Shown here: positions 1 through 64,000 of the stretch, one piece after another | Layout of the letters: every line of letters begins with the position of its first letter | Numbering within the stretch: the stretch's first letter is position 1 | Source: Thermofilum uzonense | GTDB lineage: Archaea > Thermoproteota > Thermoprotei > Thermofilales > Thermofilaceae | Assembly: GCF_000993805.1 (NCBI RefSeq) | Contig: NZ_CP009961.1 | Coordinates: 1,048,714-1,112,713 of the forward strand | Reading direction: 5' to 3' | Length of the DNA stretch: 64,000 nt | Program-made: the position numbers and the translations under genes | The notes under the pieces: generated by a model | Databases searched by the model: none | The model's input: only the letters and a program-made list of their open reading frames with translations | What the model was told of the DNA's origin: nothing

Positions 1-276
1 GGGATGATGATCAATCCATGTTGTTTGCGCGACTCTGGTTAGGAACGAGAGGGCTTGACTAGTTGTTTCCCAGTACTCCTCGTTGAATGCGATGTCAAGA
101 ATATAGACTTCACCCGAGGTAAAGTGTATTCTTTGAAGGGTGTTATGAAGAGAGAAAGGCTGCGAGAAATATACTTTATACTTCACCCCCTCCTTGTTTT
201 TGAGATAATATGAAATTATTATAGCTGCGGAGACCATGCCGTCTATGTCGCCGTGAGCTATTATTGTTAGCATCAT
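1..276 (-). CDS. DHH-family phosphoesterase, N-terminal part (cut by window edge)
   Basis: I translated 276 down to 1 by hand and get 92 open codons beginning MMLTIIAHGDIDGMVSAAII and ending IDHHP at the window edge. The HGDIDG motif (Asp10, Asp12) and the terminal DHH (residues 89-91) are metal-ligand motifs I and III of the DHH phosphoesterase superfamily (RecJ, oligoribonuclease and archaeal relatives). These enzymes use two Mn ions to cleave phosphodiesters. The rest of the catalytic domain and any DHHA1 domain lie outside the window, so the substrate cannot be named. Two ATG codons stand in tandem at the start, and either could be used. The ASCH gene upstream is on the same strand with a 55-base gap, so cotranscription is possible. 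Confidence 0.8.
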   Translation of the reverse strand, partial: MMLTIIAHGDIDGMVSAAIIISYYLKNKEGVKYKVYFSQPFSLHNTLQRIHFTSGEVYILDIAFNEEYWETTSQALSFLTRVAQTTWIDHHP

Positions 277-331
277 TAAACTCTGAGCTTAAAGTCGCAT
301 AACAAGTTTAATAACGTTATAGCTAGACAAG

Positions 332-913
332 CTATAAGAGAAGATTTTTCGACCGAAGTTTTAGCGCATAATTGTTTAAGATCTCTTTTACTTGAGGCTC
401 GGGTAGGCCGAGGTCTTCAGCTACCTTCCCGGTGGTATATCCTAAGGCTAGTTTCGCTAATACAACGCGATGTATCTGGGACTCGTCGATGCCGTAAGCT
501 AATGCTAAGCGGGCCACTAGAGAAGGATCTACCGCCTTTAAACTCTTTATTTCATTCACTGGAACGGGAGATGAGTAACGTGTAATCTCTTCGAGAGAGA
601 TTATGGTGACCCAGTCGTCCTCCTTTATATCTGGATAGATTTCCTTCAAGGCATCCAGGAGATCTTCTAGGCTATTAAAACCATCCTTCAAGGCATCATC
701 CTTTGTGAGCTCCGAGACCCTCGTAAACCTAAGTGATTTTACGCGCGCTTCTCCATATATCTGTCCTCCACTCTCCAGGAAGACCTCATCGCTTTGCGGT
801 TGAAGAATACCCTTCCTAATGGTGGTAGTTTTTTCACCCCTTAGGATTTTCTCAAGGTACCTTAGTCTAAAGCTCAGTGTTTTCCCGAGCTTACGCGTGG
901 TGTGACCACTCAT
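332..913 (-). CDS. ASCH (PUA-like) domain protein with C-terminal helical tail
   Basis: A protein of 193 residues. The N-terminal 115 or so residues have the ASCH pattern: a basic start (SFRLRYLEKILRGEKTTTIR), a GGQIYGEARVKSLRF strand pair, then LTKDDALKDGF and a DWVTIISLEEI strand. ASCH domains are PUA-like folds thought to bind RNA or nucleotides; some are N4-acetylcytidine amidohydrolases. The last 75 residues are helical and include a region like a helix-turn-helix (YTTGKVAEDLGLPEPQVKEIL), which may add nucleic-acid binding. That is inference. The start is the ATG at 913. It lies 47 bases after the Orc1/Cdc6 stop on the same strand. No specific substrate can be assigned. Confidence 0.7.
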   Translation of the reverse strand: MSGHTTRKLGKTLSFRLRYLEKILRGEKTTTIRKGILQPQSDEVFLESGGQIYGEARVKSLRFTRVSELTKDDALKDGFNSLEDLLDALKEIYPDIKEDDWVTIISLEEITRYSSPVPVNEIKSLKAVDPSLVARLALAYGIDESQIHRVVLAKLALGYTTGKVAEDLGLPEPQVKEILNNYALKLRSKNLLL

Positions 914-960
914 CCCGCTTTCATGTAAAAGTTAACGCCAATTAAACTTTTATCACGTAT

Positions 961-2118
961 TTAGGCGCTAACTCCTAGGAGCTTCTCTACCAGGTCTGGC
1001 AAGCCCTCCTGACGTGCGGGGGGCGGCAGCATGGTGATATATACTCTCAAAGGACCCTTGAACTGTATGTACCCCTCGTCGGTGAGCCTCTGTAGAGCCT
1101 CGTCCGTTTCGCGGGGTGTGAGCTTCCTGAGCCGATAATTTTCACAGATTAGCTCAATGTACCTCTGGATATCTCTGAGAGTGATAAAGCTTTGGTTCAG
1201 CTGCCTTGAAGCCAATAATATAGCGGACAATACTACGCGTTCAGCTGTTCCAAGCGTTTCAGGGTTGATAGAGAAAAGGTATTTTTCACGCAAGCCCTGC
1301 TCTATGGCCCTGTTTATGTGGTTATAGGAGAGCTTCTCATCTTTGCTGGTCTCAGCTATTTGCGCTGCAATAAGCAGGATATCAAGAGCCTTCCTCAAGT
1401 CAGAGTCGAAGAGAGTAACAGTGACCTCGGCCAGATACTCTGCAACAGCCTCGGGAAAAGTTCCAATGACAAACGCCTCGGATGCCCGATAGAGGATTAT
1501 ATCGACCAATTGATCACGAGTATAAGCGGGATAGTTTACTATCATGTTGCCGAGCGAGGACTGCTCTTCAGGAGCAAGGCGTTGAGACCAGCTCTCATCC
1601 CTCGAAATGAATATCACACCACTAACATTCTCGACGCCGAGCTCGGAAAGCCTGGTCAAGTTGTAAACTATTTGTCCACCTCTTAGCGAACGGTAGCCCG
1701 AAAGCTGGTCTGCTTCGTCGATGGTTAAAATGAATGTCTTTCCCTTTTCTTTGCGCAGGGATGAGACGAACTTGTCAAACAGCTCGCCCGCGCTCAGGCT
1801 GCGTGAAGCTTTGCCGCCCATCTTTGTAAGCAACTGTGAATAGAATACCCAGGGAGATATGTCTGCCAGAGCACGGAGGTTAACGTAGACGTGCTGGATG
1901 AGTGGATTTTCCTCTCGTAAAGACTTCAAGAGCAGGTGTGAAGAAGTAGTCTTTCCCGTACCTTTCGGGCCGATCAGTTGTATCACCTTAAAAAAGGGCG
2001 GGCCCTCGACAGCGTCCCTTAGGAGAGTCTGAAGCATGTCAAGCTGAGATTCACGGTGTGGGAGACGACTAGGTATATGTTGACGTGAAAGGACGCTGGG
2101 GTTACGCAGTATAGCCAT
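961..2118 (-). CDS. Orc1/Cdc6-family replication initiator AAA+ ATPase
   Basis: A protein of 385 residues, near the usual archaeal Orc1/Cdc6 length. The N terminus has the family entry motif (SRLPHRESQLDML). Walker A is GPKGTGKTT at residues 50-58, Walker B is TIDEAD at 132-137, and a sensor-2 arginine sits in SDLRKALD near residue 242. The C-terminal 90 residues read as a winged helix (ITLRDIQRYIELIC followed by LTDEGYIQFKGPLRVYI). Such proteins bind origin recognition boxes and load MCM. Archaeal initiator genes often lie beside an origin, but I found no convincing origin box repeats in the flanks here. The start is an ATG; a decayed transposon lies just upstream. Paralogue type (Orc1-1 or Orc1-2) is not resolved. 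Confidence 0.87.
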   Translation of the reverse strand: MAILRNPSVLSRQHIPSRLPHRESQLDMLQTLLRDAVEGPPFFKVIQLIGPKGTGKTTSSHLLLKSLREENPLIQHVYVNLRALADISPWVFYSQLLTKMGGKASRSLSAGELFDKFVSSLRKEKGKTFILTIDEADQLSGYRSLRGGQIVYNLTRLSELGVENVSGVIFISRDESWSQRLAPEEQSSLGNMIVNYPAYTRDQLVDIILYRASEAFVIGTFPEAVAEYLAEVTVTLFDSDLRKALDILLIAAQIAETSKDEKLSYNHINRAIEQGLREKYLFSINPETLGTAERVVLSAILLASRQLNQSFITLRDIQRYIELICENYRLRKLTPRETDEALQRLTDEGYIQFKGPLRVYITMLPPPARQEGLPDLVEKLLGVSA

Positions 2119-2207
2119 CCTTAGACTCGGGTAAATAACCTGTGGCAGCTCTTATAAAAATTACAGTGAAAGAGTAAACGGTGAAAGTGATTCTTAGAGG
2201 GAGATCC

Positions 2208-2590
2208 CTAGTATGTCTTCTCAGCTTCCCATTCCTCGAGGAGGTCTTCGATCCTGCTTTGATGTTCTTCTAGCTCCCTGAGCATTGCATCAATGCCGTT
2301 GAGTGCCTTCCTGTAGTCTGGCAGGATGCCGGTGTACGCCCTGAAGGCTACGATTTGTGTGCAAGAACTGCGGGTCTAGAGATAAACGCGCACATCAACG
2401 CATGCTTGAACATCACTCACAAGACAGGATACAGCCCGCCCACACCAACGAGAATCGGGACCTATATCTCACACAGCGGAGTCGTATCACTTGCCAAGAA
2501 GAAAGGCAAAATACGTCACCAGGAGCCAGAGAATAACCCCCTAGAAGAGTAACCGGGAGCCCGCCCCAATGGCGCAGAGCGGGTGGCAGT
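2208..2590 (+). repeat. Dispersed repeat copy A, with a TnpB tail still inside
   Basis: This is the longest of four related copies in the window (others at 35811, 46160 and 56236), all in the same orientation. Its left part (2208-2350) reads on the minus strand as an open 46-codon coiled-coil-like frame ending in TAG at 2208-2210. Its right part reads forward as the end of a TnpB-like transposase followed by a GC-rich tail. The tail can fold as a hairpin (CCCGC at 2560-2564 pairs with GCGGG at 2579-2583), as expected for an IS200/IS605 right end. The other copies join the left and right parts and lack the TnpB segment, so A looks closest to the parent element. Exact ends are uncertain by about 20 bases. 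Confidence 0.75.
2344..2552 (+). pseudogene. tnpB: TnpB (IS200/IS605 OrfB) C-terminal remnant, frameshifted
   Basis: Two reading frames together give the end of a TnpB nuclease. One frame at 2354-2374 reads FVCKNCG, the zinc-ribbon CxxCG. The neighbouring frame then reads GLEINAHINACLNI, matching the conserved D/E-x-N-A-x-x-N-I block that carries the last RuvC acidic residue. A frameshift separates the two. A basic tail ending in a TAA stop at 2550-2552 follows. No N-terminal or middle part of TnpB is present, so this is a dead fragment. TnpB proteins are RNA-guided nucleases whose guide RNA overlaps the 3' end of the gene, the very part kept here. It lies inside repeat copy A. Confidence 0.75.
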
Positions 2591-2691
2591 ATTCATGAGC
2601 AAAGATTTAATCAGATCGTCGCGAGGCTGTCATCCCCTTCTCCACACAACTGGGACGGCGTCATCATCCACCCGGATAAGTGTCGACATAG

Positions 2692-2698
2692 TATATAA
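2692..2698 (+). promoter_or_regulatory. TATA box for the 2771 membrane-protein gene
   Basis: The sequence TATATAA lies downstream of the decayed transposon. It would place transcription start near 2720, leaving a leader of about 50 bases before the ATG at 2771. Confidence 0.45.
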
Positions 2699-2770
2699 GC
2701 ATTTGTGGCGCAGGGTAATCTTTTAACAAAACCGTTATTTACCACACTGCCTTCTAGCGTTTTGTTGGCT

Positions 2771-3055
2771 ATGAATGGGAAGTTTGTCGTCGTCCTGCTG
2801 ATGTCCCTGATAGGAATCACTCTCTACTGGTTTCCAGTCCCAATAATTATAGGTAGTTATGTTCTCGGAGGATACCCATGGTTAGCACCCGAACCGTCAA
2901 AAAACACAATGATAATCATCGGTCTCGCAATAACAGTTACCTTCCTGGCGCTAACGGCGATAATGTATTACATCACGAAAAAATTAGAAGAAGTTGGTCC
3001 TGAGGAGGCATACGAGGAGCCTAAGGAGAGGCCCGCTACAAGTGTTGAGTGGTGA
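2771..3055 (+). CDS. Small two-helix membrane protein, unknown
   Basis: A 94-residue protein if started at the ATG at 2771 (MNGKFVVVLLMSLIGITLYW). The open frame extends upstream to 2705, but that stretch is not membrane-like and lies close to the TATA box, so I prefer 2771. Two hydrophobic segments, about residues 4-30 and 46-68, are followed by an acidic and basic cytoplasmic tail (KKLEEVGPEEAYEEP). The loop between the helices is rich in Pro and Gly. I do not recognise the family. The DUF354 gene begins 15 bases after its stop, so the two are probably one transcript. Confidence 0.6.
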   Translation: MNGKFVVVLLMSLIGITLYWFPVPIIIGSYVLGGYPWLAPEPSKNTMIIIGLAITVTFLALTAIMYYITKKLEEVGPEEAYEEPKERPATSVEW

Positions 3056-3070
3056 GGAGAGGGTAAACGC

Positions 3071-4132
3071 GTGAAGATATGGGTAGAAGCGCTTACCCCT
3101 AAACAGATTCTCCTATTTTCTTATATTCAAGACATATTCGGCAGGCAAAATGTGTTTTTAACGACTCGCGATTATGATCTTAACGCCAACCTGGCTAGCA
3201 AGAGATGGTCAAAACACTTTCTTGTAGGCCGCTATCCCGGAGCATCGTCTATAGCCAAAACTCGAGAAAGTATAAAGCGGCAAGAGAAACTTATTGATAT
3301 AGTGTCTTCTGAAAAACCGGACGTTCACCTTACCTTTGTCTCACCTGACTCAGTACGTGTGGCCTTTGGTCTCGGCATACCAGTTATAACTAGTAGTGAC
3401 TCGCCGCACTCAGATGCAGTGTCAAGGCTAACGATTCCTCTCTCTAGGATATTTGTGACGCCTTACTTCCTATTGGAAGATTTTGAAAAATACAATAGGC
3501 TTGTGGAAGTAGTGGGATTTGAAGGAGTTTTCGAGCTAGCATGGATTCTACGTGAAAAACCTGACCCAAAGGTCCCAAGGGAGCTCGGATTGGAGCCCTT
3601 CAGTTACGCGTTAGTACGACCAGGAGAGGAGAAATCATATTACTACCCTTCCCCTGCCTTCGCGACTAGGATGCCTCTCTCTATAGCTAGAATGATTCTG
3701 AGGAGGACAGATCTCACAGTTATCGTGTATCCACGCTATCCGGATCAAGCCTTGCTATATAGAAGACTGCTTTCTAGGTGGAATAATAGGGTAAAGATTC
3801 TTGAAGGGGCTACAGATTTCGTGAGCCTGGAGTACCACGCAAGGCTTGTCATTACAGGTGGTGGCACAATGGCCACAGAGTCCGCGCTCCTCGGAACCCC
3901 TTCAATCTCGACGTATCCCGGCGAGCTAAAAGTTCACAAGTTTATAAGAAAGAGAGGATTCCCACTTTATAAGGCCCCTCTGCCTCAAAGCTTTATTGAA
4001 AAATTATTACTTCTCGAGACAGGACCAGGAGAACGCGAACGATATATCCAGAGAGCTAAGAAAACTTTACAAGACCCCATTAGCGTTTTCGCACGGGAAA
4101 TCACAAGAATTATCAATAGAAATGAAAACTAG
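3071..4132 (+). CDS. DUF354 family protein (glycosyltransferase-like fold)
   Basis: A protein of 353 residues with a GTG start (MKIWVEALTPKQILLF). The pattern matches DUF354, a family of archaea and some bacteria related in fold to UDP-GlcNAc 2-epimerase and GT-B glycosyltransferases. Recognisable parts are the N-terminal Rossmann-like half with DYDLNANLASK, a central SSDSPHSDAV, and the C-terminal GGGTMATESALLGTPSISTYPG nucleotide-binding loop near residues 260-282. The family has no firmly established reaction. Surface-glycan or lipid-linked sugar work is a fair guess from the fold only. It follows a small membrane protein in a likely two-gene transcript. Confidence 0.78.
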   Translation: MKIWVEALTPKQILLFSYIQDIFGRQNVFLTTRDYDLNANLASKRWSKHFLVGRYPGASSIAKTRESIKRQEKLIDIVSSEKPDVHLTFVSPDSVRVAFGLGIPVITSSDSPHSDAVSRLTIPLSRIFVTPYFLLEDFEKYNRLVEVVGFEGVFELAWILREKPDPKVPRELGLEPFSYALVRPGEEKSYYYPSPAFATRMPLSIARMILRRTDLTVIVYPRYPDQALLYRRLLSRWNNRVKILEGATDFVSLEYHARLVITGGGTMATESALLGTPSISTYPGELKVHKFIRKRGFPLYKAPLPQSFIEKLLLLETGPGERERYIQRAKKTLQDPISVFAREITRIINRNEN

Positions 4133-4257
4133 TGTTGCCTATTGCCAAACCAAAGTTTGCTTCTTGAAACCCAGGGACGCCTATATAATTATTCATAGAG
4201 ACATCAAGCAAAAGCTTTAAGTACTGACGCGTAAAAAGCAGAATCGCGGTGGAAAGA

Positions 4258-4581
4258 ATGGAGTATGTATATGCAAGCTTAATCCTCTACCATGCTGGAA
4301 AAGAGATAACAGAGGAAAGCGTGAAGAAAATCCTTGAAGCGGCAGGTATCCAGGTCGACGAGATACGATTGAAAGCTTTGGTAGCCTCTCTCAAGGAAAT
4401 AAACATCGAAGAAGCCATAAAGACCGCGGCCGTACCTGTTGCCGCGGCTCCTGCAACGGCCCCCGCTACAACAGCCCCTGTTCAGGCTAAGACGGAGGAG
4501 GCTAAGAAAGAGGAAGAGAAAAAGGAGGAGGCGCCCGAGGAGACTGTTGAAGAGGGTCTTTCAAGCCTTTTCGGCTTCTGA
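4258..4581 (+). CDS. rpl12: Archaeal ribosomal protein L12 (P1-type stalk protein)
   Basis: A protein of 107 residues from the ATG at 4258 ([20 protein letters not shown]); an in-frame GTG nine bases upstream is possible but less likely. The helical N-terminal dimerisation domain (residues 1-58) is followed by an Ala/Pro-rich hinge and a highly charged Glu/Lys region. It ends in [10 protein letters not shown], the conserved tip that recruits translation factors EF-1 and EF-2. Several copies bind L10/P0 to form the ribosomal stalk. A GGTGG stretch just upstream can serve as a Shine-Dalgarno site. The usual L1 and L10 partners are not adjacent, so the gene has been separated from the stalk operon. 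Confidence 0.95.
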
Positions 4582-4595
4582 GAACAGGGATATCA

Positions 4596-5291
4596 TTGTT
4601 CAACATTTTTGCTTTACTGCCTTTAATCCGACGGCTGATTGCTTTTTCAACATTGATGTTAGCTGGTTTTACAGACTACCAAAGCAGAGAAGTCGATGAT
4701 AAAGTATGGATTATCGGTTCGCTTATTATAGCCCCCTTGTTACTCCTTGAGTTCCTCTCGGAAACAATACAACTGGTACTATATGCGGTGTCTATTATAA
4801 CTATTCTCCTAGTGGCTATTTTAGCGTTAAAGTTTAAGCTAGTAGGGGAGGCTGACATTATCGCCCTTATCTTTATATCCTTCGCTGAGCCACCAAGCCT
4901 CAGAAATATTCTGACACTCGTCCCGCCCGCAACAATTGTAATTCTTGCAGGGATACTATCTATGGGTTATATAGCCTATAACGTATACTATAACTGGAGA
5001 AATAGGGCTACCTTCCCTGAGCGTACGCCGCTTTACCTCAAGATTATAGCTTATATGACTATGCGAATGATAACTTCCCGAGAATACGAGGAGAAGAGAT
5101 ACATGTATACACCTGCCAACCCTCTAGACCCTTCATTTATCACGAAAACGGACCAGTCAATGGAAACCCCCACGACGGAGAAGTTCTGGGCCGTGGTACT
5201 ATTACCATATGTAACGCTGCTGGCAATAGCTTTCCTCATATATATTGTGTTGTACTACTCCTACACCTTTACCTTCTTTAGCAAAGGATAA
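4596..5291 (+). CDS. Archaeal prepilin/preflagellin peptidase (A24 family)
   Basis: A 231-residue membrane protein with a likely TTG start. The two catalytic aspartates of A24 aspartyl proteases are visible: Asp27 in GFTDYQSREVDDKVW and Asp87 in GEADIIAL, the variant of the GxGD motif. Five to six hydrophobic helices are present, including ones at about 8-24, 38-55, 58-80, 108-130 and 195-225. The enzyme cleaves the positively charged leader of type IV pilin-like and archaellin precursors on the cytoplasmic face. No pilin or archaellin gene is nearby, so substrates are elsewhere. It starts 14 bases after L12 and overlaps the DUF92 gene tail-to-tail by 14 bases. Confidence 0.83.
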   Translation: MFNIFALLPLIRRLIAFSTLMLAGFTDYQSREVDDKVWIIGSLIIAPLLLLEFLSETIQLVLYAVSIITILLVAILALKFKLVGEADIIALIFISFAEPPSLRNILTLVPPATIVILAGILSMGYIAYNVYYNWRNRATFPERTPLYLKIIAYMTMRMITSREYEEKRYMYTPANPLDPSFITKTDQSMETPTTEKFWAVVLLPYVTLLAIAFLIYIVLYYSYTFTFFSKG

Positions 5292-6099
5292 GAAAGCCAA
5301 GTAAGCCCACGAGTCCAGTAGCAATAAGGTTTGTCACCTCGTTTGTTATAAACGAGAACCCGCCGGCCGGCAGTGTTTTCTCGCCACAGCTATGCGTTGT
5401 TTTGTCGGTAAGCGTCTTGCAACGCGGACAATAGTATTTTCTCTGTAAAGTGGCTCCAACAACGCTGTCAAGAACTTCGCCCAGCCAGCCCAACGCGATT
5501 ATAAGAGGAACACATGCGTGATTGATATTAAGTAAGCCTAGATTGCTTTCTAGAAGCGCAACTACACCTATAATCGCGGCTCCAAGAATACTTCCCATTG
5601 TGCCCAATGGTGTTATCCCGCCTGAGGTGCCTGGCTCTACCTTAACCCAGGGACGAGTAATAAGCCGGGGTCTACCCGGATAAATGGCTCCTAGCTCAGC
5701 TGCCCAGGTATCAGCGTTTGATGCCGCAAGAACGGCTAGAGCAGTAGGCAGTAGTTTCTGACGGTAATCTATGAAGAGTCCATGGAGAGCCGTGAATAGT
5801 GCGGCGACAAGCCCGGCGCCTATCACCTGGCTAGAAGAACGCCCTCCCTCGCGCTCAGCAGCATCCTTTTGCCTCTTATTTGCATAGCCGAGTTTTGTTA
5901 TAAGTGAAGATGAGAAGAAAAATGTGAGGGACGCAAGGTAAAGCCCGATACCCCCCATGAAATAAAGGCCTGAGAACATAATGCTTAAAGCCGCAGCTTT
6001 GGCGTCGAGATATTTTAGCTTGTAAGCTGCTAGGCCTAGAGGTAAGCCTAACGCGAGCCCGAATGCAAAGTTGAAGATGACGCCGTTAATCTCACTCAC
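5278..6099 (-). CDS. DUF92 family integral membrane protein with zinc-ribbon-like loop
   Basis: A 273-residue protein with a GTG start. It has six or so hydrophobic helices and the conserved family block NADTWAAELGAIYPGRPRLIT followed by VEPGTSGGITPLGT. DUF92 includes plant VTE6 (phytyl-phosphate kinase), so activity on a prenyl phosphate is possible. That is family knowledge, not shown here. Near the C terminus YYCPRCKTLTDKTTHSCG adds three cysteines and a histidine that could bind zinc. A TATA box on the minus strand (6122-6131, TATATATAC on the plus strand) lies 28 bases before the start, giving a leaderless transcript. It converges on the prepilin peptidase gene. Confidence 0.82.
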   Translation of the reverse strand: MSEINGVIFNFAFGLALGLPLGLAAYKLKYLDAKAAALSIMFSGLYFMGGIGLYLASLTFFFSSSLITKLGYANKRQKDAAEREGGRSSSQVIGAGLVAALFTALHGLFIDYRQKLLPTALAVLAASNADTWAAELGAIYPGRPRLITRPWVKVEPGTSGGITPLGTMGSILGAAIIGVVALLESNLGLLNINHACVPLIIALGWLGEVLDSVVGATLQRKYYCPRCKTLTDKTTHSCGEKTLPAGGFSFITNEVTNLIATGLVGLLGFLILC

Positions 6100-6121
6100 G
6101 GAAAATAGGAAAACTTTGCTT

Positions 6122-6131
6122 GGTATATATA
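6122..6131 (-). promoter_or_regulatory. TATA box for the DUF92 gene
   Basis: An alternating TA stretch centred about 28 bases upstream of the GTG at 6099, right for a leaderless archaeal transcript. Confidence 0.5.
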
Positions 6132-6182
6132 CTCGCGTTTTAAAGGCTCCAAGTATTGCTTTAAGGCATTGATTAGTCCTAT

Positions 6183-6196
6183 CCTCCTTTAGGAGG
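6183..6196. promoter_or_regulatory. Palindrome in the divergent DUF92/NfeD intergenic region
   Basis: CCTCC-TTTA-GGAGG is a perfect inverted repeat lying between two divergent promoters (TATA boxes at about 6127 and 6253). It could be an operator or a small hairpin. No regulator is identified. Confidence 0.3.
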
Positions 6197-6249
6197 GGGA
6201 AACGATTCTAAAGCTTTATAACTCTTTATCTGCTAGGCAAACTATAATC

Positions 6250-6257
6250 TTTATAAG
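6250..6257 (+). promoter_or_regulatory. TATA box for the NfeD-stomatin operon
   Basis: TTTATAAG is centred 27 bases before the ATG at 6281, so the NfeD message is probably leaderless. Confidence 0.5.
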
Positions 6258-6280
6258 GGAAGAGCTGTTTAAAACACGAG

Positions 6281-7507
6281 ATGCGTAGAACTTCGTTCAT
6301 AATTTTTGTGATTATACTCGGTCTCCTTCTGGCTGCTCTCAGTAAAGCACAACCAGAAAGTGTAGCTGTAGTAGAGATCCATGGCGGTATTGATGAGGGG
6401 AAAGTTTACCTTGTAAAGAAGGGCTTATCCATTGTCAACGGGGGCATTCTCATACTGGTAATTGATAGTTATGGAGGCTACGTCAAGTCCATGGACGAGA
6501 TAATCTCTCTCCTCAAGACCTGCCAGTGCAGAACCATAGCTTTCCTGCCTCCAGGCTCTAAAGCCGTCTCAGCAGCCACCGGCGTAGCGCTAGCAGCCTC
6601 AAAACTCTATGTCGGTGACGGCGCAGTCATTGGAGCATGTAAGCCAACACCGTCAAATGACAAGACAGAGGCCTATATGATTTCGAGGTTCACTGGGCTT
6701 CTTGAAGAGAAAAAGATCCAAAAGCCTGATCTACTTGCCCGTGAACTCGTCATAGAAAATAAAGCGTTTACCGCGAGGGAGGCGTTAGATTTAGGCCTTG
6801 CAGACGCGAGGGCAGGGAGCCTCGGCGAGGTATTAAGGGCGGAGGGTCTTGAGGGATTGCCTATCTCATACCTCAGAGACGATCTGGTCAGCGAGGCGCT
6901 CTCTCTTTTAATAGATCCTGGTATTGCGCTCCTCTTGGCTGTCCTAGGAGTACTTCTACTAGCACTGGAGTTCCATGTTACGGGGTTTCAGGGATGGGGT
7001 GTGATAGGGGGCGCCCTTATTTTAACGGCACTTTACACGTTCAACCTAATCGGGATCAACCTTTATGCATTTTTACTCGTTTCACTCGGCGTAGTGCTTA
7101 TCCTCCTTGAGCTCTTCAAGCCGGGTATACAGGTCTTTGGGCTTAGCGGTGGACTTCTAGTCGGTATTGGGATTGCTGTTGAATACTATACTCAGCCCTA
7201 CCATGCTCTCTCATCATTCACTGTAACTGCACTAGTCCTGTTGGGATTAATTGGAGTCTTTATAGCCCTCATAATCTACAAGGCTTCTCAAACCCTCGGG
7301 ATGAAGACGCTAAGCCTTGAGGAGAAACTCATAGGCAAAACGGGTTACGCGAAAACAGGAATAACACCCGGAAAGAGAGGAGTAGTATATGTAGAGGGAG
7401 AGGATTGGACAGCAGAAAGCGACGATGAAATACGAGAAGGACAGAGAATAATTGTAGAAGCTGTGAGGGGCCTCGTTCTAAAGGTGAGGCCTGCGGAAAG
7501 CAAATAA
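6281..7507 (+). CDS. NfeD-family membrane serine protease (ClpP class)
   Basis: A 408-residue protein. A signal-like first helix (residues 5-22) is followed by an extracytoplasmic ClpP/crotonase-like domain. Its nucleophile is probably Ser97 (AVSAATG) and its base Lys128 (SNDKTEAYM); both are inferred from the layout of the Pyrococcus PH1510 protease. Residues 210-330 contain four or five membrane helices. The last 70 residues are the NfeD OB-fold domain (LIGKTGYAKTGITPGKRGVVYVEG). These proteases cleave stomatin near its C terminus. The stomatin gene follows after 26 bases, the classic two-gene operon, which strengthens both calls. Confidence 0.88.
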   Translation: MRRTSFIIFVIILGLLLAALSKAQPESVAVVEIHGGIDEGKVYLVKKGLSIVNGGILILVIDSYGGYVKSMDEIISLLKTCQCRTIAFLPPGSKAVSAATGVALAASKLYVGDGAVIGACKPTPSNDKTEAYMISRFTGLLEEKKIQKPDLLARELVIENKAFTAREALDLGLADARAGSLGEVLRAEGLEGLPISYLRDDLVSEALSLLIDPGIALLLAVLGVLLLALEFHVTGFQGWGVIGGALILTALYTFNLIGINLYAFLLVSLGVVLILLELFKPGIQVFGLSGGLLVGIGIAVEYYTQPYHALSSFTVTALVLLGLIGVFIALIIYKASQTLGMKTLSLEEKLIGKTGYAKTGITPGKRGVVYVEGEDWTAESDDEIREGQRIIVEAVRGLVLKVRPAESK

Positions 7508-7533
7508 AACAGTACCCCCGTGTATGTTTTGAT

Positions 7534-8406
7534 ATGGGTCCCCTCTCTGTTTTCTTAGCCTTTGTAGTCTTGATAGTCTTTGCCAGCATAATAGCCTCGA
7601 GTATTCGTATAGTTCCAGAGTATCAAAGAATAGTTGTTTTAAGGCTTGGAAGAGTAGTAAAGGTCGCGGGTCCAGGGCTCGTGCTGCTAATTCCTTTCAT
7701 CGATAGAGGTATAGTTGTCGATCTTCGAGAACAATATATAGAAGTCACGAAGCAGACTTGCATCACGAAGGATAATGCTCCCGTAGACATCGACTTCCTC
7801 ATATACTTCAGGGTCATAGACCCGACGAAAAGCGTGGTAGAAGTATCCGATTTTAGGGGGGCGGCTATAGGTATAGCTACCACAACTTTACGTGCAGTCG
7901 TCGGCGATATTGACCTAGACCAGGTTCTGGCAAAACGGGAGTACATAAACGAGGTGCTCCGTGAGAAGCTCGATGAAGTGACAGCAAGGTGGGGCGTCAA
8001 GGTGACAGCCGTAGAAATACGTGAAATAATACCTCCACGGGAGGTTCAAGAGGCTATGATTAAACAGATGTCCGCCGAGAGGAACAGGAGAGCCATGGTA
8101 ACCGAGGCTGAAGGAAAACGTGAAGCAGCCATACGTGTGGCTCAGGGAGAAAAGGAGGCGCTCATCCTCAAAGCGGAGGGCGAAAAACAAGCAGCTATAC
8201 TAAAGGCGGAGGGTCAGGCCCTAGCCCTGCGCTACGTTGATGAGGAAGCTAGAAAACTGGACTCGAAGACCGTCCTCCTACAGTACTTTGGAGCGCTCGA
8301 GGCGATAGCATCTTCCCCATCTACAAAGATAGTGCTTCCCATGGAACTCTTCAAACTACTTGGGCCCCTTCAGGAGTACTTCGCTGGGAAGAAAGAAGAT
8401 AAATGA
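7534..8406 (+). CDS. Stomatin/prohibitin (SPFH) family membrane scaffold
   Basis: A 290-residue protein. One N-terminal membrane helix (residues 5-25) leads into a full SPFH domain (IRIVPEYQRIVVLRLGRVVK, then PVDIDFLIYFRVIDP, up to about residue 190). An Ala/Glu/Lys heptad-like coiled coil follows (TEAEGKREAAIRVAQGEKEA and repeats to about 240), with a short hydrophobic C-terminal region. SPFH proteins oligomerise into ring or cage assemblies on membranes and organise microdomains. The partner protease NfeD lies directly upstream. The bactofilin gene converges on it with a single-base gap. Start ATG; no surprises in length or motifs. Confidence 0.92.
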   Translation: MGPLSVFLAFVVLIVFASIIASSIRIVPEYQRIVVLRLGRVVKVAGPGLVLLIPFIDRGIVVDLREQYIEVTKQTCITKDNAPVDIDFLIYFRVIDPTKSVVEVSDFRGAAIGIATTTLRAVVGDIDLDQVLAKREYINEVLREKLDEVTARWGVKVTAVEIREIIPPREVQEAMIKQMSAERNRRAMVTEAEGKREAAIRVAQGEKEALILKAEGEKQAAILKAEGQALALRYVDEEARKLDSKTVLLQYFGALEAIASSPSTKIVLPMELFKLLGPLQEYFAGKKEDK

Positions 8407-8407
8407 T

Positions 8408-9091
8408 TTATTTTTCCTGTATTACCTCTCCTTGAACCTCGCCTTCTATTCGTGCCTTACCCCTCAGGATGATACGCCTGGCACGCACAGGCGCCTTCAC
8501 AGTCACATTGTAGATAGTGACCTCCTCAGCATCTATCTTTGAAGCCTCAAGGACAGGCACATCTCCTCCTGAAAGCAACTTGATAAGCTTCACCACACCA
8601 TACTTTTCAGCCGTCTTGACCTCAAGCTTCTTAACTGAGACCTCCCCAACCTTTGACTCGTCAGACAGATTCAGCACTAAATGTTCCCCCTCCGTCTTAC
8701 CCAAGATACGGATACCCCCCTCAATTCTAGCGAAGGTGAACGTTAGACAGCCGATAGAAATCCCACCGGTTAATAGTGCCTCCTCCGCCTCTAGACACCC
8801 CATAACCTTTAAAGCGCCGGCAGAGCTAACCCTTTTAGCCTTAAGAGAGCCTAGCACTTTAACTGCTCCCGCCAGCTTCGCCTCGACTGCAACTACATTC
8901 CCACTGAAGACCGCGGAGCCAGCCACACTCACCCTCTCGGATTCTACGTCGCCTTCAACCTTCCCCGCCCCGCTTATCTTAATCTCCTGATAGTATCCGC
9001 CGTTAGCCTTTCCAGCCCCCGAGATGCTGAGACTTCCTCTTCTTTTTTTCCCACTCAAGGCTGACTCGTACGAGTCGAATAACTCGCTCAT
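8408..9091 (-). CDS. Bactofilin-like polymer-forming protein
   Basis: A 227-residue protein built of short repeated beta turns: SISGAGKANGGYYQEIKISG, then AGKVEGDVESERVSVAGSAV, then AGAVKVLGSLKAKRVSSAG and so on. This is the right-handed beta-helix of the bactofilin (DUF583) family, which forms filaments without nucleotide. The small Gly/Ala/Ser repeats run from about residue 18 to 110. The second half continues the strand pattern with larger residues. The N terminus MSELFDSYESALSGKKRRG is charged. It is the last gene of a four-gene operon (ArsR-like regulator, membrane/coiled-coil protein, micro-ORF, bactofilin) with gaps of 2 bases or overlaps, so its products likely act together at the membrane. 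Confidence 0.75.
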   Translation of the reverse strand: MSELFDSYESALSGKKRRGSLSISGAGKANGGYYQEIKISGAGKVEGDVESERVSVAGSAVFSGNVVAVEAKLAGAVKVLGSLKAKRVSSAGALKVMGCLEAEEALLTGGISIGCLTFTFARIEGGIRILGKTEGEHLVLNLSDESKVGEVSVKKLEVKTAEKYGVVKLIKLLSGGDVPVLEASKIDAEEVTIYNVTVKAPVRARRIILRGKARIEGEVQGEVIQEK

Positions 9092-9093
9092 AA

Positions 9094-9225
9094 CTAAACA
9101 CCTGCCTTCTCGAATATTCTCTTTATCTCTTCAAGAAGCTCCCTTATCTCCTTAAGCCTCTTAAGCACAAGCTCCTCAACCTCTTCATCGCTGAGTTCCA
9201 CATACTTCAGCTCTTTTTCACTCAA
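9094..9225 (-). CDS. 43-residue charged helical micro-protein
   Basis: Too short for an ordinary ORF scan. Reading from a TTG at 9225 gives MSEKELKYVELSDEEVEELV and onward to IFEKAGV, then TAG. The peptide is strongly amphipathic and acidic/basic, with a predicted helix over residues 12-38 (KRLKEIRELLEEIKRI) typical of a coiled-coil partner. The TTG overlaps the TGA of the upstream membrane/coiled-coil gene (TTGA at 9222-9225), and the bactofilin ATG follows 2 bases after its stop. Such tight spacing with an open frame argues for a real gene translated by coupling. The function is unknown; bridging the membrane protein to bactofilin is a guess. Confidence 0.6.
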   Translation of the reverse strand: MSEKELKYVELSDEEVEELVLKRLKEIRELLEEIKRIFEKAGV

Positions 9226-9596
9226 ACCCCCATCCCCTCCTTCAAGATATCACGTATCTCCTCGAGCTCCTTCTTGATCGCGTCAAGTTCTTCAAGCATT
9301 GCGCGCTGGCGTGCACGATAAGCTAGGATCTTCTTCTCTGTTTCTCTCATTTTGAGCTCAATGCCTCGGTCGCCCACTTCCTCTAATGGTTTTACAAGTG
9401 TGAAAACTAGACTGAAGAAGCCTAGCGCCGCACCAGACAGGATACTTAGAGCCGCCACAACACCACCAAAAAGCGGGTCAAGGGTTCGGGCGGATACACC
9501 TTTTATAACTTCGAGAGGAATATAGAAGACTAGAAGGGCTACAAGCCCCAGCATCAGTACAAAAACTACTATGTTACTCAGCTTCAAGTTTCTCAC
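9222..9596 (-). CDS. Two-helix membrane protein with cytoplasmic coiled coil
   Basis: A 124-residue protein, probable GTG start (MRNLKLSNIVVFVLMLGLVA). Two membrane helices at about residues 8-30 and 42-70 are followed by a charged helix from residue 75 to the end (LKMRETEKKILAYRARQRAM and LDAIKKELEEIRDILKEG), predicted to form a coiled coil in the cytoplasm. I do not recognise a named family. It overlaps the ArsR-like gene by 23 bases upstream and the micro-ORF by 4 bases downstream, so it is firmly in the bactofilin operon. A plausible role is membrane anchor for a bactofilin polymer; this is inference. Confidence 0.6.
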   Translation of the reverse strand: MRNLKLSNIVVFVLMLGLVALLVFYIPLEVIKGVSARTLDPLFGGVVAALSILSGAALGFFSLVFTLVKPLEEVGDRGIELKMRETEKKILAYRARQRAMLEELDAIKKELEEIRDILKEGMGV

Positions 9597-9879
9597 CCAT
9601 CCTCTTTAAAAGATCAGGTGAAACCACTATTTTGAACTCTGTAAGAGAGTAGACCTTCTTGGGGCGAGGACCTGGGACTATTTCTCCCTTTATAAAGCCT
9701 GTTCTTTCCAGTAGGGAAACATGAAGGTGTGTAAGCGGGTATGAGAGCCCTAGAAGTTTCGAGAGCTCATATGCATGCCTTGGCTTTACAGCTATTAGGG
9801 AAAGCATCTTTAAACGTATAGGGTTTGCAAGCACTTGTAACACCTCTGCGAGTTCTTCGATTTTATATTCATGTGCCAT
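9574..9879 (-). CDS. ArsR-type winged-helix transcription regulator
   Basis: A 101-residue protein from the ATG at 9879 (MAHEYKIEELAEVLQVLANP). The open frame reaches 10017, but a strong minus-strand TATA box (9901-9915) sits between, 29 bases before this ATG, so the shorter form is right. The fold is a typical ArsR winged helix: LANPIRLKMLSLIAV, recognition region YELSKLLGLSYPLTHLHVSL, and wing GEIVPGPRPKKVYSLTEF. No metal-binding ELCVCD motif is present, so it probably senses something other than thiophilic metals. First gene of the bactofilin operon and a likely autoregulator. Confidence 0.8.
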   Translation of the reverse strand: MAHEYKIEELAEVLQVLANPIRLKMLSLIAVKPRHAYELSKLLGLSYPLTHLHVSLLERTGFIKGEIVPGPRPKKVYSLTEFKIVVSPDLLKRMGEKLEAE

Positions 9880-9900
9880 TGCATCAAATAATGTAATGTC

Positions 9901-9915
9901 AAACTTATATATAAA
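9901..9915 (-). promoter_or_regulatory. TATA box of the ArsR-bactofilin operon
   Basis: Read on the minus strand, ATTTATATATAAGTT is centred 29 bases before the ATG at 9879. It fixes the start of the regulator gene and implies a leaderless message. Confidence 0.6.
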
Positions 9916-10048
9916 TTTAATCTTATACTTGGCTGAATGAAAAATCTCGTCTATCGTTGCAACAGCTAAAACTTCGAGTTGCTTTCGAGTAAAATAGGTT
10001 GAGAACATTATAAACAAGAAGAGAAGAAAATTTGTGAAATTACAGCCT

Positions 10049-10837
10049 CTACGAGAGAGAATACTTCTTCAAAACTTCCAAGTGAGAGGCCCCACCATGA
10101 ATAATCTCCATTAAGGCTTTGACAACCCTGTCAGGGCTCTCATGTTGAAATATATTACGCCCGATCGCCGCACCGGCAGCACCAGATTTCACGGCTTCCT
10201 CGACCTTGGAAAGAACTTCACTCAGTGGAGCCTTTGATGCGCCGAGAACAACCACAGGCACCGGTGTTTTTTTCGTAACGATGGAAAAGTCACTAGCGTA
10301 AACGGTCTTCACTATATCAGCGCCGAGCTCTGCTGCTATTCTAGCCCCGTATGCCACGACCTCTGCATCTACACTGGTAAAGACAGGAGGTTTGGGAACC
10401 ACCTCTGCCATTACCGGTATGCCTAGGGGTTCTGCTTCTTCGACCACTCTGGCTAGTTTCTCCCAGAGCATAGACTCGTTTCTACTTCCCGGATATATCA
10501 TGACGCTGACAGCGTCCGCTCCCGAATAAACGGCGCGTGCTACCGAGGAGATAAGCCTATCATCGGTTTCGTCTTGGCTTCGCGTCGTCCCGGTTCCATC
10601 TATCCTGGCTACTACAAAAACGTTGGACAAAAGCTCATGGTATCTTTGGATCATGGCAGGAGTAAGCATCACAGCATCCGGCCGCCCCTCTAAGACCTTT
10701 TCCAGCGTAGAAGCCATGTCCTCGATCCCCGGTATCGGCCCATGCCGTCGCCCGTGGTCAAGGGCAACAATGAGAGCCCTGCCGTCCTTGAAAAGCCTCT
10801 TAATCCTTATCTTTTTCCCCGGGCTCAAGGTTCCCAC
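10049..10837 (-). CDS. DhnA-type class I aldolase (fructose-bisphosphate aldolase family)
   Basis: A 262-residue TIM-barrel protein with a GTG start. The family markers are ALIVALDHGRRHGP (Asp27), the RIDGTGTTRS strand, SVMIYPGS, and the probable Schiff-base Lys177 in DIVKTVYASD, followed by a phosphate-binding VVLGASKAP and GAAIGRNIFQ. The family covers archaeal class I fructose-1,6-bisphosphate aldolase, ADH synthase (AroA') and LsrF-like thiolases. Sequence alone does not decide among them. It overlaps the cyclophilin-like gene by 13 bases and is the third gene of an operon with a sugar-isomerase-like protein, so catabolism of an unusual sugar phosphate is as likely as glycolysis or gluconeogenesis. 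Confidence 0.8.
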   Translation of the reverse strand: MGTLSPGKKIRIKRLFKDGRALIVALDHGRRHGPIPGIEDMASTLEKVLEGRPDAVMLTPAMIQRYHELLSNVFVVARIDGTGTTRSQDETDDRLISSVARAVYSGADAVSVMIYPGSRNESMLWEKLARVVEEAEPLGIPVMAEVVPKPPVFTSVDAEVVAYGARIAAELGADIVKTVYASDFSIVTKKTPVPVVVLGASKAPLSEVLSKVEEAVKSGAAGAAIGRNIFQHESPDRVVKALMEIIHGGASHLEVLKKYSLS

Positions 10838-11217
10838 TCTACTCGCACTTTCTCCCCACTCTTTACCTTTTTAAGGAGGGTGAGGTCTCCGACGATCTTC
10901 CCAAAAACATTTACGGGGCTAGCTGGCCTAATCTCACCTCTCCTGCTTGCTGGTGTTGGGCCAAAGAATAAGCATAGAGCGTCCCCGGGTGGCCAGTAAG
11001 CTACGTCACCCTTCTCAACAACATCGGAGCCTACTTCCTGACCAATGCTAACAGGGGTTGAGAAGTAGATTTCATCCCCCCAAAGATGAACTCTACTCTC
11101 AAAGGGGGTTGCCTTTATAATGGCCTCAGCAGTCTTGGGATTCTTCCCAGTAAGCTCTACCTCTACGACCCCTATGCTCTCAGGGAATATTATTTTAAGC
11201 TTTCCCGTCTCAATCAC
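10825..11217 (-). CDS. Cyclophilin-like fold protein (PF04126 type)
   Basis: A 130-residue protein, GTG start. It has the short cyclophilin-like beta barrel pattern seen in archaeal PF04126/TM1367-type proteins: NPKTAEAIIKATPFESRVHLWGDEIYF, then DVVEKGDVAYWPPGDALCLFFGPTPAS, then SPVNVFGKIVGDLTLLKKVK. Related folds in DUF3830 proteins occur beside sugar or amino-acid catabolic genes. True prolyl isomerase activity is doubtful because the Arg/Phe active-site set of cyclophilin A is absent. It sits between the isomerase-like gene (3-base gap) and the DhnA aldolase (13-base overlap), so it belongs functionally with them. Its ligand is unknown. Confidence 0.72.
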   Translation of the reverse strand: MIETGKLKIIFPESIGVVEVELTGKNPKTAEAIIKATPFESRVHLWGDEIYFSTPVSIGQEVGSDVVEKGDVAYWPPGDALCLFFGPTPASRRGEIRPASPVNVFGKIVGDLTLLKKVKSGEKVRVEWEP

Positions 11218-11220
11218 CCC

Positions 11221-12144
11221 TTAAAAAACTAGTTTCGCGAATGCCGTATATAGAACGCCTTTCGCAGCCTCTACAACTTCCCTCCAGTGCTGACCCTCTT
11301 CAGGTTTCACCTCGAAGCCAATAGCGCCCACATAGTTTATCTCGTCTAAAACCTTGAGAAGATGAGAAACCTCCTCGACCCCGTTTATAGCTCCGGGCCT
11401 GTAGAAGCCTGGGTGCCAATCCATTAGCTTTCCGTCGGGTAGTTTCTTGGTACAGCCTATATGAATGTGAGATAGATAGTTTCTTGCGATCTTTAGGTCT
11501 TCAGGGCTCTCTCCCAACATTGGAGCGTGGCTGAGATCCCAGAGCAATCCAATATTATTGTACTCCTGCCTAACCTCCTCGACAACACTCACAGCCTCAC
11601 GAATCGGACCAATGAGTTGTCTTTTGTCCCAGTCTCGGTCGAAGGTCTCTAAGATCAAGCTAACCCCTAGTTTCGAGCTGAAAGCTGCGAGCTCTTTAAG
11701 GCTCTTGACTAATGAATCTTTAGCGGCTTCCCTGTTATCTGACCCAGGATCCGCTCCGCTAGAGAAACCCACCTTCCTTACACCCCTTTCAGCCGCCTTC
11801 CTGATTGCCTGAGACAGGGCTTCAACAGCCTCTTTCCTTTTTTGCTCAATTATCGAGGCAGGGTTGTAACCCTGTGCTGTGGTCATGGGTTGTAAGCCAA
11901 TTGCTAGGTCGACACCCGAGTTCTTGATCACAGGTTCGAGCTGGCGCCATATATCGTCGCTTAAAAGGTTCACCTCGATCATGTCGAAGAACGGGTCATT
12001 CGTGAGAACACGTATAGCCTCGAGAGAGGACTGCAAATCATTTTTCATTAGGAGCGGATGGGCCATAAATGCGACGATGCTAACCTTCCAGGGGAAGGGG
12101 ACAGCATGAATGTATCTCCCTTTTTTAGAGAGAACTGCGAACAT
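11221..12144 (-). CDS. Sugar phosphate isomerase/epimerase (xylose-isomerase-like TIM barrel)
   Basis: A 307-residue protein of the AP-endonuclease-2/xylose-isomerase-like barrel superfamily. Metal-site segments are visible: LILETFDRD (Glu), LLWDLSHAP (Asp and His), HIHIGCTKK (His) and GFEVKPEEGQ (Glu near the C terminus). These together form a divalent metal pocket for ketose/aldose isomerisation or epimerisation. It starts the three-gene operon with the cyclophilin-like protein and DhnA aldolase, and its start lies 60 bases from a divergent AEC transporter. I infer a small uptake and catabolism unit for a sugar or sugar acid. The natural substrate is not deducible. Confidence 0.82.
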   Translation of the reverse strand: MFAVLSKKGRYIHAVPFPWKVSIVAFMAHPLLMKNDLQSSLEAIRVLTNDPFFDMIEVNLLSDDIWRQLEPVIKNSGVDLAIGLQPMTTAQGYNPASIIEQKRKEAVEALSQAIRKAAERGVRKVGFSSGADPGSDNREAAKDSLVKSLKELAAFSSKLGVSLILETFDRDWDKRQLIGPIREAVSVVEEVRQEYNNIGLLWDLSHAPMLGESPEDLKIARNYLSHIHIGCTKKLPDGKLMDWHPGFYRPGAINGVEEVSHLLKVLDEINYVGAIGFEVKPEEGQHWREVVEAAKGVLYTAFAKLVF

Positions 12145-12203
12145 TTTAGATCGTTATTGAAATTGATGGAAGAGTTATTAAAGGTTGCTTACTAGCTGGA
12201 ATT

Positions 12204-13088
12204 ATGTTTCAAGAACTGTTCAACATTTACACGCCAATTATTTTTGGGGTCCTGATCGGCCTACTACTTAAGCCAACTAATGAGGAGCTTGCCTTCTTAG
12301 CAAAAATCGTCGTGTACATATTTCTATCATCTTTGCTCTTCGTGGCAGCCTATACAAGGTTTTCAAGGAACCCTGACCCCCAAGTTCTTATCCTCTCTTT
12401 GCTGAGCAGCCTCGGTTCCCTACTCACGTTTATTTTTACAAGGTTGATGAGGGAGAATCCAGAGATTACGCTCACCGCAATGTATGCGAACGCTGGATAC
12501 CTTCCTGTAGGCATAGCGCAGTCTCTCTATGGTGAAGAAGGCGTTGCAAGCGTTGGCTTCTATATTCTGGGCAACAATGCCACTTCTAATATACTAGCAC
12601 CAACCCTGTCCAAACACAGAATAGTTGATCTGAAAAATATGATAACTCGAGTTGTAACTTTTCCTCCAGTTACGGCTATTCTCCTAGGCTCGCTTATAGG
12701 CTTGTCCGGACTAAAAATACCAGACTCCTTGATAATGGTTTTAAAACCCTTCTCAGATTCAGCCGCATCAATAGCGCTTCTTGAACTAGGGCTCGAGTTC
12801 AGCATGAACCCTCGCTTGGACTTAGACGGGTTCAAAGCATACTTTTACCGCCTTGCAATAGTAATACCTCTCACCCTTGTTTTCACAAATAACGTGGCTA
12901 TGAGGGGGGTCGACAGAAACGTAGCTATAATCGAGAGCGTTATGCCTGGCGCTGTTTCCTGCGTACCTATCTCGCGGGAACTTGGACTAGATGCGTCTAA
13001 AGTTGCTAGAATAATTTTTACCTCGACTTTGCTTTCAACAGCAGTCGCTCTTCCCATAGTGGTATACGCGATGGGTCTACTTTTTTAG
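12204..13088 (+). CDS. AEC (auxin efflux carrier-like) family transporter
   Basis: A 294-residue integral membrane protein with about nine hydrophobic helices. The layout matches PF03547: a first half ending in NAGYLPVGIAQSLYGEEG, the family Asn-Ala-Gly-x-x-Pro signature in helix 4, and a second half containing VMPGAVSCVPISRELGL in the position of the repeat equivalent. Bacterial members move malate, malonate or other small carboxylates, while plant PINs and PILS move auxin. It diverges from the sugar-isomerase/aldolase operon with a 59-base gap. A shared regulator and a carboxylate or sugar-acid substrate are plausible. ATG start. Confidence 0.8.
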   Translation: MFQELFNIYTPIIFGVLIGLLLKPTNEELAFLAKIVVYIFLSSLLFVAAYTRFSRNPDPQVLILSLLSSLGSLLTFIFTRLMRENPEITLTAMYANAGYLPVGIAQSLYGEEGVASVGFYILGNNATSNILAPTLSKHRIVDLKNMITRVVTFPPVTAILLGSLIGLSGLKIPDSLIMVLKPFSDSAASIALLELGLEFSMNPRLDLDGFKAYFYRLAIVIPLTLVFTNNVAMRGVDRNVAIIESVMPGAVSCVPISRELGLDASKVARIIFTSTLLSTAVALPIVVYAMGLLF

Positions 13089-13146
13089 CGTATGTACTGT
13101 GGCTACGTTTAATTTATATGAATAAAAGGGGGTAAAGAGGAGTGTA

Positions 13147-13650
13147 ATGATGAAATCGCTAGTGCTGCTTACGGGAGCCCTTATTCTGCTTCTGTACTCC
13201 ATTTATGCTTTATACAGCTTCGAATCGAGTTCAAAGATAGGGACACAGACGACTCCTACCAGTACAGGGCCTCTTAAGATTGCTGCGACTGAGAAGCATC
13301 CTGAAGAAAACACAACAACCAAGGAGGCATCGACTCCCTTAAGTGGCATACCTTACGTTGTCTCGTTAACTCTTATACTGCTTCCGATCTCCCTGATAAC
13401 ATTATCTATGTTAACCTTGGTAAACTACTTAAGAAATAGAGAGGGAAGGTTGGGGTCTCTTGTGAGAAAACTATCCCTTGCCAGGAGTGCCTCACTCTCG
13501 AGTTTAGTTGCCTCGCTTGTTTCTCTGCTCTTAAATCTCTTTTTAGATAAACCCCTTATTTCCCTTTTATCCTTAATAGTACTACTAGGGTCACTTGTAT
13601 TATATGTTAGGTCACGTCGCGCCTTGAAAACACTTAATGAACTACTCTAG
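13147..13650 (+). CDS. Three-helix membrane protein, unknown
   Basis: A 167-residue protein. Hydrophobic helices lie at about residues 4-24, 72-95 and 118-152. Between the first two is a Ser/Thr-rich external linker (STGPLKIAATEKHPEENTTT) of the kind often seen in archaeal surface-exposed loops. I do not recognise the family. Two ATG codons are in tandem at 13147 and 13150, preceded by a GAGG that could be a Shine-Dalgarno site. It follows the AEC transporter by 58 bases on the same strand and converges on the asparaginase gene. Confidence 0.55.
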   Translation: MMKSLVLLTGALILLLYSIYALYSFESSSKIGTQTTPTSTGPLKIAATEKHPEENTTTKEASTPLSGIPYVVSLTLILLPISLITLSMLTLVNYLRNREGRLGSLVRKLSLARSASLSSLVASLVSLLLNLFLDKPLISLLSLIVLLGSLVLYVRSRRALKTLNELL

Positions 13651-13673
13651 GGCCTTATTGTCTCACATTCAGG

Positions 13674-14636
13674 TTACGATTTATATGCTCCCGCCAATTC
13701 TTCATTAGCAAGTAGAGCTATCATAGGACCTTTCTCGGTGCTTATAAATCCCCTTATGAAGACCTCGCAATTAGTTGCTAGGCCGATTCTTCCATGAGAG
13801 TCTAACGCGATAAGACCAATGCTGTTTTCCTGGCCGAAAAGCTGAGTTATCTCTCCTACAACTTCTTCAACGGCCTTTTCCACGATCAAACCACTCTTGA
13901 CCTTGAAAGCGACTTTCACCGAGGCAAGATACCGTGCAATAAGCTCACCTATACCCGTTGCTGACACAGCTACAACACCATTCTCAGCATACACACCCGC
14001 CCCCGGCAGAGGAGTATCTCCCACACGCCCGGGGAGCTTCAACCATAAGCCTCCTGTGCTGGTCGCAGCCGAAAGGTTTCCTTCCTTGTCTATGGCCACT
14101 GCACCGACTGTGTCTGAGAAGAAGTGCTTTGCAACCTCAAAGTTTTTTCTCCAGAGTTCGTAATCCTTCTCACCCACCATTTTTATGAGCTCGACATACC
14201 TTTCCTGTAGCCTGTTACTTGGCTTGCCGGCAGGATCCAGGCCTAGAATTTCAGCAAGCTTATCGGCTCCTGACCCGACAAGGAAAACATGGTCCGTCCT
14301 CTCCATAACTCTTCGTGCAAGAGTCACTGCATTCCAGGTGTACTTTACGGAGGCAACCGCGCCAAAGCTTAGATTCTTGCCGAACATTACGCTTGCATCC
14401 CGCTCCTGTTCTCCAAGAAGGTTTAAGGCTGCACCCTTGCCGGCGTTGAGTATGCCGGAGGCCTCCATTGCTTTCACGGCTTCCTCAACAGCATCGAGTG
14501 AACTGCCGGACTTTAATGCCTTGAAACCGTCTTCTAGAGCCCCTCTTAGGGTCTTTTCAATTTCTTTTCTCTCTTCCTGTAGAGACTGTCTATATCTGCC
14601 GGCGCCCCCGTGTATAACTAGTACTTCCCTGCTCAT
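13674..14636 (-). CDS. Isoaspartyl peptidase/L-asparaginase (Ntn hydrolase)
   Basis: A 320-residue protein from the ATG at 14636; an in-frame TTG six bases upstream is a weaker start. It begins with EVLVIHGGAGRYRQSL, the plant-type asparaginase signature, has GILNAGKGAALN, and the autocleavage site HFFSDTVGAVAID. Autoproteolysis there exposes the nucleophilic Thr (residue 176 in this numbering), giving alpha and beta chains. Downstream STGGLWLKLPGRVGDTPLPGAG supplies the substrate pocket (RVGD and GxG). The enzyme hydrolyses isoaspartyl dipeptides and asparagine, useful for repairing or recycling damaged proteins in thermophiles. It stands alone and converges on the 13147 gene. Confidence 0.92.
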   Translation of the reverse strand: MSREVLVIHGGAGRYRQSLQEERKEIEKTLRGALEDGFKALKSGSSLDAVEEAVKAMEASGILNAGKGAALNLLGEQERDASVMFGKNLSFGAVASVKYTWNAVTLARRVMERTDHVFLVGSGADKLAEILGLDPAGKPSNRLQERYVELIKMVGEKDYELWRKNFEVAKHFFSDTVGAVAIDKEGNLSAATSTGGLWLKLPGRVGDTPLPGAGVYAENGVVAVSATGIGELIARYLASVKVAFKVKSGLIVEKAVEEVVGEITQLFGQENSIGLIALDSHGRIGLATNCEVFIRGFISTEKGPMIALLANEELAGAYKS

Positions 14637-14702
14637 GCTCAATAAACGGAGGCTGTAGAAATATTTTTTACTATGTGTTGAAACAGCTCATTAGGTGCTA
14701 GA

Positions 14703-15053
14703 ATGTATCCTGTAAGCGGCTCCCCAATAATTCCCCTACAGTTTAATCTAGGTCCCACCGAGATCCTCTTGTTAATCATAATCGCCCTGATCCTATTTGG
14801 GCCGAGAAAGCTCCCAGAGCTAGCGAAAGCCGCCGGAGAGGCTGTCAGGATCTTCAGGGAGGAAAGCCAAAAGATAACCTCTTCTATCGAGGAATCTACC
14901 TCTACAAAGACTTCCGCCTCATCAGCGAGCTCTCTGTCCGACGAGGATCTGAAGAAACTTGCCGAGAAACTCGGTGTGAAGAGCGAAGGAAAGTCTCGAG
15001 AAGAATTGATAAATGAAGTTATAAAGAAAGCTAAGGAGAAGGGGTTAATCTAG
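14703..15053 (+). CDS. tatA: TatA/TatB-type twin-arginine translocase subunit
   Basis: A 116-residue protein. One membrane helix at about residues 18-34 is followed immediately by FGPRKLPELAKAAGEAVRIF (residues 32-51), the hinge and amphipathic helix of TatA proteins. After a Ser/Thr linker the C terminus (LSDEDLKKLAEKLGVKSEGK and on) looks like a small SAP-like helical module, which is longer than a minimal TatA. TatA oligomers make the pathway for folded proteins across the membrane. TatC is not in the window. The gene diverges from the asparaginase and is followed by a coiled-coil protein gene 59 bases on. Confidence 0.87.
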   Translation: MYPVSGSPIIPLQFNLGPTEILLLIIIALILFGPRKLPELAKAAGEAVRIFREESQKITSSIEESTSTKTSASSASSLSDEDLKKLAEKLGVKSEGKSREELINEVIKKAKEKGLI

Positions 15054-15112
15054 AATACTTTTTTCAACAATACTCTTTTCTTATAGCAGAGACCCTCATA
15101 TTTAGAGAAATT

Positions 15113-16081
15113 ATGGAGGTTGTTTTAAAGAAAAAACCAAAGAAGGAGCTTTTAGATTTCCTAGCGCAGTCAAGCCAAAGGGTAAGCGAGGAAATCGAGC
15201 TTGTCGAGAAATTATATGAGGACCTTCTTAGAAAGGGTCAGTCCAACCCATTTCTGAAAAACCTTATTGACCGCTTGATTGGAGAACTAAGAATCCCCGA
15301 GCCACCCTTGCCGCCTGAGGCCGATAAACTTCCCAGGAGTCTTGAGGAGTACGAGAAAAACCTGAGGAGTCTTGAGGAGAACCTAAGAGAGATTTTAAAG
15401 TTCCTGGATAAGGTTGAAAAAATTTTGCCCGAAGTTGAGAGCGGTATAGAGAAGGTGGAGAAAACAGCGGAGCTATTGAAACCAATAAATCCAAGTCTTG
15501 TCAACACAGCTTATAGACAAGTTTCAAAGGTCAGACGTATACAAGAACTTGTATTAAATGACCCTAAACCCGCGCTTCTAATAGATCTCGAGAAAGGTTT
15601 AGAAGATATCGAGAGAACTAATAGAGTACTCCTCGCTGAATACGAGAAAACCCTCGACTTTATACAAAGAGACCTGAATATTACACGCGAGCTCGTAGAA
15701 AAGGCTTTGAGCGTGACCATGCTCCAGGATAGGTCAATACTTACGCGTGAACTCGGGATTCTCGACGAACTTGCTAGAAAAATTAATGAACTTAAAATGC
15801 ATCCCCAACCATTCGAGACTAGAGAGTTTTACTCTGAGCTGGATAGAATTAAGAGACTCGCCCAAGACATGATGCAGAAAAGCTTGACGCCTGAGGAAAT
15901 AAAGGTGTTTGAGGCAATTTCATGGCTCCGCTCGGGGGGCGAAAGCAAGGTACTAGACTTCGCAGAGTTTGTCGAGATGGTAAGCAGGAAGAGTGGTGTG
16001 CCGTGGAATCAGACACTTGAGATACTTTACAAGCTATCAAAGGCTCGCGCGGTCAAACTGGTAACAAGAATATTGTCTTAG
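15113..16081 (+). CDS. Coiled-coil protein with helical/winged C-terminal domain, unknown
   Basis: A 322-residue, almost entirely helical and charged protein without membrane segments. Residues 1-240 contain heptad-like stretches (EYEKNLRSLEENLREILKFL, VEKILPEVESGIEKVEKTAE and others) that should form coiled coils. Residues 255-322 (LTPEEIKVFEAISWLRSGGE and SGVPWNQTLEILYKLSKARA) look like a compact helical or winged-helix domain. No known family is recognised. It follows TatA on the same strand. It converges on NadM with a 5-base gap. A structural or tethering role is the only inference I would make. Confidence 0.6.
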   Translation: MEVVLKKKPKKELLDFLAQSSQRVSEEIELVEKLYEDLLRKGQSNPFLKNLIDRLIGELRIPEPPLPPEADKLPRSLEEYEKNLRSLEENLREILKFLDKVEKILPEVESGIEKVEKTAELLKPINPSLVNTAYRQVSKVRRIQELVLNDPKPALLIDLEKGLEDIERTNRVLLAEYEKTLDFIQRDLNITRELVEKALSVTMLQDRSILTRELGILDELARKINELKMHPQPFETREFYSELDRIKRLAQDMMQKSLTPEEIKVFEAISWLRSGGESKVLDFAEFVEMVSRKSGVPWNQTLEILYKLSKARAVKLVTRILS

Positions 16082-16086
16082 AAGGG

Positions 16087-16614
16087 TTAAAGCTTAACGA
16101 CGACATTTTCGGAGCTGGAAAGGGCTTTCACGCGCTCGACTCCTCTGATACTCTTAATATATTCCGCTACACGAGTTGGAACCGTGTTTTCCCACCTGTC
16201 ACCCTTTGCCATGGCTTCCCGAATTCTCCTACCCTGAAGCTCCTCCCTATTATACTGGGGAGCCTCGAGAACCTTATATCCGCTCGCCTCGGCGAGCATC
16301 TTTACAAAGGCGTTTCCAGTACATACTGCTTCGAAGCGAGGTACACGCCTCGACACGTATGAAAGCCAGAGTGAATTATCAGGTATATTGTCGAGAGACA
16401 AGACGAAGAGCCTGTCCCAAAACTCCCAGAGGGCAAGTCGAAGCATCTCGAGCCTTTCTCCCGCCGTAAATGGATTTTCAACCGTATAGTTGTACTGCCC
16501 CGCGGTAACGAGAATAATGACCTCTTTACTAATCGAGAGAAGCCACTTTACCACTTGTACATGCCCGTTGTGCACAGGTTGAAATCGACCCGGGAAAAGT
16601 ACACGACTGAACAT
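16087..16614 (-). CDS. nadM: Archaeal NMN adenylyltransferase
   Basis: A 175-residue protein from the ATG at 16614; the open frame goes seven codons further to 16635, but homologues start just before the core and a TATA-like box sits at 16638-16643. The nucleotidyltransferase motif GRFQPVHNGHVQVVK (residues 9-23) carries the HxGH-type His pair, and the family's C-terminal GRRIREAM replaces the ISSTxxR site. The enzyme makes NAD from NMN and ATP. It is head-to-head with RNase HII with only 33 bases between starts. Confidence 0.9.
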   Translation of the reverse strand: MFSRVLFPGRFQPVHNGHVQVVKWLLSISKEVIILVTAGQYNYTVENPFTAGERLEMLRLALWEFWDRLFVLSLDNIPDNSLWLSYVSRRVPRFEAVCTGNAFVKMLAEASGYKVLEAPQYNREELQGRRIREAMAKGDRWENTVPTRVAEYIKSIRGVERVKALSSSENVVVKL

Positions 16615-16617
16615 AAC

Positions 16618-16643
16618 GTATAATTGTTTTTTCATAAGATAAA
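16618..16643. promoter_or_regulatory. Compact bidirectional promoter between NadM and RNase HII
   Basis: GTATAAT at 16618-16624 lies about 27 bases before the GTG of RNase HII. TTTATC on the minus strand at 16638-16643 lies about 26 bases before the ATG of NadM. Each TATA box is thus close to the start codon of the opposite gene. Confidence 0.5.
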
Positions 16644-16647
16644 CTGT

Positions 16648-17289
16648 GTGGCTTGGATAGCGGGCGTAGACGAGGCAGGCAGGGGCCCCGTGATAGGCCC
16701 TATGGTTGTAGCACTAGTAGCCCTCGATGAGTCGAGAATCGGCATTCTTGAAAACATCGGTGTCAAAGATTCTAAGATGCTTTCTCCAAGCCGTCGAGAG
16801 AGGATTAGAAAGATTCTGGAGGAGATTTTGGAGTATACCGCAATAAGGGTTGTCCAACCTAGGGAGATAGACGAGGCAGTTGAGGGAATAAGTTCCGAGA
16901 ATCTAAACAGCCTAGAGGCTACAGTTATAGCTGACCTTGTCCTCCAGGCGTTAAAGAAAATAGGTTTAAGCCGGGTATATGTGGACTCTCCTGATCCGGT
17001 TGCCGAGAGGTTCGGCAGAATCCTTGCAACGAGGATAAACAAGGATATCGTAGTCGTTGCTGAGAACCACGCCGACATAAAATACCCGATTGTCTCAGCG
17101 GCCTCCATAATAGCGAAGAGCGAGAGAGAAAAAATTATTTCCGAGCTGAAGCGAGTATACGGGGACTTCGGCTCCGGATATCCCTCGGACCCTAAGACGA
17201 GAGAGTTTCTGAAAAGACTCTTGGAAAACAATCGTGAGTTGCCCCCGATAGTCAGGAGGAGCTGGAAAACATTAAGTAGATTAATGTGA
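16648..17289 (+). CDS. rnhB: Ribonuclease HII
   Basis: A 213-residue protein from the GTG at 16648 (MAWIAGVDEAGRGPVIGPMV). The upstream TTG at 16624 would add residues unlike the family and lies inside the TATA box, so I set it aside. Catalytic Asp7 and Glu8 (GVDEAGRG), Asp in VYVDSPDP and the DIKYPIVSAASIIAK motif with its final acidic residue are all present. The enzyme cuts RNA in RNA-DNA hybrids and removes single ribonucleotides. Length is normal for archaea. Divergent from NadM. Confidence 0.93.
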   Translation: MAWIAGVDEAGRGPVIGPMVVALVALDESRIGILENIGVKDSKMLSPSRRERIRKILEEILEYTAIRVVQPREIDEAVEGISSENLNSLEATVIADLVLQALKKIGLSRVYVDSPDPVAERFGRILATRINKDIVVVAENHADIKYPIVSAASIIAKSEREKIISELKRVYGDFGSGYPSDPKTREFLKRLLENNRELPPIVRRSWKTLSRLM

Positions 17290-17335
17290 CGTGGTGCTTA
17301 AAAAGCCCCTAATCTTATAGCTTCAAGGAAAGCCC

Positions 17336-17938
17336 ATGAGCCAAAGTAAATACTTCGCCCATCCCACAGCTGTTGTAGAGGATGGGGCGAAAATTGGAGA
17401 GAACACTAGGATATGGCATTTCGCGCATATAAGGAGCGGGGCAATAGTCGGAAGTGGTTGTAACATAGGAAAGGATGTCTATATAGACTCAGGCGCCGTT
17501 GTAGGCGACAGGGTTAAGATACAAAACGGAGTCTCAATTTACAGGGGAGTTGTAATCGAGGATGACGTTTTCATCGGCCCATACGCCGTATTCACCAACG
17601 ATAAGTACCCGCGCGCCTTTTCAACTGACTGGCAAGTAGTTCCGACAAGGATCCGTAAGGGTGCATCGATAGGAGCCAATGCAACGATCGTCTGCGGTGT
17701 TACTATCGGGGAATACGCGATGGTGGCCGCTGGAAGCGTAGTTACAAAAGACGTGCCCCCTCATGGCCTGGTTGTAGGAAACCCTGCACGACTCATAGGG
17801 TTTGTCTGTTATTGTGGGAGGCCTCTGAAGGATAGAATAGCCGAGACCAATGAAGAAGTAGTATTCAAGTGTTCCCATTGTGGAAGAGAGGTGAGTATAA
17901 GGAAGGAATTCCTCAGAATTCTCGAGAGGAAAAAGTGA
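17336..17938 (+). CDS. Hexapeptide-repeat acyltransferase with C-terminal zinc ribbon
   Basis: A 200-residue protein. Residues 8-155 are left-handed beta-helix repeats (HPTAVVEDGAKIGENTRIWH, GSGCNIGKDVYIDSGAVVGD, ASIGANATIVCGVTIGEYAM). The layout resembles WlbB/WbpD-type N-acetyltransferases that acylate UDP-amino sugars; the loop FTNDKYPRAFSTDW is typical of that group. The C-terminal 40 residues add a zinc ribbon (CYCGRPL and FKCSHCGRE), which is common in archaeal versions. The trimer would use acetyl-CoA. A role in surface polysaccharide or N-glycan sugar synthesis is likely. It lies alone between RNase HII and a sugar kinase. Confidence 0.82.
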   Translation: MSQSKYFAHPTAVVEDGAKIGENTRIWHFAHIRSGAIVGSGCNIGKDVYIDSGAVVGDRVKIQNGVSIYRGVVIEDDVFIGPYAVFTNDKYPRAFSTDWQVVPTRIRKGASIGANATIVCGVTIGEYAMVAAGSVVTKDVPPHGLVVGNPARLIGFVCYCGRPLKDRIAETNEEVVFKCSHCGREVSIRKEFLRILERKK

Positions 17939-18021
17939 TTTATTTTTAAATCTCAACATGGGTAACAAATAATAACGATTAGTAAGAACCCTTTATCTCT
18001 AGATTACTTGATATAATCTTG

Positions 18022-19629
18022 ATGGAGAAAGAGTATATTCTCGCGATAGATGTTGGGACAACCACGGTAAAAACGGCGCTATTCAATATAAACGGTCAAC
18101 TCTTAGCAGTAGAGGGCCGCGAATACCCTACATACTATCCCCGACCCGGGTGGGCTGAACAAGACCCGGAGGATTGGTGGAATACCACCGTACAAATCGT
18201 GAGAAACATCCTTGCACGTACAAAGGTAAACCCCAAGGGAATTCTAGGGATTTGTGCAAGCAGTCAACGCGAGACGATGGCCTTCATAGACTCATATGGG
18301 CGTAGCCTAGGTAGAGTCCCTATATGGATGGATAGACGTAGCACGCCTCAGGCTGAAAAGATAAAAGAGCGTTTAAGCCCTAAGAGAATCTATGAGAAAA
18401 CTGGACTTGTGGTCGACGCCACGTTTACAGCGACTAAGCTCTTATGGTTTAAGGAGAATAACCCCGAATTTTTGGAAAAGGCGAAGGTAGGTTTACAGCC
18501 CAAGGATTATATCATATTCAAGTTGACTGGAAAGGCTGTAACCGACCACACTGTGGCTTCCAGAACTATGCTATTCAATATAAACACGAGCCAGTGGGAT
18601 CACGAACTAATATCGGAGCTCGGACTAGAGGAATACTCACATCTTCTACCCGAATCTCTCCCAAGCTGGGAAATAGTCGGCGAGGTCACACCTGAGTCTT
18701 CCCAGACAACCGGTCTCGCCGAGGGAACTCCTGTGCTTGCAGGGACAGGAGATAGAACCGCCGAGATACTAGGTGCAGGTATTCTTTCCTCTGATAAAGT
18801 AGAAGAGTCAACAGGTACAGGTTCGACAACCGCCACTCTTCTAGGCACTCCCATGCTGGATCCGAAGATGAGATACTCGGTTGGCGTAGGTCCAATTCCT
18901 GGAAGCTGGGCTCTAGAGGCAGGCATGTCCACCGCGGGAGCTATCTTGCGCTGGTTCAGGGATCAACTAGCAGAAGGAGTTAACCTTCTCGCCACATCCA
19001 CGAGACGCCGAGCCTACGAGTATCTAGACATGGAGGCAGAATATATACCCCCGGGTTCCAATGGACTAATAGTTTTGCCCTTCTTCTCGGGTGCTAGATC
19101 ACCAAGGTGGAATCCTTATGCTAGAGGAGTAATATTCGGATTGACAGTCTTCCATACGAGGGCACATGTTTTCAGGGCTATGATGGAGGGTATTGCCTAC
19201 GAGGTGAGAAAAATCCTGGAAGTTCTTAGAGAAGTGAACGTCAAGCCAAGAGAACTTGTATTAATGGGTGGTGGAGCCAAGTCGCCGACCTGGGCAAGGA
19301 TCAAAGCTAATGTTACTGGTTTGGAGGTGGTTCTACCAGAACTACTAGACGCTGCGTTAGGCGGAGACGCTATACTTGTTTCAGTTGCTAGCGGCGCCCT
19401 CTCGAGCTATGATGAGGCTTCAAGAGTATTCTTTAAGGAAAAACTAAGAATAACCCCAGACAAATCACAGATAGAAATATACGACAAGTATTATGCTCTC
19501 TATGAGAAGCTAGCAGAAGTATTAGATGCATACTTCAAGGAGGTTTCGCAACTTGGAGAAATCACACCGCCTACACCTTCATGGGACATTGAGCGGCTTA
19601 TCCATCTGTTAATGAAGCTAGAGTCATAG
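18022..19629 (+). CDS. FGGY-family carbohydrate kinase (xylulokinase-like)
   Basis: A 535-residue protein from the ATG at 18022. The N-terminal ATPase loop ILAIDVGTTTVKTALFN, the MDRRSTPQAEKI substrate region, LAGTGDRTAEILGAG and the second-domain VLMGGGAKSPTWARIKANVTG (FGGY signature 2) are all visible. Length and order match xylulokinase, with the GRVPIWMDRRS block typical for ketose kinases. FGGY kinases phosphorylate pentuloses, glycerol, fuculose or erythritol. Which one is not certain. With the DeoC, DhnA aldolase and isomerase genes elsewhere in the window, pentose processing is plausible. It overlaps tail-to-tail by 6 bases with a small winged-helix gene. Confidence 0.87.
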   Translation: MEKEYILAIDVGTTTVKTALFNINGQLLAVEGREYPTYYPRPGWAEQDPEDWWNTTVQIVRNILARTKVNPKGILGICASSQRETMAFIDSYGRSLGRVPIWMDRRSTPQAEKIKERLSPKRIYEKTGLVVDATFTATKLLWFKENNPEFLEKAKVGLQPKDYIIFKLTGKAVTDHTVASRTMLFNINTSQWDHELISELGLEEYSHLLPESLPSWEIVGEVTPESSQTTGLAEGTPVLAGTGDRTAEILGAGILSSDKVEESTGTGSTTATLLGTPMLDPKMRYSVGVGPIPGSWALEAGMSTAGAILRWFRDQLAEGVNLLATSTRRRAYEYLDMEAEYIPPGSNGLIVLPFFSGARSPRWNPYARGVIFGLTVFHTRAHVFRAMMEGIAYEVRKILEVLREVNVKPRELVLMGGGAKSPTWARIKANVTGLEVVLPELLDAALGGDAILVSVASGALSSYDEASRVFFKEKLRITPDKSQIEIYDKYYALYEKLAEVLDAYFKEVSQLGEITPPTPSWDIERLIHLLMKLES

Positions 19630-19881
19630 TTTTCCTAGATAGTCTTTTAGCCACGTTACGACCCTCTCATAGCTCTCTCGACCCTGTTGTGTGAGCTCTA
19701 AATATTCACCGTCCTTATCCTCTATTAATCGGACGAGCTTCTTCTCCTGGAGCCATTCAATATATTTAATAAAAGCAGGATAATTGAGCCTACTCGCCAT
19801 CTGCAGGTGGGTCTTCTTCATTCTTCCCTCATTATATAGCGCATCGAGGATCCGCGCTATGACGATTATGTCGGGCCGCAT
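19624..19881 (-). CDS. Small archaeal winged-helix protein (PF14947-like)
   Basis: An 85-residue protein that is a single winged-helix domain: DIIVIARILDALYNEGRMKK, helix LQMASRLNYPAFIKYIEWLQ, then wing LVRLIEDKDGEYLELTQQGR and a closing helix. It resembles the ArnR1-like archaeal HTH family, single-domain DNA-binding regulators that include phosphate- and stress-responsive members. ATG start. It converges on the sugar kinase with a 6-base overlap and is 67 bases upstream of the acetyl-CoA synthetase gene's stop, on the same strand. Its targets are unknown. Confidence 0.75.
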   Translation of the reverse strand: MRPDIIVIARILDALYNEGRMKKTHLQMASRLNYPAFIKYIEWLQEKKLVRLIEDKDGEYLELTQQGRESYERVVTWLKDYLGKL

Positions 19882-19948
19882 TATCTACAAGATATGCTTG
19901 AAAGAACTAGAATATAAAATAACGTTCCAAGTTCAGCTTGAGAAATCC

Positions 19949-21862
19949 TTAGACTCCCACTAGGCTTTTCAGCTCTTCAATGGCGGAGGCATCCTCTATT
20001 GTGGATAGATCGCCTAGGCTCTCCTCACCCTTAACGATAGCTTTAAGAACTCTACGCATGATCTTACCGCTCCTAGTCTTTGGAAGCTTGTGTACAAAGA
20101 ATATGTTGGCTGGCTTCGCGATTGGTCCGATTGTCTCGGATACAAGGTTGAGTAACTCCTCTTCTAGTTTAAGACTTGGAACGTATCCCTCACGTAGCAC
20201 AACGAAAGCCACGGGAACCTCTCCCTTTATTGGATCGGGCTTTCCAATTACCGCAGCCTCTGCTACAGCAGGATGGGATACAAGTGCGCTCTCGATCTCC
20301 ATGGTTCCAATTCTATGCGCAGCGACTTTGAGCACCTCGTCCGCCCTACCAAGTATCCAGAAGTAGCCATCCTCGTCACGCATCGCGTAATCGCCAGGGT
20401 AGTAGCAGTTAGGGAACCTGCTCCAATAAGTTTCAATATATCTCTTTGGATCCCCCCAAACTCCTAAAAGCATCCCAGGCCAAGGCTTCTTGATAACTAG
20501 GTATCCTTGCGTCCCAGGGGGGGCTGGCTCTCCATCTTCGGTGTAGACGTCTGCTTCGACACCCGGGAGCGGGATCGTTGCAGAGCCAGGCTTCAATGGT
20601 AAAAGCTGGATACCTGCTGCGGGAGAGATCATGAATCCTCCCGTTTCTGTCTGCCACCACGTGTCTATTATTGGACACTTCCCCTTGCCAACAATGTTGA
20701 AGTACCATTCCCAGGCTTCTGGGTTTATAGGCTCACCCACGCTGCCAAGTATCCTTAATGAGGATAGGTCATGTAGCTCGACCCAGTTTTTGCCGTACCG
20801 CATGAACATCCTTATCGCTGTGGGAGACGTGTAGAACCCAGTCACTCCGTGCTTCTCAATTATACTCCAGACTCGGTCAGGAGCCGGGTAGTCTAGGGCA
20901 CCTTCATACATCAGCGTGGTTAGACCATGCATCAGTGGACCATAGACGACGTAGCTGTGACCAGTGATCCATCCAATATCCGCAGTGCACCACCAAATGT
21001 CTTCGTCGTTTAGGTTAAAAGCCCACTTGAAAGTCCAGTACACCCAGACTAAGTAGCCCCCCGTGGAGTGATAAATACCTTTGGGAGACCCTGTTGTACC
21101 TGAGGTATACAATATGAAGAGGGGGTGGTTTGAATCAACCTTTACAGGCTCTATGTATGTGTTTTTACTAACACCCTCAAGTAGAGTATGTAGCCAGAAG
21201 TCCCGGCCTTCCACCATATTTACTGGGTTTCCGGCCCTCTTTACGACTATCACGTTCTCTACAGAGAAGGTCTGTTCTAAGGCCTTATCGGCGATTTCCT
21301 TCAAAGGAACTATCTTCCCACGCCTAAACCCGCCGTCAGCAGTGACGAGAAGCCTTGCCTTGGAGTCGTTAATCCTCTTAGCTAGAGAGTCACTACTAAA
21401 TCCTGAAAAAACAACCGTATGTATAGCTCCGATCCTCGCAGCTGCAAGCATAAAGATCGGGAGCTCCGGTATCATTGGCAAGTACAGGGCTATCCTGTCA
21501 CCTTCCCTTATTCCAAAGTTCCTTAAAAGGCTTGCAACCCTGTTGACTTCCACAAAGAGATCCCTATAAGTATATTTTCGTATCTCTCCTCCTTCGCCCT
21601 CCCATATTATCGCGACCTTGTTCTTCCGCCAAGTCTTAACGTGCTTATCCAGGCAGTTGTAGCTAGCATTAATCAACCCCCCGACGAACCACCTGAAGAA
21701 CGGCTTCTGAGAGTCATCGAGAACCTTCTCCCATATCTTGAACCACTCGAGTGCGCGTGCCTTTTCGTCCCAAAACTGCTCCGGATTCTCAAGTGCCTGT
21801 TTCCTGAGCTCCTCCATCTGGGCTGTTATTACTCTTTTTTCTTCGACTGGAAGAACTCCCAT
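19949..21862 (-). CDS. acsA: Acetyl-CoA synthetase (AMP-forming)
   Basis: A 637-residue protein, the normal length. Motifs in order: the N-terminal ACS domain (QFWDEKARALEWFKIWEKVL), phosphate loop ILYTSGTTGSPKG, the acetate-pocket region WCTADIGWITGHSYVVYGPL, the adenylate motif DTWWQTETGG, hinge GRADEVLKVAAHRIG, and the C-terminal catalytic Lys in TRSGKIMRRVLK. It joins acetate to CoA through acetyl-AMP and lets the cell use acetate as carbon. Some archaeal members favour propionate. Nothing here separates the two. It is transcribed alone. The tRNA-Ala(TGC) gene lies upstream on the same strand. Confidence 0.94.
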   Translation of the reverse strand: MGVLPVEEKRVITAQMEELRKQALENPEQFWDEKARALEWFKIWEKVLDDSQKPFFRWFVGGLINASYNCLDKHVKTWRKNKVAIIWEGEGGEIRKYTYRDLFVEVNRVASLLRNFGIREGDRIALYLPMIPELPIFMLAAARIGAIHTVVFSGFSSDSLAKRINDSKARLLVTADGGFRRGKIVPLKEIADKALEQTFSVENVIVVKRAGNPVNMVEGRDFWLHTLLEGVSKNTYIEPVKVDSNHPLFILYTSGTTGSPKGIYHSTGGYLVWVYWTFKWAFNLNDEDIWWCTADIGWITGHSYVVYGPLMHGLTTLMYEGALDYPAPDRVWSIIEKHGVTGFYTSPTAIRMFMRYGKNWVELHDLSSLRILGSVGEPINPEAWEWYFNIVGKGKCPIIDTWWQTETGGFMISPAAGIQLLPLKPGSATIPLPGVEADVYTEDGEPAPPGTQGYLVIKKPWPGMLLGVWGDPKRYIETYWSRFPNCYYPGDYAMRDEDGYFWILGRADEVLKVAAHRIGTMEIESALVSHPAVAEAAVIGKPDPIKGEVPVAFVVLREGYVPSLKLEEELLNLVSETIGPIAKPANIFFVHKLPKTRSGKIMRRVLKAIVKGEESLGDLSTIEDASAIEELKSLVGV

Positions 21863-21953
21863 AGTTGTTCGACTAACATGGCTTCTACGATTGCTAATAT
21901 CAATTTTCGAAAATCCATAATGACAAATTATAGGATATTAGCCGTCTGAGAAG

Positions 21954-22050
21954 TGGACCGGCCGGGATTCGAACCCGGGACCGCCGCCGTACTCGGAGCC
22001 CCTACATTAGCCCTTGCAAGGGCGGCATCCTCCCACTAGACGACCGGCCC
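21954..22050 (-). tRNA. tRNA-Ala(TGC) with a 25-base canonical intron
   Basis: Read on the minus strand, the acceptor GGGCCGG pairs with CCGGTCC and contains the G3-U70 pair that marks alanine tRNAs. The anticodon loop is CTTGCAC after splicing (anticodon TGC, stem CCGCC/GGCGG). The intron lies between positions 37 and 38: CTTG pairs with CGAG as the central four-pair helix, with three-base bulges CAA and TAC, a textbook bulge-helix-bulge. The mature length is 72. CCA is not encoded. It shares its acceptor, D-arm and T-arm with tRNA-Ala(GGC) at 30049. Confidence 0.95.
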
Positions 22051-22158
22051 CTTAACGTTTAGAGAGTAATCATTATTTAACTCTTTTTCTAATGGAATGT
22101 CGGATGATTATTGCACGTCAGCTTGAGAGATGAAATGATTGGTCTTTTCTGACAAGCC

Positions 22159-23640
22159 TCATTGGGCTTTTGAAATTACCTCCTTTACCCCCTTCCTAGT
22201 GATAACAATCTCAGCCCTCGCCCTCTCATAGTCCTGCTTGCTGCGTGGTATATTTCGAAGGTTTGTGACTACAAGGGATCTGCCAAGAGAGGTGTTTTCT
22301 GAGTATAATCGCAAGGACTCTGTAAAGGTGAGTTTCTCGAAGGAGGTGTAATTATATATTGGCAACCCCTCTGGTCCTCCCCTCTCCACTGCCGCATAGA
22401 CGCCTAGCCATGGATTAAAAGGCTCTACCGGGGAGTCCGATGATCCCATGAGGCGGGCTCCACTCGAAAGGAGAGACTTGAAGACATAGACCCATTGGGT
22501 TCTGTCGCCCAGTCTGTCTGTTATCCAGGTGTCGCTTAGAATGAAGTGTGGTTGGACAGATATTCGAGGCCTTAACTGGGAAATTTTTTCGAGTAGATCT
22601 AAAGGAGTTAGAGAAGCATGCTCTATACGAAGCGTGTTTTTTAATTGCTTTGCCGCTTCCAAAACTTGTTCAAGTGCCTTGTCTCCGATCGCGTGGACAG
22701 CAACTTCAAGATTTTCACGAACAACGCCCGAGGATAACTCAAGGATTGCCTTGGCGTCGAGGAGGAGTTCGCCGCTTACTCCTGCGTCTGAATAGGGCTG
22801 CCTCAAGGCTGCAGTCCTGGCGCCAAAACTGCCATCGGAGAAGAGCTTAACTCCTCTTATAAGGCCCCGGTATTTCTTTTGAACTCCTCTCAAGAACTCT
22901 GAGTGCTCAATATATGCGTTGTACTCATGGATAAGTTCTCCGAGATCCTCCAAGCGAGCGATAACTTCAAGCTCATCCTCGGTGACAGACATGGAGTGGA
23001 GTTGTACCACTCCGTAGGACAAATATTCCTCCAGTAAAGATTTCACCAGACTCACAACTTTATCCATTGGAGGTGGTGGAATCTTAGATAAGACATAGTA
23101 TACGAGATCCTCGAGTACAACTCCTGTGGGTTTCCCGTCTTCAATTTGGATAAATTTAGCCATCTTATCGTACTTCTCCTTTAAGCCGAGGATATCCATA
23201 GCCTTTGTATTAAGAACAGCTGCGTGACCGCAAACTCTTACGAGAACGACTGGTTTTTCAGGTGCCACCTCGTCGAGATCATATCGGGTTGGGAGTCGTT
23301 TTTCCTCCATCTTATCTTGATCCCAGCCCCTGCCCACGATCCACTCGTTCTTAGCGGATGACTCGTATGCTTTCCTTACCAGTTCCTTTAGCTCATCAAT
23401 TGACTTTACCTTTCTCAAATCTAGGCGTCCCTGAGCTAGAGCAGTAGAGTATAAGTGCATGTGGGCATCGGTAAGTCCCGGGATAACTATACGCTGGTCG
23501 GCGTCTATTACTCTCAGAGGCTGAAATCTATTAATGCCGCTCTCGCTCCCAGTGTAAAGAACCCCGCTTTCGAATGAGAAAACGATGCTGTCTACATCTT
23601 CAGAGAGCGGATATGATGCGTTGACGACGGCTAAACGCAT
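22159..23640 (-). CDS. Amidohydrolase family 3 (YtcJ-like) metal-dependent hydrolase
   Basis: A 493-residue protein of PF07969. The first metal site is PGLTDAHMHLYSTALAQGRL (HxH), followed by VGRGWDQDKM, VVLVRVCGHAAVLNTKAM, VKLFSDGSFGARTAALRQPY, the metal histidines VAVHAIGDKALEQVLE and RIEHASLTPLDLL, and LMGSSDSPVEPFNPW with the last catalytic Asp. The family hydrolyses N-substituted amino acids, formamides and similar bonds; substrates of archaeal members are undefined. ATG start. Its start is 33 bases from the divergent Trm5 gene. Confidence 0.87.
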   Translation of the reverse strand: MRLAVVNASYPLSEDVDSIVFSFESGVLYTGSESGINRFQPLRVIDADQRIVIPGLTDAHMHLYSTALAQGRLDLRKVKSIDELKELVRKAYESSAKNEWIVGRGWDQDKMEEKRLPTRYDLDEVAPEKPVVLVRVCGHAAVLNTKAMDILGLKEKYDKMAKFIQIEDGKPTGVVLEDLVYYVLSKIPPPPMDKVVSLVKSLLEEYLSYGVVQLHSMSVTEDELEVIARLEDLGELIHEYNAYIEHSEFLRGVQKKYRGLIRGVKLFSDGSFGARTAALRQPYSDAGVSGELLLDAKAILELSSGVVRENLEVAVHAIGDKALEQVLEAAKQLKNTLRIEHASLTPLDLLEKISQLRPRISVQPHFILSDTWITDRLGDRTQWVYVFKSLLSSGARLMGSSDSPVEPFNPWLGVYAAVERGGPEGLPIYNYTSFEKLTFTESLRLYSENTSLGRSLVVTNLRNIPRSKQDYERARAEIVITRKGVKEVISKAQ

Positions 23641-23673
23641 AAAGTTAGGATTGAATCAGTTTTTATTAAAGGT

Positions 23674-24534
23674 ATGGTTACACTTCGGGATAAACTTAAG
23701 GGGTATTTACCCGACAATATCCTAGGAATGGTGCCGACAAGCTTTGACATAGTAGGCTCGAAAGGAAAGGCTGTAGCGATCATCGAGCTTCCTGATGAGC
23801 TTGAGCCATACAGCAAAATCATTGGCGAGAAGATAATGGAGATTCATAAGAGCGTGAAAGCAGTGTATAGGAAGATGGGGGAGAGGAGAGGAGAGTATAG
23901 GGTACGTGAACTAGTATTGATCGCTGGCGAGGAGGTTAGAGAGGTAATTCATCGTGAACACGGTTATGTTTTAAAGCTTGACGTTACTCAGGTGTATTTC
24001 TCTCCTCGCGAGGCAACTGAGAGGCAGAGGGTTGCCGGTAAGGTAAAGCCCGGAGAAAACGTTATCGTAATGTTTGCGGGTGTCGGGCCATACGCTATAG
24101 CAATAGCAAGGAAACAGCCCTTAGTGAATAAGGTGGTCGCAATAGAAATCAACCCGGTAGCCTACAAGTACATGGTTGAGAATATACGGCTAAACAAGCT
24201 GGAAGATAAGATATTACCCATACTAGGCGACGTACGCCTAGAGGCATTAAAATTCTCGGGATTTGCAGACAGGGTCGTCATGCCTCTTCCCAAGGGAGCA
24301 TATATGTTCTTGCAGGAGGCTTTTGGCTCTCTCAAGCCCTCTGGAGGCGTGATACACTTCTACTTCTGGGATCGAGAAGACACTCTTTTTCAGAGAGGCT
24401 TCGAGGTCGTGCGTAAGGTGGCTGAACTGAAAGGCTATCAGGCCAGCCTGCTTGAAGCTAGGGTGGTAGCCCCATATGCTCCGCATGTTTACAAAGTCGT
24501 CTTCGACGTACAGATTAAAAAGGTAGGTATTTAA
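23674..24534 (+). CDS. Trm5-family tRNA (guanine-37-N1) methyltransferase
   Basis: A 286-residue protein. The N-terminal part (LPDNILGMVPTSFDIVGSKG) is the Trm5 D2 domain, and the SAM-binding core has VIVMFAGVGPYAIAIARK (motif I), VVAIEINPVAYKYMVENIRL (motif II) and ILGDVRLEALKFSGFADRVV with MPLPKGAYMF as the catalytic loop. The enzyme methylates N1 of G37 next to the anticodon and prevents frameshifting. Some archaeal paralogues (Trm5a/Taw22) also methylate the wyosine intermediate. Which subtype this is cannot be fixed by eye. It lacks the long D1 domain, as Trm5a often does. It precedes an ATPase F-like gene. Confidence 0.85.
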   Translation: MVTLRDKLKGYLPDNILGMVPTSFDIVGSKGKAVAIIELPDELEPYSKIIGEKIMEIHKSVKAVYRKMGERRGEYRVRELVLIAGEEVREVIHREHGYVLKLDVTQVYFSPREATERQRVAGKVKPGENVIVMFAGVGPYAIAIARKQPLVNKVVAIEINPVAYKYMVENIRLNKLEDKILPILGDVRLEALKFSGFADRVVMPLPKGAYMFLQEAFGSLKPSGGVIHFYFWDREDTLFQRGFEVVRKVAELKGYQASLLEARVVAPYAPHVYKVVFDVQIKKVGI

Positions 24535-24544
24535 TACAGTCATA

Positions 24545-24559
24545 CCCCTAAAGGGGGAT
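24545..24559. promoter_or_regulatory. Short palindrome between Trm5 and the ATPase F-like gene
   Basis: CCCC-TAAA-GGGG is a perfect four-base stem just after the Trm5 stop. It could be a weak hairpin or a binding site. It is too short to call a terminator. Confidence 0.2.
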
Positions 24560-24584
24560 AGTTTAATGTTATTAGGTCCTGGAT

Positions 24585-24875
24585 ATGTTCAAGGTGGGTG
24601 CTAGGTTGAAGATAGGGGCAGTTGTTTTATCTGATCTCGAGAAGGCGATTGAGGCCAGCGGCGTAGACAAGGTATACGTTGTTGACAATTGGAAAGAAGC
24701 TTTGAAGGTCATAGAGGAGGTCGTAAACAAAAAAGAGGTTGACTTGCTACTTATTGACGATGTGCTTGCCAGACAGATAGGAAAAGGAAAGCTCTCAGAG
24801 ATCAAGTATAAGAGCCCTTTACCGGCGATCATTGAACTAGAAACAAACAGGATAAAGAAGCCGCTCAGCTCGTAA
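24585..24875 (+). CDS. atpF: A/V-type ATPase subunit F (first of two F-like proteins)
   Basis: A 96-residue protein if started at the ATG at 24585. A TTG at 24606 preceded by GGTGGG would give MKIGAVVLSDLEKAIEASGV, nearer the usual F-subunit beginning. The pattern VYVVDNWKEALKVIEEVVNK, VDLLLIDDVLARQIGKGKL and SPLPAIIELETNRIKK is that of the Rossmann-like F subunit, including the PLPAII strand. Subunit F sits on the central rotor stalk with D. It is on the plus strand, converging on E, while a second F-like gene lies at 25861 on the minus strand, so the usual operon is broken up. The catalytic A and B subunits are not in the window. Confidence 0.7.
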   Translation: MFKVGARLKIGAVVLSDLEKAIEASGVDKVYVVDNWKEALKVIEEVVNKKEVDLLLIDDVLARQIGKGKLSEIKYKSPLPAIIELETNRIKKPLSS

Positions 24876-24879
24876 AATT

Positions 24880-25527
24880 CTATTTTTCCTTGTTCTCGTA
24901 GAGGAGTTTTTTGAGAAGCTCGGGCAGTACTCTTTCACGTATCTCTGTCAGTCTGGCTTCAAGAGTGGCGTTGAAGTACTCTTTCGCATCAGCTGACTCT
25001 GCTACAAAGCCGCCCTGACAGTCTATCTCCTCGCCGACGCTTAGAACTAATCCGGGCTTAACCTTGGTCAGGGCTGATGTCTTATCCCTTATCACTTTTT
25101 CGATGATTGTTTTACTCCCCCGGCACGGTCTGATCGTTATTTGATTGTTTTTCATGTTTTGAATAGCCTCCTCAAATCTTTTGGATAAAAATGCGTAGTA
25201 GTGATTCTCGTCCCTTAAAACTTCTAGAGCCACTTGTGATAGCACTTCCTCGAGGAGATTGAATATGTAGTTGTATCTTTCGGCTAGGTATTTCCGCCTT
25301 ATTTCCAACCTCCTAGGGGCAAGCTCTGCCTCAATTTTCTGCCTAGTCTCGGTGAGAAGTTGATTGATCTTCTGCTTCCTGAGATCCTCTGCCTTCACGT
25401 TTGCTTCATCTAATATTCTTTTGGCCTCTTCCTCAGCCTCTCTAATAATCCTTTGATATTCCTCCTCTGCCGCGCTTCTCAGCTCCTTTATTATAGCCTC
25501 CATAAAGTTCTGATTTTCGCTCATCAT
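24880..25527 (-). CDS. atpE: A/V-type ATPase subunit E
   Basis: A 215-residue protein. The N-terminal 100 residues are a long charged helix (AAEEEYQRIIREAEEEAKRI, then AEDLRKQKINQLLTETRQKI) that pairs with the G/H subunit as the peripheral stalk. The C-terminal globular domain contains LVLSVGEEIDCQGGFVAESA and the family tail FNATLEARLTEIRERVLPEL. Two ATG codons are in tandem at the start. The G-like gene ends one base upstream, so translation is coupled. E binds the top of the catalytic A3B3 hexamer and holds it against rotation. Confidence 0.92.
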   Translation of the reverse strand: MMSENQNFMEAIIKELRSAAEEEYQRIIREAEEEAKRILDEANVKAEDLRKQKINQLLTETRQKIEAELAPRRLEIRRKYLAERYNYIFNLLEEVLSQVALEVLRDENHYYAFLSKRFEEAIQNMKNNQITIRPCRGSKTIIEKVIRDKTSALTKVKPGLVLSVGEEIDCQGGFVAESADAKEYFNATLEARLTEIRERVLPELLKKLLYENKEK

Positions 25528-25528
25528 C

Positions 25529-25879
25529 TCACCCTATCAAAGTCTCCAGGAGAAGTTTTCTCAAATCTTCCCTGCGGGATTCAAGAGCTGACTTGACCTC
25601 GTTCAGCTTCTTTAGCTCCTGACTCTCATAGGCTTTAAGGCTTTCCTCGCGCTTCCTGCGTTCCTCTTCTAGAAGCCTTTGCACTTCCTCGTCTAGCGCT
25701 GCCTCTTGTGCTTTAGCTAGTATAGATTTGGCTTGTTCCTTAGCCTTGTTTAGAATCTCGTCGGCAATCTTCTTCGCCTCAGCTACTCGAGCTTCAGCCT
25801 TCCTTTGCTCCTCAAGTATCAATTTTATGTTTATCTCACTGGTAAAAGATTGAACAGACTCTACTCTCTCTTGACCCAT
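25529..25879 (-). CDS. A/V-type ATPase G/H-type peripheral-stalk subunit
   Basis: A 116-residue protein that is almost wholly one long heptad- and hendecad-rich helix (EEQRKAEARVAEAKKIADEI, AKEQAKSILAKAQEAALDEE, LKKLNEVKSALESRREDLRK). Together with its place directly upstream of subunit E this identifies it as the coiled-coil partner of the peripheral stalk (subunit H in archaeal naming, G in eukaryotes). It overlaps the second F-like gene by 19 bases and ends one base before E. Coiled-coil sequences drift fast, so context carries much of this call. Confidence 0.77.
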   Translation of the reverse strand: MGQERVESVQSFTSEINIKLILEEQRKAEARVAEAKKIADEILNKAKEQAKSILAKAQEAALDEEVQRLLEEERRKREESLKAYESQELKKLNEVKSALESRREDLRKLLLETLIG

Positions 25880-26196
25880 TTCAACCTCACCCCGACTGCT
25901 AAAGAGAGCTTATTATATAATTCTTCCAACCTGTGAGTAGATGCCTTGGAGGAGGAGGGCACTACAACCAGCAAAGGAGGTTCCTTCATTACGGCCATTA
26001 CCTCGCTGAGCCTGTTGCTTATCAAGGCGTATATTTCTCCCTCAATCATAGCGACCTTGCTCTCAAGTATCTTTGAAATAATTGCCTCTTCCTCCTCCTG
26101 ACTAGGCTTCTCGCTAACCTTTATCACCTCGAACCCCAGAAGCCGTAGGGGGTCTATGGTTTCCGTAGCTCCTATGGCTACCACGCTCAAATACAA
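25861..26196 (-). CDS. Second ATPase subunit F-like protein
   Basis: A 111-residue protein, TTG start. The beginning VVAIGATETIDPLRLLGFEV and the middle KILESKVAMIEGEIYALISN follow the subunit-F plan (a Rossmann-like strand, then GF-L-G, then a second strand with I-E-x-x-YA). The C terminus PPLLVVVPSSSKASTHRLEE takes the place of the PLPAI strand. It leads the F-G-E transcript and overlaps G by 19 bases. With the other F-like gene at 24585 there are two candidates for one rotor subunit. This one may be the operonic F, or a diverged relative with another job. A minus-strand TATA stretch at 26221-26230 is 29 bases upstream. Confidence 0.6.
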   Translation of the reverse strand: MYLSVVAIGATETIDPLRLLGFEVIKVSEKPSQEEEEAIISKILESKVAMIEGEIYALISNRLSEVMAVMKEPPLLVVVPSSSKASTHRLEELYNKLSLAVGVRLKWVKRE

Positions 26197-26220
26197 CCCC
26201 CTAATGGTAACAATGATTCT

Positions 26221-26230
26221 TATTTATTTT
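26221..26230 (-). promoter_or_regulatory. TATA box of the ATPase F-G-E transcript
   Basis: Minus-strand AAAATAAATA is centred 29 bases upstream of the TTG at 26196. Confidence 0.45.
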
Positions 26231-26343
26231 TTCTCCCATATCTCAATCCCCCATGCAAGGAAGGATTAGGAGCTAATTCTTATGCCAAAGTCTGGAAAGG
26301 GTAAGCTATTTTGAAGATTAGTTAAAGCGCCGGGAATCCAGAC

Positions 26344-27666
26344 TCAGAGTAGTTGCTTTATATCTCTCGTTACTTTATTTTCAAGATCTTGGAGTGTCTC
26401 CATATCCTCGGCCTCTATTGTTATACGTATTACGGGTTCGGTGTTAGAGGCTCTAACGAGAAACCAACCCTTATCGGTATCTACTCGAACACCGTCGAGA
26501 GTAGTCACTCTTTGATATTCCCTCAAATACTTCTCCTGTAATGCCTCGACAAGACCGAATTTCTTCTCGTCTGGAACATCCAATTTGAGTTTCTTTACAG
26601 GAGGCATTGGAACCCTGTATGATGAGAGAGGCCCATCAAGCGTTTCAATCGTCTCAAGCATGAAGAGAAGAGAAACTATACCATCGTCCAGGTTAACCCC
26701 TTTGTAAGTCACAAAATGTCCGCTACTCTCGACACCCAGTTCCACGCCCGCCTTGATCGCGTCGAGAATCATGAAGATCCTGCCCACAGGCACCCTGACA
26801 ACTCTTCCGCGCCTCGCAGCCACCGCCTTATCAACTATGCTAGAACACTCAACATTCGCGGCAACCTCTGCTCTGCTTAACCGGTTAAGCATGACCACTG
26901 CAGCTTGCTCCGGGGTTAAGGGCTCACCATTTTCATCAAAAAATATTACTCGATCCCCATCCCCATCCAGGGATACCCCGAGATCAGCTTTATAATACTT
27001 GACAAGATGCTCCATATACCTCGTGTTATCAGGAGTTGGTTCAGAGCCGCGCGCTGGGAAGCGTGGATCAGCATCACAGTTTACAGTGTAGACCTCATAT
27101 CCAAGGTCTCTCAACAGGTGAGGCAACATCAGGGATGTCGCACCGTTACCGCAGTCGAGTACGACTTTTAGGCCTCCCTTATGACTCCCTATCCTGTGTA
27201 GAAACTCGTAGTACTCTGGAAGTATTTCTCGCTCCTTGGATTTGCCGTAGTTTTTCAGATCAGCCCAGGCCACGCCTTTCTCTGCAAGAGTTCGGATCTT
27301 CTCGATATCTCCCAGACAAATCGGGTCTCCACCTCCTCGGAAGAGTTTAAACCCGTTCCACTCTGGAGGCAGATGGGATGCCGTGATATACGCTACATGA
27401 AAACCAAGATGCTTGGAGGCGTAAATAGCCATACCTATGGGTCCTGCTCCAGCTTCCACAACACTTGAACCTGCTCCTAGGAGACCACTAATAAGGGCTT
27501 TCGCTAGTATGGGGGAGCTGAACCTAGTGTCGTGGCAGACACAGTACTCGTCTTGCTCAAAATTTGAGAGAGCCCCCCCTATTATTGTTGCGACGTCAGG
27601 CGTGAGATCCTTTCCAAAAACACCACGAATATCATAAGCCCTAAATATATTGGATGGGACTCTCAT
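26344..27666 (-). CDS. Phosphomannomutase/phosphoglucomutase
   Basis: A 440-residue protein from the ATG at 27666. The open frame extends six codons to a TTG at 27684, but a TATA box at 27690-27698 fixes a leaderless start at 27666. Domain 1 has RAYDIRGVFGKDLTP and the phosphoserine loop TASHLPPEWNGFKL. Domain 2 has the metal loop SLDGDGDRVIFFDE. Domain 3 has GVESSGHFVTYKG for sugar specificity, and domain 4 has the phosphate loop RASNTEPVIRI. The enzyme interconverts hexose 1- and 6-phosphates and feeds both glycogen and nucleotide-sugar synthesis. Archaeal forms often act on both glucose and mannose. Confidence 0.93.
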   Translation of the reverse strand: MRVPSNIFRAYDIRGVFGKDLTPDVATIIGGALSNFEQDEYCVCHDTRFSSPILAKALISGLLGAGSSVVEAGAGPIGMAIYASKHLGFHVAYITASHLPPEWNGFKLFRGGGDPICLGDIEKIRTLAEKGVAWADLKNYGKSKEREILPEYYEFLHRIGSHKGGLKVVLDCGNGATSLMLPHLLRDLGYEVYTVNCDADPRFPARGSEPTPDNTRYMEHLVKYYKADLGVSLDGDGDRVIFFDENGEPLTPEQAAVVMLNRLSRAEVAANVECSSIVDKAVAARRGRVVRVPVGRIFMILDAIKAGVELGVESSGHFVTYKGVNLDDGIVSLLFMLETIETLDGPLSSYRVPMPPVKKLKLDVPDEKKFGLVEALQEKYLREYQRVTTLDGVRVDTDKGWFLVRASNTEPVIRITIEAEDMETLQDLENKVTRDIKQLL

Positions 27667-27689
27667 ACATTTCGATACTTTCAATTGCC

Positions 27690-27698
27690 TTAAAAATT
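27690..27698 (-). promoter_or_regulatory. TATA box of the phosphohexomutase gene
   Basis: Minus-strand AATTTTTAA is centred 28 bases before the ATG at 27666, which decides between two possible starts. Confidence 0.5.
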
Positions 27699-27771
27699 CT
27701 TACCGTGCCAAAAATGATCCAGGAGAGAAATATCTAAATATTGAGGACTCGATTAGTTGTGAAGAAGAGAT

Positions 27772-28173
27772 ATGAAATACCGGTTAATGGATCTCCTGGC
27801 TTGCCCCTACGACAAGCATTTCCCGCTAGAGCTATACGTGGTTGAGAAGGTGGAGTACGAGGGGAGAACATTTACTTTCAAGACAAAGCCTGCCTGCGAG
27901 CTATACTGTGCCTATAGGGGTGTGAAGGTAGAGGATCTGGGAGGCAGGGATCCTGGTTGCGATGAATGCATAAAATTCGAGGTGAAGACCGGAATTTTAT
28001 ATTGTCCTCAGTGCGGGCGCTGGTGGCCGATAAAAGACGAGATACCCATAATACTTCCAGACCATTTACGTAAAAAGGAGAGCGATCTCAAATTCCTGGA
28101 AAGCATTAAGGACAAAGTGCCTGAGAAAATAATTAAAGAGGGGAAGCCCTGGAACCTCCAGAAACAAACCTAA
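27772..28173 (+). CDS. Trm112-like zinc-binding methyltransferase activator
   Basis: A 133-residue protein. It starts MKYRLMDLLACPYDKHFPLE and later has ILYCPQCGRWWPIKDEIPII, the two halves of the Trm112 zinc-binding domain. Between them is an insertion with extra cysteines (CELYCAYRG and CDECIKF), so a second metal site is possible. Trm112 activates several tRNA, rRNA and release-factor methyltransferases by masking a hydrophobic face. Archaeal Trm112 is usually shorter, so the insertion is noteworthy. Its last 4 bases overlap the convergent GluRS gene. Start ATG, possibly with a short leader. Confidence 0.78.
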   Translation: MKYRLMDLLACPYDKHFPLELYVVEKVEYEGRTFTFKTKPACELYCAYRGVKVEDLGGRDPGCDECIKFEVKTGILYCPQCGRWWPIKDEIPIILPDHLRKKESDLKFLESIKDKVPEKIIKEGKPWNLQKQT

Positions 28174-29885
28174 TCATGCGTGAATATATAGACACCTGGC
28201 TTCTCCACCCTAATGAAACCTATCCTGACAAATTGTACCCTATCCTCACTTTTTAGTTCACGTGTCGCAGGCTCCCCGTAACCTTTTATTACCCGAACCT
28301 CCGTTCTCTCAGCCTTCAGAATTGTTCCAGGGAAATTGTCGTCCTTAGGAACCCATTGAATTATTGGGAGCCCGTGATCCTTAGCATACGCCACGTCATT
28401 ATTGAGAAATTCTAGCCTGCCCTCCTCACCTATCATGAAATTCCCGAGCCCCATTAGTCGAACTTCCCCTTTACCCGCGAGAGCACCTTCTTCAACTAGA
28501 ATGTGAGGTGATTCGAGAATTATCTTCCTACGCCCTCTCTCTGGATAAGATGGGTGAACCATAACCTCGGCGACAACTGGCAGCGTAACCCCGGAAAGAA
28601 CATACTCCTTAACGGGTTCGGCTACAAACATATACCTATTAGAAATGGGCTCGAGATACTTTTTATTCAAGGCATGTATCTTCTCAGTACTCAGGGTAGC
28701 AGTGGAAGGCTTTATCCCGACCTCAAAGACTAGATCCCAGATTGTTTGAGGGAGTATACCTCTCCTGCGCAGAGCTATTAAGGTCCCTAGCCTAATATCG
28801 TCCCAGCCATGATACGCTCCTTTCTCAATCCCTCTACGTATCACAGACTTGCTCAAAATCATCCCTTCAAGATTAAGTCTACCAAAGTGTATGCCTACCG
28901 GGGGCTTCCAGCCGAAATGCCTGTAGATATACTCCTGTTTAATCGTGTTAACCGCGTGTTCTTCCCCCCTTAGAATGTGGGTGATACCCATAAGATGGTC
29001 GTCAATAGCACATGCAAAGTTGTAGGTCGGCCAAACAGTGTACTTGTCACCCACGAGCGGGTGGGGGTTTTTACTTGTGTCTAGGACTCTAAAAGCAATC
29101 CAGTCCCTAACACTGGGATTTGGATGCGCGGGATCAGTTTTTATTCGCAGTACAGCTTGCTCCTCCCCGTACTCGCCAGCCAGCATTTTCTCCCATCTCT
29201 CGAGGTGTGTCTCAGGTGGGAGAAGCGAGCATGGATCCGGCCGGCCCTCATCACGGATCCTCTTTATCTCATCTCGCGGGTGAGTACAGACATATGCCCC
29301 TCCAGTTTCGATGAGCTTCCTCGCATGCTCATAATAGATGGGCATCCGGAGGCTCTGAATATACTCTTCATCCCATTTAACACCAAGCCATTTGAGGTCC
29401 TCTCTAATCATGTCGTAGGCTTCTAGCATGGGTTTCTTTGTTTTGGGGTCTGTGTCCTCGAATCTGAGGATGAATTTTCCCTTGTACATGACTTTAGCGT
29501 AGTAATAGTTTAGTATGGCTGGACGCGCGCTGCCAAGGTGTAGGACGAAGTCAGGGTTCGGGGCAAAACGAGTCACAACGAAACCGTTAAATTCTTCAAC
29601 GCGCGGAAGTGGAGGGAGCTTTCTTTCCTCCTCCACCCTCTTCTCACGTACTAGGGCCTCGGGCCATGTTTCCCGTAGAAGTTTTTCTTGTTCCTCCAGA
29701 GTCATGTTGTTAACCCGTGAAACGACGTCCGTCACAACAGCAACAATTTCTCGAGCTCGTGTCCTCAGCTCCGGGAGCTCTGCGAATACCTTACTTACGA
29801 CTGCCTTAACCTCAGCCTTTCCCCCAAACCTTACAGCGTTAGCTAGCGCGTATTTCAAGGCTACTTTTTCAACATCTACCTCCAT
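28170..29885 (-). CDS. gltX: Archaeal glutamyl-tRNA synthetase
   Basis: A 571-residue protein from the ATG at 29885 (MEVDVEKVALKYALANAVRF). A TTG four codons upstream opens the same frame but is less likely. The class I HIGH motif appears as RFAPNPDFVLHLGSARP and the KMSKS motif as MILSKSVIRRG. The C-terminal half is the beta-barrel anticodon domain of the archaeal/eukaryal GlnRS-like type. As in most archaea the enzyme is expected to charge both tRNA-Glu and tRNA-Gln, with later amidation. No GatDE is seen in the window. Convergent with the Trm112-like gene. Confidence 0.95.
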   Translation of the reverse strand: MEVDVEKVALKYALANAVRFGGKAEVKAVVSKVFAELPELRTRAREIVAVVTDVVSRVNNMTLEEQEKLLRETWPEALVREKRVEEERKLPPLPRVEEFNGFVVTRFAPNPDFVLHLGSARPAILNYYYAKVMYKGKFILRFEDTDPKTKKPMLEAYDMIREDLKWLGVKWDEEYIQSLRMPIYYEHARKLIETGGAYVCTHPRDEIKRIRDEGRPDPCSLLPPETHLERWEKMLAGEYGEEQAVLRIKTDPAHPNPSVRDWIAFRVLDTSKNPHPLVGDKYTVWPTYNFACAIDDHLMGITHILRGEEHAVNTIKQEYIYRHFGWKPPVGIHFGRLNLEGMILSKSVIRRGIEKGAYHGWDDIRLGTLIALRRRGILPQTIWDLVFEVGIKPSTATLSTEKIHALNKKYLEPISNRYMFVAEPVKEYVLSGVTLPVVAEVMVHPSYPERGRRKIILESPHILVEEGALAGKGEVRLMGLGNFMIGEEGRLEFLNNDVAYAKDHGLPIIQWVPKDDNFPGTILKAERTEVRVIKGYGEPATRELKSEDRVQFVRIGFIRVEKPGVYIFTHD

Positions 29886-30016
29886 ATCTCTTGCCAAGCT
29901 GTATTCTAGTCGACGACTAAATTAATGCTTTTGCGAAGCCTTGGGCACGTTTAGCATTGAGTGCCAACAGGAACTCCTATCTCCTACAGGTATCACCTTG
30001 TCCAAGGAGACAAAAA

Positions 30017-30025
30017 ACTTAAAAG
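30017..30025 (+). promoter_or_regulatory. TATA (box A) of tRNA-Ala(GGC)
   Basis: ACTTAAAAG is centred 28 bases before the first base of the tRNA. Confidence 0.45.
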
Positions 30026-30048
30026 TCTCATATTCTCGTTTTGATAGA

Positions 30049-30120
30049 GGGCCGGTCGTCTAGTGGGAGGATGTCCGCTTGGCATGCGGGTGGTCCCGGG
30101 TTCGAATCCCGGCCGGTCCA
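30049..30120 (+). tRNA. tRNA-Ala(GGC), no intron
   Basis: Seventy-two bases with acceptor GGGCCGG/CCGGTCC (G3-U70 present), anticodon stem TCCGC/GCGGG with loop TTGGCAT (anticodon GGC), T-arm CCGGG-TTCGAAT-CCCGG, and discriminator A. The genome then encodes CCA at 30121-30123. It is nearly identical in its arms to tRNA-Ala(TGC) at 21954 but lacks the intron. Confidence 0.96.
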
Positions 30121-30232
30121 CCATCCACTGTAAACTCATTATAAAGGCGAAATTCTAATCGGGATCTTAGTGTGAAAAGCTTCGCCTGTACTCCTTATAT
30201 CTATAGAAACTGTGAAAGAGCACCACGGGAAC

Positions 30233-31096
30233 CTATCGGGCATGCAGTAAAGTGTAGAGTCCCTTGCTTGTTAGCTCTACCTGAGCTTGACGGAGGTGAA
30301 GGTATCCGAAAAGAATGAGCCGTCGAGCTATATCTGATCCCCTCACGGAAAGTTCACGCGTGATGTCAAGCAGGGCTCTATAGCTCATTACGCCGCCTCC
30401 GTTTTCGACCTCGGAGAGGAGACTTAGGGCTACCTCGCTGTCTTCGCCGAACGCATTTTTGAGGAGATCCTGTGGTACGCCTGGACGCGGTGCGCGTGGC
30501 GCCATGGAACCTTTAGTCTTGGCTTCGGCTCTTTCAACATCTATGTCGCCTTCAGCCAAAGCCCTCAGCTGTAACGCTTTGGGGAGACTGAGGCGTTTTG
30601 CATAGATGTATCCGAGTATTCCATGAAGACGTAAAGTGTGCCAGTCCCTGGGATCTGTGGGGTTTAAAAGTATGAGTTTTTCAGTTCCCAGTGAGCCGAG
30701 GGCTTGTATAAGAATGGATAAAAAATCTCCTCGTATATTGGTCGCGTAGATGCATACTTCTTTTTTGCTGATAGCAGATAGCGTCGAGGTTGCCGGAGCG
30801 TTGGGGAGTAGCAATACGCTACTGCACTCGCTATATGTGCCTGTGTAGGTTGCGATGGAGAGAATACCCCACCATTCCTCGGGCTCGACTGCAGCGGCTT
30901 TCCAGACAGAATGAGGACCAGGAGCTAAGTTTAAGAGAAATGAGAGCCTTTCGGGCTTCGCCAGGCGAGTGTCGTGAGCCAGGGCTTTGGAGACAAGCCA
31001 TTCAGGTGCGAGCGTCCATGGTGGACAATCGCCCTCGGGTGTCACGGAGAATACATTATCGGGGCACTTGTCCCCATAAATGACTAGGACTTGCAT
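30233..31096 (-). CDS. Unknown protein: Rossmann-like N-terminal half plus winged helix
   Basis: A 287-residue protein from the ATG at 31096 (MQVLVIYGDKCPDNVFSVTP). The open frame extends upstream to 31177, but the added residues are His/Arg-rich and not protein-like. The first 170 residues alternate strands and helices (SSVLLLPNAPATSTL, EVCIYATNIRGDFLSILIQA, EKLILLNPTDPRDW) like a Rossmann-type sensor domain. The last 60 residues form a winged helix (MSYRALLDITRELSVRGSDI through VELTSKGLYTLLHA). This order recalls CARF-type regulators, but no diagnostic motif is present, so I do not assign it. It lies 7 bases downstream of the SecB-like gene in the same transcript. Confidence 0.55.
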   Translation of the reverse strand: MQVLVIYGDKCPDNVFSVTPEGDCPPWTLAPEWLVSKALAHDTRLAKPERLSFLLNLAPGPHSVWKAAAVEPEEWWGILSIATYTGTYSECSSVLLLPNAPATSTLSAISKKEVCIYATNIRGDFLSILIQALGSLGTEKLILLNPTDPRDWHTLRLHGILGYIYAKRLSLPKALQLRALAEGDIDVERAEAKTKGSMAPRAPRPGVPQDLLKNAFGEDSEVALSLLSEVENGGGVMSYRALLDITRELSVRGSDIARRLILFGYLHLRQAQVELTSKGLYTLLHAR

Positions 31097-31103
31097 TTCG
31101 TAG

Positions 31104-31502
31104 TCACGCCGGTCTGAATGTCTCCGGCGGTGGTTGCTGCGGCGGTGGATGTAATGGGAGCATTGGTGGAAAACCAAGTTCTTTTAACAGGAGCATCACT
31201 TCGAAGAAGACTAGGGAGGTCAACATCTGGAGAAGTTGTGGATCAGGTGACCCTTTTGAGAGTTTTAGGTTTACTTCTTCGATTTCCTTTGAGTCGCCTG
31301 TGAGCGTGAATTTCCCTTTAATTTTAACTGAGAAAACAGCGGGTACGCTTTCAACGCTAACGACGAACTCGGCTGATAGCTGTTTTTCACTTAACGATAT
31401 ATTAAGCGGAAAATTAACTTGCATGTTTACGTTTAACGGCGTCGGGGGAGGCTCTGCGAATTTTTCAGCCTGTAGATAGGTGAACGCTATAGTTGTCTGC
31501 AC
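31104..31502 (-). CDS. SecB-like fold protein (tentative)
   Basis: A 132-residue protein, GTG start. The order of strands (LNVNMQVNFPLNISLSEKQL, AEFVVSVESVPAVFSVKIKG, KFTLTGDSKEIEEVNL) followed by a hydrophobic helix and LLKELGFPPMLPLHPPP recalls SecB chaperones, where strands with an alternating pattern are followed by a helix and a GFPPLLLPP-like segment. SecB binds unfolded proteins for export in bacteria, and a few archaea have solitary SecB-like proteins. Similarity is by pattern only. It diverges from IorA, with starts 35 bases apart, and leads a two-gene unit with the Rossmann/wHTH protein. Confidence 0.45.
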   Translation of the reverse strand: MQTTIAFTYLQAEKFAEPPPTPLNVNMQVNFPLNISLSEKQLSAEFVVSVESVPAVFSVKIKGKFTLTGDSKEIEEVNLKLSKGSPDPQLLQMLTSLVFFEVMLLLKELGFPPMLPLHPPPQQPPPETFRPA

Positions 31503-31509
31503 GAATACC

Positions 31510-31521
31510 TTTAATTATAAT
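31510..31521 (+). promoter_or_regulatory. TATA box for iorAB
   Basis: TTTAATTATAAT lies about 23-26 bases before the GTG at 31538. This supports the shorter IorA start and lies just outside the divergent SecB-like gene start. Confidence 0.4.
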
Positions 31522-31537
31522 TCAACACTTAAATATT

Positions 31538-33403
31538 GTGCCGAAGGCTATTATTAGCGGTAATGCTGGTGAAAGAAAGCTTCTCCTTGGAAACGAGGCA
31601 ATAGCTCGTGGAGCTCTGGAGGCAGGAATATCTGCTGCCGCCGCTTATCCGGGAACCCCCTCAACGGAGATCATAGAGTCACTTGTCGATGTTGCAGGAG
31701 AGTATGGAATTTATGTTGAATGGAGTACGAACGAGAAAGTAGCCCTCGAACTTGGAATCGGTGTGTCGATGATGGGGCTTAGGTCCCTGGTAGCGATGAA
31801 GCATGTGGGACTTAACGTGGCCTCCGATCCATTGATGAGCCTTGGCTATACCGGGGTTATTGGTGGGCTGGTCATCGTCACCGCGGATGACCCGAATGCT
31901 CACAGCAGCCAGAACGAGCAGGATAATCGACTTTACGGAATTCATGCAAACATACCAGTTTTTGAGCCCTCTACTGTACAGGAAGCTAAAGACTTGACTA
32001 AAGCCCTCTTTGAAGTCTCGGAAAAATTCCAGTTAAGTGTCATTCTAAGAACAACCACTCGCCTCTCACACAGCAGGTCACCTGTAGTTTTCGGTGAAGT
32101 TACCCGTCCTTCACGCGACGCCTCTTTTCACAAGAACCCTGAGAGATGGGCCCTCCTACCCCCCTACAATCTAGTAAAACACCGCGAAGTTTTAGAGAGA
32201 CTCAAGAAACTGGAAGAGTACCTCTCTGAGTTCAGGTTTAACTCCGTGGTTAAGGGCGAGGACAACGTTGCAGTAGTCACTTCCGGGATCACATACAACT
32301 ACGTCCTAGAGGCTGTCGAGGAGTTGGGAGTAAAGCCAACAATATATAAGCTTTCCTCGGTGTTTCCGCTTCCGAGAAAAATTGCTCTTGAAATCTTAAA
32401 TTATGAGAAAGTCATTGTAGTGGAGGAACTAGAGCCTGTGATCGAGTGGCAGCTTAAGATCATCGGCTATGAGGAAAAAACTGGAGCCGAAATATATGGT
32501 AAAACTGTGTTCCCGAGGGTGGGCGAGCTGAACAAGGAGCTCGCCAAAGCCGGGATCGCCGCTGTAACGGGTATAGAATATAAGCCTCCGGAGGCAGCTC
32601 TAAGCCCTCCGGGACTCCCGCGGAGACCGCCTGTACTTTGCCCTGGTTGTGGACATAGATCGACATACTATGCTGTAAAGCTGGCTGCACAGAGGGCGAG
32701 GGTCAAGCCCATATATGCTAACGACATAGGGTGCTATACTCTTGGTTTCTATCCGCCATACGAGATGGCTGACTTCACGTGGAGTATGGGCTCCTCTATT
32801 GGTATAGGACTGGGCATAGCACGTTTTAGCAAAGAACCTGTGATTGCGTTTATTGGAGACTCCACCTTCTATCATGCAGGTATACCAGCCCTGATAAACG
32901 CCGTGTATAACAAAACACCTCTCCTCGTAATTGTTATGGATAATAGTATTACTGCCATGACTGGACATCAGCCTCACCCCGGTTCCGGGGTAGGGCCCAG
33001 TGGTGAGTCAAGGCCACAGATAAAAATAGAGGACGTGGCCAGAGCGGTAGGCGTCAAATTCGTGGAGGTGGTGGACGCCTATGATGTAACGATTGTGCGA
33101 GACACTGTACAGCGAGCACTGCGATACATTAAGGAAACAGGAGAGGTGGCGGTCATAGTATCCCGTCGTCCATGCGCATTGCTTGATGTTAGAAATAGGC
33201 GTCGTAGGGGTGAGGAAATTAGACCATATATAATCGATGAGGCAAAATGCATCAACTGTGGTATCTGTTTGGATAAGTTTGCCTGTCCCGCCATAGTTAG
33301 AGAGAATAGCGGAAAGCCGAGAATTCTTGCCGAGCTTTGCGTAGGGTGCGGCGTATGCGCCTCTATATGTCCTGCGAAAGCTATCCGACCGGCGATGGGG
33401 TGA
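31538..33403 (+). CDS. iorA: Indolepyruvate ferredoxin oxidoreductase, alpha subunit
   Basis: A 621-residue protein from the GTG at 31538 (MPKAIISGNAGERKLLLGNE). The open frame to 31493 adds residues outside the family. The N-terminal pyrimidine-binding domain has AAAYPGTPSTEIIESL. The thiamine-diphosphate domain carries CPGCGHRSTYYAVK and GDSTFYHAGIPALINAVYNK. The C terminus has two ferredoxin-like clusters, CINCGICLDKFACP and CVGCGVCASICPAKAI, though the first lacks the usual final spacing. The enzyme oxidatively decarboxylates aryl-pyruvates from aromatic amino acids to aryl-acetyl-CoA and reduces ferredoxin. IorB follows 5 bases later. Confidence 0.95.
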   Translation: MPKAIISGNAGERKLLLGNEAIARGALEAGISAAAAYPGTPSTEIIESLVDVAGEYGIYVEWSTNEKVALELGIGVSMMGLRSLVAMKHVGLNVASDPLMSLGYTGVIGGLVIVTADDPNAHSSQNEQDNRLYGIHANIPVFEPSTVQEAKDLTKALFEVSEKFQLSVILRTTTRLSHSRSPVVFGEVTRPSRDASFHKNPERWALLPPYNLVKHREVLERLKKLEEYLSEFRFNSVVKGEDNVAVVTSGITYNYVLEAVEELGVKPTIYKLSSVFPLPRKIALEILNYEKVIVVEELEPVIEWQLKIIGYEEKTGAEIYGKTVFPRVGELNKELAKAGIAAVTGIEYKPPEAALSPPGLPRRPPVLCPGCGHRSTYYAVKLAAQRARVKPIYANDIGCYTLGFYPPYEMADFTWSMGSSIGIGLGIARFSKEPVIAFIGDSTFYHAGIPALINAVYNKTPLLVIVMDNSITAMTGHQPHPGSGVGPSGESRPQIKIEDVARAVGVKFVEVVDAYDVTIVRDTVQRALRYIKETGEVAVIVSRRPCALLDVRNRRRRGEEIRPYIIDEAKCINCGICLDKFACPAIVRENSGKPRILAELCVGCGVCASICPAKAIRPAMG

Positions 33404-33408
33404 TCTCT

Positions 33409-34014
33409 ATGGCGCGTAAAAGTATAGTTGTAGCTGGAGTTGGGGGACAGGGACTTATAACCATTGGAGGTGTGCTGGGTGAAGCTTTAAGCGAGAAGGG
33501 CTTCAATGTGAGCGTAGGCGAGGTACATGGTTTGTCGCAGAGGGGTGGCTCTGTTGTAGTCTTCCTGAAGTATGGTGATGGATCAGTGTCTCCCATCGTG
33601 ACTACGGGTGAAGCCGACTTAATTATCGGCTTGGAGCTAATAGAGGCGGCGAGGCGTCTCCAACTGGCTCGCAAAGGAGGCTTCGTTATTGTGAATGATT
33701 TTCTACTGCCTCCACCTGCCGCCGGAAAAGTGCCGAGCCGCGAAGAGCTGCTGAAAAGCATTAGAGGCTCAGGATTAAATGATTTTGTAATCGATGCAAA
33801 TGGACTGGCTTTAAAGGCTGGGTCGGAGATAGCTGTGAACATGGTTATGATTGGGGCCAGCCTTGCCACGCGTGTAATCGACGTCAGTGTAGAAGATATC
33901 GAGCGTATTTTGACTAGGCGGTTTAAAGGAGAGTTACTGAGAATAAATCTGGAGGCGTTAAAACTGGGCTACGAGGAGGTTGAAAAGAAGAGGTATAGCT
34001 CTCAGGTAAAATAG
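33409..34014 (+). CDS. iorB: Indolepyruvate ferredoxin oxidoreductase, beta subunit
   Basis: A 201-residue protein from the ATG at 33409 (MARKSIVVAGVGGQGLITIG). The gamma-type oxidoreductase domain shows GVGGQGLITIGGVLGEAL, VGEVHGLSQRGGSVVVFLKY and ADLIIGLELIEAARRL. It pairs with IorA and completes the aryl-pyruvate oxidoreductase. The gene begins five bases after the IorA stop. Its 3' end overlaps the convergent geranylgeranyl-reductase-like gene by 57 bases, unusually long for convergent genes, so one of the two C termini is read through the other's coding sequence. Confidence 0.93.
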   Translation: MARKSIVVAGVGGQGLITIGGVLGEALSEKGFNVSVGEVHGLSQRGGSVVVFLKYGDGSVSPIVTTGEADLIIGLELIEAARRLQLARKGGFVIVNDFLLPPPAAGKVPSREELLKSIRGSGLNDFVIDANGLALKAGSEIAVNMVMIGASLATRVIDVSVEDIERILTRRFKGELLRINLEALKLGYEEVEKKRYSSQVK

Positions 34015-35112
34015 TGGTTCTCTTTTCATAAGTTCCATTCCTAGCTTCCGGAGCAAGCTTGTCTGAACATCCATGTCCCCATACTTGGAGACGAGCTCTT
34101 CCCCATTTATCCTCTTTAGAACCAGGAATAGTTCGTTTAACTCTTTATCGTTCATCCCGTCAAGAAGCCTACGCAGCAATAGCTGGCGCTTGATCTCCCG
34201 TCCTAAGAGTCTCCTGATGCTATAGTCGTAGTGGGCCTGCGAGTTCTTCGCGAGGGCCTCGGCCAAGTAAAGAGAGGCATAGGAGTGATACACGAGTCCT
34301 CCCCCTGTCGTCGGTTTTGTTTGACCTGCCGAGTCCCCAACATAGTATACTGTGCCGCTCACCTGATCCGCCAGCCCACCGGTATAGACGGCTCCACCAA
34401 GCACCCTCAACCTAGAAGTGGGTTTTATAATACCATTTGTGATCTTCTCGAGACGATTAGCGAGAGTCTTTAACCTTAGAAGAACATTTCCTTTAGAGGC
34501 TAACCCTATTCGAACCCGATTGTCGTCGAGAGGAACAGCCCAGGCAAAAAATCCTTTAGAAAACTGATCGCCTAGAAAAACGTGTACATATTTATACTCC
34601 TCGAGTCGCGCACTCATATCAAACTGCAACGCAGGTATTACGTGTTTTCTGGCTTCGGGTCTTCTAGAGGTTAGACTTTGAAGCCCCCTTGCATCAACGA
34701 TAAAGGAGGGTTTGAGGGTCGTGTCCCTAAAGTAGACTTTTCCATTCGCGAGACTAGCCTTTACACCCAATACAAATTTTACCCTGTCAGCAACCAATTT
34801 ATAGAGCATGTACTCGTACAAAGGTCTGTTGATCACAACCGCTACGGGCTCCGTCCTCGCAACAAGCAATCGAATCCCGGAAGGAGAATAGATGTATGCT
34901 CCATGTATGTAGTTTACGGCTAGATTTTGCAGAGGCACCCGTAGCGCATTCTTTACGCCGTTTAAACTAATAAGCCCTGTGCAGTGTTCCGGATAACCTA
35001 TCCTAGCGTGCTCTTCAATTACCAATATATCGAGATTCGTTCTCTCTAAGATATTTCTGGCTGCTTGCAGACCCGCAGAACCTGCTCCTAGAACTATCAC
35101 TTCGGGTTTCAT
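33958..35112 (-). CDS. Geranylgeranyl reductase family FAD-dependent oxidoreductase
   Basis: A 384-residue protein. The FAD Rossmann loop VIVLGAGSAGLQAARNIL opens the chain, followed by EEHARIGYPEHCTGLISLNG, the signature of the geranylgeranyl reductase family, and later the second FAD contact YYVGDSAGQTKPTTGGGLVYH. In archaea these flavoproteins saturate the double bonds of digeranylgeranyl-glycerophospholipids, but the family also has other members, so the lipid role is likely, not proven. The C-terminal 100 residues are helical and may contact membrane lipids. ATG start; preceded by a protein of unknown function with a 12-base gap. Confidence 0.83.
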   Translation of the reverse strand: MKPEVIVLGAGSAGLQAARNILERTNLDILVIEEHARIGYPEHCTGLISLNGVKNALRVPLQNLAVNYIHGAYIYSPSGIRLLVARTEPVAVVINRPLYEYMLYKLVADRVKFVLGVKASLANGKVYFRDTTLKPSFIVDARGLQSLTSRRPEARKHVIPALQFDMSARLEEYKYVHVFLGDQFSKGFFAWAVPLDDNRVRIGLASKGNVLLRLKTLANRLEKITNGIIKPTSRLRVLGGAVYTGGLADQVSGTVYYVGDSAGQTKPTTGGGLVYHSYASLYLAEALAKNSQAHYDYSIRRLLGREIKRQLLLRRLLDGMNDKELNELFLVLKRINGEELVSKYGDMDVQTSLLRKLGMELMKREPLFYLRAIPLLFNLLVAQF

Positions 35113-35124
35113 GTGGGATGCCGA

Positions 35125-35745
35125 TCAATAGGGATTTTCTCTCATGAGGATTTTTAGTTCGCGTGCTAGTTGTTTAGCCATGTCTATAATCATTTTTCCC
35201 TGCCTCTCCGAGGAAAACCCTAGCCTCTTAATTATGACTTCGCCCTCGGAGTCGATCTTTAAAGCCATGACCCTGAGAAGCTCTAATGGGGATTTACCAT
35301 TATAAGTCTTCTTTAGTGCCTCAAGCTCCGAGAGTACCTCAGATCCTCTCCTGAGTACAAAGCCGTTCAGAAGGATCCAGCTATTCGCAAAAGTCGAAAA
35401 AACCTTCCTGGCCTCTGACACACCTATATCAGAAAGTTTTAGCATGGAAACATATCTCCCGCCCCTAAAGTCCTTGCCCTCCTCGACTAAATCTTTCGCC
35501 CTGAGCCTTAAAATTGCGTCCTCTATCTCTTGTGAGAAAGGAAGGAATACTGAGGGAGAAGCCTTTACAGAAACATATGGATATAGGAAGAAGCATAAGT
35601 GAAGGGTCTCCTCGCCATAGAAGGGCGTCCTCCCATCCAAATATAGGAATAGGAGAAGGAAATCATCGAGCACTGGTTCGTATATGGGGGCTAACTCCAA
35701 CTTTTCCGCGATCTCAAAGTGCCAGTCCAACGTCAATAATGTCAT
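35125..35745 (-). CDS. Hypothetical protein, unknown
   Basis: A 206-residue soluble-looking protein from the ATG at 35745; a GTG four codons upstream is possible. The N-terminal half is rich in aromatic residues (EPVLDDFLLLFLYLDGRTPF, ETLHLCFFLYPYVSVKASPS), the middle is helical (FSQEIEDAILRLRAKDLVEE), and the C terminus is charged (RQGKMIIDMAKQLARELKIL). A winged-helix-like stretch around DLVEEGKDFRGGRYVSMLKL is conceivable. I do not recognise a family. It is 12 bases upstream of the geranylgeranyl-reductase-like gene and almost certainly cotranscribed. Confidence 0.6.
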   Translation of the reverse strand: MTLLTLDWHFEIAEKLELAPIYEPVLDDFLLLFLYLDGRTPFYGEETLHLCFFLYPYVSVKASPSVFLPFSQEIEDAILRLRAKDLVEEGKDFRGGRYVSMLKLSDIGVSEARKVFSTFANSWILLNGFVLRRGSEVLSELEALKKTYNGKSPLELLRVMALKIDSEGEVIIKRLGFSSERQGKMIIDMAKQLARELKILMRENPY

Positions 35746-35810
35746 CACCACCAACACTAGCCTCCAAAGATAAAATCCTTATCGCTTGTAACAGTGCTCC
35801 CATCAAAGCT

Positions 35811-36020
35811 ATGGAAGATTCCTGGCCCCGAGGAGGCCCTCAAGCATGCTCCTGTCCTTTTCGAGTCCCCTGAGCGTCGCTTCCATGCTGTCGAGTGCCT
35901 TCCTTTAGTCTAACAGGATGCCCACGTAGGGCCTCACCGAGAAGAAAGATGACACCAGGAGCAAGACACAGCCCTCAAGAGGGGTAGCCGGGAGCCATCA
36001 CCCGGTGACGCAGGGCAGCA
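35811..36020 (+). repeat. Dispersed repeat copy B
   Basis: Second of four related copies. It lines up with copy A on the left (CGAGGAGG, then the minus-strand frame) and on the right (GAGAAGAAAGATGACACCAG to CCGGGAGCC), with the TnpB segment absent. On the minus strand the left half still reads KALDSMEATLRGLEKDRSML in frame, preceded by a stop codon in the same place as in copy C. The element ends a few bases before the stop of the 36023 surface-protein gene, with no gene broken. Confidence 0.7.
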
Positions 36021-36022
36021 GG

Positions 36023-37903
36023 CTACACCTCTATTATGTCTGAGGGCTCCCTTTTTAAACTTTTAACAATCTTCCTAACGACGACAACAACAATAATTAT
36101 CAATACGAGTAATGCCGCCAACTCAAGATATTGAGTGGTTATAATGTACCCGTTTACTACGGCAATAATATCTAACGTTATACTCTTGAACGAGTCTGAA
36201 ACTAACGTCACATTGTAGGCTCTGTCTCCTACACGCACAGTATACTGACCCTGCGGCAGGAATCCTGCATCCACGCGGCCATAAATGTCTGTGCTCAAGG
36301 TTTTCCTTATCCCAGAACCATATATTACTACGGGCATGCCTGCAATGGGTTGATTAAGCGCGCCTAGCAATTGTATTCTAAGCTGATAGATTGGAAGAGA
36401 GAATACGAAAACATTCTGAGCCTCTGTGACTTCCAGTTCACCTTCGTAGACTTTGTCCTGGGCTATATAAACAGTGAAAGTATACTTTCCCGGGATAACC
36501 CCCTCAATCTTTGCCTTACCACTGCTCGAGGAAGAGTTATAGGAAAGGGCATTCCCTTCAAGCATTAGCGTGTAGTTTGTGAGAAGGCTTTCAGTACCTT
36601 CTCTCAAGAGAGTGATTTGAACGGTTGTAGTATTGGTAATTATTGGAAGGTAAGAGTCTCCCTGCACCTGGATCTTTGTGCGGGCAATGACGTTACCGGC
36701 CAAATAAATGAGTATCACATATTCTCCAGGCGGTAAGGGGCAGACTTCAGCATCTCCATTTCGTGTGAGGCCAGAGGCCACAATCTTACCTTGTGAGTAG
36801 ATGGTATAGTACGCGTTGCGAACCTTTCCCCCACTTCTATCGAGGAGTGTAAAGGTTAAGGTATAGATTGGCGGCGTCAGAGTAAACCTTGGAGGAGGAG
36901 TAGTTACAATCACGTCTACAAGCGACAAGCCGCTCGAAAAGAACCTGAATAGAAGCGTTGTATTATCTCCATTCACCAGAACTGAACTATCACTTGTACC
37001 CAAAGACTTTTCAGAGGAAAACACGCGGAAACTCACACCTGTCAACCCACAGAGAGAAGCCGGTTGAGCAACATTGAATGACACAGGATACACCAAGGCA
37101 TCAAGAGATATGGAAGTAGCGTTGAACCTTGTCATTAATAACTTAGGAGGCCCCCCTACAATCAGGTTAGCTGGAAATCTGCTAAGGTTTGTATGGGTAG
37201 GAGCATTGACGAAGATGAAAACTTCCGGGTAAGGGGGTAACTGCACTCTAACGCCAAATCTGGCCTCTATGCCATAGAGGTAGGAATACGTAGCCTTGAG
37301 AAAATCTCCACGCAGGGATACATTTTCAAAAGGAACTATTGCTTCGACTACTTGAAGACTCTCTCCGAGAAGAGTAATACTTGTCTGGTTAAGAACCCAA
37401 AAAGGCTTATTCACCACGTTTTTGAACTCGCCGCCGCGAAGTAGGAGTACTAACCTTATTCCTAAAGTTTTGAAGCCTGGGATTGGAGGAGAAGAGATGT
37501 TAAGAGGCGAGGTCGTTGAGCCACCTGGGAGTGCAAAGAAAGCTAGAATAGGTTGTCGAGGCGGTACATCAGAGAATGTGACTTCTACCTTGTGGGGAGT
37601 CCCATCAAGCATCAGGATTGCTGTATTCCAGAGAACCCCGGTTCCTCTTATCGGCTTGTAGTCCACCCCATCCACAAGTACTGTGGTGGGCTGTTTCCCT
37701 GATGCCGCATCGGTTCTGATAATTAGTATTTTTGAAGATGTCGTTATCGAAAGAGTCGTCCCAGGGATCATGAGGTAAGAGCTTTTCCATGAAACGCCAT
37801 CGTACTCAAGAACCTCCGCGTAGTTAACGTATACTGTTGGCACAGCCTCCAGCATGGGAGGCAAAGCCAGGAATATTAAAAGTACCGCTAGCGCAGCACG
37901 CAT
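36023..37903 (-). CDS. Large exported surface protein with carboxypeptidase-regulatory-like domains
   Basis: A 626-residue protein from the ATG at 37903 (MRAALAVLLIFLALPPMLEA), which gives a clean signal peptide; the longer frame from 37960 would bury it. The ectodomain is beta-rich with several Ig-like or carboxypeptidase-regulatory-like repeats. Three repeats near the C terminus end in PPGEYVILIYLAGNVIARTK, IPGKYTFTVYIAQDKVYEGE and PQGQYTVRVGDRAYNVTLVS. One membrane helix (LAALLVLIIIVVVVVRKIVK) and a short basic tail finish the chain, so it is anchored to the membrane facing outward. Many Asn-x-Ser/Thr sites suggest glycosylation. No catalytic motif. Same domain type as the two redox giants. 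Confidence 0.72.
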   Translation of the reverse strand: MRAALAVLLIFLALPPMLEAVPTVYVNYAEVLEYDGVSWKSSYLMIPGTTLSITTSSKILIIRTDAASGKQPTTVLVDGVDYKPIRGTGVLWNTAILMLDGTPHKVEVTFSDVPPRQPILAFFALPGGSTTSPLNISSPPIPGFKTLGIRLVLLLRGGEFKNVVNKPFWVLNQTSITLLGESLQVVEAIVPFENVSLRGDFLKATYSYLYGIEARFGVRVQLPPYPEVFIFVNAPTHTNLSRFPANLIVGGPPKLLMTRFNATSISLDALVYPVSFNVAQPASLCGLTGVSFRVFSSEKSLGTSDSSVLVNGDNTTLLFRFFSSGLSLVDVIVTTPPPRFTLTPPIYTLTFTLLDRSGGKVRNAYYTIYSQGKIVASGLTRNGDAEVCPLPPGEYVILIYLAGNVIARTKIQVQGDSYLPIITNTTTVQITLLREGTESLLTNYTLMLEGNALSYNSSSSSGKAKIEGVIPGKYTFTVYIAQDKVYEGELEVTEAQNVFVFSLPIYQLRIQLLGALNQPIAGMPVVIYGSGIRKTLSTDIYGRVDAGFLPQGQYTVRVGDRAYNVTLVSDSFKSITLDIIAVVNGYIITTQYLELAALLVLIIIVVVVVRKIVKSLKREPSDIIEV

Positions 37904-38025
37904 ATATGACCATGCAACAACCTCAGATCCAGGATTTGAAAGTGTTGCTGATAATCTCATAAAAACAGCCTATGGAACCATGGCAACGGGAGGTAAAAGT
38001 TTTGTCAAATGGCTCGGGATAAGCA

Positions 38026-38037
38026 TTTATATATTTA
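38026..38037 (+). promoter_or_regulatory. TATA box of the LysRS gene
   Basis: TTTATATATTTA is centred 27 bases before the GTG at 38058, so the message is leaderless. Confidence 0.6.
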
Positions 38038-38057
38038 TGTTAAGGTAGCTGGATAAC

Positions 38058-39680
38058 GTGCACTGGACGGAGAACGTAGCTAGGCAATTACTCTCCATTA
38101 CAAGTAAAGAAGACGTGATTGTAGGGAACGGCGGTTTGTCTGTTTCGGGGCTCCAACACGTTGGAAGGCTGAGAGGAGAGATAACAATTGTAGACACAGT
38201 TTTAAGAATAACCCGTAAGCTAAGCGGGAAAGAGACCAGGCATCTGCTCACCTTGTACACTGTGGACTCATGGAAGGGTAAGGAGGGGCAGCTTAAGCAG
38301 TTCAAGGACGTCAACGAGGCGCGCTCGTATACGGGATGGCCCTTGTATCGTGTCCCCGACCCGCATGGATGCCATGATAACTGGGTAGATCACTATTGGG
38401 AGGAATTTGGCTCTTATCTTAACCGGTTTGCAGAGGATGTTAAAGTCGTGACGACAAAGGAACTTTACGAAAATAACGATAGAATGAAGGAATTCGTACT
38501 TCTCTCACTGACCACACATCGTGAAAAAGTTATCGAGACAATTAACAAGTACAGGGGTGAGAAAAAGCTAGGTAAAGACTCGTTCCCCTTCCAGCCGATT
38601 TGCGATAAGTGCGGCAGAATCGATACCACGGAGGTCGTTGAGGTCGACCCAGCTAACTATCGTGCTAGATACGTGTGTAAACATTGTGGTAATGAGGGCT
38701 GGCAAAGTCTTACAAAGGGTAAACTGAACTGGAGGGTCGAGTGGGTTGGCGTATGGTATTCTTTGAAGGTCATGTTCGAGCCCTACGGTAAAGATCATGC
38801 CACCCCAGGGGGGTCGAGAGACAGCTGTAACGATCTTGCGAGGAATGTTTACGGGTTCGAACCACCTTTGGGACTTGCATATGAGTGGGTTGGATACAGG
38901 ACCAAGGGAAGAGACGTGGGTGATATGGGTTCAAGTGACTTCATAGGCTTCTCTCCTAAAGCATGGATAGAGGTTGCGGAACCCGAGATCCTCAGGTTTA
39001 TATATCTTATCTCGCCTCCGATGAGACGAGTAGTGCTAAGCCTGGAAGAAGTGCCGAGCTATTATGACAACTTTGACAAGGCAGAAAGGGTATTCTTTGG
39101 TCTAGAAGAGGGCGAGGAGGATGTTGCTGAAAGCTACAGGTTGTCGCTCTTACACTCTCCGCCCAAGGAGCCCCCGTTCCAGCTTAGATATTTAACCGCG
39201 ATGATCTTGGCACAGGTACTCCCCAGCGGAGGAAGAGATACCGGGGAAGTTCTACAGAGGTTACGCGAGACAAAGCAGCTCAATCGAGATCTGCATCCAT
39301 GGGAACTCGAAAGAATAAAGACCCGCATATCCTTAGCAAGGAGATGGTTGGAGCTATATGCACCTGAGTACTACCGCATATCCATAGTTCCAGAGCCCCC
39401 AACTAAGGAGATTACCCAGATTCTAGACGCATCCACTGCAGGTCTGCTTAGAGAACTAGCGTCATTGTTAGAGTCTCTCGACTCTTGGAACGAGGACTCA
39501 ATAAAGAATGTTATGATGGGCTTGAAGAAGGACAAGGAATTAGAGAAAAAACTTTTCACCACGCTTTACCTGGTCTTCTTCGGCAGACCCAGCGGGCCTA
39601 GGATCGCCCCATATCTCGCTATGCTTAATAAAGACTTCGTAGTCACAAGACTAAGACAAGCATCATCTCTCATAAGGTGA
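38058..39680 (+). CDS. lysS: Class I lysyl-tRNA synthetase
   Basis: A 540-residue protein, GTG start supported by a TATA box 27 bases upstream. It has the class I HIGH-like motif VSGLQHVGRLRGE, a zinc finger CDKCGRID and CKHCGNEG, the lysine-pocket block PYGKDHATPGGSRDSC, and a KMSKS-like DMGSSDFIGFSP. The alpha-helical C-terminal cage domain is the anticodon-binding part. This class I enzyme occurs in most archaea and a few bacteria instead of the class II enzyme. A small membrane protein gene starts within its stop codon (TGATG). Confidence 0.93.
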   Translation: MHWTENVARQLLSITSKEDVIVGNGGLSVSGLQHVGRLRGEITIVDTVLRITRKLSGKETRHLLTLYTVDSWKGKEGQLKQFKDVNEARSYTGWPLYRVPDPHGCHDNWVDHYWEEFGSYLNRFAEDVKVVTTKELYENNDRMKEFVLLSLTTHREKVIETINKYRGEKKLGKDSFPFQPICDKCGRIDTTEVVEVDPANYRARYVCKHCGNEGWQSLTKGKLNWRVEWVGVWYSLKVMFEPYGKDHATPGGSRDSCNDLARNVYGFEPPLGLAYEWVGYRTKGRDVGDMGSSDFIGFSPKAWIEVAEPEILRFIYLISPPMRRVVLSLEEVPSYYDNFDKAERVFFGLEEGEEDVAESYRLSLLHSPPKEPPFQLRYLTAMILAQVLPSGGRDTGEVLQRLRETKQLNRDLHPWELERIKTRISLARRWLELYAPEYYRISIVPEPPTKEITQILDASTAGLLRELASLLESLDSWNEDSIKNVMMGLKKDKELEKKLFTTLYLVFFGRPSGPRIAPYLAMLNKDFVVTRLRQASSLIR

Positions 39681-40030
39681 TGAAAACGTCGTGGTCAGAC
39701 TACATGGGAGAGAAAGTTAAGCCAAGCACGCTCCTCATCATTGTAACTCTTATTCCGCTGTTTCTAAACGTGGCAATCTTTATTATAACCGATGGCTTCA
39801 ACGTCAATCCTACAACACCACCCTTCCTCTACATGTTTGGAACCCTAGCTATGGCTGTTATAGCTGTTCTGGCATCCATTATAGGCTTCACGATGGCTCG
39901 GGACGAGGAACCGGAATGGGGGTCGAAAATCCCCTTTAAGGTTATTGAGGCGATGAACGTTTTCTCAATTTTATTATCGATAGTATTCGCATTACTCGTA
40001 GTCCTTATATACTTCCTGAAAGGAATATAG
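39680..40030 (+). CDS. Small three-helix membrane protein, unknown
   Basis: A 116-residue protein from the ATG that overlaps the LysRS stop (TGATG at 39678-39682); a GTG one codon earlier is the alternative. Hydrophobic helices lie at about residues 17-37, 49-68 and 90-114, separated by short polar loops (GFNVNPTTPP and ARDEEPEWGSKIP). No family is recognised. Translational coupling to LysRS does not by itself suggest a joint function. It converges on the 500-residue coiled-coil protein gene with a 4-base gap. Confidence 0.6.
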   Translation: MKTSWSDYMGEKVKPSTLLIIVTLIPLFLNVAIFIITDGFNVNPTTPPFLYMFGTLAMAVIAVLASIIGFTMARDEEPEWGSKIPFKVIEAMNVFSILLSIVFALLVVLIYFLKGI

Positions 40031-40034
40031 AGAT

Positions 40035-41537
40035 TTACTTACCGCAAAGCTCTCTGAGACGCTGTATCTCTTCTTCCCGTTTTTTAAGCTCCTCACGAAG
40101 GCTGACGTTTTCTCTCTCCATTTGTTGAACCATATTCTCGAGCTCGGCAAGCCTCTTCAGCTTGTCCTGCAAAGCCTTCTCACGTGAATCGAGTTCAAGC
40201 TGCCTTGCCTCGAGACGCTCCCTGAGCTCTATGAGCGCGCTTTCCTTCGAGGCCACCATGCGCTGGTACCCGACTAGCTCTCTTTCCTTCTCGAGTAGAC
40301 GCTTCTCCCACTCTACCAAGCGCTCATTCTCCTTTATAAGCTTGTCACGGTAGGGCTCTAACTCCTCTCTAATACGCTTCTCTCTTAAAGCTATCTCATC
40401 GTTTAGCTTTTTGAGCTCAGCCTCTTTCTGAGCCACTTGTCGAGAAAGCTCCTCGTAGCGGCTGATAAGAGCGCTCACCCGTCTCTCCTTTTCTGAGAGG
40501 TCTCGCTCAAGCCTGGCAAGCTCCTCCATTTTCTCGGAGTATGTCTTTTCTCTTCTCATGAGATCTTCTTCCCATGACTTGAGCTTCTTTTGGAGCTCAG
40601 CTAACTCTATGCGTAGCTTTCTAAGCTCGTCGCTTTCAGCTGCAACCTTGTTAGCAAAAAGTTTAATCTCGTTTTCTTTTCTCTCAAGCTCTATCTGCTT
40701 AGTGTTGAGCTCAGTTTCCTTTTGTTTTAGAAACTCTATGTATTTGACGAGATCCCCTACTTCGGGGATCCTCGAGACAGCCTTGTTAAGCTGCTCGAAG
40801 AGCGGTGTTAAAGCCTGCTCTCGCTGTAGTAGTATCTTCTCTTTCTCCTCGAGGCGAATCCGCATCTCCTCTAATTCCTTCACCTGTTTCGATAAGCTTT
40901 CAGCTTTAGCTGAAAGCTGGGAGTATTCTTCGACTAGCTTTGTATACTTTTGAGTCTCCTCCATGAGAGACTTTACAAGATTCTCTGAGTTCGCAAAGGT
41001 TGTGCTGAGACCCTCAAGCAACTTGGCAATATTATCTAGAGATTCACGAAGCAGACCGTGAGTCTCAGAAATGCTTTCCAGTTCTGATATCACCTTCTTT
41101 AACTCTTCAAGCTTGCCTGCAGCAGCTGCAAGCTCTTCTATAGGTTTCCTCAGGCCTTGCAATTCTCTAGTTATTTCGTTAAGTTGATCGAGCTTGCCAG
41201 TTTCAGCCTTGATTTCGTCAATTGCTTTCAAGGTGATAGACAATCTCGACATCATCTCTTCTAAGTCTGCAGGGAGATCTGATAACTTGGATAAACTCTC
41301 GATGGCCGACTGTTGGTTCTGAAGTAGCTCTATGGTGTCGGCGAGCATGCCTCTCAGTTCTTCAAGAGAGGCTTGGACTTGAGCCTGAAGAGTTCTGAGA
41401 GGCGCTCTAAGAGGTTCTTGTAATGACTCAGGGATAGCGCTGAGCCTGCGGTCAATGCTGTTGAGAGCCGATTGGATCTCTACTAAGATTTTCTCGGTTG
41501 ATTCTTCACGTTCCTTTGGCTTTCGTAGAAACGACAT
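40035..41537 (-). CDS. Long coiled-coil protein, SMC-like but without ATPase head
   Basis: A 500-residue protein that is nearly all heptad repeat. Residues 1-20 are polar, residues 20-170 hold shorter helices broken by prolines, and residues 180-500 are one long coiled coil rich in Glu, Lys and Leu (ELEEMRIRLEEKEKILLQRE, ELNTKQIELERKENEIKLFA, LREELKKREEEIQRLRELCG). No Walker A, signature or Walker B motif is present, so it is not an SMC or Rad50 ATPase. It could be a spacer, scaffold or DNA-organising protein. It lies 58 bases after a second coiled-coil gene on the same strand, with a winged-helix gene before that. Confidence 0.65.
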   Translation of the reverse strand: MSFLRKPKEREESTEKILVEIQSALNSIDRRLSAIPESLQEPLRAPLRTLQAQVQASLEELRGMLADTIELLQNQQSAIESLSKLSDLPADLEEMMSRLSITLKAIDEIKAETGKLDQLNEITRELQGLRKPIEELAAAAGKLEELKKVISELESISETHGLLRESLDNIAKLLEGLSTTFANSENLVKSLMEETQKYTKLVEEYSQLSAKAESLSKQVKELEEMRIRLEEKEKILLQREQALTPLFEQLNKAVSRIPEVGDLVKYIEFLKQKETELNTKQIELERKENEIKLFANKVAAESDELRKLRIELAELQKKLKSWEEDLMRREKTYSEKMEELARLERDLSEKERRVSALISRYEELSRQVAQKEAELKKLNDEIALREKRIREELEPYRDKLIKENERLVEWEKRLLEKERELVGYQRMVASKESALIELRERLEARQLELDSREKALQDKLKRLAELENMVQQMERENVSLREELKKREEEIQRLRELCGK

Positions 41538-41595
41538 ATCAGCACCTCCAGTTATTCTTGTAAAAGAGTTATAATTTAGTATCGCTTAATAAAAT

Positions 41596-42246
41596 TCACT
41601 CTTCCTTGACCTTGCTTTCCCCTTGTTGCAAGATGTTCTTCTCCAAATATGAGAGTTTGAGGGAGAGTTCTTGAGTTGAAAGCCTAAGCTCGTTTAGCGC
41701 GGCCAGGATGTTCTCCTCCAGTCTTCCAATTCTCTGTGAAAGCTCGCTTAGAAGAACCTCCGTATCAGAGTATTTCGATCGCAGACCGCTTGTCTCAGCT
41801 TTAACGGCTGTCGTAGTATCCATTAAAACTAGTTCTACCTCTTTCAACTTGGAGATAATGGCATTAATGTCAGACTCGACTTGATGTAGAGAGTCGTATA
41901 AACGCCCAGTTTCGCTTGAAAGCTTTTCTAGAAATAAATCGAGAGAGAGTCTTATCTCGTTTTTAGTGCTTTGAGTTTCTTGTTTTAGCTCCGTTAAGGT
42001 TTTTTTGGCTTCATCCGAGAATTTCTCTCTCTCGCTTTTAAAGCTCTGGAGGTGACTTTCAAGAGAGCCCTCGAGTTCCCGGATATTTTCCTGCAGAGCT
42101 CCTACTCTAGAGTTTAGAAAGTCCAGGGTGACTTTAAGGGCGTACACGCCGTTATTAAGTCTTTGCAAAGCCGCGAGGAGAACTGCGATGTCTCCTTCCC
42201 CAACCTCTACGATTTCGATATCATCTTCTCGACGTGAGCCGGACAT
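41596..42246 (-). CDS. Coiled-coil protein, unknown
   Basis: A 216-residue protein without membrane segments. It has a short acidic start (SRREDDIEIVEVGEGDIAVL), then heptad repeats through the rest (NIRELEGSLESHLQSFKSER, LDLFLEKLSSETGRLYDSLH, RIGRLEENILAALNELRLST). The abundance of Ser and Glu with few hydrophobic clusters points to an extended rod. Not recognised as any family. It is the middle gene of a three-gene minus-strand cluster between a winged-helix protein and the 500-residue coiled-coil protein, 38 and 58 bases apart, suggesting they act together. Confidence 0.6.
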   Translation of the reverse strand: MSGSRREDDIEIVEVGEGDIAVLLAALQRLNNGVYALKVTLDFLNSRVGALQENIRELEGSLESHLQSFKSEREKFSDEAKKTLTELKQETQSTKNEIRLSLDLFLEKLSSETGRLYDSLHQVESDINAIISKLKEVELVLMDTTTAVKAETSGLRSKYSDTEVLLSELSQRIGRLEENILAALNELRLSTQELSLKLSYLEKNILQQGESKVKEE

Positions 42247-42284
42247 GAGCCCTGGTTATGATCACGAGCTACTTGAATAAATCA

Positions 42285-42686
42285 CTATTGTTGGACAGCA
42301 GTCTCTGTGCCACCTTTTTCTTTCGCGCCACGCAAAGAATTAACCATTTTTTCGATTGTTTCCTTATCCGTCTTTGAGAAATCACTCTTGGCAGCTACCT
42401 TAGCACCCCTTTCCGAAAGTTTGTAGTAAGGTCGGTAGAGGCTTAGATAGCCTCCACCTGTCGAGTAGATAAGCTTAAGGTAGCCTTTTTTTACTAGCTC
42501 TTCCAACTTCTCGTCTAGCTGCTTGGAAAACGGAACTTGGCCTGCGAAAGTGAATCCAAGAGCTACTCCATACTCAGTTTGCAGCTTATATACTAGCTCA
42601 TGGATACGTTTTCTCGATACGGCCTTGCCGTACACGTAAAAAAGGTAAAGCAGTCTCTTTTCAGCTTGATCAAGCTTTATAGGCAA
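42285..42686 (-). CDS. Winged-helix protein with YwgA-like N-terminal half
   Basis: A 133-residue protein, TTG start, with a TATA stretch (minus strand of 42714-42723) about 32 bases upstream. The N-terminal part (AEKRLLYLFYVYGKAVSRKR, ELVYKLQTEYGVALGFTFAG, LDEKLEELVKKGYLKLIYST) has the look of the YwgA/Panacea-like helical fold or a long winged helix. A flexible charged C terminus follows. In bacteria, Panacea-type proteins act as antitoxin chaperones; here no toxin is adjacent, so a DNA-binding role is as likely. It heads the coiled-coil cluster and diverges from a zinc-finger protein gene. Confidence 0.55.
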   Translation of the reverse strand: MPIKLDQAEKRLLYLFYVYGKAVSRKRIHELVYKLQTEYGVALGFTFAGQVPFSKQLDEKLEELVKKGYLKLIYSTGGGYLSLYRPYYKLSERGAKVAAKSDFSKTDKETIEKMVNSLRGAKEKGGTETAVQQ

Positions 42687-42713
42687 TTAAAAACCACCAT
42701 TCGCTTTTCAAAA

Positions 42714-42730
42714 GTTAAAATTTAAAAATA
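42714..42730. promoter_or_regulatory. Shared AT-rich divergent promoter
   Basis: GTTAAAATTTAAAAATA contains a minus-strand TATA box for the winged-helix gene (start 42686) and a plus-strand one for the zinc-finger gene (start 42758), each about 32 bases from its start codon. Confidence 0.45.
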
Positions 42731-42757
42731 TTTCCATTCTCAACTCCGAGGTAAAGA

Positions 42758-43030
42758 GTGGCTGGCTGCGAAATATGCGGGAGAGCGGGTAAACTCCGCA
42801 TCTGTAAAATATGTGGTAGGAAAGTATGCCCGGAGCACTTTGATGAGAAGAGAAATATTTGCGTTGCTTGCGCTGAAACGTTGTGCGAGGTTTGCGGTAA
42901 CAAGCTCTCAATCGGGAACTGTGCTTACTGCGGACGATTAGTATGCGAAGACTGTTCCATGGAAATAGGTCCTGCGCTTGTGTGTAGAGAGTGTTATCAG
43001 AAAATTGAGCGACTTTCACTTAAACTTTAA
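42758..43030 (+). CDS. Cysteine-rich zinc-finger protein (B-box/RING-like spacing)
   Basis: A 90-residue protein, GTG start. It has sixteen cysteines and a histidine in repeated CxxC pairs: CEICGRAGKLRICKICGRKV, CPEHFDEKRNICVACAETLC, EVCGNKLSIGNCAYCGRLVC, EDCSMEIGPALVCRECYQKI. The spacing gives two treble-clef or B-box-like domains binding probably four zinc ions. Archaeal proteins of this kind have been compared to HIT, AN1 or B-box fingers and are presumed to mediate protein or RNA contacts. It diverges from the winged-helix/coiled-coil cluster. Its 3' end overlaps the convergent gene by 15 bases. Confidence 0.7.
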   Translation: MAGCEICGRAGKLRICKICGRKVCPEHFDEKRNICVACAETLCEVCGNKLSIGNCAYCGRLVCEDCSMEIGPALVCRECYQKIERLSLKL

Positions 43031-43627
43031 CTTATAGACTCCCTTTTTCTCCTCTTCGACCACTAGTCCCGCGTAATCCCCATTATATAACTTGAAATCA
43101 ACCTCACTTAACCCAATCCCCGCCTTCTTTAACTCGCCCCTAAGCCTGAACAGAAGATTATCAACGGCTTTTTTCAAGAGTCCATCATAGCCTTCAAGTT
43201 CGCTCCTCCTCGATAGATATATGTTTCTAATTTTTACGCTAACGTAAAACTTCAGGATATATGATAAGTTCATCAGGACAAGTGTTGAAAGTAGAAAAAT
43301 GTAGGCCAGAAAAAGTTCAAGGTTTAATAACATAAGTATTAGTGAGCCGATCATTCCTGCAAATGATGCCATAAACAGAATGTCTGCTATGGAGTCGGCC
43401 CTCTTTATCCTTGGAAAAGATTTGTCCTGTGTGGGCCAAAGGGCTATAGTTTTCAATACGATCTGAACCTCCCTCCACAAATCTCCCTCTAACCTCAACT
43501 CTGATATGTATCGCAGGGCACGGCTCGTATTAAAGAGTCTAAAAGCTCGTATTGCATCCAACTCCTCAATAAGTTCCTTTATAATTTTTGCCTTTCTACG
43601 GGATTTCTCTCTAGGCGTAAGAGACAC
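43016..43627 (-). CDS. Two-helix membrane protein with cytoplasmic domains, unknown
   Basis: A 203-residue protein, GTG start. A charged helical N-terminal region of about 80 residues (EKSRRKAKIIKELIEELDAI) precedes two adjacent membrane helices (residues 83-128, ILFMASFAGMIGSLILMLLN and FLAYIFLLSTLVLMNLSYIL). A 70-residue C-terminal domain ends in GDYAGLVVEEEKKGVYKLKF. The tight hairpin with two cytoplasmic domains is like some membrane-tethered regulators. I do not recognise the family. It lies 23 bases downstream of the uracil-DNA glycosylase gene and probably shares its transcript. Confidence 0.55.
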   Translation of the reverse strand: MSLTPREKSRRKAKIIKELIEELDAIRAFRLFNTSRALRYISELRLEGDLWREVQIVLKTIALWPTQDKSFPRIKRADSIADILFMASFAGMIGSLILMLLNLELFLAYIFLLSTLVLMNLSYILKFYVSVKIRNIYLSRRSELEGYDGLLKKAVDNLLFRLRGELKKAGIGLSEVDFKLYNGDYAGLVVEEEKKGVYKLKFK

Positions 43628-43650
43628 GTATCAATTTAAAGCATCATCAT

Positions 43651-44307
43651 TTAATACTTTGCGAAGAAACTGTCAAGAGTCTTTTGCCCTTTCGTTTCTT
43701 CCCCCTTTATAATGCGAGAAATCCTCTTGAAATCATCCTCAAGAGACGATCTCATGCCTGGGTTGTAAAGCGCGGCTGCTGGATGAAGCGTTGGAAAAAC
43801 AACTAGAGACCCCCAGCTCTCCTCGACCATGAACTCCCTGCCCCTCACACCCATTATCGAATTCACAGCGCGTCCATGCATGCCTAGAACTGTCCTAGTG
43901 CTGTGTCGGCCTAGCGTTATTATCACCCTGGGCTTTATCGCCTCAAGTTGTCTTCTGAGATAGGGCAGACACGCTTTAATCTCCTCCTCGCGAGGCTCCC
44001 TGTTTCCAGGGGGACGACACTTCACGACATTCGTTATGAATACAGATTCCCGAGAGATACCATTTGAGCTCAACAATTGTGTGAGAAGCTGTCCTGCTGA
44101 GCCCACAAAAGGTCTACCCTGGACGTCCTCGCTTTGCCCCGGGGCTTCTCCTATGAAAACGACTCCACTGCAGGGGTCTCCTTCCCCGGGCACGGCATTA
44201 GTACGATTCAAGTGTAGAGGGCAGCGAGTGCATACTCTGATCTCCTCTGCTATCTTTTCAAGTTCCCGTTTTATCTCCTCACAATTCCTCGACGAGGAGC
44301 TCGGCAT
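43651..44307 (-). CDS. Family 4 uracil-DNA glycosylase (Fe-S)
   Basis: A 218-residue protein. Four cysteines that hold a [4Fe-4S] cluster are visible: Cys26 and Cys29 in RVCTRCPLH, Cys97 in VVKCRPPGN, and Cys113 in KACLPYL. The active-site loop is GEAPGQSEDVQGRPFVGSAG and the second motif is TLHPAAALYN with His175. The enzyme removes uracil from DNA, important where cytosine deamination is fast at high temperature. Its ATG overlaps the end of the DUF126 gene by 29 bases, so it is in one transcript with the aconitase X genes, though functionally unrelated. Confidence 0.93.
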   Translation of the reverse strand: MPSSSSRNCEEIKRELEKIAEEIRVCTRCPLHLNRTNAVPGEGDPCSGVVFIGEAPGQSEDVQGRPFVGSAGQLLTQLLSSNGISRESVFITNVVKCRPPGNREPREEEIKACLPYLRRQLEAIKPRVIITLGRHSTRTVLGMHGRAVNSIMGVRGREFMVEESWGSLVVFPTLHPAAALYNPGMRSSLEDDFKRISRIIKGEETKGQKTLDSFFAKY

Positions 44308-44689
44308 AATTTCTGTCTACCCTTAATTCAGCCTTGTCTCCAGTTCTAAGCGTATTAAAGGCTTCTTCACTTATTCCGGTCATCGAGGGCACACCTCCTA
44401 TTACACAGCCAACTATTACTACCTCGTCCGGCTTGAGTGTAACTATTCCGGCTGGTGCTATCCCACGCCTGGCCAAGCGCAGTATGATGTAGGATCCGAC
44501 TGTACTCCCCTTTGAATGGGGAAAAACCAGTATCCTATCCTTTAAGACTTCCCCGTATAAAGGATGCCCAGGTTCGGTAACCTTAGATGTTAGAGGATCC
44601 ACACCGCCATAAAATGTTATGGGCTCAGGAGAGACTAAGAGTTCGGCTTTTGCTACCCCCTCCGAGACCGGATGACCAGGTATTTTCAT
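44279..44689 (-). CDS. Aconitase X small (swivel) subunit, DUF126
   Basis: A 136-residue protein that is a single swivelling beta/alpha domain: PGHPVSEGVAKAELLVSPEP, PGHPLYGEVLKDRILVFPHS, KGSTVGSYIILRLARRGIAP. This is DUF126, the small partner of aconitase X. In hyperthermophilic archaea the pair has been shown to dehydrate mevalonate 5-phosphate to trans-anhydromevalonate 5-phosphate in the archaeal mevalonate pathway. It lies 41 bases after the large subunit. The presence of HMG-CoA synthase in the same window fits that role better than the proline-catabolic role of some bacterial relatives. Confidence 0.9.
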   Translation of the reverse strand: MKIPGHPVSEGVAKAELLVSPEPITFYGGVDPLTSKVTEPGHPLYGEVLKDRILVFPHSKGSTVGSYIILRLARRGIAPAGIVTLKPDEVVIVGCVIGGVPSMTGISEEAFNTLRTGDKAELRVDRNYAELLVEEL

Positions 44690-44730
44690 ATCTATTCACA
44701 CGCCGCGAACAGAGATATAATTTACAACTA

Positions 44731-45915
44731 CTATGTGAAAGCCATTTCTATAGCTTTTTGCCGCGAAACAAGCTTGACCTTGTAACCTTGTGCTTTGAGA
44801 TAAAAGGCGGCTTTACCCGAATCGGTGATAACCTCCTTGCCAGCATATATGTTTAGGGGTGAGACGACCATACAGGTGTCGGCAAAGACATAAACATTCT
44901 TCTCCCTTAGCCTTGGCATGTATGCGCTTAACGCCTCATAGACCTCCCTACTCGTATAAAGGAAAATCTTTCTTGTAGCGGTACCATTTTCAGGTAGACG
45001 GCTGATGATGTCCATTATCTCATCTAACGAGAGGTGTGGACATCCAAGAACTATGGCTCCTTCATCGGCCCCCGAGTAATTATCTAGTGTTTCGCGGAGC
45101 ATCTTGAAATCCACTTTTATTGTGTCAACCCCGCTTGCCGGATAATTTTCAGGCGAAGTCCCCTCTATGAGGACTAGCCCTGTACCCCCCGTTGCCCCGA
45201 CTGCGGCTAAAAAAAGTTTAATATAGTCTAACCTCTCCTTTGATAGCTTGAGACCCCGCACAAGAGGAACCCGGTTTCCTGTAAGTGCGCCTACGAGTAG
45301 CCCTGCCACCGAATACATGTTTTGCTCCTCTACCTCCTTTGAGACACTTGTAAAATCTATGACAAGTTCTGGTCGCCTGTTCGACTCGACGTGTAAGCCG
45401 GCTAGTGGGGCTCGTCCGACAATAGCTTCGAAGAGCGCAAGGGGGCCTCCGTCACGGTTGGATCTAGCGCCTATGATGCTATTAGCGTACAGCACTGCAT
45501 TACTTTCAGACCATGCAAGATGATCCCCGTAACTTATATCCTCGTAGAGATAAGGGGTACAGGTAAGCGTGGGCTTAATCCCCAGTGCTGCCAGGGCGTT
45601 TATTATTCTCATTTGTTTTTCAAAATAGCCCTTATCAACGCCCATGTTCCTCCATTGGGCTAGGTCTAAGCCAGCTGGATTCATTGAAGAGGGGACGCTT
45701 ACTCTCCCACCTTTGGCTGCTAGCTCCTCCAGAAATTGGAGGCCCTCGTCTCCAATATTCTTGTACGAAATACCTGATATATGTGCGTTTTTTACCCTTA
45801 CAAGCCTTTCAGCTTTAAGCGCCTCAGCCACTCTTAGAACCGTTTTCATTGCCATTGCGATAGCTTCTCCATACTCTCCGTCCAGCATTTTTTCCTCTTC
45901 AGGATCGAGGTACAT
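44731..45915 (-). CDS. Aconitase X large subunit (probable phosphomevalonate dehydratase)
   Basis: A 394-residue protein of DUF521. It begins MYLDPEEEKMLDGEYGEAIA and carries AHISGISYKNIGDEGLQFLE, VSVPSSMNPAGLDLAQWRNM, PTLTCTPYLYEDISYGDHLA with a cluster cysteine, VLYANSIIGARSNRDGGPLA, EGAIVLGCPHLSLDEIMDII with another cysteine, and a final FADTCMVVSPLN with the third. Three cysteines would hold a [4Fe-4S] cluster with a free iron for dehydration. Together with the DUF126 subunit downstream it most probably acts on mevalonate 5-phosphate. ATG start; an intergenic region with repeat C lies upstream. Confidence 0.91.
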   Translation of the reverse strand: MYLDPEEEKMLDGEYGEAIAMAMKTVLRVAEALKAERLVRVKNAHISGISYKNIGDEGLQFLEELAAKGGRVSVPSSMNPAGLDLAQWRNMGVDKGYFEKQMRIINALAALGIKPTLTCTPYLYEDISYGDHLAWSESNAVLYANSIIGARSNRDGGPLALFEAIVGRAPLAGLHVESNRRPELVIDFTSVSKEVEEQNMYSVAGLLVGALTGNRVPLVRGLKLSKERLDYIKLFLAAVGATGGTGLVLIEGTSPENYPASGVDTIKVDFKMLRETLDNYSGADEGAIVLGCPHLSLDEIMDIISRLPENGTATRKIFLYTSREVYEALSAYMPRLREKNVYVFADTCMVVSPLNIYAGKEVITDSGKAAFYLKAQGYKVKLVSRQKAIEMAFT

Positions 45916-46159
45916 ACCTGATAGACAGTTATAGAGATCTCTATTAAAATAGGTTTAGGTCTTTGCCAGCTTATAGTTCTCTACAAACGCAACCAAAACC
46001 AAGACTTTAGAATTTTCGCCTCTGGTAGCCAGGCTGGAAAGCCAACCCATGAGGTTTAGAGAATAATCATTGTTGCTTATCTTCTCTATTTTCTTCTCTA
46101 CTTGTTGAATGATTGTTAAACGTTAGTCTGAGGGGTGAGGTTACAGCTTTCCAAAAGAC
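45916..46159. other. Intergenic stretch without a recognised gene
   Basis: Between the aconitase X start and repeat C I see no open frame with coding character, no tRNA and no clear promoter apart from AT-rich sequence around 45945-45960 that may serve aconitase X. Stops occur in all frames. Confidence 0.4.
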
Positions 46160-46374
46160 TGGAGAGTAGAAGATTTCCAGCCCTCGAGAATGCCCTCGAT
46201 CCCGCTTTGGAGTTCTTCCAGCTCCCTCAGCATTACATCGATGCTGTCGAGAGCCTTCCCTTAGTCTTGCAGGATGACAGCGTAGGCCCTCAACGAGAAG
46301 AAAGATAACACCAGGAGCAAGACACAACCCCCCAGAGGAATAACCCGGGAGCCACCCCCCAGTGGTGCAGGCCG
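46160..46374 (+). repeat. Dispersed repeat copy C
   Basis: Third copy. It keeps the best minus-strand reading frame after copy A, KALDSIDVMLRELEELQ and onward to GILEGW, interrupted at one TAA where copy A has a Tyr codon. The junction GTAGGCCCTCAACGAGAAG is identical to copy D and the right end runs to AACCCGGGAGCC. The TnpB segment is absent. It lies in an intergenic region between the divergent aconitase X and CcdA-fusion genes. Confidence 0.72.
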
Positions 46375-46441
46375 GCGAGCTTGGAGATATGAAAACCATT
46401 AAATATCGCTACGTTTCGGTCTGTTGTAGTGAGCTGGTCTA

Positions 46442-49210
46442 ATGAAAACCTCGAGAATCATCATCCTTTTACTTACATTCCTGATATTAACAGCACATTT
46501 AACCCTGTCTGAAACATCCACTTGGAGCAGCTCCACACTTACTTTTAATGGGTTTGATCTACTGAGTATGGCTGTCAGCCCCTCCGGAAGATATTTTGCA
46601 GTAGTTCTAGGGGACAGGTCGTATTACTCGAGGACTCTAAGGATATACGACGCAAGTCTTAACGTTGTCGATACATTACAGTTATCCAGCTTTAGTGAGG
46701 TGAGTGTTTCATTCCTTAACGACACGTATTTAGTAATAGCCGAGTATATCTGGAGCTCGCAGGTTCCTTTTAGTTATATTCACCTCTTAAACCTGAAGGA
46801 GGGAAAACTATTAACGTCTCCTAAAATACCTGCGACTTATCTCCAATCGATAAACAAGGCTGTGGTTGTCGGTAGAACTCTTTACCTGCTTACACCAAGG
46901 TATCTTTTGGGACTAGATATTGATACTCTTTCGAAGACCTACATTAGGGGCTTTCTTAATAGGGGTCTTGAGCTATTAGCAATAAATCAAAGCCTATTCA
47001 TACTCTCTGTTGAGACACATTGTCCGCTTTGTCTAATGCAGAACGAGAAAAATTTAACGATAGTGACGCCCAGCGGTGAAAAATCGATCACTTATTGTCA
47101 TGTTTTACAAATGGTTAACCTACCAAATAATAGGGCAGGAATATTATACGATAATGGCACTCTAGCTGAATGTACTGTCCAGGGAGGGGCGCCTTTCTGT
47201 TACGGCAAAACTCAGGTGCCCGTGCCTGTAAACTTAGCCTCCGAGCCCAACTACAAGTTGCTATACGCACTTAACATCGCGGGTCTAGAGGTAAATTTGA
47301 TTGTATTCAATGTGAGCGATGGTATAACAAGAAAATACCACTTACCTCTCCCATATGCAAAAGGGGATATTATTGGTCTAAGAGTTTACGATGACGGCTA
47401 CTTTTTGGCCTGGGACAACGACACTATAGTGCTAGGCAGCCTCGCAGGCTTTGAGGGTATTATAAAAGCGGAAACACGGGTTATAGACGCTTTTTATGCC
47501 GGAGAAAAAATATATGTGGCTTCTCCGAACAGAGTAACAATTTTCGAGAGAAAAATACCCTCAGAACTTCATTCACTTCGACTAGACGCGTTCTCCGAGG
47601 ACGGGACGCCGATAAGCAACTTCACGGTATTAATTAACGGCAAAAGGATTTCTTCAAATGACTCGTCAGTAAGCTTGTGGCTTCCCAGAGGGGTTTATAA
47701 TATAACCGTGAGCTCACCTAAACACTACTCGACAACCTTTACACTAAACCTTTCCTCTGATATAAGGAAAAGCATTGTTCTGAAAAGGATAAGGTATTCT
47801 CTTATCGTCCATGCATCGACATCAACGGGAGACCAACCTGATGTGCTCGTTTACCGTGGGAACACCCCTATAGCCCGTGGAGTAGGCATCCTTAAGGTAG
47901 ACCTTTTACCTGGCAATTATACGCTACAAATCAGTTATGGGAACACCTCTGTTTTGAAAAAAGTAGAACTTCTGAATTACACAGAGATTTCTATCACACT
48001 CAATACTACACCACCATTAGTTCCTGAAAAACCTCATAATCAAACTAGCACACAACCACCCATGAATAGCACGGAAGCAGAGTATATTATCATGTATGGG
48101 GAGAAAACGTGTCCGGAATGTCAACGCACTAAAGAGACTCTCCAAAAACTTTCCGTGAAAGTTTTCTTCAAGGATATTGCTGGTAATCAAACATATCTTA
48201 ACGAGTACGACACCCTATACCAGTTGTGCGGAGCTGGCAATTTGAGAATAGTACCGTTAACCCTCGTCTTTAAAGGGAACAATCTTATCGCTGTAGTGGC
48301 AGGTTCTCTCCCGGCTGAAGGATGGAGTGAGGTGCTGAAAATGAATTTTTCGGGAAAGACGCTTGTCATAATGGATAATGGCGGACAAGCTTTAAGAGAC
48401 CTCAACTCAACGCTTATCTATGAGATAGCAGTTAAAGGCTTAACTTCATTAAATTCGAGTTCGAAGCCCAAGGAAAACATCCTACCATTGATTTTGGTGC
48501 TCGCAGCCTCAGACTCCGTAAACCCATGCACATTCATGATTTTTGCCGTACTCGTTACGGCGGTTATGAGTTTCTCTGGAAGGAGAAAAGCTACGATTAC
48601 CGCCGCTTCCTTTATTTCAGCAGTGTATATATCTTACATGACTTTAGGTCTCGGGTTAATACATTTTATAGCCTCGTTCACCTGGCTAAAATACGTAGTC
48701 GGACTTCTCTCAATAATTGCTGGTGCATATTCTCTTGCCGTCGGTACCATTGCCTGGCGGGAAGGATGCCGTGAAGATAAAAGAGCGTTCCCAAGGGGGC
48801 TCATGAGGCTGAGCGAGAGACTAAGAGGACTGGACAAGCTTAAGGATAAAGTAAACGTAGTACAGCAAAACCTCCTAACTAAGGCTCGTAGCGGAGGTAT
48901 TTACGCGTCATTTCTTGCCGGGGTTCTAGTTAGTTTCACACTTCTACCGTGCAGTAGCGGACCCTACCTGGTCGCATCTTACGTCCTTTCACAGGAGGAT
49001 ACTGCGACAGCTATAGGAGTGCTTCTATTGTATAATCTTGTCTTTGTGCTTCCACTAGTACTGATAGCCGCTGGGGTCATAATCGGGGGAAAGCTCTTAA
49101 TGATGGTGGATTTTGCAACAGTACAACTCAACGCGTTACGTAGGTGGACTGGAATACTGCTTGGAATAATCCTGGTTCTTCTAGGAGTATTTATCGTGTT
49201 CTTCCACTAG
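46442..49210 (+). CDS. Giant exported redox protein: propeller-Ig-like-thioredoxin-CcdA fusion
   Basis: A 922-residue protein. A signal peptide (residues 1-22) is followed by a beta-propeller-like region to about 370, two carboxypeptidase-regulatory-like domains (about 378-450 and 455-520, the second ending LLPGNYTLQISYGN), and a thioredoxin/glutaredoxin-like domain whose active site is ECPEC-like: KTCPECQRTK with Cys557 and Cys560. The last 235 residues are a CcdA/DsbD-type six-helix membrane domain with the paired cysteines Cys696 (NPCTF) and Cys837 (LPCSSGPY). CcdA moves electrons from cytoplasmic thioredoxin to the outside. Here the acceptor domain is covalently attached. Many Asn-x-Ser/Thr sites suggest glycosylation. 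Relative of the 58492 protein. Confidence 0.82.
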   Translation: MKTSRIIILLLTFLILTAHLTLSETSTWSSSTLTFNGFDLLSMAVSPSGRYFAVVLGDRSYYSRTLRIYDASLNVVDTLQLSSFSEVSVSFLNDTYLVIAEYIWSSQVPFSYIHLLNLKEGKLLTSPKIPATYLQSINKAVVVGRTLYLLTPRYLLGLDIDTLSKTYIRGFLNRGLELLAINQSLFILSVETHCPLCLMQNEKNLTIVTPSGEKSITYCHVLQMVNLPNNRAGILYDNGTLAECTVQGGAPFCYGKTQVPVPVNLASEPNYKLLYALNIAGLEVNLIVFNVSDGITRKYHLPLPYAKGDIIGLRVYDDGYFLAWDNDTIVLGSLAGFEGIIKAETRVIDAFYAGEKIYVASPNRVTIFERKIPSELHSLRLDAFSEDGTPISNFTVLINGKRISSNDSSVSLWLPRGVYNITVSSPKHYSTTFTLNLSSDIRKSIVLKRIRYSLIVHASTSTGDQPDVLVYRGNTPIARGVGILKVDLLPGNYTLQISYGNTSVLKKVELLNYTEISITLNTTPPLVPEKPHNQTSTQPPMNSTEAEYIIMYGEKTCPECQRTKETLQKLSVKVFFKDIAGNQTYLNEYDTLYQLCGAGNLRIVPLTLVFKGNNLIAVVAGSLPAEGWSEVLKMNFSGKTLVIMDNGGQALRDLNSTLIYEIAVKGLTSLNSSSKPKENILPLILVLAASDSVNPCTFMIFAVLVTAVMSFSGRRKATITAASFISAVYISYMTLGLGLIHFIASFTWLKYVVGLLSIIAGAYSLAVGTIAWREGCREDKRAFPRGLMRLSERLRGLDKLKDKVNVVQQNLLTKARSGGIYASFLAGVLVSFTLLPCSSGPYLVASYVLSQEDTATAIGVLLLYNLVFVLPLVLIAAGVIIGGKLLMMVDFATVQLNALRRWTGILLGIILVLLGVFIVFFH

Positions 49211-49273
49211 CCAATAGCAAACATTTTTGTTCTCAATTTCCTTATAAAAACATGTACCGTTGAATCTTGTAGA

Positions 49274-50599
49274 GTGAAAAAGATGAAGGTAATAGTTGAA
49301 CTCGGGTCTAAAAGGTGGTTACGTTCAAATACCTATAGAGCCACAGCTAACGTAATTGAGCTTTGCGAAGGAATATATATAGTGGAGACAACCCTAGGGG
49401 GTGCAAGGTACCTTTTTCCTGTGATGAGGTGCTCGTGCAGGGAAAGGGATACTGTGAGGATAAATGGAACCCCTTATTGCGAGGCAGAATACTGTAGCGA
49501 TTTCCTTGAAAAAATTTCAAGATGCGACGGGATAAATATAACCGCTGAAAATCCCGCCTTTAGACGCTTCTCTGTGAAACATCCGATAGCCGAGGACGCG
49601 ACTAACCCGCATATCCTCCTATCTTCGAATGGGGAAGACCTCGTCCTTAAAGGCTATAGGCTGTATACCTCATGGAACCCTGAGCCCTTATTTCTACATT
49701 TCCTTAGTGATAAACAGCTGACGCCGAAATTGAAGTTATCCTACTCGTATAAGGGCTCCCCCCTCGGAATTCTAACAGAGTTCATCAAGGGAGCAATTGA
49801 TCCGGGCTCTATTCTCTACAGTTCACTTGTTAGAACGCTTACGGGTGAAGGCCTCATTGTGCCTTTAGACGATATAAAGGCAGCTAGTCAAACCATCGCA
49901 AGGTTTCACAACGTGATGCTCTCTTGTACTGAAAACTGGTGTACTCCCAGAACAGCAAACGAGACAGATGTTGATAGGTGGCGTAAAAGAACTCTTTTCT
50001 ACCTTTCCAATATCCTAAAATTTGAGCCATCCCAGAGCATCAAACGCATACTCCTCAATTTGAAGAATCCATTATTCGATGAATTTATTGATCAGAGGAT
50101 AATTGCGACTCACCAGGACCTTCACTTTTCACAGATGCTGAAATGGGGGGAGAACCTCTTTATAATTGACTTCGAGGGTGAGCCTGGACGCCCCGATGAG
50201 TATAGGCGCGACCTCGAACCCCCCTTGCGTGACCTCGCCTCCACTCTACGTGCATTATCCTATATAGCCTTTTTCGCTTTATTGGAAGTAAACAGGATTG
50301 ACAAGCAAAGAACAATGCAGCTCTTATACAGTAACAGTCAACAAGTCGAGCTAGCAAGAGAATGGACGATACACGTGGCCGAGAAGCTAATAGAAGAGTA
50401 TGCTAGGTATGTCAAGAGAGACATAGTAGAGTCGACGTCGCCTTCTGAAATCCTGGAATTCTTAAAACCTTGGTTTGTCGAGAGAGCCTTGTATGAGGCA
50501 TACTATGAGTCGAGTTATCGTCCTGAGAATACAATGATAGCGTTGTCAACCCTTGCTAACAATATTCCCCCTATTCTTGACGCAAAGATTATCATGTAG
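49274..50599 (+). CDS. Maltokinase-like (aminoglycoside-phosphotransferase-fold) protein
   Basis: A 441-residue protein, GTG start with TTATAAAAAC about 28 bases upstream; an ATG at 49283 is the alternative. The catalytic segment [20 protein letters not shown] followed by [20 protein letters not shown] and [12 protein letters not shown] matches maltokinases (Mak/Pep2), which phosphorylate maltose to maltose 1-phosphate. The N-terminal lid is diverged and holds several cysteines ([19 protein letters not shown]) that could bind metal. Glycogen synthase and GH57 genes nearby support an alpha-glucan role. The GlgE partner is not in the window, so the substrate is inferred. The KaiC-like gene follows after 31 bases. 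Confidence 0.72.
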
Positions 50600-50630
50600 A
50601 ATGATAGTATCTTTACTAGGGATTCGTATC

Positions 50631-51410
50631 ATGAGTGGTGTTATCGAAAAAGTAAAAACTGGAATCCCGGGTTTCGACGATTTACTTTATGGTGGCATCC
50701 CGAAGAGAAACATCGTTTTGCTGTCGGGAGGTCCCGGAACCGGTAAGACCATCTTCTCGCAACAATATCTCTACTATGGTCTTGTCAATGGTGAGCCCGC
50801 TGTTCTCGTAGCCTTGGAGGAGCACCCGGTTCAAATCCGACGAAACATGGCTTCTTTTGGATGGGATGTTCGCCGCTTTGAAGAAGAAGGCAAATTTGCC
50901 ATAGTTGATGCCTTTACTGGAGGAATCGGAGAGGCTGCCAAGAGGGAAAGGTACGTTGTTAAGAGCGTAGATGATGTCAGTGAACTCATAGACGTTGTAC
51001 GGCAAGCTATAAGAGAATCTAAGGCTGAGAGAGTTGTCATCGACTCTGTCTCAACACTGTATCTGACAAAGCCTGCCATGGCGCGCGGTGTTCTGATGCA
51101 GCTGAAACGTGTGCTGGCTGGGCTTGGAGCTACTTCTATTTTCGTTTCCCAAGTGAGCGTGACCGAGAGAGGATTCGGCGGGCCTGGCGTGGAACACGCC
51201 GTTGACGGTATCGTACGCCTTGACCTTGATGAGGTAGATGGGGAACTCGTAAGATCCCTTGTTATATGGAAAATGAGGGGAACCAAACATGACATGAGGA
51301 GGAGACCTTTCGATATCACTGATAAGGGAGTCGTCGTCTACAGTAATAAGGTCGTAAAGCTTAAGGGAATCTTTTATAGAGTTGAAGAGGGGGGGTCTAG
51401 TGAGCAGTGA
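50631..51410 (+). CDS. KaiC-like RecA-superfamily ATPase
   Basis: A 259-residue single-domain protein from the ATG at 50631 ([20 protein letters not shown]). The longer frame from 50553 overlaps the maltokinase-like gene and is not family-like. Walker A is GGPGTGKT at residues 33-40, the KaiC glutamate pair appears as [14 protein letters not shown], Walker B is [12 protein letters not shown], and the C-terminal strand [20 protein letters not shown] matches archaeal KaiC paralogues. These act as regulatory ATPases, often with kinase-like or transcription partners. The next gene, a helix-turn-helix/coiled-coil protein, overlaps its stop by 11 bases, so the two likely work together. Confidence 0.87.
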
Positions 51411-51846
51411 GATTCCACTCAAGCCTTTAGGAAAAGATGAGATAAGAAAGCTTGAACTCTCACTCATCCTCGGCACCCTTTTAAGACCAGACGTTATAGA
51501 TGCGGTTAGGAGCGCTGAGGATAAAATCACTTGGCTAGACTCCCTCGTTGTAGCTGCTGGCGCGCTCGCACGTGAGAGAGCTGGTTACTCTATTGTCCGA
51601 ATTGCCGAGGAACTGGGTAGAACAGAGTCCACTATTAGGAATCACCTTACTGCTAAAACTGAAGCCGGCAGGCTTGTGAAGGAGACATACGACAAGCTCT
51701 TGCAGAGTGGCGGCAAGCTTGAGCTAGATATATTTTCTACAAAGGCTGAGGAGGAGCTTGGAGCTCTAAGAAAACGCGTCGAGGAGTTAGAGAAAAAGCT
51801 TGAAACTGTTAAGAAAGCACTAGAGGAGATTCTCAAAAATATCTAG
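51400..51846 (+). CDS. Helix-turn-helix and coiled-coil partner of the KaiC-like ATPase
   Basis: A 148-residue protein from a GTG at 51400 inside the end of the KaiC-like gene. The first 90 residues hold a helix-turn-helix ([20 protein letters not shown] followed by [18 protein letters not shown]), much like a sigma-like or CopG-distant DNA binder seen in archaeal KaiC neighbourhoods. The C terminus is a coiled coil ([20 protein letters not shown]). The fixed pairing with a KaiC-like ATPase suggests the ATPase controls this regulator. Targets unknown. It converges on glycogen synthase with a 9-base gap. Confidence 0.75.
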
Positions 51847-51855
51847 TTGTTTCAT

Positions 51856-53505
51856 CTAAACGCCGCCTTTAGTGTTAGGCCCGGCTAGCCTAGAGTAGGC
51901 CTCAAGAAGCATGTCTGCGGCTTTCTCCCAAGTAAACGTACTACTCACCCTGTCAATCGCATTCTTGCGTATTATCTCCCCAGCATCAAGGTATTCTTCA
52001 AGGATGGAGAGAAGTTTTTCATCCCCTATTTTCCTATGGTATCTCTCTAAGCTGCCTTGGTTTGAAGCTTCCATAAAGGCCAGCATGTTTCGCATCGCGT
52101 CTGCGAGCTCGTAGGGGTTATCGGGCGGGACAAGCAGACCTGTTCCCTTAATATCGTGCTCGTGGATATCAAGAACAGTCTCCTTTAAACCCCCCACCTT
52201 GCTCCCCACAACAGGACAGCCGGCGGCAAGGGCTTCTATAGCCATTATTCCGAATGGTTCCCAGCGTGAAGGTGCCACAAAAATGTCGGCTGCGAGATGT
52301 GAAAGTTTATAGACCGAGGGAGCGATGCCGAAAATCACCCGGACGTTATAAGGATACTCGCGAGACAGTTCGATAAGTACGTCAACGTACTTCTCTCCCC
52401 CCCATACAGGTAATACAAGAAAAATTATCCTGGCCTCACCGAATTCTCTAAGAAGTATCTCGATGGCTTCAGCCATGGTGTCGAAGCCTTTTTGGCGGGA
52501 GAGCCTACCGGTTGTTATCGCTAAGGGACCATCAAAGGGGAACGGGTCTAGCTTCAATTCCTCACGAAATGGTGGAGCAACCCGTTCCAGTATATATTCC
52601 TTTATTTTTTCATCTGGAATTTTTGGCTCACCCTTTGGTAACTGTCCCAGAGCATGAAGCAACAAGTATTTTCTAAGGGAAGATCGATTAGAAGTATTCC
52701 CAACGGTCTTCTCAATCTTATCTCTATGTATTGACAAAACCTCTTGTATGAGTGTCTCATACTGCCAGTCAGTGCCGTTGTAAACTACGAGCCCTCTACG
52801 GGTTACATCTCTCCCTAGGAAGCCGAGAAGATCCTCCTCTAGGTACGACTTACTCACGGTGATCAACTGGTCTGACTCCGCTAGGCCCAGTTTTTCTGCA
52901 AAGCCTTCTACCGAGTTGAAAACCTCTCGCAGGGTAACATGCAAGGTTTTACCATTTAGGTATGCTTTATGAACCCAGTCCCTTCTAAGACCTGCTGCCT
53001 CTATCGTGGCCCAGTCTAGTTTTCTCCTAACTAAGAGGTGCACGTGGTATACCAGGTAAGGTTTCTCATCCTCTCCCCTCTTCTCCTTAGCTTTAAGCAA
53101 TGGTACTACAGAGTGCCAGTCATGAAAGTGGAGTATGTCTGGCTCTACTAGTCCCAGATCACTTGCCCACGTGAATATGTATGGAAGAGCCTTTGCGAGA
53201 TCCACCACTTTGTTTAATAAAACGTCCTCTGAATATACTCTGGAGTCATCTAGAAAATCGCTGTGAACACGGAGGAAATGGATGCCTTTGTACATTGTTT
53301 TTTCGAAGACGTATTTTTTCCCCTCAATTAACCTCTCTACAATCTCTGCACGAGGATCTATTACCGGGGAATGAGACGGCATGATTATAGCCGAGAATAT
53401 TCCCTTTTTGGAAAGGGGTACTAGAAGGTTTGTCGGAACCTCGGCTAGGCCCCCAACCTTTGCGAAAGGTATTGCTTCAAAGGTAACCATCCAGACACTC
53501 TTCAA
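51856..53505 (-). CDS. glgA: Glycogen synthase (GT5)
   Basis: A 549-residue protein if begun at the TTG at 53505 (MKSVWMVTFEAIPFAKVGGL), whose TTGA overlaps the GH57 stop; a TTG two codons upstream and an ATG at 53490 are alternatives. The acceptor loop AKVGGLAEVPTNLLVPLSKK, HFHDWHSVVPLLKA, ITTGRLSRQKGFDTMAEAIE and the donor site APSRWEPFGIMAIEALAAGC followed by GGLKETV are the GT5 hallmarks. It extends alpha-1,4-glucan using ADP- or UDP-glucose. The N-terminal domain is longer than in bacterial GlgA, as usual for archaeal forms. It is translated with the GH57 gene upstream. Confidence 0.93.
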   Translation of the reverse strand: MKSVWMVTFEAIPFAKVGGLAEVPTNLLVPLSKKGIFSAIIMPSHSPVIDPRAEIVERLIEGKKYVFEKTMYKGIHFLRVHSDFLDDSRVYSEDVLLNKVVDLAKALPYIFTWASDLGLVEPDILHFHDWHSVVPLLKAKEKRGEDEKPYLVYHVHLLVRRKLDWATIEAAGLRRDWVHKAYLNGKTLHVTLREVFNSVEGFAEKLGLAESDQLITVSKSYLEEDLLGFLGRDVTRRGLVVYNGTDWQYETLIQEVLSIHRDKIEKTVGNTSNRSSLRKYLLLHALGQLPKGEPKIPDEKIKEYILERVAPPFREELKLDPFPFDGPLAITTGRLSRQKGFDTMAEAIEILLREFGEARIIFLVLPVWGGEKYVDVLIELSREYPYNVRVIFGIAPSVYKLSHLAADIFVAPSRWEPFGIMAIEALAAGCPVVGSKVGGLKETVLDIHEHDIKGTGLLVPPDNPYELADAMRNMLAFMEASNQGSLERYHRKIGDEKLLSILEEYLDAGEIIRKNAIDRVSSTFTWEKAADMLLEAYSRLAGPNTKGGV

Positions 53506-55430
53506 AGCCAACGTAGAGTCACCTGAGTCTCAAACGACTCTCCTGGATTCAATGCCACTATGTGATTAAACGTTATGCCTATTCCTTGAAGCTCCTTCTT
53601 TAACCCTTTTTCGGTTCTGGCAAGTGTCTCGATCGGAGCCACCCAGACTTCAGCGTGCTTGTTGTTCTCGACTACTATTTCCTTATAATCCTTCGAGGAG
53701 ATTCGAATCGTGCGTGACCATGGACTCTCAAACCTCTCTGTAAAGCTTCGGCTATACGCATCGTCCACGGTGTAATTAGGAGTGCTCTCCTCGTCCCAGG
53801 GGAGTTTGGGCATCAAGGATAGCTCGATAGATATTTTAGGGTCTATGAATCGTTTCTCCATGTTTCTCCAGATGTATTTGACTCTAAGAGTCTTTCCTTC
53901 ATCTTCAACTTCATAAACCTTGGTAACATGAATTCGTGAAGGTTGACTTCTTATACTCCAGTCACGTCCCATTGCAGATAGGACTACGCCTCCATCCCCT
54001 ATATGTTCGACCAAGTAGTGTTTAAGGGCTAGATCGCTCACGTCTACAAAAGGAGTGTTTTCTATCCAGTCTCTAAGACTCGCATCACGCTTCCATATAT
54101 GTTCCCGGAATGATACCCTGCGGTACCAATCTGGCCTATAGTCTGTAATCCCACTTAGATATGGCTCTGCATATCGTGACATTGTATTAATTAGGTTGTG
54201 CTCGTAGCCCTCAAGTTTAATGTCGAGCTCGAACAAGGAGCCGCCATCGCTGGGCTTGATATAAAAGTTCGTGTAAAGAGATTCGATGAGTATTTCGCTT
54301 CGGCCATCATAATCAAAATCCTCTTCGGATATTCTCAAACCACTTGCATAGTACAACGCTGAGCTCTCTGAAATCCTTTCAGCCTTTATGAGATGTTCGT
54401 ATATGGCTTGCCTGAGAATCGGTAGATAGGTACCGCCAAACAGACCATGCCAGTACGCGTCGTTACACTGTGCAAGATAATAATTCTCCCAGGCATGTGG
54501 AGGGGCCTTGAGCCTTACAAGCTTCTCGCGTACGCGAAGGAGCTTCTTATGCATGTTGTTTGCTTCAGGGTATTTTCGAAGGAAGTTAGGAAAATAGCCT
54601 CCGCTCCACTCAATCATCTTATCATAGCTCCATGGACCAAGGTATGCTAGACCTGTGAAACCATAGCGTTTAATGTATTCAGATGGAGTGAGAGTTTGAA
54701 TGTCATTGCTTTCCCTAAGAAGGTGGAAAAATAGTCTTAGCCAGGGCTCCGCGTTTTCACGGGGCCACCACTCGCCAAACTTCTCCGCGTCGCTCCCCCA
54801 TAAGACGTATTTAAATCCGTTAGGTGTTCGGAAGCTTCTAATATAATCGAGGACTTCCGTATGTGTTCTCCAGGGTAATATGTACCTGATGTTTGCATCT
54901 ATAAAGAGAACACCTATTTTTCTACCAGCGTATTCTGTGAGGATAGCTGTGTGAGTATCATCCCGCCATAACCCTGACCTATACCCAACTTCGTCGTCTA
55001 CAATAACATAGGAATAAGCAGCTTCCTTTATGGCTGATGGGAGCGTGGGATCCCAGACCCTTTCGGCAAGCCATAACCCCTTGGGCCTAACTCCGAGTAA
55101 ATCCTCTACCAGTTTTCTGCCCCGTTTCAGTTGTTCAACTCTATCCTCATATGGGAGAATCGAAAGAATACTTTCTGAGAAAGCACCCCCTAAAACCTCG
55201 AAACGGCTGTTCTGTATGATATCTTTCATACGCTCGAGGTAATCAGGATAGTATTCTCGCCAGTAAAGAAGAAGAGGGCCGCTGAAGTGTAGGGTGAGTG
55301 GCAGATCCTTGAAATATGAGAAGAGATCTAGAAGCATCTCATAGGAGTTCGACTGAATTCTCCTCAGGATGCTTTTTAGCTGGCCTATAGGCTGATGAAA
55401 GTGTAGTATAAAGATAAACGTACTCTTCAT
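53502..55430 (-). CDS. GH57 alpha-amylase/4-alpha-glucanotransferase with DUF1926 tail
   Basis: A 642-residue protein. The GH57 motifs in order are HFHQP (motif 1, residues 10-14), GGAFSESILSILP with the probable nucleophile Glu, LWLAERVWDPTLP, VIVDDEVGY, and WGSDAEKFGEWW with the acid/base Asp. The C-terminal 300 residues match the DUF1926-type beta domain found in thermococcal 4-alpha-glucanotransferase (for example GIRISEEDFDYDGRSEILIE and the final FETQVTLRWL). No signal peptide is seen, so it works inside the cell. Overlap with glgA shows a joint glycogen unit. Amylase versus transferase activity is not decided by sequence. Confidence 0.9.
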   Translation of the reverse strand: MKSTFIFILHFHQPIGQLKSILRRIQSNSYEMLLDLFSYFKDLPLTLHFSGPLLLYWREYYPDYLERMKDIIQNSRFEVLGGAFSESILSILPYEDRVEQLKRGRKLVEDLLGVRPKGLWLAERVWDPTLPSAIKEAAYSYVIVDDEVGYRSGLWRDDTHTAILTEYAGRKIGVLFIDANIRYILPWRTHTEVLDYIRSFRTPNGFKYVLWGSDAEKFGEWWPRENAEPWLRLFFHLLRESNDIQTLTPSEYIKRYGFTGLAYLGPWSYDKMIEWSGGYFPNFLRKYPEANNMHKKLLRVREKLVRLKAPPHAWENYYLAQCNDAYWHGLFGGTYLPILRQAIYEHLIKAERISESSALYYASGLRISEEDFDYDGRSEILIESLYTNFYIKPSDGGSLFELDIKLEGYEHNLINTMSRYAEPYLSGITDYRPDWYRRVSFREHIWKRDASLRDWIENTPFVDVSDLALKHYLVEHIGDGGVVLSAMGRDWSIRSQPSRIHVTKVYEVEDEGKTLRVKYIWRNMEKRFIDPKISIELSLMPKLPWDEESTPNYTVDDAYSRSFTERFESPWSRTIRISSKDYKEIVVENNKHAEVWVAPIETLARTEKGLKKELQGIGITFNHIVALNPGESFETQVTLRWL

Positions 55431-55498
55431 ACTATATCCTTGTCCGGTTCAATGAGATAAGTTTTTCTTAAAATTGGAAGTAAATCCCATGCCAACAG

Positions 55499-55594
55499 AG
55501 CCCCGGCCGGGATTTGAACCCGGGACCTTCGGCTACCCCGAGATTATAGTAAACCTTACGAGGCCGACGCTCCACCAGTCTGAGCTACCGGGGC
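55499..55594 (-). tRNA. tRNA-Thr(CGT) with a 22-base canonical intron
   Basis: Minus-strand acceptor GCCCCGG/CCGGGGC, D-arm GCTC/GAGC, anticodon stem TCGGC/GCCGA and T-arm CCGGG-TTCAAAT-CCCGG. After removing 22 bases between positions 37 and 38 the loop is CTCGTAA, anticodon CGT. CTCG pairs with CGGG in the intron as the central helix of the splice motif, flanked by bulges TAA and GTA. The discriminator is T, as in many archaeal tRNA-Thr. Mature length 74. Confidence 0.93.
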
Positions 55595-55698
55595 TAAGAG
55601 ATTATCTTAGACAGAGATTAAAAAATTTTTCACGTCTCATAAAGCTTGAAAAAACGACAGGTTCCTTTAAATCAGTTGAGGAATTACCGGAGCTAAAG

Positions 55699-55790
55699 TG
55701 CCCCGGCCGGGATTTGAACCCGGGATCTACGGCTCGAGAGGCCGTCATCCTTTCAGCCTCGTGCAGTTGACCGGGCTAGACGACCGGGGC
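55699..55790 (-). tRNA. tRNA-Glu(CTC) with an intron in the D-loop
   Basis: Minus-strand acceptor GCCCCGG/CCGGGGC with discriminator A. The anticodon stem ACGGC/GCCGT holds the loop CTCTCGA (anticodon CTC) with no interruption. The D-loop is instead 27 bases long (AGCCCGGTCAACTGCACGAG and on), where 8-10 is normal. Within it AGCC pairs with GGCT, with bulges CGG and GAA, a possible bulge-helix-bulge that would remove about 19 bases. A shift by one or two bases would keep both conserved loop guanines, so the exact ends are uncertain. Non-canonical introns at such positions are known in Thermoproteales. Confidence 0.88.
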
Positions 55791-55896
55791 CTAACCCAAA
55801 TAAATTAAAAATCTTGATAAACTTTTCTTTCGCAGGGGGGGTTTGAAGACTACTTCATGTCCTCGCCTGAGAATAAGAGTCCTCAGAAAAACGTGG

Positions 55897-55997
55897 CGCC
55901 GGGGCCGGGATTCGAACCCGGGCGCCCTTGCGGGCAACGGATTTCTTGGATCGTGGGATCTCGAGTCCGCCGCCTTAGGCCGCTCGGCCACCCCGGC
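55897..55997 (-). tRNA. tRNA-Ser(CGA) with a 17-base intron
   Basis: Minus-strand acceptor GCCGGGG/CCCCGGC with discriminator G and an encoded CCA (55894-55896). The anticodon stem GCGGA/TCCGT holds CTCGAGA (anticodon CGA) once about 17 bases (ATCCCACGATCCAAGAA) are removed after position 37. The long variable arm TGCCCGCAAGGGC is that of a class II serine tRNA. The bulge-helix-bulge is less regular than in the other tRNAs; the intron contains an internal GATC-CCAC-GATC hairpin. Confidence 0.92.
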
Positions 55998-56119
55998 ACC
56001 ATGACATCTCAGGCGGGGAGGGTAATGAACTTTACCGCAACGACACCTACTAGCTGGGCGTTCAAGACGCTACAAACACGTTTTTAAGGTGAGTACCCTC
56101 CCCTTAAATCTGAGCTTCT

Positions 56120-56173
56120 ATGAGGAACATTGTCGTTTTTCTAGGCCCAGCCGGGAGCGGCAAAACCTCCCTG
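56120..56173 (+). pseudogene. Truncated start of a P-loop NTPase (GPN-like)
   Basis: From the ATG at 56120 the frame reads MRNIVVFLGPAGSGKTSL, a clean first strand and Walker A loop like those of GPN-loop GTPases and related NTPases. After this the homology stops: the sequence becomes a tRNA-end-like segment and then repeat copy D. The open frame runs on only to 56365 through repeat sequence. The rest of the NTPase is not found downstream, so this is a broken 5' end or a duplicate left by an insertion. The exact break is near 56173. Confidence 0.6.
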
Positions 56174-56185
56174 TATAAACCGAGA

Positions 56186-56213
56186 GGTTCTGGGTTCGAA
56201 TCCCGCCGGCTTG
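56186..56213 (+). other. tRNA 3'-end-like fragment, possible integration scar
   Basis: GGTTC-TGGGTTCGAATCCCGCCGG resembles the variable loop, T-arm and acceptor of the tRNA-Ala genes in this window (CCGGGTTCGAATCCCGGCCGG), with one base missing in the stem. No 5' half of a tRNA lies up- or downstream. A 3' tRNA end inside a truncated gene and next to a transposon remnant is what a tRNA-targeting integrase leaves behind. A degenerate pseudo-tRNA is the alternative. Confidence 0.5.
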
Positions 56214-56235
56214 CTCTATATAATCTTGATGGTTC

Positions 56236-56459
56236 TAGTATGTCTTCTCTGTCTCCTATTCCCCGAGGAGGCCTTAAATCCTTGCTGAGAGTTCTTCTAG
56301 CCTATCTGAGAATTACATTTATGCTGTCGAGGGCCTTCCTTTGTTCTGGGAGAGCGCCCGCGTAGGCCCTCAACGAGAAGAAAAAATACGACCACTAGGA
56401 GCAAAACATAACCCTCAAGGGGGTAACCCGGGAGCCCGCCCCAGTGATGCAGGGTGCGG
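56236..56459 (+). repeat. Dispersed repeat copy D
   Basis: Fourth copy. Its left end, TAGTATGTCTTCTC, agrees with copy A, the middle GTAGGCCCTCAACGAGAAG is identical to copy C, and the right end AACCCGGGAGCCCGCCCCAG matches A and C. CCGC at 56436-56439 pairs with GCGG at 56456-56459 as a terminal hairpin. The minus-strand frame (RKALDSINVILR) is broken by a stop. It abuts the tRNA-end scar and the truncated NTPase. Confidence 0.72.
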
Positions 56460-56534
56460 AAAAACAACAAGTCATTTTTATAAAGCTGAATACAGTGTTG
56501 ACGCGTTAATGTGTGGCTTGCTTGGTGCTAAGAT

Positions 56535-57797
56535 ATGGGGAGGATACGTCTACTTGCACTTTCCGACGTCCATGGCAAGGAGGATATAGTTGATAAGTTC
56601 CTAGAATGGGTTAAGAGGGACAACGTTTCATATGATATTATAGTAGCCGCAGGAGACATAGGAAATCCCCAGAGACCCGGGAGCATGTGTAGAATTCTAG
56701 CTAAGATATCTAGGGTTTTACAGAAACCCGTCTATTATGTTAAGGGAAATTGGGATGTTGAAGACGACTGTGACGTCCCAAAAGTCTTCAACCTTGACGC
56801 AACAGGTCCAATATATTTAAACGATATAGCTCTCGTCGGGCATGGTAGGAGCGCGGAGCCCTTCAGGCTCGAGCATCAGGTCAAAACAATCATACTTGTT
56901 ACCCATTACCCTCCTTTCAGCATACTCGATAAGGGTAAAGTAATAGACAGCTATCATCATTCACCGCATGCAGGAGTTATTGAAATAAACTATCTGATAG
57001 ACTATTATCGCCCTAATGTTCACATCTTTGGACACAGCCACAGCTTTGGAGGATTGGAAATAGAACATAACGGAACACTGTACGTGAACGTCGCTCGACT
57101 TGACCGGCTTTTGAAGTCCGGCGAGCCTATAGGCAACTACGCTATAATAGATGTATCAAGCAGTGGTGAAGTAAAAGTCGAGTGGCGTTTCATTAACGGG
57201 GTATGGAAGAAGTGTTCTAGCTGTGGGAGGATCGTACATATCCCTGAAAAATGGTCTCTTTGCCGTAAGTGTGCTCATAAGTCCGATTTGAAGTTTACAA
57301 AGGTGACAGGCGTACCATATAGAAACATGCTTGTGTTCAGCGATGGTGTAACCAGAGAAGTTTTAGCAAAGAAAGAAGTAAAAATACCTTTCTACACTAT
57401 ACGAGACAATGTCACATTGGATGATTTCCTAGACATTATAGTGACCAGGGTATTCAAGGAGACATTCACAAGGGACGGGACGCGGATACTTGAAGTTCCA
57501 AAAGATAAGGTTATTGAGTTTTACGGCAACAGGCGTGAGCCTTTGACTCCCTTTAGCGAGTATCTATTTGCATGCAATGAAAAAATTAAGGAGCAAAAAC
57601 TCTGTCTTCTAATGAAGGTTTTCTCAGTCGATAAAAGAGCACATGTATTTTGGAGAATAAACCAGAACAACCCCCTAAGCATCGAGAACGAGTTTATCCT
57701 ATTCAGAGAAGGAATTCTATTACCTGAGTCACAACTCCTGAAAAAGCTCGCAGACATTAACTTCAGAGTAATATCCTACAAATTTGAGGCGATCTAA
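56535..57797 (+). CDS. Calcineurin-like metallophosphoesterase with zinc ribbon and extra domain
   Basis: A 420-residue protein. The metal-site motifs of the metallophosphoesterase fold are complete: LLALSDVHGKED, VAAGDIGNPQR, VKGNWDVED, LVTHYPP and FGHSHSFGG with residues 9-175. A zinc ribbon follows near residues 228-248 (CSSCGRIVHIPEKWSLCRKC). The last 165 residues form a separate alpha/beta domain (VPYRNMLVFSDGVTREVLAK to FRVISYKF) that I do not recognise. The three-part layout is unusual, and the substrate is unknown. The start ATG has a TATA-like TTTATAAAG upstream. The polyprenol-kinase-like gene begins at the very next base after its stop. Confidence 0.82.
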   Translation: MGRIRLLALSDVHGKEDIVDKFLEWVKRDNVSYDIIVAAGDIGNPQRPGSMCRILAKISRVLQKPVYYVKGNWDVEDDCDVPKVFNLDATGPIYLNDIALVGHGRSAEPFRLEHQVKTIILVTHYPPFSILDKGKVIDSYHHSPHAGVIEINYLIDYYRPNVHIFGHSHSFGGLEIEHNGTLYVNVARLDRLLKSGEPIGNYAIIDVSSSGEVKVEWRFINGVWKKCSSCGRIVHIPEKWSLCRKCAHKSDLKFTKVTGVPYRNMLVFSDGVTREVLAKKEVKIPFYTIRDNVTLDDFLDIIVTRVFKETFTRDGTRILEVPKDKVIEFYGNRREPLTPFSEYLFACNEKIKEQKLCLLMKVFSVDKRAHVFWRINQNNPLSIENEFILFREGILLPESQLLKKLADINFRVISYKFEAI

Positions 57798-58487
57798 GTG
57801 AGCACCACCTGGCGCGAAATTTATAGGAAGATTGTTCACGTCGCTTTAAGTCTTCTCTTATTTGCCCCTTTTTACTTCAAGCTTCCTCCTCCTCTAAATC
57901 CCTATAGTTACTACTCGCTTGGACTCTTCTTGGCAGCATTTATAAACAGCGTTGTGGTGAAGAAAGATAAACTTACCTTAGAGATAAACGCGTTACGAGA
58001 TGAACTACACCGATTTGCGGAGAGTATTGGAGACATAGCTAAAATGCCAATATCGATACTAGAGGAGATTCTCACAGATTTTCATAGTTTTGTCGAGAAG
58101 CAGCTTTCACTGCTAGAAAGAGACTACGAGAAAAGAGAAGGTTACGTTGGACTTCTTTACGGAATAATCGGGGCGACGTCAAGCCTTCTCGTTGACCCCA
58201 GCCATGCATTCTACGGGATAGTTGCGCTGGCAGTTGTAGATGTCTTGGCGTCTATGTCCAGCCTTTTGATTTGGAATAAAGGTAAAACCATGGGTGGCGA
58301 GGCAATAGCTTTTCTCTCCTTTGCAATAATACTCATGAGTCTCGGAGTTCCGGTGCTTCAAAGCATTCTAGTTTCAGCGGTAGCTACGCTCTCAGAGTAT
58401 TTCTCCCCTGAAGATAATCTCACAGTTCCCTTCTTCACAACTATTGCTGCATTTATCCTAAAGCTACCTGAGAGGCATCCGCTATAA
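57798..58487 (+). CDS. Dolichol/polyprenol kinase-like CTP-dependent membrane protein
   Basis: A 229-residue integral membrane protein, GTG start directly after the previous stop. The start REIYRKIVHVALSLLLFAPF, the middle VALAVVDVLASMSSLLIWNK followed by GKTMGGEAIAFLSF, and the closing LSEYFSPEDNLTVPFFTTIA are the blocks of the SEC59/dolichol kinase and phytol kinase group, which use CTP to phosphorylate long-chain prenols. Residues 65-115 form an extra charged helical loop. A cis-prenyltransferase gene 3 kb downstream would supply the polyprenol, supporting a role in the lipid carrier for N-glycosylation. It converges on the 874-residue redox protein gene. Confidence 0.75.
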   Translation: MSTTWREIYRKIVHVALSLLLFAPFYFKLPPPLNPYSYYSLGLFLAAFINSVVVKKDKLTLEINALRDELHRFAESIGDIAKMPISILEEILTDFHSFVEKQLSLLERDYEKREGYVGLLYGIIGATSSLLVDPSHAFYGIVALAVVDVLASMSSLLIWNKGKTMGGEAIAFLSFAIILMSLGVPVLQSILVSAVATLSEYFSPEDNLTVPFFTTIAAFILKLPERHPL

Positions 58488-58491
58488 AAAT

Positions 58492-61116
58492 TCAGTATGC
58501 GTTATAGTCTTCATTAAAGTAGTCTGCGTCTAACTCTAGGGTTTCAGTGTCGTCGCGACGTAAGCTATCACTGATAGGATAAACATCGCCACTATAAGAG
58601 CCGAAACTATGCGTTTCATCTTCTCTCTCCTTACCGGCACTTGAATCACCCTGGACCAATGCGAACAGAATAATTAGAGTTCCCGACAATATTAACATTT
58701 CTGGTAAGACGGATTTGTTCGTGATAAAGTTTAACGGTATGGAACTTGAGTTGAAGAGAAAAGAGTATTTTGCTTTTGTTTCTTCGAGTTCCTTTCGCGC
58801 GCCTATTCCCATGAAGATGAGCTTCCCATCTTTAACTACTAGAACTGTGGGAAAACTTGAGGCATTAACTTGAGCTCTAACGTTGAGACTGTCGATCCCC
58901 AGGGGCCAAGTGATGTTATTCTCAATAGAATATCTTCGAAGCATTTCGGGGGTATCTGATGGGGATACGGTGAGAGATACTACCACTGTGTCGTTCTGAC
59001 TCGAGAGCAGTTTAAGTGTCGGAAGCAGGTATTTACAGCCTGTGCATTGAGTATAGAACAGCTCTATTATCAGTATCTTGTCATGGGATAGATACGATAA
59101 GTCGAGATTACTGCCTCCAAGAATAGTCACATATCCGAGGCTTAGCGTTTTATTCAGTCTTCTACTAGCTATTGTCTCGTTTGAAAGAACCTGTAATACA
59201 CGCTCTACTGAGACCAAATTAACATTTTCCAGTCTGACACAGGAATAATTGATGAATATTTCCTTTATACCTTCCCGCCAATTCACTAATATATTACTTG
59301 TATTATTTAGAGTGCATCGGAGCCCTTCCGGGAAACCAGTAATTGACAGCTGGTAGGATCCGGCTTCAAGCGTCTTGACGTACATCGAAGATGGTTGTAT
59401 ATCAAGGAAAATGGTATCCGAAGCCTCGTCCAACCTTGTGACCGCAATCCTACCAGTAGAGTTTTGTGTGGATTTCACTATTAAGTTAAATGTTAAACGT
59501 TTAAGCGTCACTTTAAGCGTTAATGGTGTCTTGAGAGATATGTCGAGGATTCTAGACTGGTATAGCGGAGCCTCAATGGTCGCTGAATAGTTTCCTTTTA
59601 GAGCCTCAACCATGGTGATGCCTTGAGCCGTCGTCCATAATTCATAGGTTTCAGGTCCCTTTACTGTTATTTTCGCACCGGGAATGGGTTTCCCGTTTTC
59701 GTCTGTAACATTAAACGTAAGTGTAACCCTTTTAGGGGGTTCTTTGGACAACGTCGCAGTCATATACATGATAGGTTGAGCTAGCTGTAGTGTGAAGGTG
59801 TTTTGCGAGTATCCCTGTTTCAGTATCTCAACAGTATAATTACCTATTGGTATTAGACCTGTAGCATAACCTGTAGAATTCGTGAAAAGTGTAAGGGTTT
59901 TAGAGGAATCAGATAAAATTATTGTAGCATTAGAGACGGGGGTTCCCTCACTGTCAATAACCCTTAAATAAAAAAGAGCACGTGTGAGTGGATATATAAC
60001 GACTAGTCTCCTGCTACCGTAAGCTGCAACATATAAGGTTTCTGTGTTTTTTCCAGATTCCGGATCAAAAGGAACGCTGCTCCAGTTAACCTGTTGTCTC
60101 ATCTGGAGAGTTGGAGCGCCTTTCCTGTCGAATGTATAGAAAGTCACGTCACTAACAGTGAACACAGCAACCCCGTCATCTGTGACTAGGTTAACAGAAC
60201 GTGAAGCTGGTAGTTTAAGTACACTGTTGCATTCAAGGTTGTATGTGCACAGACTTAGGATGCCATCGGATCCGATTATAGCAAAACCGTTTTTAAGAGG
60301 AATCATCTGTTTTATAGGAGGCATCATTTTTGTGGCCCTTAGCTGAAGGTTAGGTAATGTGAGTATTGAGGTGTTGTGGAGACCGTTCTCGTCCTTAACT
60401 TTTTGGAACAAAATAAAATTGTTCCCGATAGCTTTCGAGGTTAGACCTGTTATCTGTGTAGCTACCTTCTCCACTCCGTTTCCGGACACCCTGTATACCT
60501 CGATCCTGTTATCTGTAAGCTGGCACAGCTCGCATAGAGTATCTATGGTCTCAACGACAAGAAAGTTATTGGAAAAATCCATTGAAAATATCCTCACGAG
60601 AACGTCCCGGGAATTTACATCTCTTTCAAATATGCGGAGGTTTCTCTTAAGATCTAGAACTATCAGTCTGTCAAGTTTGACCTTCTCGACTGAATAAATC
60701 ATGCTCATGGCAAGAAATCTTCCATCAGCGCTTAGGGCGCAACGAGCGACTTCGATCTCATCACTCTTAGCCTTGGCATTTAAGGAGGCTAAGACTTGAA
60801 GACTAGAAGAGTTTAAAATGACAACCGTCCCAGTCCTGTCGACAACCACAAAAACAGAGCCGTTAGTCGCTAAGCATGAAATATCAGCTCCGAAGGGAAA
60901 AATTATTCGAGAGTTTACTTTTCCGGTTTCAAAGTCTATTTTAGAGATAGTTCCATTAGTAAACATGACGAATAGCTTATTCCCATAGGGTAAAAAGGCC
61001 TCGAAAGCTGTTGTAAAGTCTATTGTGGCTGTTGTATACATCGGTGCTGAAAACGAGTAAGCTGCTAAGGCAAGAAGTAGTACAAGAAGCACTAGGAAGG
61101 TTTTTCCATTAATCAT
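58492..61116 (-). CDS. Giant exported redox protein: propeller-Ig-like-thioredoxin
   Basis: An 874-residue protein. A signal peptide of about 25 residues is followed by a beta-propeller-like region to about 370 and three carboxypeptidase-regulatory-like domains (VIDSEGTPVSNATIILSDSS, then NVTDENGKPIPGAKITVKGP, then a third to 630). A TlpA/thioredoxin-like domain (about 660-795) has active-site Cys691 and Cys694 in FYTQCTGCKYLL. Then one membrane helix (EMLILSGTLIILFALVQG) and an acidic cytoplasmic tail. It shares the first three parts with the 46442 protein but ends in a single anchor instead of CcdA. Starts within the stop of a coiled-coil gene (ATGA at 61113-61116). Confidence 0.8.
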   Translation of the reverse strand: MINGKTFLVLLVLLLALAAYSFSAPMYTTATIDFTTAFEAFLPYGNKLFVMFTNGTISKIDFETGKVNSRIIFPFGADISCLATNGSVFVVVDRTGTVVILNSSSLQVLASLNAKAKSDEIEVARCALSADGRFLAMSMIYSVEKVKLDRLIVLDLKRNLRIFERDVNSRDVLVRIFSMDFSNNFLVVETIDTLCELCQLTDNRIEVYRVSGNGVEKVATQITGLTSKAIGNNFILFQKVKDENGLHNTSILTLPNLQLRATKMMPPIKQMIPLKNGFAIIGSDGILSLCTYNLECNSVLKLPASRSVNLVTDDGVAVFTVSDVTFYTFDRKGAPTLQMRQQVNWSSVPFDPESGKNTETLYVAAYGSRRLVVIYPLTRALFYLRVIDSEGTPVSNATIILSDSSKTLTLFTNSTGYATGLIPIGNYTVEILKQGYSQNTFTLQLAQPIMYMTATLSKEPPKRVTLTFNVTDENGKPIPGAKITVKGPETYELWTTAQGITMVEALKGNYSATIEAPLYQSRILDISLKTPLTLKVTLKRLTFNLIVKSTQNSTGRIAVTRLDEASDTIFLDIQPSSMYVKTLEAGSYQLSITGFPEGLRCTLNNTSNILVNWREGIKEIFINYSCVRLENVNLVSVERVLQVLSNETIASRRLNKTLSLGYVTILGGSNLDLSYLSHDKILIIELFYTQCTGCKYLLPTLKLLSSQNDTVVVSLTVSPSDTPEMLRRYSIENNITWPLGIDSLNVRAQVNASSFPTVLVVKDGKLIFMGIGARKELEETKAKYSFLFNSSSIPLNFITNKSVLPEMLILSGTLIILFALVQGDSSAGKEREDETHSFGSYSGDVYPISDSLRRDDTETLELDADYFNEDYNAY

Positions 61117-61547
61117 TCTGTTTCCTTCAATAACAGTTTTACAGGTATCTCATTAAGTGTCTGAACAAGTATTGTGATACCCGAGAGTTTTTCCTCTGAC
61201 GATAGTGAACTGTTAAGCTTGTAAAGTATATCTCTGATACGTAAAAGCGCCTCCAGGGACTCCTTCTGCGACTCAATCGTTTCCTCAAGAACGTTTAGCT
61301 CATCAACAGCTCTTGCATTCACTACAACTTTAAGACCCATAAAATCGATCTCGTTAAGAGAAGAAAGCTTTTCGCCTATAAGATCCTCTAGGACACGCTC
61401 TAAAGCTTTCATACGCTCAGCTCTAACTTTTACGCTCTCATACCTCTGCTCGAGCTGTTGTAGTGTATCTTGGAGGGTTCCTATCTGAGCCTCAATATAC
61501 CTGAGCAACTCGTCGAACCCATTAAACTGATATATATTGTAAGACAC
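61113..61547 (-). CDS. Coiled-coil protein upstream of the redox protein, unknown
   Basis: A 144-residue protein, GTG start. It is helical throughout, with heptads at about residues 12-60 (RYIEAQIGTLQDTLQQLEQR) and 80-130 (ELNVLEETIESQKESLEALL), separated by a short strand-like stretch (NEIDFMGLKVVVNARA). No membrane segment or signal. Its stop overlaps the ATG of the 874-residue redox protein, which indicates coupled translation. How a cytoplasmic coiled coil serves an exported protein is unclear; the redox protein's acidic cytoplasmic tail would be one contact. Not a family I recognise. Confidence 0.6.
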   Translation of the reverse strand: MSYNIYQFNGFDELLRYIEAQIGTLQDTLQQLEQRYESVKVRAERMKALERVLEDLIGEKLSSLNEIDFMGLKVVVNARAVDELNVLEETIESQKESLEALLRIRDILYKLNSSLSSEEKLSGITILVQTLNEIPVKLLLKETE

Positions 61548-61608
61548 GACTCCTCAATATGTGCTATACTCAGCGTTTAAAAAAATTAACGTATAAATAC
61601 AGTAACCT

Positions 61609-62397
61609 TTACCCTCCAAACCTTCTATGTCTCGATTGATAAATCCTTATAGCACGCAGAAGATCAATCTTTCTGAAATCAGGCCAGTATACGTCCAGGA
61701 AGACGAGCTCAGAGTACGCAATCTGCCAGAGCAAAAAGTTGCTTATTCGCTCCTCGCCACTGGTACGTATGACGAGGTCAGGATCCGGGTGTGGCTGGTC
61801 ACCAGTGAGAAGATACCGTGCAAAAACTTCTTCACTAATTTCATCCTCGTCGAGCTTACCTGTCTTGACGTCCTTGACTAGTCTCCGAACAGCCTCAACG
61901 ATTTCCCATCTCCCCCCATAGGCAATAGCAATATTCAAGAATCTTTCACTGTATACCGAAGATTTTCTCTCAATATCCTCTATCTTCTCACGAACACTAG
62001 AGGGTAGAAGAGACTTGTCCCCTATAAACCTCACGTGAACCTTTCTCTTTTCGATCTCACCCGAGTCTCTAAGCTTCACGAGCTTCTCTTCCAGTACCTT
62101 GAAAATCTCTCGTATCTCCTCCTCACTCCGTTTTTTAAGATTCTCTGTCGACAAAACAAACAAGGTCACCGTTTTTACTCCAAGATCGTAACACCAGTCA
62201 AGAACCTCCTCGGCCTTTTCGGCACCATGTCTGTGTCCAAACCAAGGTGGGAACCTCCTGACCCTAGCCCATCTTCTGTTACCATCCAGTATAAAGGCAA
62301 CGTGTTTAGGAATGTCGCCTCTTTTAACTTCCTGTTCTAGAAGATACTCGTAGACCCTATATAAGCCCAAGATGTGGGCTACTGACCTCCAAGACAT
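61609..62397 (-). CDS. uppS: Cis-prenyltransferase (polyprenyl diphosphate synthase, UppS family)
   Basis: A 262-residue protein. The catalytic motif HVAFILDGNRRWARVRRFPP (Asp near residue 39), GHRHGAEKAEEVLDWCYDLG, TLFVLSTENLKKRSEEEIRE, IAYGGRWEIVEAVRRL and PDPDLVIRTSGEERISNFLL with WQIAYSELVFLDVYWPDF are all present. The enzyme adds isopentenyl units in cis to make the long polyprenyl diphosphate that becomes dolichol phosphate. The N-terminal 30 residues are the usual archaeal extension. It diverges from DeoC and lies near the polyprenol-kinase-like gene. Initiating ATG clear. Confidence 0.94.
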   Translation of the reverse strand: MSWRSVAHILGLYRVYEYLLEQEVKRGDIPKHVAFILDGNRRWARVRRFPPWFGHRHGAEKAEEVLDWCYDLGVKTVTLFVLSTENLKKRSEEEIREIFKVLEEKLVKLRDSGEIEKRKVHVRFIGDKSLLPSSVREKIEDIERKSSVYSERFLNIAIAYGGRWEIVEAVRRLVKDVKTGKLDEDEISEEVFARYLLTGDQPHPDPDLVIRTSGEERISNFLLWQIAYSELVFLDVYWPDFRKIDLLRAIRIYQSRHRRFGG

Positions 62398-62441
62398 TAG
62401 AGACCACTAGCTTTTTGAGGAGGCTTAAAATATTAATCATT

Positions 62442-63158
62442 ATGCTAAAGCTTTTTTCTCGAAGTTTAGAGGAGTTAGAAAACCCAGTGGAGGAAATAAA
62501 ACACTTAATCGATCATACGAACCTGAGACCTGAAGCCTCCCTTTCAGATCTTGAGAAAACCTGTAAAGAAGCAAACGAGTACGGTTTCTATGCTTGCTGT
62601 ATACCACCATTCTTTGTAAAGCAAGCCAGGCAACTAGTTAGGGGCGAGACTAAAGTCGTAACGGTGGTGGGCTTTCCCCATGGTAACTCACCCGTTGAGG
62701 CTAAGGAGCTTGAAGTCAAGAGGGCCTTTGAAAGTGGGGCAGACGAGGTTGACGCTGTAATTAATATTTCTCTTGTAAGGAGTGGAAGGATCAATGAGGC
62801 TCTAGAAGAGGTGAAAAGATTACTTGAGGTAACGCGAAGCTATGGGGGAGTTTTGAAGATAATTATTGAAACTGGATATTTAGAAGAGAAAACAATTTAC
62901 GAGGTCTCAAAGGCCCTAGCCGCGACAGGAGTCCATTTTGTAAAGACATCCACAGGGTTTGGTCCGCGTGGGGCTACGCCAGAAGACATCCTGATTATGC
63001 GGGATGCAGTAAAGGGGACGGGGACAAAGATAAAGGCCGCTGGCGGCATCCGAACGGGTCTTCAGGCAATGTATTTTTACCTATTAGGCGTCGATAGGAT
63101 AGGCACAAGCAGCAGCCTACAAATACTGAGCGATCTTAAAAGAATATTCAAGTCATGA
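62442..63158 (+). CDS. deoC: Deoxyribose-phosphate aldolase
   Basis: A 238-residue protein from the ATG at 62442. Upstream frame to 62415 is not needed; a GTG at 62487 is a shorter possibility because a TATA-like CTTAAAATA lies only 15 bases before 62442. Class I aldolase marks: LIDHTNLRPEASLSDLEKTC, VTVVGFPHGNSPVEAKELEV, GADEVDAVINISLV, and the Schiff-base Lys in HFVKTSTGFGPRGATPEDI, with TKIKAAGGIRT. It cleaves deoxyribose 5-phosphate to acetaldehyde and glyceraldehyde 3-phosphate. It is between two isoprenoid genes, which looks incidental. Confidence 0.93.
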   Translation: MLKLFSRSLEELENPVEEIKHLIDHTNLRPEASLSDLEKTCKEANEYGFYACCIPPFFVKQARQLVRGETKVVTVVGFPHGNSPVEAKELEVKRAFESGADEVDAVINISLVRSGRINEALEEVKRLLEVTRSYGGVLKIIIETGYLEEKTIYEVSKALAATGVHFVKTSTGFGPRGATPEDILIMRDAVKGTGTKIKAAGGIRTGLQAMYFYLLGVDRIGTSSSLQILSDLKRIFKS

Positions 63159-63262
63159 TATTTTACTTTCCAGAAGCGCCCTTTCTCTTTGGGCTGGGGT
63201 GGTGAAATTTAAACAAGCGTAAAAGAAATATACGACAATCACTAAGATGAGGCCGATCATAG

Positions 63263-64000
63263 ATGAAAGGCATCGCATCGATATACGGTTACGGCGCATA
63301 TATCCCGGTTTACAGAATAGAGGCTAAGGAGATCGCGAGGGTGCACACGAAGGGTGGTGAGAAAGCTCCCATAAAATCTAAGAGCCTCCCCGGACCGGAC
63401 GAGGACTCTCTAACCATGGCTTATGAGGCAGCTAAAAACGCTCTCAAAAGGGCGAGAATCGACCCCTCACTTGTAGAGGCTCTCTATATTGGCTCCGAGA
63501 GCCCCCCTTATGCAGTCAAACCCTCGGCCACAGTAATCGCGGAGGCACTGGGCCTCTCTCGAAAGCTTTACGGCATAGACATGGAGTTCGCGTGTAAGGC
63601 AGGCACTACAGCCGTTATTAGCGTCGCCTCACTTATATCTTCTGGAGTGATAAAGTATGGAATGGGTATCGGGACGGACACTGCGCAAGGCCGCCCAGGC
63701 GACGAGCTTGAATATACCGCAGCTGCTGGAGCTGCAGCTTATCTATTGGGCCCCTTGTCAAGAGAGAGTGTGGCCACTATCGAACATACTTATAGCTATG
63801 TGAGTGATACGCCAGACTTTTGGAGACGAGAAGGGGAGAAATTTCCAATGCATACTTTTAGGTTTACCGGAGAGCCAGCATACTTTCAACACATAGAAGG
63901 TGCGGCGAGAGGCCTGATGGAGGAAACAGGCCTAAGACCTGGGGACTTTAACTACGTGGTATTTCATCAGCCAAACGTTAAGTTTCCTCAGCGCATGGCG
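63263..64000 (+). CDS. HMG-CoA synthase, N-terminal part (cut by window edge)
   Basis: Translation from the ATG at 63263 gives 246 open codons to the window end, so the gene continues beyond. It begins MKGIASIYGYGAYIPVYRIE and carries the archaeal HMG-CoA synthase set: GPDEDSLTMAYEAAKNALKR, GSESPPYAVKPSAT with Glu79, EFACKAGTTAVIS with the acyl-carrying Cys111, and VVFHQPN with His235. These three residues form the catalytic triad of the enzyme that condenses acetyl-CoA and acetoacetyl-CoA, the first committed step toward mevalonate. In many archaea thiolase and a DUF35 protein follow; that would lie outside. AATTTAAAC upstream is a possible TATA box. Confidence 0.95.
   Translation, partial: MKGIASIYGYGAYIPVYRIEAKEIARVHTKGGEKAPIKSKSLPGPDEDSLTMAYEAAKNALKRARIDPSLVEALYIGSESPPYAVKPSATVIAEALGLSRKLYGIDMEFACKAGTTAVISVASLISSGVIKYGMGIGTDTAQGRPGDELEYTAAAGAAAYLLGPLSRESVATIEHTYSYVSDTPDFWRREGEKFPMHTFRFTGEPAYFQHIEGAARGLMEETGLRPGDFNYVVFHQPNVKFPQRMA

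Follow-up and report, generated by a model that had tools for sequence, protein, structure and literature searches.

A conserved archaeal set of an ArsR-type regulator, a two-helix membrane protein, a microprotein and a bactofilin-like protein as a possible membrane-linked transcriptional relay

The stretch of Thermofilum uzonense DNA analysed here, called the window below, covers 64,000 nucleotides (NZ_CP009961.1, positions 1,048,714 to 1,112,713) of a genome that consists of a single contig of 1,611,988 bases. Four minus-strand genes lie at 8408-9879 and, as originally predicted, overlap or nearly touch. The first (9574-9879, ATG at 9879) encodes a 101-residue regulator with an ArsR-type winged helix. 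It is followed by a GTG-initiated gene (9222-9596) for a 124-residue membrane protein with two predicted transmembrane (TM) helices and a coiled tail, by a TTG-initiated micro-ORF for 43 residues (9094-9225), and by an ATG-initiated gene (8408-9091) for a 227-residue bactofilin-like protein predicted to form a beta-solenoid. The successive junctions are a 23-nt overlap, a 4-nt overlap and a 2-nt gap. A longer, TTG-initiated frame for the regulator reaches up to 10017, and the alignment of relatives begins at the ATG at 9879. Situated 24 nt before this ATG, a TATA-like box (9904-9915, minus strand) points to a probable leaderless promoter; of the 13 family-f1 loci shown, 11 have a similar box when read by eye. 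A search by eye upstream of arsR established no conserved operator.

On the far side of the set, NfeD and slipin genes (6281-8406) converge on the bactofilin gene, with the end of the slipin gene 1 nt away. Both are convergent neighbours in five loci of the genus, and neither was found adjoining the set outside it; they were rejected as members of the unit. Upstream, positions 10049-12144 encode a DeoC/LacD-type aldolase (Pfam), a 130-residue protein and, judged by eye, a TIM-barrel-like protein, a block that is kept with the set in the genus and lies near it at locus L036.

The regulator scores 23.2 bits against the Pfam family HTH_5, above the cut-off of 22, and its profile matches solved ArsR-family proteins, the best being 2p4w (E=5e-15). 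Against the PadR profile it reaches 19.3 bits, below the cut-off of 27, whereas HTH_5 scores higher and passes its own cut-off. The protein shares the HTH_5 winged-helix domain with the ArsR/SmtB metalloregulators but differs from them in its score against NCBIfam HTH_metalloreg, 30.9 bits where the cut-off is 55, and in having no cysteine. Cysteines, counted here only as a test for a metal site made of them, are likewise missing from 12 of 15 regulator proteins, and a metal-sensing ArsR protein was rejected on these grounds as the simple reading.

No Pfam family above its cut-off, and no NCBIfam family at its cut-off, accounts for the membrane protein. Its original description as a two-helix membrane/coiled-coil protein is correct: hydropathy gives two hydrophobic segments in all 15 relatives, with a positive N-terminal side in 14. 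The predicted helices of the window protein comprise residues 9-27 (9516-9572, minus strand) and 46-64 (9405-9461, minus strand). Alignment A2 has 12 invariant columns, every one of them in the conserved tail, residues 93-121 (9234-9320, minus strand). For 15 of these membrane proteins, 20 families were listed at E<=0.1, none of them HAAS/DUF1700. At one locus, L140 (4908-5600), regulator and membrane protein form a single 230-residue frame, and no microprotein was found. This arrangement could be a natural fusion; decay or a frameshift is as likely, because the microprotein was not found there and other copies in the same genus are damaged.

The micro-ORF is a genuine gene. Alignment A1, of 16 sequences, has a mean column identity of 62%, and at E<=0.01 the microprotein profile matches 31 of the class's 81 genomes, in 29 cases strongly. 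Across the phylum sample, 48 of 398 genomes match at this threshold, 33 strongly and the other 15 only weakly (E>=0.001), so that presence is patchy, with 365 genomes lacking a strong match. Between the window and locus L029, dN is lowest for the microprotein (0.136), followed by the regulator (0.207) and the membrane protein (0.280), and is highest for the bactofilin (0.593); in the two of three pairs with unsaturated dS, the microprotein's dN/dS is 0.07-0.08, indicating purifying selection.

The C-terminal helix of the microprotein (residues 19-41; 9103-9171, minus strand) resembles the tail of its membrane-protein neighbour. In Thermoproteota, the two C-termini align by hhalign over 23 columns at 95%, a likeness that repeats of L, I, E, K and R within a helix can also show without common descent. 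Thirteen of 15 tails outscore the best of 3000 shuffled tails against the microprotein, and in 17 of the 33 strong genomes of the phylum search the neighbouring tail appears as a further, weaker match to the microprotein profile. Asgard microproteins have no significant likeness to their own membrane-protein tails (hhalign, 5.6%). An origin of the microprotein as a copy of the tail would be a good account within Thermoproteota and not within Asgard archaea.

The fourth protein of the window falls just short of the bactofilin family PF04519 (27.4 bits; cut-off 27.9). All 15 relatives match that family at E<=0.01 (best 3.5e-13), and the profile of the bactofilin-like proteins matches the solved bactofilin 6ria at E=2.7e-4; used as a query, the window protein matches 22 of 61 relatives. 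Its AlphaFold2 model (pLDDT 89.8) predicts a beta-solenoid core with strands through residues 18-226, a short N-terminal helix (3-13) of low confidence, and a loop that is poorly predicted around 164-169. Foldseek returned only weak matches to the model, and VIA-align aligns it to other beta-helix proteins, for example tapirin 6n2c (Z 15.8, rmsd 2.5, 196 residues). Between them, these fold searches listed beta-helix enzymes, a tapirin and an antifreeze protein, with no bactofilin row, and settle no family. The window protein has no match to Toastrack (DUF4097) at E<=1, and one of 15 relatives matches at E=0.0013.

Two features stand out in the linked bactofilins. An FDxYE-type N-terminal helix (9053-9085, minus strand) is specific to operon-linked members: the pattern [FLMY][DERK]xY[EYLMKT], picked after viewing the linked sequences, occurs in 21 of 22 linked bactofilins, in all 10 short fourth proteins examined (11 are known) and in none of six usable unlinked bactofilins, including L021, which is cut at a contig end. 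In three contig-edge copies it was found by peptide. The count leaves out unlinked L020 and L026 (wrong-strand frames), L022, L024 and L028 (no row), and L094 (absent from the short-gene list). The single miss is the degraded 48-residue copy at L046 (7098-7244), which lies beside an intact regulator, membrane protein and microprotein and reflects either natural loss or a sequence error. The second feature is a loop that interrupts the predicted solenoid (residues 160-181; 8549-8614, minus strand), a low-confidence part of the model that is hydrophobic and basic in most relatives. In 16 of 22 proteins, the window's own not among them, the bulkiest 11-mer lies in this loop, and in 20 of 22 the loop has a net positive charge; the Kyte-Doolittle maximum falls there in only nine of 22.

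In families f9 and f13, presumably Thermoproteales, the fourth protein is shorter, about 150-175 residues where intact, and has no bactofilin match in Pfam. It carries the N-terminal motif and is predicted to form a solenoid from residue 59 onward; a fold search returned nothing above noise. Comparison of the bactofilin with this short protein by hhalign gives 59.7%, over the C-terminal parts only, and we therefore do not claim homology between the two as shown. Set against the bactofilins and halofilins described in PMC12364344 and PMC12186497, the window protein is alike in its predicted beta-solenoid and in the PF04519 matches of its relatives, and unlike in the operon-specific N-terminal helix, in the interrupting loop, and in being encoded with a regulator, a membrane protein and a microprotein.

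The gene order is widely conserved. We assembled 36 Thermoproteota loci with the microprotein, and all four genes occur in order in 34, so the arrangement is not unique to the window. Regulator and membrane protein are each found in 35 loci, the former missing at L040, which begins at a contig end, and the latter not in one frame at L092; all 36 have the fourth gene or a part of it. In 30 loci the start of the microprotein gene touches or overlaps the gene before it, and in 33 the fourth gene begins no later than 3 nt after the microprotein gene; these distances use the earliest start of each frame, so some overlaps are overstated. Furthermore, all 33 phylum-sample genomes with a strong microprotein match have the membrane protein. 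The membrane-protein profile matches 35 of 398 genomes and a broader profile 36, 34 of them strongly, namely the same 33 and the genome with the fused, microprotein-free copy at L140. Weak matches (for example G311, G345, G032 and G575, and four matches in long frames from the Asgard search) were not counted as members. With the order found elsewhere and the micro-ORF conserved, the original observation therefore stands. Literature searches, with most subscription papers beyond reach, found no published description of the set.

ABC ATPase and/or ABC-2 permease genes adjoin the set on the same strand at 17 of the 36 Thermoproteota loci, in seven of 12 families, a count that includes L093, where they are displaced by an insertion, and L089, where only a permease was seen. 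They lie downstream in f2, f42, f15, f49 and one f1 genus, and upstream in f13 and f9; no adjoining exporter occurs in the window's own genus. At L093, a 401-residue frame on the other strand, transposase-like by eye, lies about 0.8-2.0 kb before the microprotein and parts the ABC genes from the set. The window genome (1.6 Mb) has 55 ABC ATPase domains, from which, with about 1700 genes assumed, a chance neighbour is estimated in a few percent of loci. By mutual scores, the linked ATPases fall into three or more types. They match ABC_tran, and several match DrrA1-3_C, as DrrA-type ABC-2 exporters do; no such gene belongs to the window's operon, the linkage being confined to other genomes.

A Thorarchaeota record surfaced in the search, and the 195 genomes of its phylum, which we take to be the Asgard archaea, were searched. 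Eight of them encode a regulator, a membrane protein and a microprotein of 40-50 residues together. The membrane protein was found in 11 genomes at E<=0.001; the broad profile matches nine at E<=1e-4, eight strongly, and was built with seven of those eight proteins, so that G495 is the only new strong match. At seven loci the regulator precedes the membrane protein and a frame of 40-45 residues follows it in every case, five of these frames lying below the first microprotein profile and being recognised by position; the eighth, L166, has a regulator, a membrane protein and a 50-residue frame. Profiles of the two groups agree, with hhalign giving 95.5% over 41 columns for the microproteins and 98.6% (E=1e-15) for the membrane proteins. 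No bactofilin frame was found in seven Asgard stretches of 5-12 kb, and ABC-2 exporter genes, read from the sequence, lie upstream in six of seven loci. In a tree of regulator and membrane protein, whose root is arbitrary, the seven Asgard rows form one clade with support 100 on a long branch, a pattern that makes recent transfer unlikely. At L153, L155, L156 and L157, carbamate-kinase-like and FdhD-like genes (by eye) come next, on the other strand.

Several readings of the set were weighed. That the micro-ORF is non-coding and the gene order accidental has practically no chance of being right: we found no point in its support, and the matches across the class, the column identity, the low dN/dS and the recurrence at 36 loci rule it out. 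A second reading makes the set an accessory of ABC-2 exporters, in which the ArsR-type protein would sense a small molecule directly and the other proteins would be structural helpers of the exporter, with no signalling. The linkage at 17 of 36 and six of seven loci speaks for it, as do the DrrA-like C-terminal domains of several ATPases. However, 13 of the 14 loci in the window's family showed no ABC gene adjoining the set (a few end at contig edges), the ATPases are of several types, unlike a fixed subunit, and most regulators lack the cysteines of a metal site; we consider this account fairly unlikely.

The original prediction had drawn from the regulated set an inducible membrane-linked filament. 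In its fullest form this would be a cytoskeleton whose job is cell shape, with the bactofilin as the polymer, the two-TM protein as its anchor, the microprotein as an assembly factor and the regulator in control of the amount. The fold and family of the bactofilin fit this idea, no Thermoproteota microprotein locus lacks a fourth gene for a bactofilin or a short solenoid-like protein, and in Haloferax the archaeal bactofilins called halofilins help to shape the cell (PMC12186497). Against it, the trio occurs without a bactofilin in the scanned Asgard loci, the fourth protein of f9 and f13 has no detectable bactofilin match, the bactofilin evolves fastest of the four, and ABC exporter linkage recurs; we regard it as unlikely. 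What survives of the prediction is that the genes are a real, conserved unit, comprising a regulator of its own, a membrane protein, a microprotein and a protein of bactofilin type. That a bactofilin system lies at its heart is not supported, given the trio without a bactofilin in the scanned Asgard stretches, the f9/f13 protein with no detectable bactofilin match and the recurrent exporters.

With ABC-2 neighbours recurring and no bactofilin beside the trio in the scanned Asgard stretches, the core of the set has the look of a membrane-linked transcriptional relay. Our tentative preference, held with less than full conviction and short of calling it probable, is that the four genes encode such a relay, with the winged helix, the two-TM protein and the microprotein as its core and the bactofilin as a scaffold, which looks like an addition in Thermoproteota or a loss outside them. 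The coiled tail of the membrane protein, cytoplasmic in the topology we infer, may sense the condition of the membrane, or that of an exporter within it. The microprotein, helical like the tail, could join the same bundle and relay that state, and the regulator, released or held accordingly, would control its own operon. The bactofilin would serve as a submembrane beta-solenoid scaffold that enters the complex through its FDxYE helix, its loop probably touching the membrane. Where present, the linked ABC-2 exporter would be the likely effector. In favour of this reading are the constant company of microprotein and membrane protein, the likeness of the microprotein's helix to the tail, the motif confined to linked bactofilins, the Asgard trio and the recurrent exporters; what weighs against it is the patchy presence of the set, the weak likeness of the Asgard pair, the absence of an exporter in the window's genus and the failure to establish an operator.

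By analogy, this putative relay may work like its nearest published counterpart, the bacterial HAAS-PadR-Toastrack stress cassettes, in which, as PMC11237479 proposes, HAAS-PadR and Toastrack beta-helix proteins are submembrane and relay stress signals to a winged helix. The cassettes described there and the window's set share a free-standing winged-helix regulator that is encoded next to a helical signalling protein, often with a TM link, and to a beta-helix protein of the cytoplasm; some Toastrack operons also contain ABC genes. Unlike those cassettes, the window's set is archaeal, has an ArsR-type rather than a PadR-type regulator and no matched HAAS domain, and combines a bactofilin-type solenoid, in place of Toastrack, with a separate 43-residue helical protein. 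HAAS-PadR identity was rejected, given the missing HAAS match and the PadR score below cut-off, and the resemblance is one of layout.

More speculatively, and with a low probability in our estimation, the protein of about 43 residues may be the signal carrier of an archaeal membrane-to-promoter relay that predates the Thermoproteota/Asgard split; the bactofilin would have been plugged in within Thermoproteota, so that transcription reports on the condition of a submembrane polymer, and ABC-2 exporters would serve as interchangeable effectors. Some hosts of the set are cultivated hyperthermophiles, so tests are feasible. With its regulator and membrane partner, a protein this short, conserved from one archaeal family to another and still identifiable in Asgard archaea, makes a small, testable system. 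If the bactofilin sits in the regulator's circuit, the archaeal cytoskeleton and gene control would be directly coupled, a link comparable to the one proposed for bacterial beta-helix (Toastrack) proteins in PMC11237479.

Follow-up and report, generated by a model that had tools for sequence, protein, structure and literature searches.

The window, the whole stretch of DNA analyzed here, is 64,000 nucleotides long (G000:C1:1048714-1112713) and belongs to the closed genome of Thermofilum uzonense, which was searched over its full 1,611,988 bp. Four copies (A to D) of a short repeat lie within it, each with a block that reads on the minus strand as a related peptide and a conserved right end on the plus strand (Table 1). 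The peptides are KALNGIDAMLRELEEHQSRIEDLLEEWEAEKTY* in copy A (genome 1050937), KALDSMEATLRGLEK in copy B (genome 1084563), KALDSIDVMLRELEELQ in copy C (genome 1094895), and KALDSINVILR in copy D (genome 1104999), each found exactly as an earlier reading made from the sequence alone had given it. The open frame of 46 codons with a terminal stop in copy A, and the stop common to copies B and C (D*) where copy A has tyrosine, are likewise present. The interval 46160-46260, to which that reading had assigned the block, is inside copy C but covers only a part of the full mobile unit.

Table 1. Features of the four repeat copies, in window positions. R1, RNA model of the conserved right end; el, coordinates on the reverse complement of genome 1501200-1504900.
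Feature	Position	Strand	Support
Copy A, open 46-codon gene-tail remnant, stop codon at 2208-2210	2208-2345	-	tblastn, residues 110-153, E 1.6e-11
Copy A, tnpB C-terminal remnant and right end	2373-2584	+	77% DNA match to el 3083-3289 of full-length element; right end 2523-2582, R1
Copy B, short unit, gene-tail block on -, right end on +	35814-36018	+	DNA 73%, E 1e-15; right end 35958-36018, R1, E 8e-12
Copy C, 372-bp short mobile unit	46006-46377	+ (orientation from tnpB right end)	Twin at genome 1200292-1200663
Copy C, degenerate C-terminal codons (orf153 residues 114-152), one in-frame stop	46183-46299	-	tblastn, E 4e-7, one TAA
Copy C, conserved right end (tnpB 3' end/putative omega-RNA scaffold)	46314-46375	+	R1, E 7e-13
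Copy D, short unit, gene-tail block on -, right end on +, preceded by tRNA 3' fragment	56230-56457	+	DNA, E 1e-15; right end 56398-56457, R1, E 2e-12; left-end comparison

Copy C is 98.4% identical to its twin over exactly the extent of the mobile unit, with unrelated flanks, and thus moved relatively recently. The left edge of both is TTTAGAATTTT, with no evident target duplication, and the left ends of the other copies differ. Just before copy D, window 56120-56230 contains 18 codons of a P-loop gene (MRNIVVFLGPAGSGKTSL), followed by copy D with a tRNA 3'-half fragment; the gene was apparently cut off by copy D. An Rfam search of the window returned tRNAs only.

Copy number and size classes of the repeat

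The block is present approximately 40 times in the genome. The DNA of the 46160-46260 block was found in 30 places and that of copy A gave 44 genome matches (best non-self E 1.6e-62), while a search at the protein level gave 40 matches within the same genome, a recurrence far above chance. As the genome paper of T. uzonense 1807-2 gives only two IS200/IS605 elements (PMC4673724), the family seems to be undescribed.

The short copies fall into three deletion classes, with units of approximately 520, 350, and 165 bp in which a gene tail on the left is joined to the tnpB 3' end on the right. The three classes retain el ~284 to 397, 422, or 581 and el 3070, 3080, or 3237 to 3287. Within each size class, the deletion junctions are common to several copies, which argues that the shortened forms themselves multiplied.

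The conserved right end (model R1) occurs 37 times in this genome and, among 60 relatives, twice in G015 (Thermofilaceae), with one weak match each in G018 and G024 (E 0.01 and 0.03). The consensus fold of the right ends has little covariation, and the term omega-RNA scaffold is accordingly based on their position after tnpB. The TnpB of G015 is 70% identical at the C-terminus. In the same genome (L104:3870-4313, G015:C141), a 42-codon fragment of the gene tail is fused to, and ends, an apparently truncated ORF of the uroporphyrinogen-decarboxylase type. A scan of genome contigs found no relative.

Full-length elements and the source of the gene tail

Complete tnpB genes are found in three long relatives of approximately 3 kb (L053, L054, and L055). 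The minus-strand block of L054 (genome 1501660-1504612) forms the last part of a 153-codon ORF (orf153), and approximately 900 bp of GC-rich sequence separate this ORF from tnpB. The TnpB of L054 has the OrfB_IS605 (PF01385, E 1e-17) and TNB (PF07282, E 1e-18) domains and scores above the cut-off of the NCBIfam model guided_TnpB. The gene carried with tnpB had been read as convergent with it; in all of the full-length elements the two are instead divergent, with the gene tail on the opposite strand and pointing away, and the stop codon of the tail is outermost on the left. L053, L054, L055, L065, and L066 also have in common a GC-rich and apparently non-coding sequence (el ~790-1800), up to 1 kb long and approximately 90% identical among them. 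Several different TnpB genes follow it, as though the leader had stayed constant while TnpB was exchanged.

The predicted structure of orf153 is a helical bundle (helices 39-71, 82-114, and 124-152; mean pLDDT 78). The peptide corresponds to the last predicted helix, so that the earlier label of coiled-coil is fair. Foldseek searches with this model returned generic helical bundles only, none with E below 0.001, and nothing significant was found for orf153 or its source protein, described below, in Pfam, NCBIfam, and PHROG searches.

The earlier supposition that the block comes from the end of a real gene is borne out by a homologous protein within the same genome. A protein search matched approximately 147 residues of orf153, at 90-91% identity, to the end of a 1403-aa ORF at genome 1399111-1403322 (residues 1256-1403; 91% aa identity, E 4e-78). 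The corresponding DNA is 93% identical over 441 bp, and the similarity ends only a few bases from the stop codon. The minus-strand peptide of the repeats is thus probably the last, C-terminal helix of this 1403-aa protein, whose gene belongs to a conjugation-type operon.

A block of approximately 36 kb (~1369.2 to 1405.4 kb; the right boundary is approximate) contains the 1403-aa gene and, at its left edge, a TnpB gene; from the sequence, we take this edge to be at the 3' end of a pelota-like archaeal gene. The block encodes ParA-like (AAA_31, E 1e-6) and ParB (ParB_N, E 3e-10) proteins, a T2SSE secretion ATPase (E 2e-15), HerA/VirB4-like ATPases (DUF87/HerA, E 5e-10), a helicase, and pilin-like proteins. 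Conjugation ATPases, partition genes, and a transfer operon are therefore found together in one block, as in an integrated conjugative element; we infer the conjugation-type label from these neighboring genes. PDB sequence searches with the pilin-like and 1403-aa proteins gave no match, and AlphaFold modeled the N-terminal half of the latter too poorly (pLDDT 52) for a fold to be named.

Several other Thermofilaceae genomes searched match the N-terminal half of the 1403-aa protein, and four (G009, G012, G014, and G016) encode complete homologues of approximately 1285 aa. The latter sit in the same operon layout, in which a ~264-aa multi-TM protein is followed by the large protein and this by a ~740-aa ATPase; two of the four genomes also have a ~230-250-aa protein upstream. 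The C-termini of these homologues align with the block (hhalign E 2.6e-5, probability 75%, from few sequences), which indicates that the tail is native to the gene family and that the element obtained it from the gene. Because of these same C-termini, the reverse direction, with the element as donor of the tail to the 1403-aa gene, was rejected.

Codon-position bias provides a second line of evidence for the protein-level conservation proposed in the sequence-only reading. Parsimony changes over 36 codons in 38 copies number 112/101/189 at positions 1/2/3 (Mann-Whitney p = 1e-4). Differences shared among copies number 65/49/128 in the long and 99/94/155 in the short copies, a predominance of third positions with p = 4e-10 and 5e-5. 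It is hardly credible that the reading frame is an artefact that arose by chance in a non-coding transposon end: the stops and frameshifts of the short copies do suggest that the block behaves there as non-coding DNA, but this account is opposed by the third-position predominance, by the existence of the open 1403-aa relative, and by homologues in other genera that read in the same frame.

Differences private to one short copy (22/10/21) are without third-position excess, and stops occur in 5 of 21 short copies compared to 0 of 16 long copies; the peptide of the window copies itself is thus not under selection. By the pattern of substitutions, and by a dN of 0.053 and dS of 0.234 for L054 against the source gene, constraint appears to have acted on the source gene, and the window-copy peptides would be inherited and decaying, dead passengers. 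Apart from the orientation, the earlier interpretation therefore stands: the block is the end of a genuine protein-coding gene, is carried by a tnpB element, and is conserved as protein. It missed, however, that this conservation was inherited from the source gene.

If orf153 were instead a functional accessory protein of the tnpB element, selected for aiding mobility or regulating tnpB, the 153 codons open in L054 with a TATA-like sequence upstream, the predicted helical bundle, and a dN/dS of approximately 0.2-0.3 (L054 against the source gene, dN 0.053 and dS 0.234) would be accounted for. We consider this very unlikely, as an identical one-base G-run change (5 to 6 G) breaks the frame in L053 and L055, two of the three full-length elements, as well as in L032, which has no tnpB, the first nine codons of orf153 are antisense of the HerA tail described below, and most short copies retain the last ~40 codons only. 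The G-run change in these three long copies may mark a slippage site or a repeated mutation.

Junctions and the origin of the repeats

In the full-length elements, the sequence adjoining the gene tail (el 718-770) comes from a HerA-like ATPase gene, of which it is the 3' tail; in the ~36-kb block, this gene lies beside tnpB. The joint between the HerA tail and the gene tail lies exactly at the 8-mer TGCTTCTC, which occurs at only three sites on that strand of the intervening 32 kb: two in the HerA gene (1371382 and 1371539) and one in the 1403-aa gene (1402886). The source gene is fused to the first HerA site in L053 and L054, and to the second in L055. The order and orientation tnpB(-), HerA tail(-), and gene tail(+) are colinear between the integrated element and L054 and L055, and mirrored in L053. 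A 686-aa gene follows directly downstream of the source gene, and ~100-bp pieces of it are preserved in the copies at genome 1018180 and 1577271. These left-flank fragments (L057:1569-1670, genome 1018068-1018169; L055:4780-4872, genome 1577279-1577371) are neighboring, almost adjoining parts of that gene.

The junctions at TGCTTCTC and the colinearity are explained in one step by a deletion of approximately 31.5 kb between direct repeats. The repeats are probably best explained, from their sequences, as MITE-like derivatives that arose by internal deletion and retain both ends of a large element. A shift of the transposon end is a familiar route by which passengers are captured: a tnpB element would have inserted beside the 3' end of the 1403-aa gene, and the tail would have been carried off when a later transposition adopted a new left end past the stop codon. 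It is true that in many copies only a few bases separate the end of the block from the stop codon; however, the other side of the junction is not the end of a tnpB element but the 3' tail of a HerA-like gene of the same large element, joined colinearly at a repeated 8-mer. We regard such capture as unlikely and favor the deletion because it explains both sides of the junction at once.

In the proposed deletion origin, a relative of the ~36-kb element would have lost approximately 31.5 kb between the TGCTTCTC repeats, giving tnpB elements of approximately 3 kb with the two ends of the large element. Further internal deletions would have produced the ~520-, 350-, and 165-bp units, and the shrunken forms would then have multiplied around the genome to approximately 40 copies. 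A mobilizing enzyme may recognize the two ends, as in MITEs, and the peptide would be carried along as a passenger in which the constraint on the source gene is still visible. The ancestor would have been a relative of the resident ~36-kb element, and not the resident copy, because the TnpB and right end of the latter differ from those of L053 and L054.

Mobility and comparison with known systems

No match to the Y1 transposase TnpA (PF01797) was found in the genome, nor was a serine transposase or recombinase. The single tyrosine recombinase gene (PF00589), far away at 174 kb, may encode the housekeeping XerA. Elements of the IS200/IS605 type are expected to have a defined left end with a subterminal hairpin, a fixed target motif, and no target duplication. 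The left-end comparison defined no single left terminus across copies, as two sequences abut tRNA 3' ends, a third is found in copy C, and others occur elsewhere; this variation counts against the deletion origin.

In four copies (L006, L030, L033, and L038; genome 1497452, 1418808, 1300416, and 1316883), a complete tRNA gene (Pro-AGG, Pro-CGG, Ser-GCT, and Leu-AAG) lies immediately before the left end, which its 3' end adjoins, and other copies follow tRNA 3' fragments, which suggests that short copies prefer tRNA 3' ends. It is conceivable, but improbable, that the large element is a tnpB-ended composite transposon, with the tnpB and conjugation-gene sides as its mobility ends and TGCTTCTC as a preferred site of recombination or cleavage, and that it regularly gives rise to miniature satellites, which would exploit the TnpB of larger relatives and insert at tRNA 3' ends. 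The family raises the question of what moves tnpB-only repeats without a recognizable TnpA, one pair of copies being 98% identical.

The operon of the source gene resembles the archaeal DNA-transfer systems Ted and Ced (T4SS homologues; PMC9905601) in operon layout only, with a small pilin-like protein, multi-TM proteins, a VirB4/HerA-like ATPase, and HerA-like and ParA-like genes nearby. However, CedA (6-7 TM) is much smaller than the source protein, which is without a Pfam, NCBIfam, PHROG, or PDB sequence match; the operon proteins did not match CedA/TedA or VirB6 in sequence or structure; and the source block with ParA/ParB looks like a mobile element and not a domesticated locus. Archaeal integrated conjugative elements, such as the Sulfolobales conjugative plasmids and the elements of Nitrososphaeria, are similar in being integrated and in carrying partition genes, secretion ATPases, and a conjugation-type operon. 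The ~36-kb block differs from them in that no integrase was found in it, a tnpB gene lies at one edge, and miniature deletion derivatives are dispersed.

The repeats are also comparable to the MITEs or PATEs of IS200/IS605-IS1341 (tnpB) elements, which are short and non-autonomous, retain a left end together with the tnpB 3' end/right end, form size classes through deletion, and occur many times per genome. As in these, a full-length relative encodes TnpB (OrfB_IS605 and TNB domains) and the short copies have the ends of the full-length element without its genes; the Y1 TnpA that is a further mark of such families was found neither in the element nor in the genome. IS1341-type elements are known to lack Y1 TnpA and do not require it, and its absence here is therefore compatible with membership in a tnpB-only group. 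Unlike known MITEs and PATEs, these repeats have at one end the coding tail of a conjugation-type gene, which runs on the opposite strand, and their full-length relatives themselves appear to be deletion derivatives. MITEs are normally traced to insertion sequences, whereas the ancestor here would be a ~36-kb integrated element with tnpB at one edge. A conserved peptide in a repeat may in this way lead to a traceable history, in which a conjugation-type element of a hyperthermophilic archaeon collapsed via short direct repeats into miniatures that spread, and the family may be described as MITE-like tnpB derivatives that are unusual in their ancestor.
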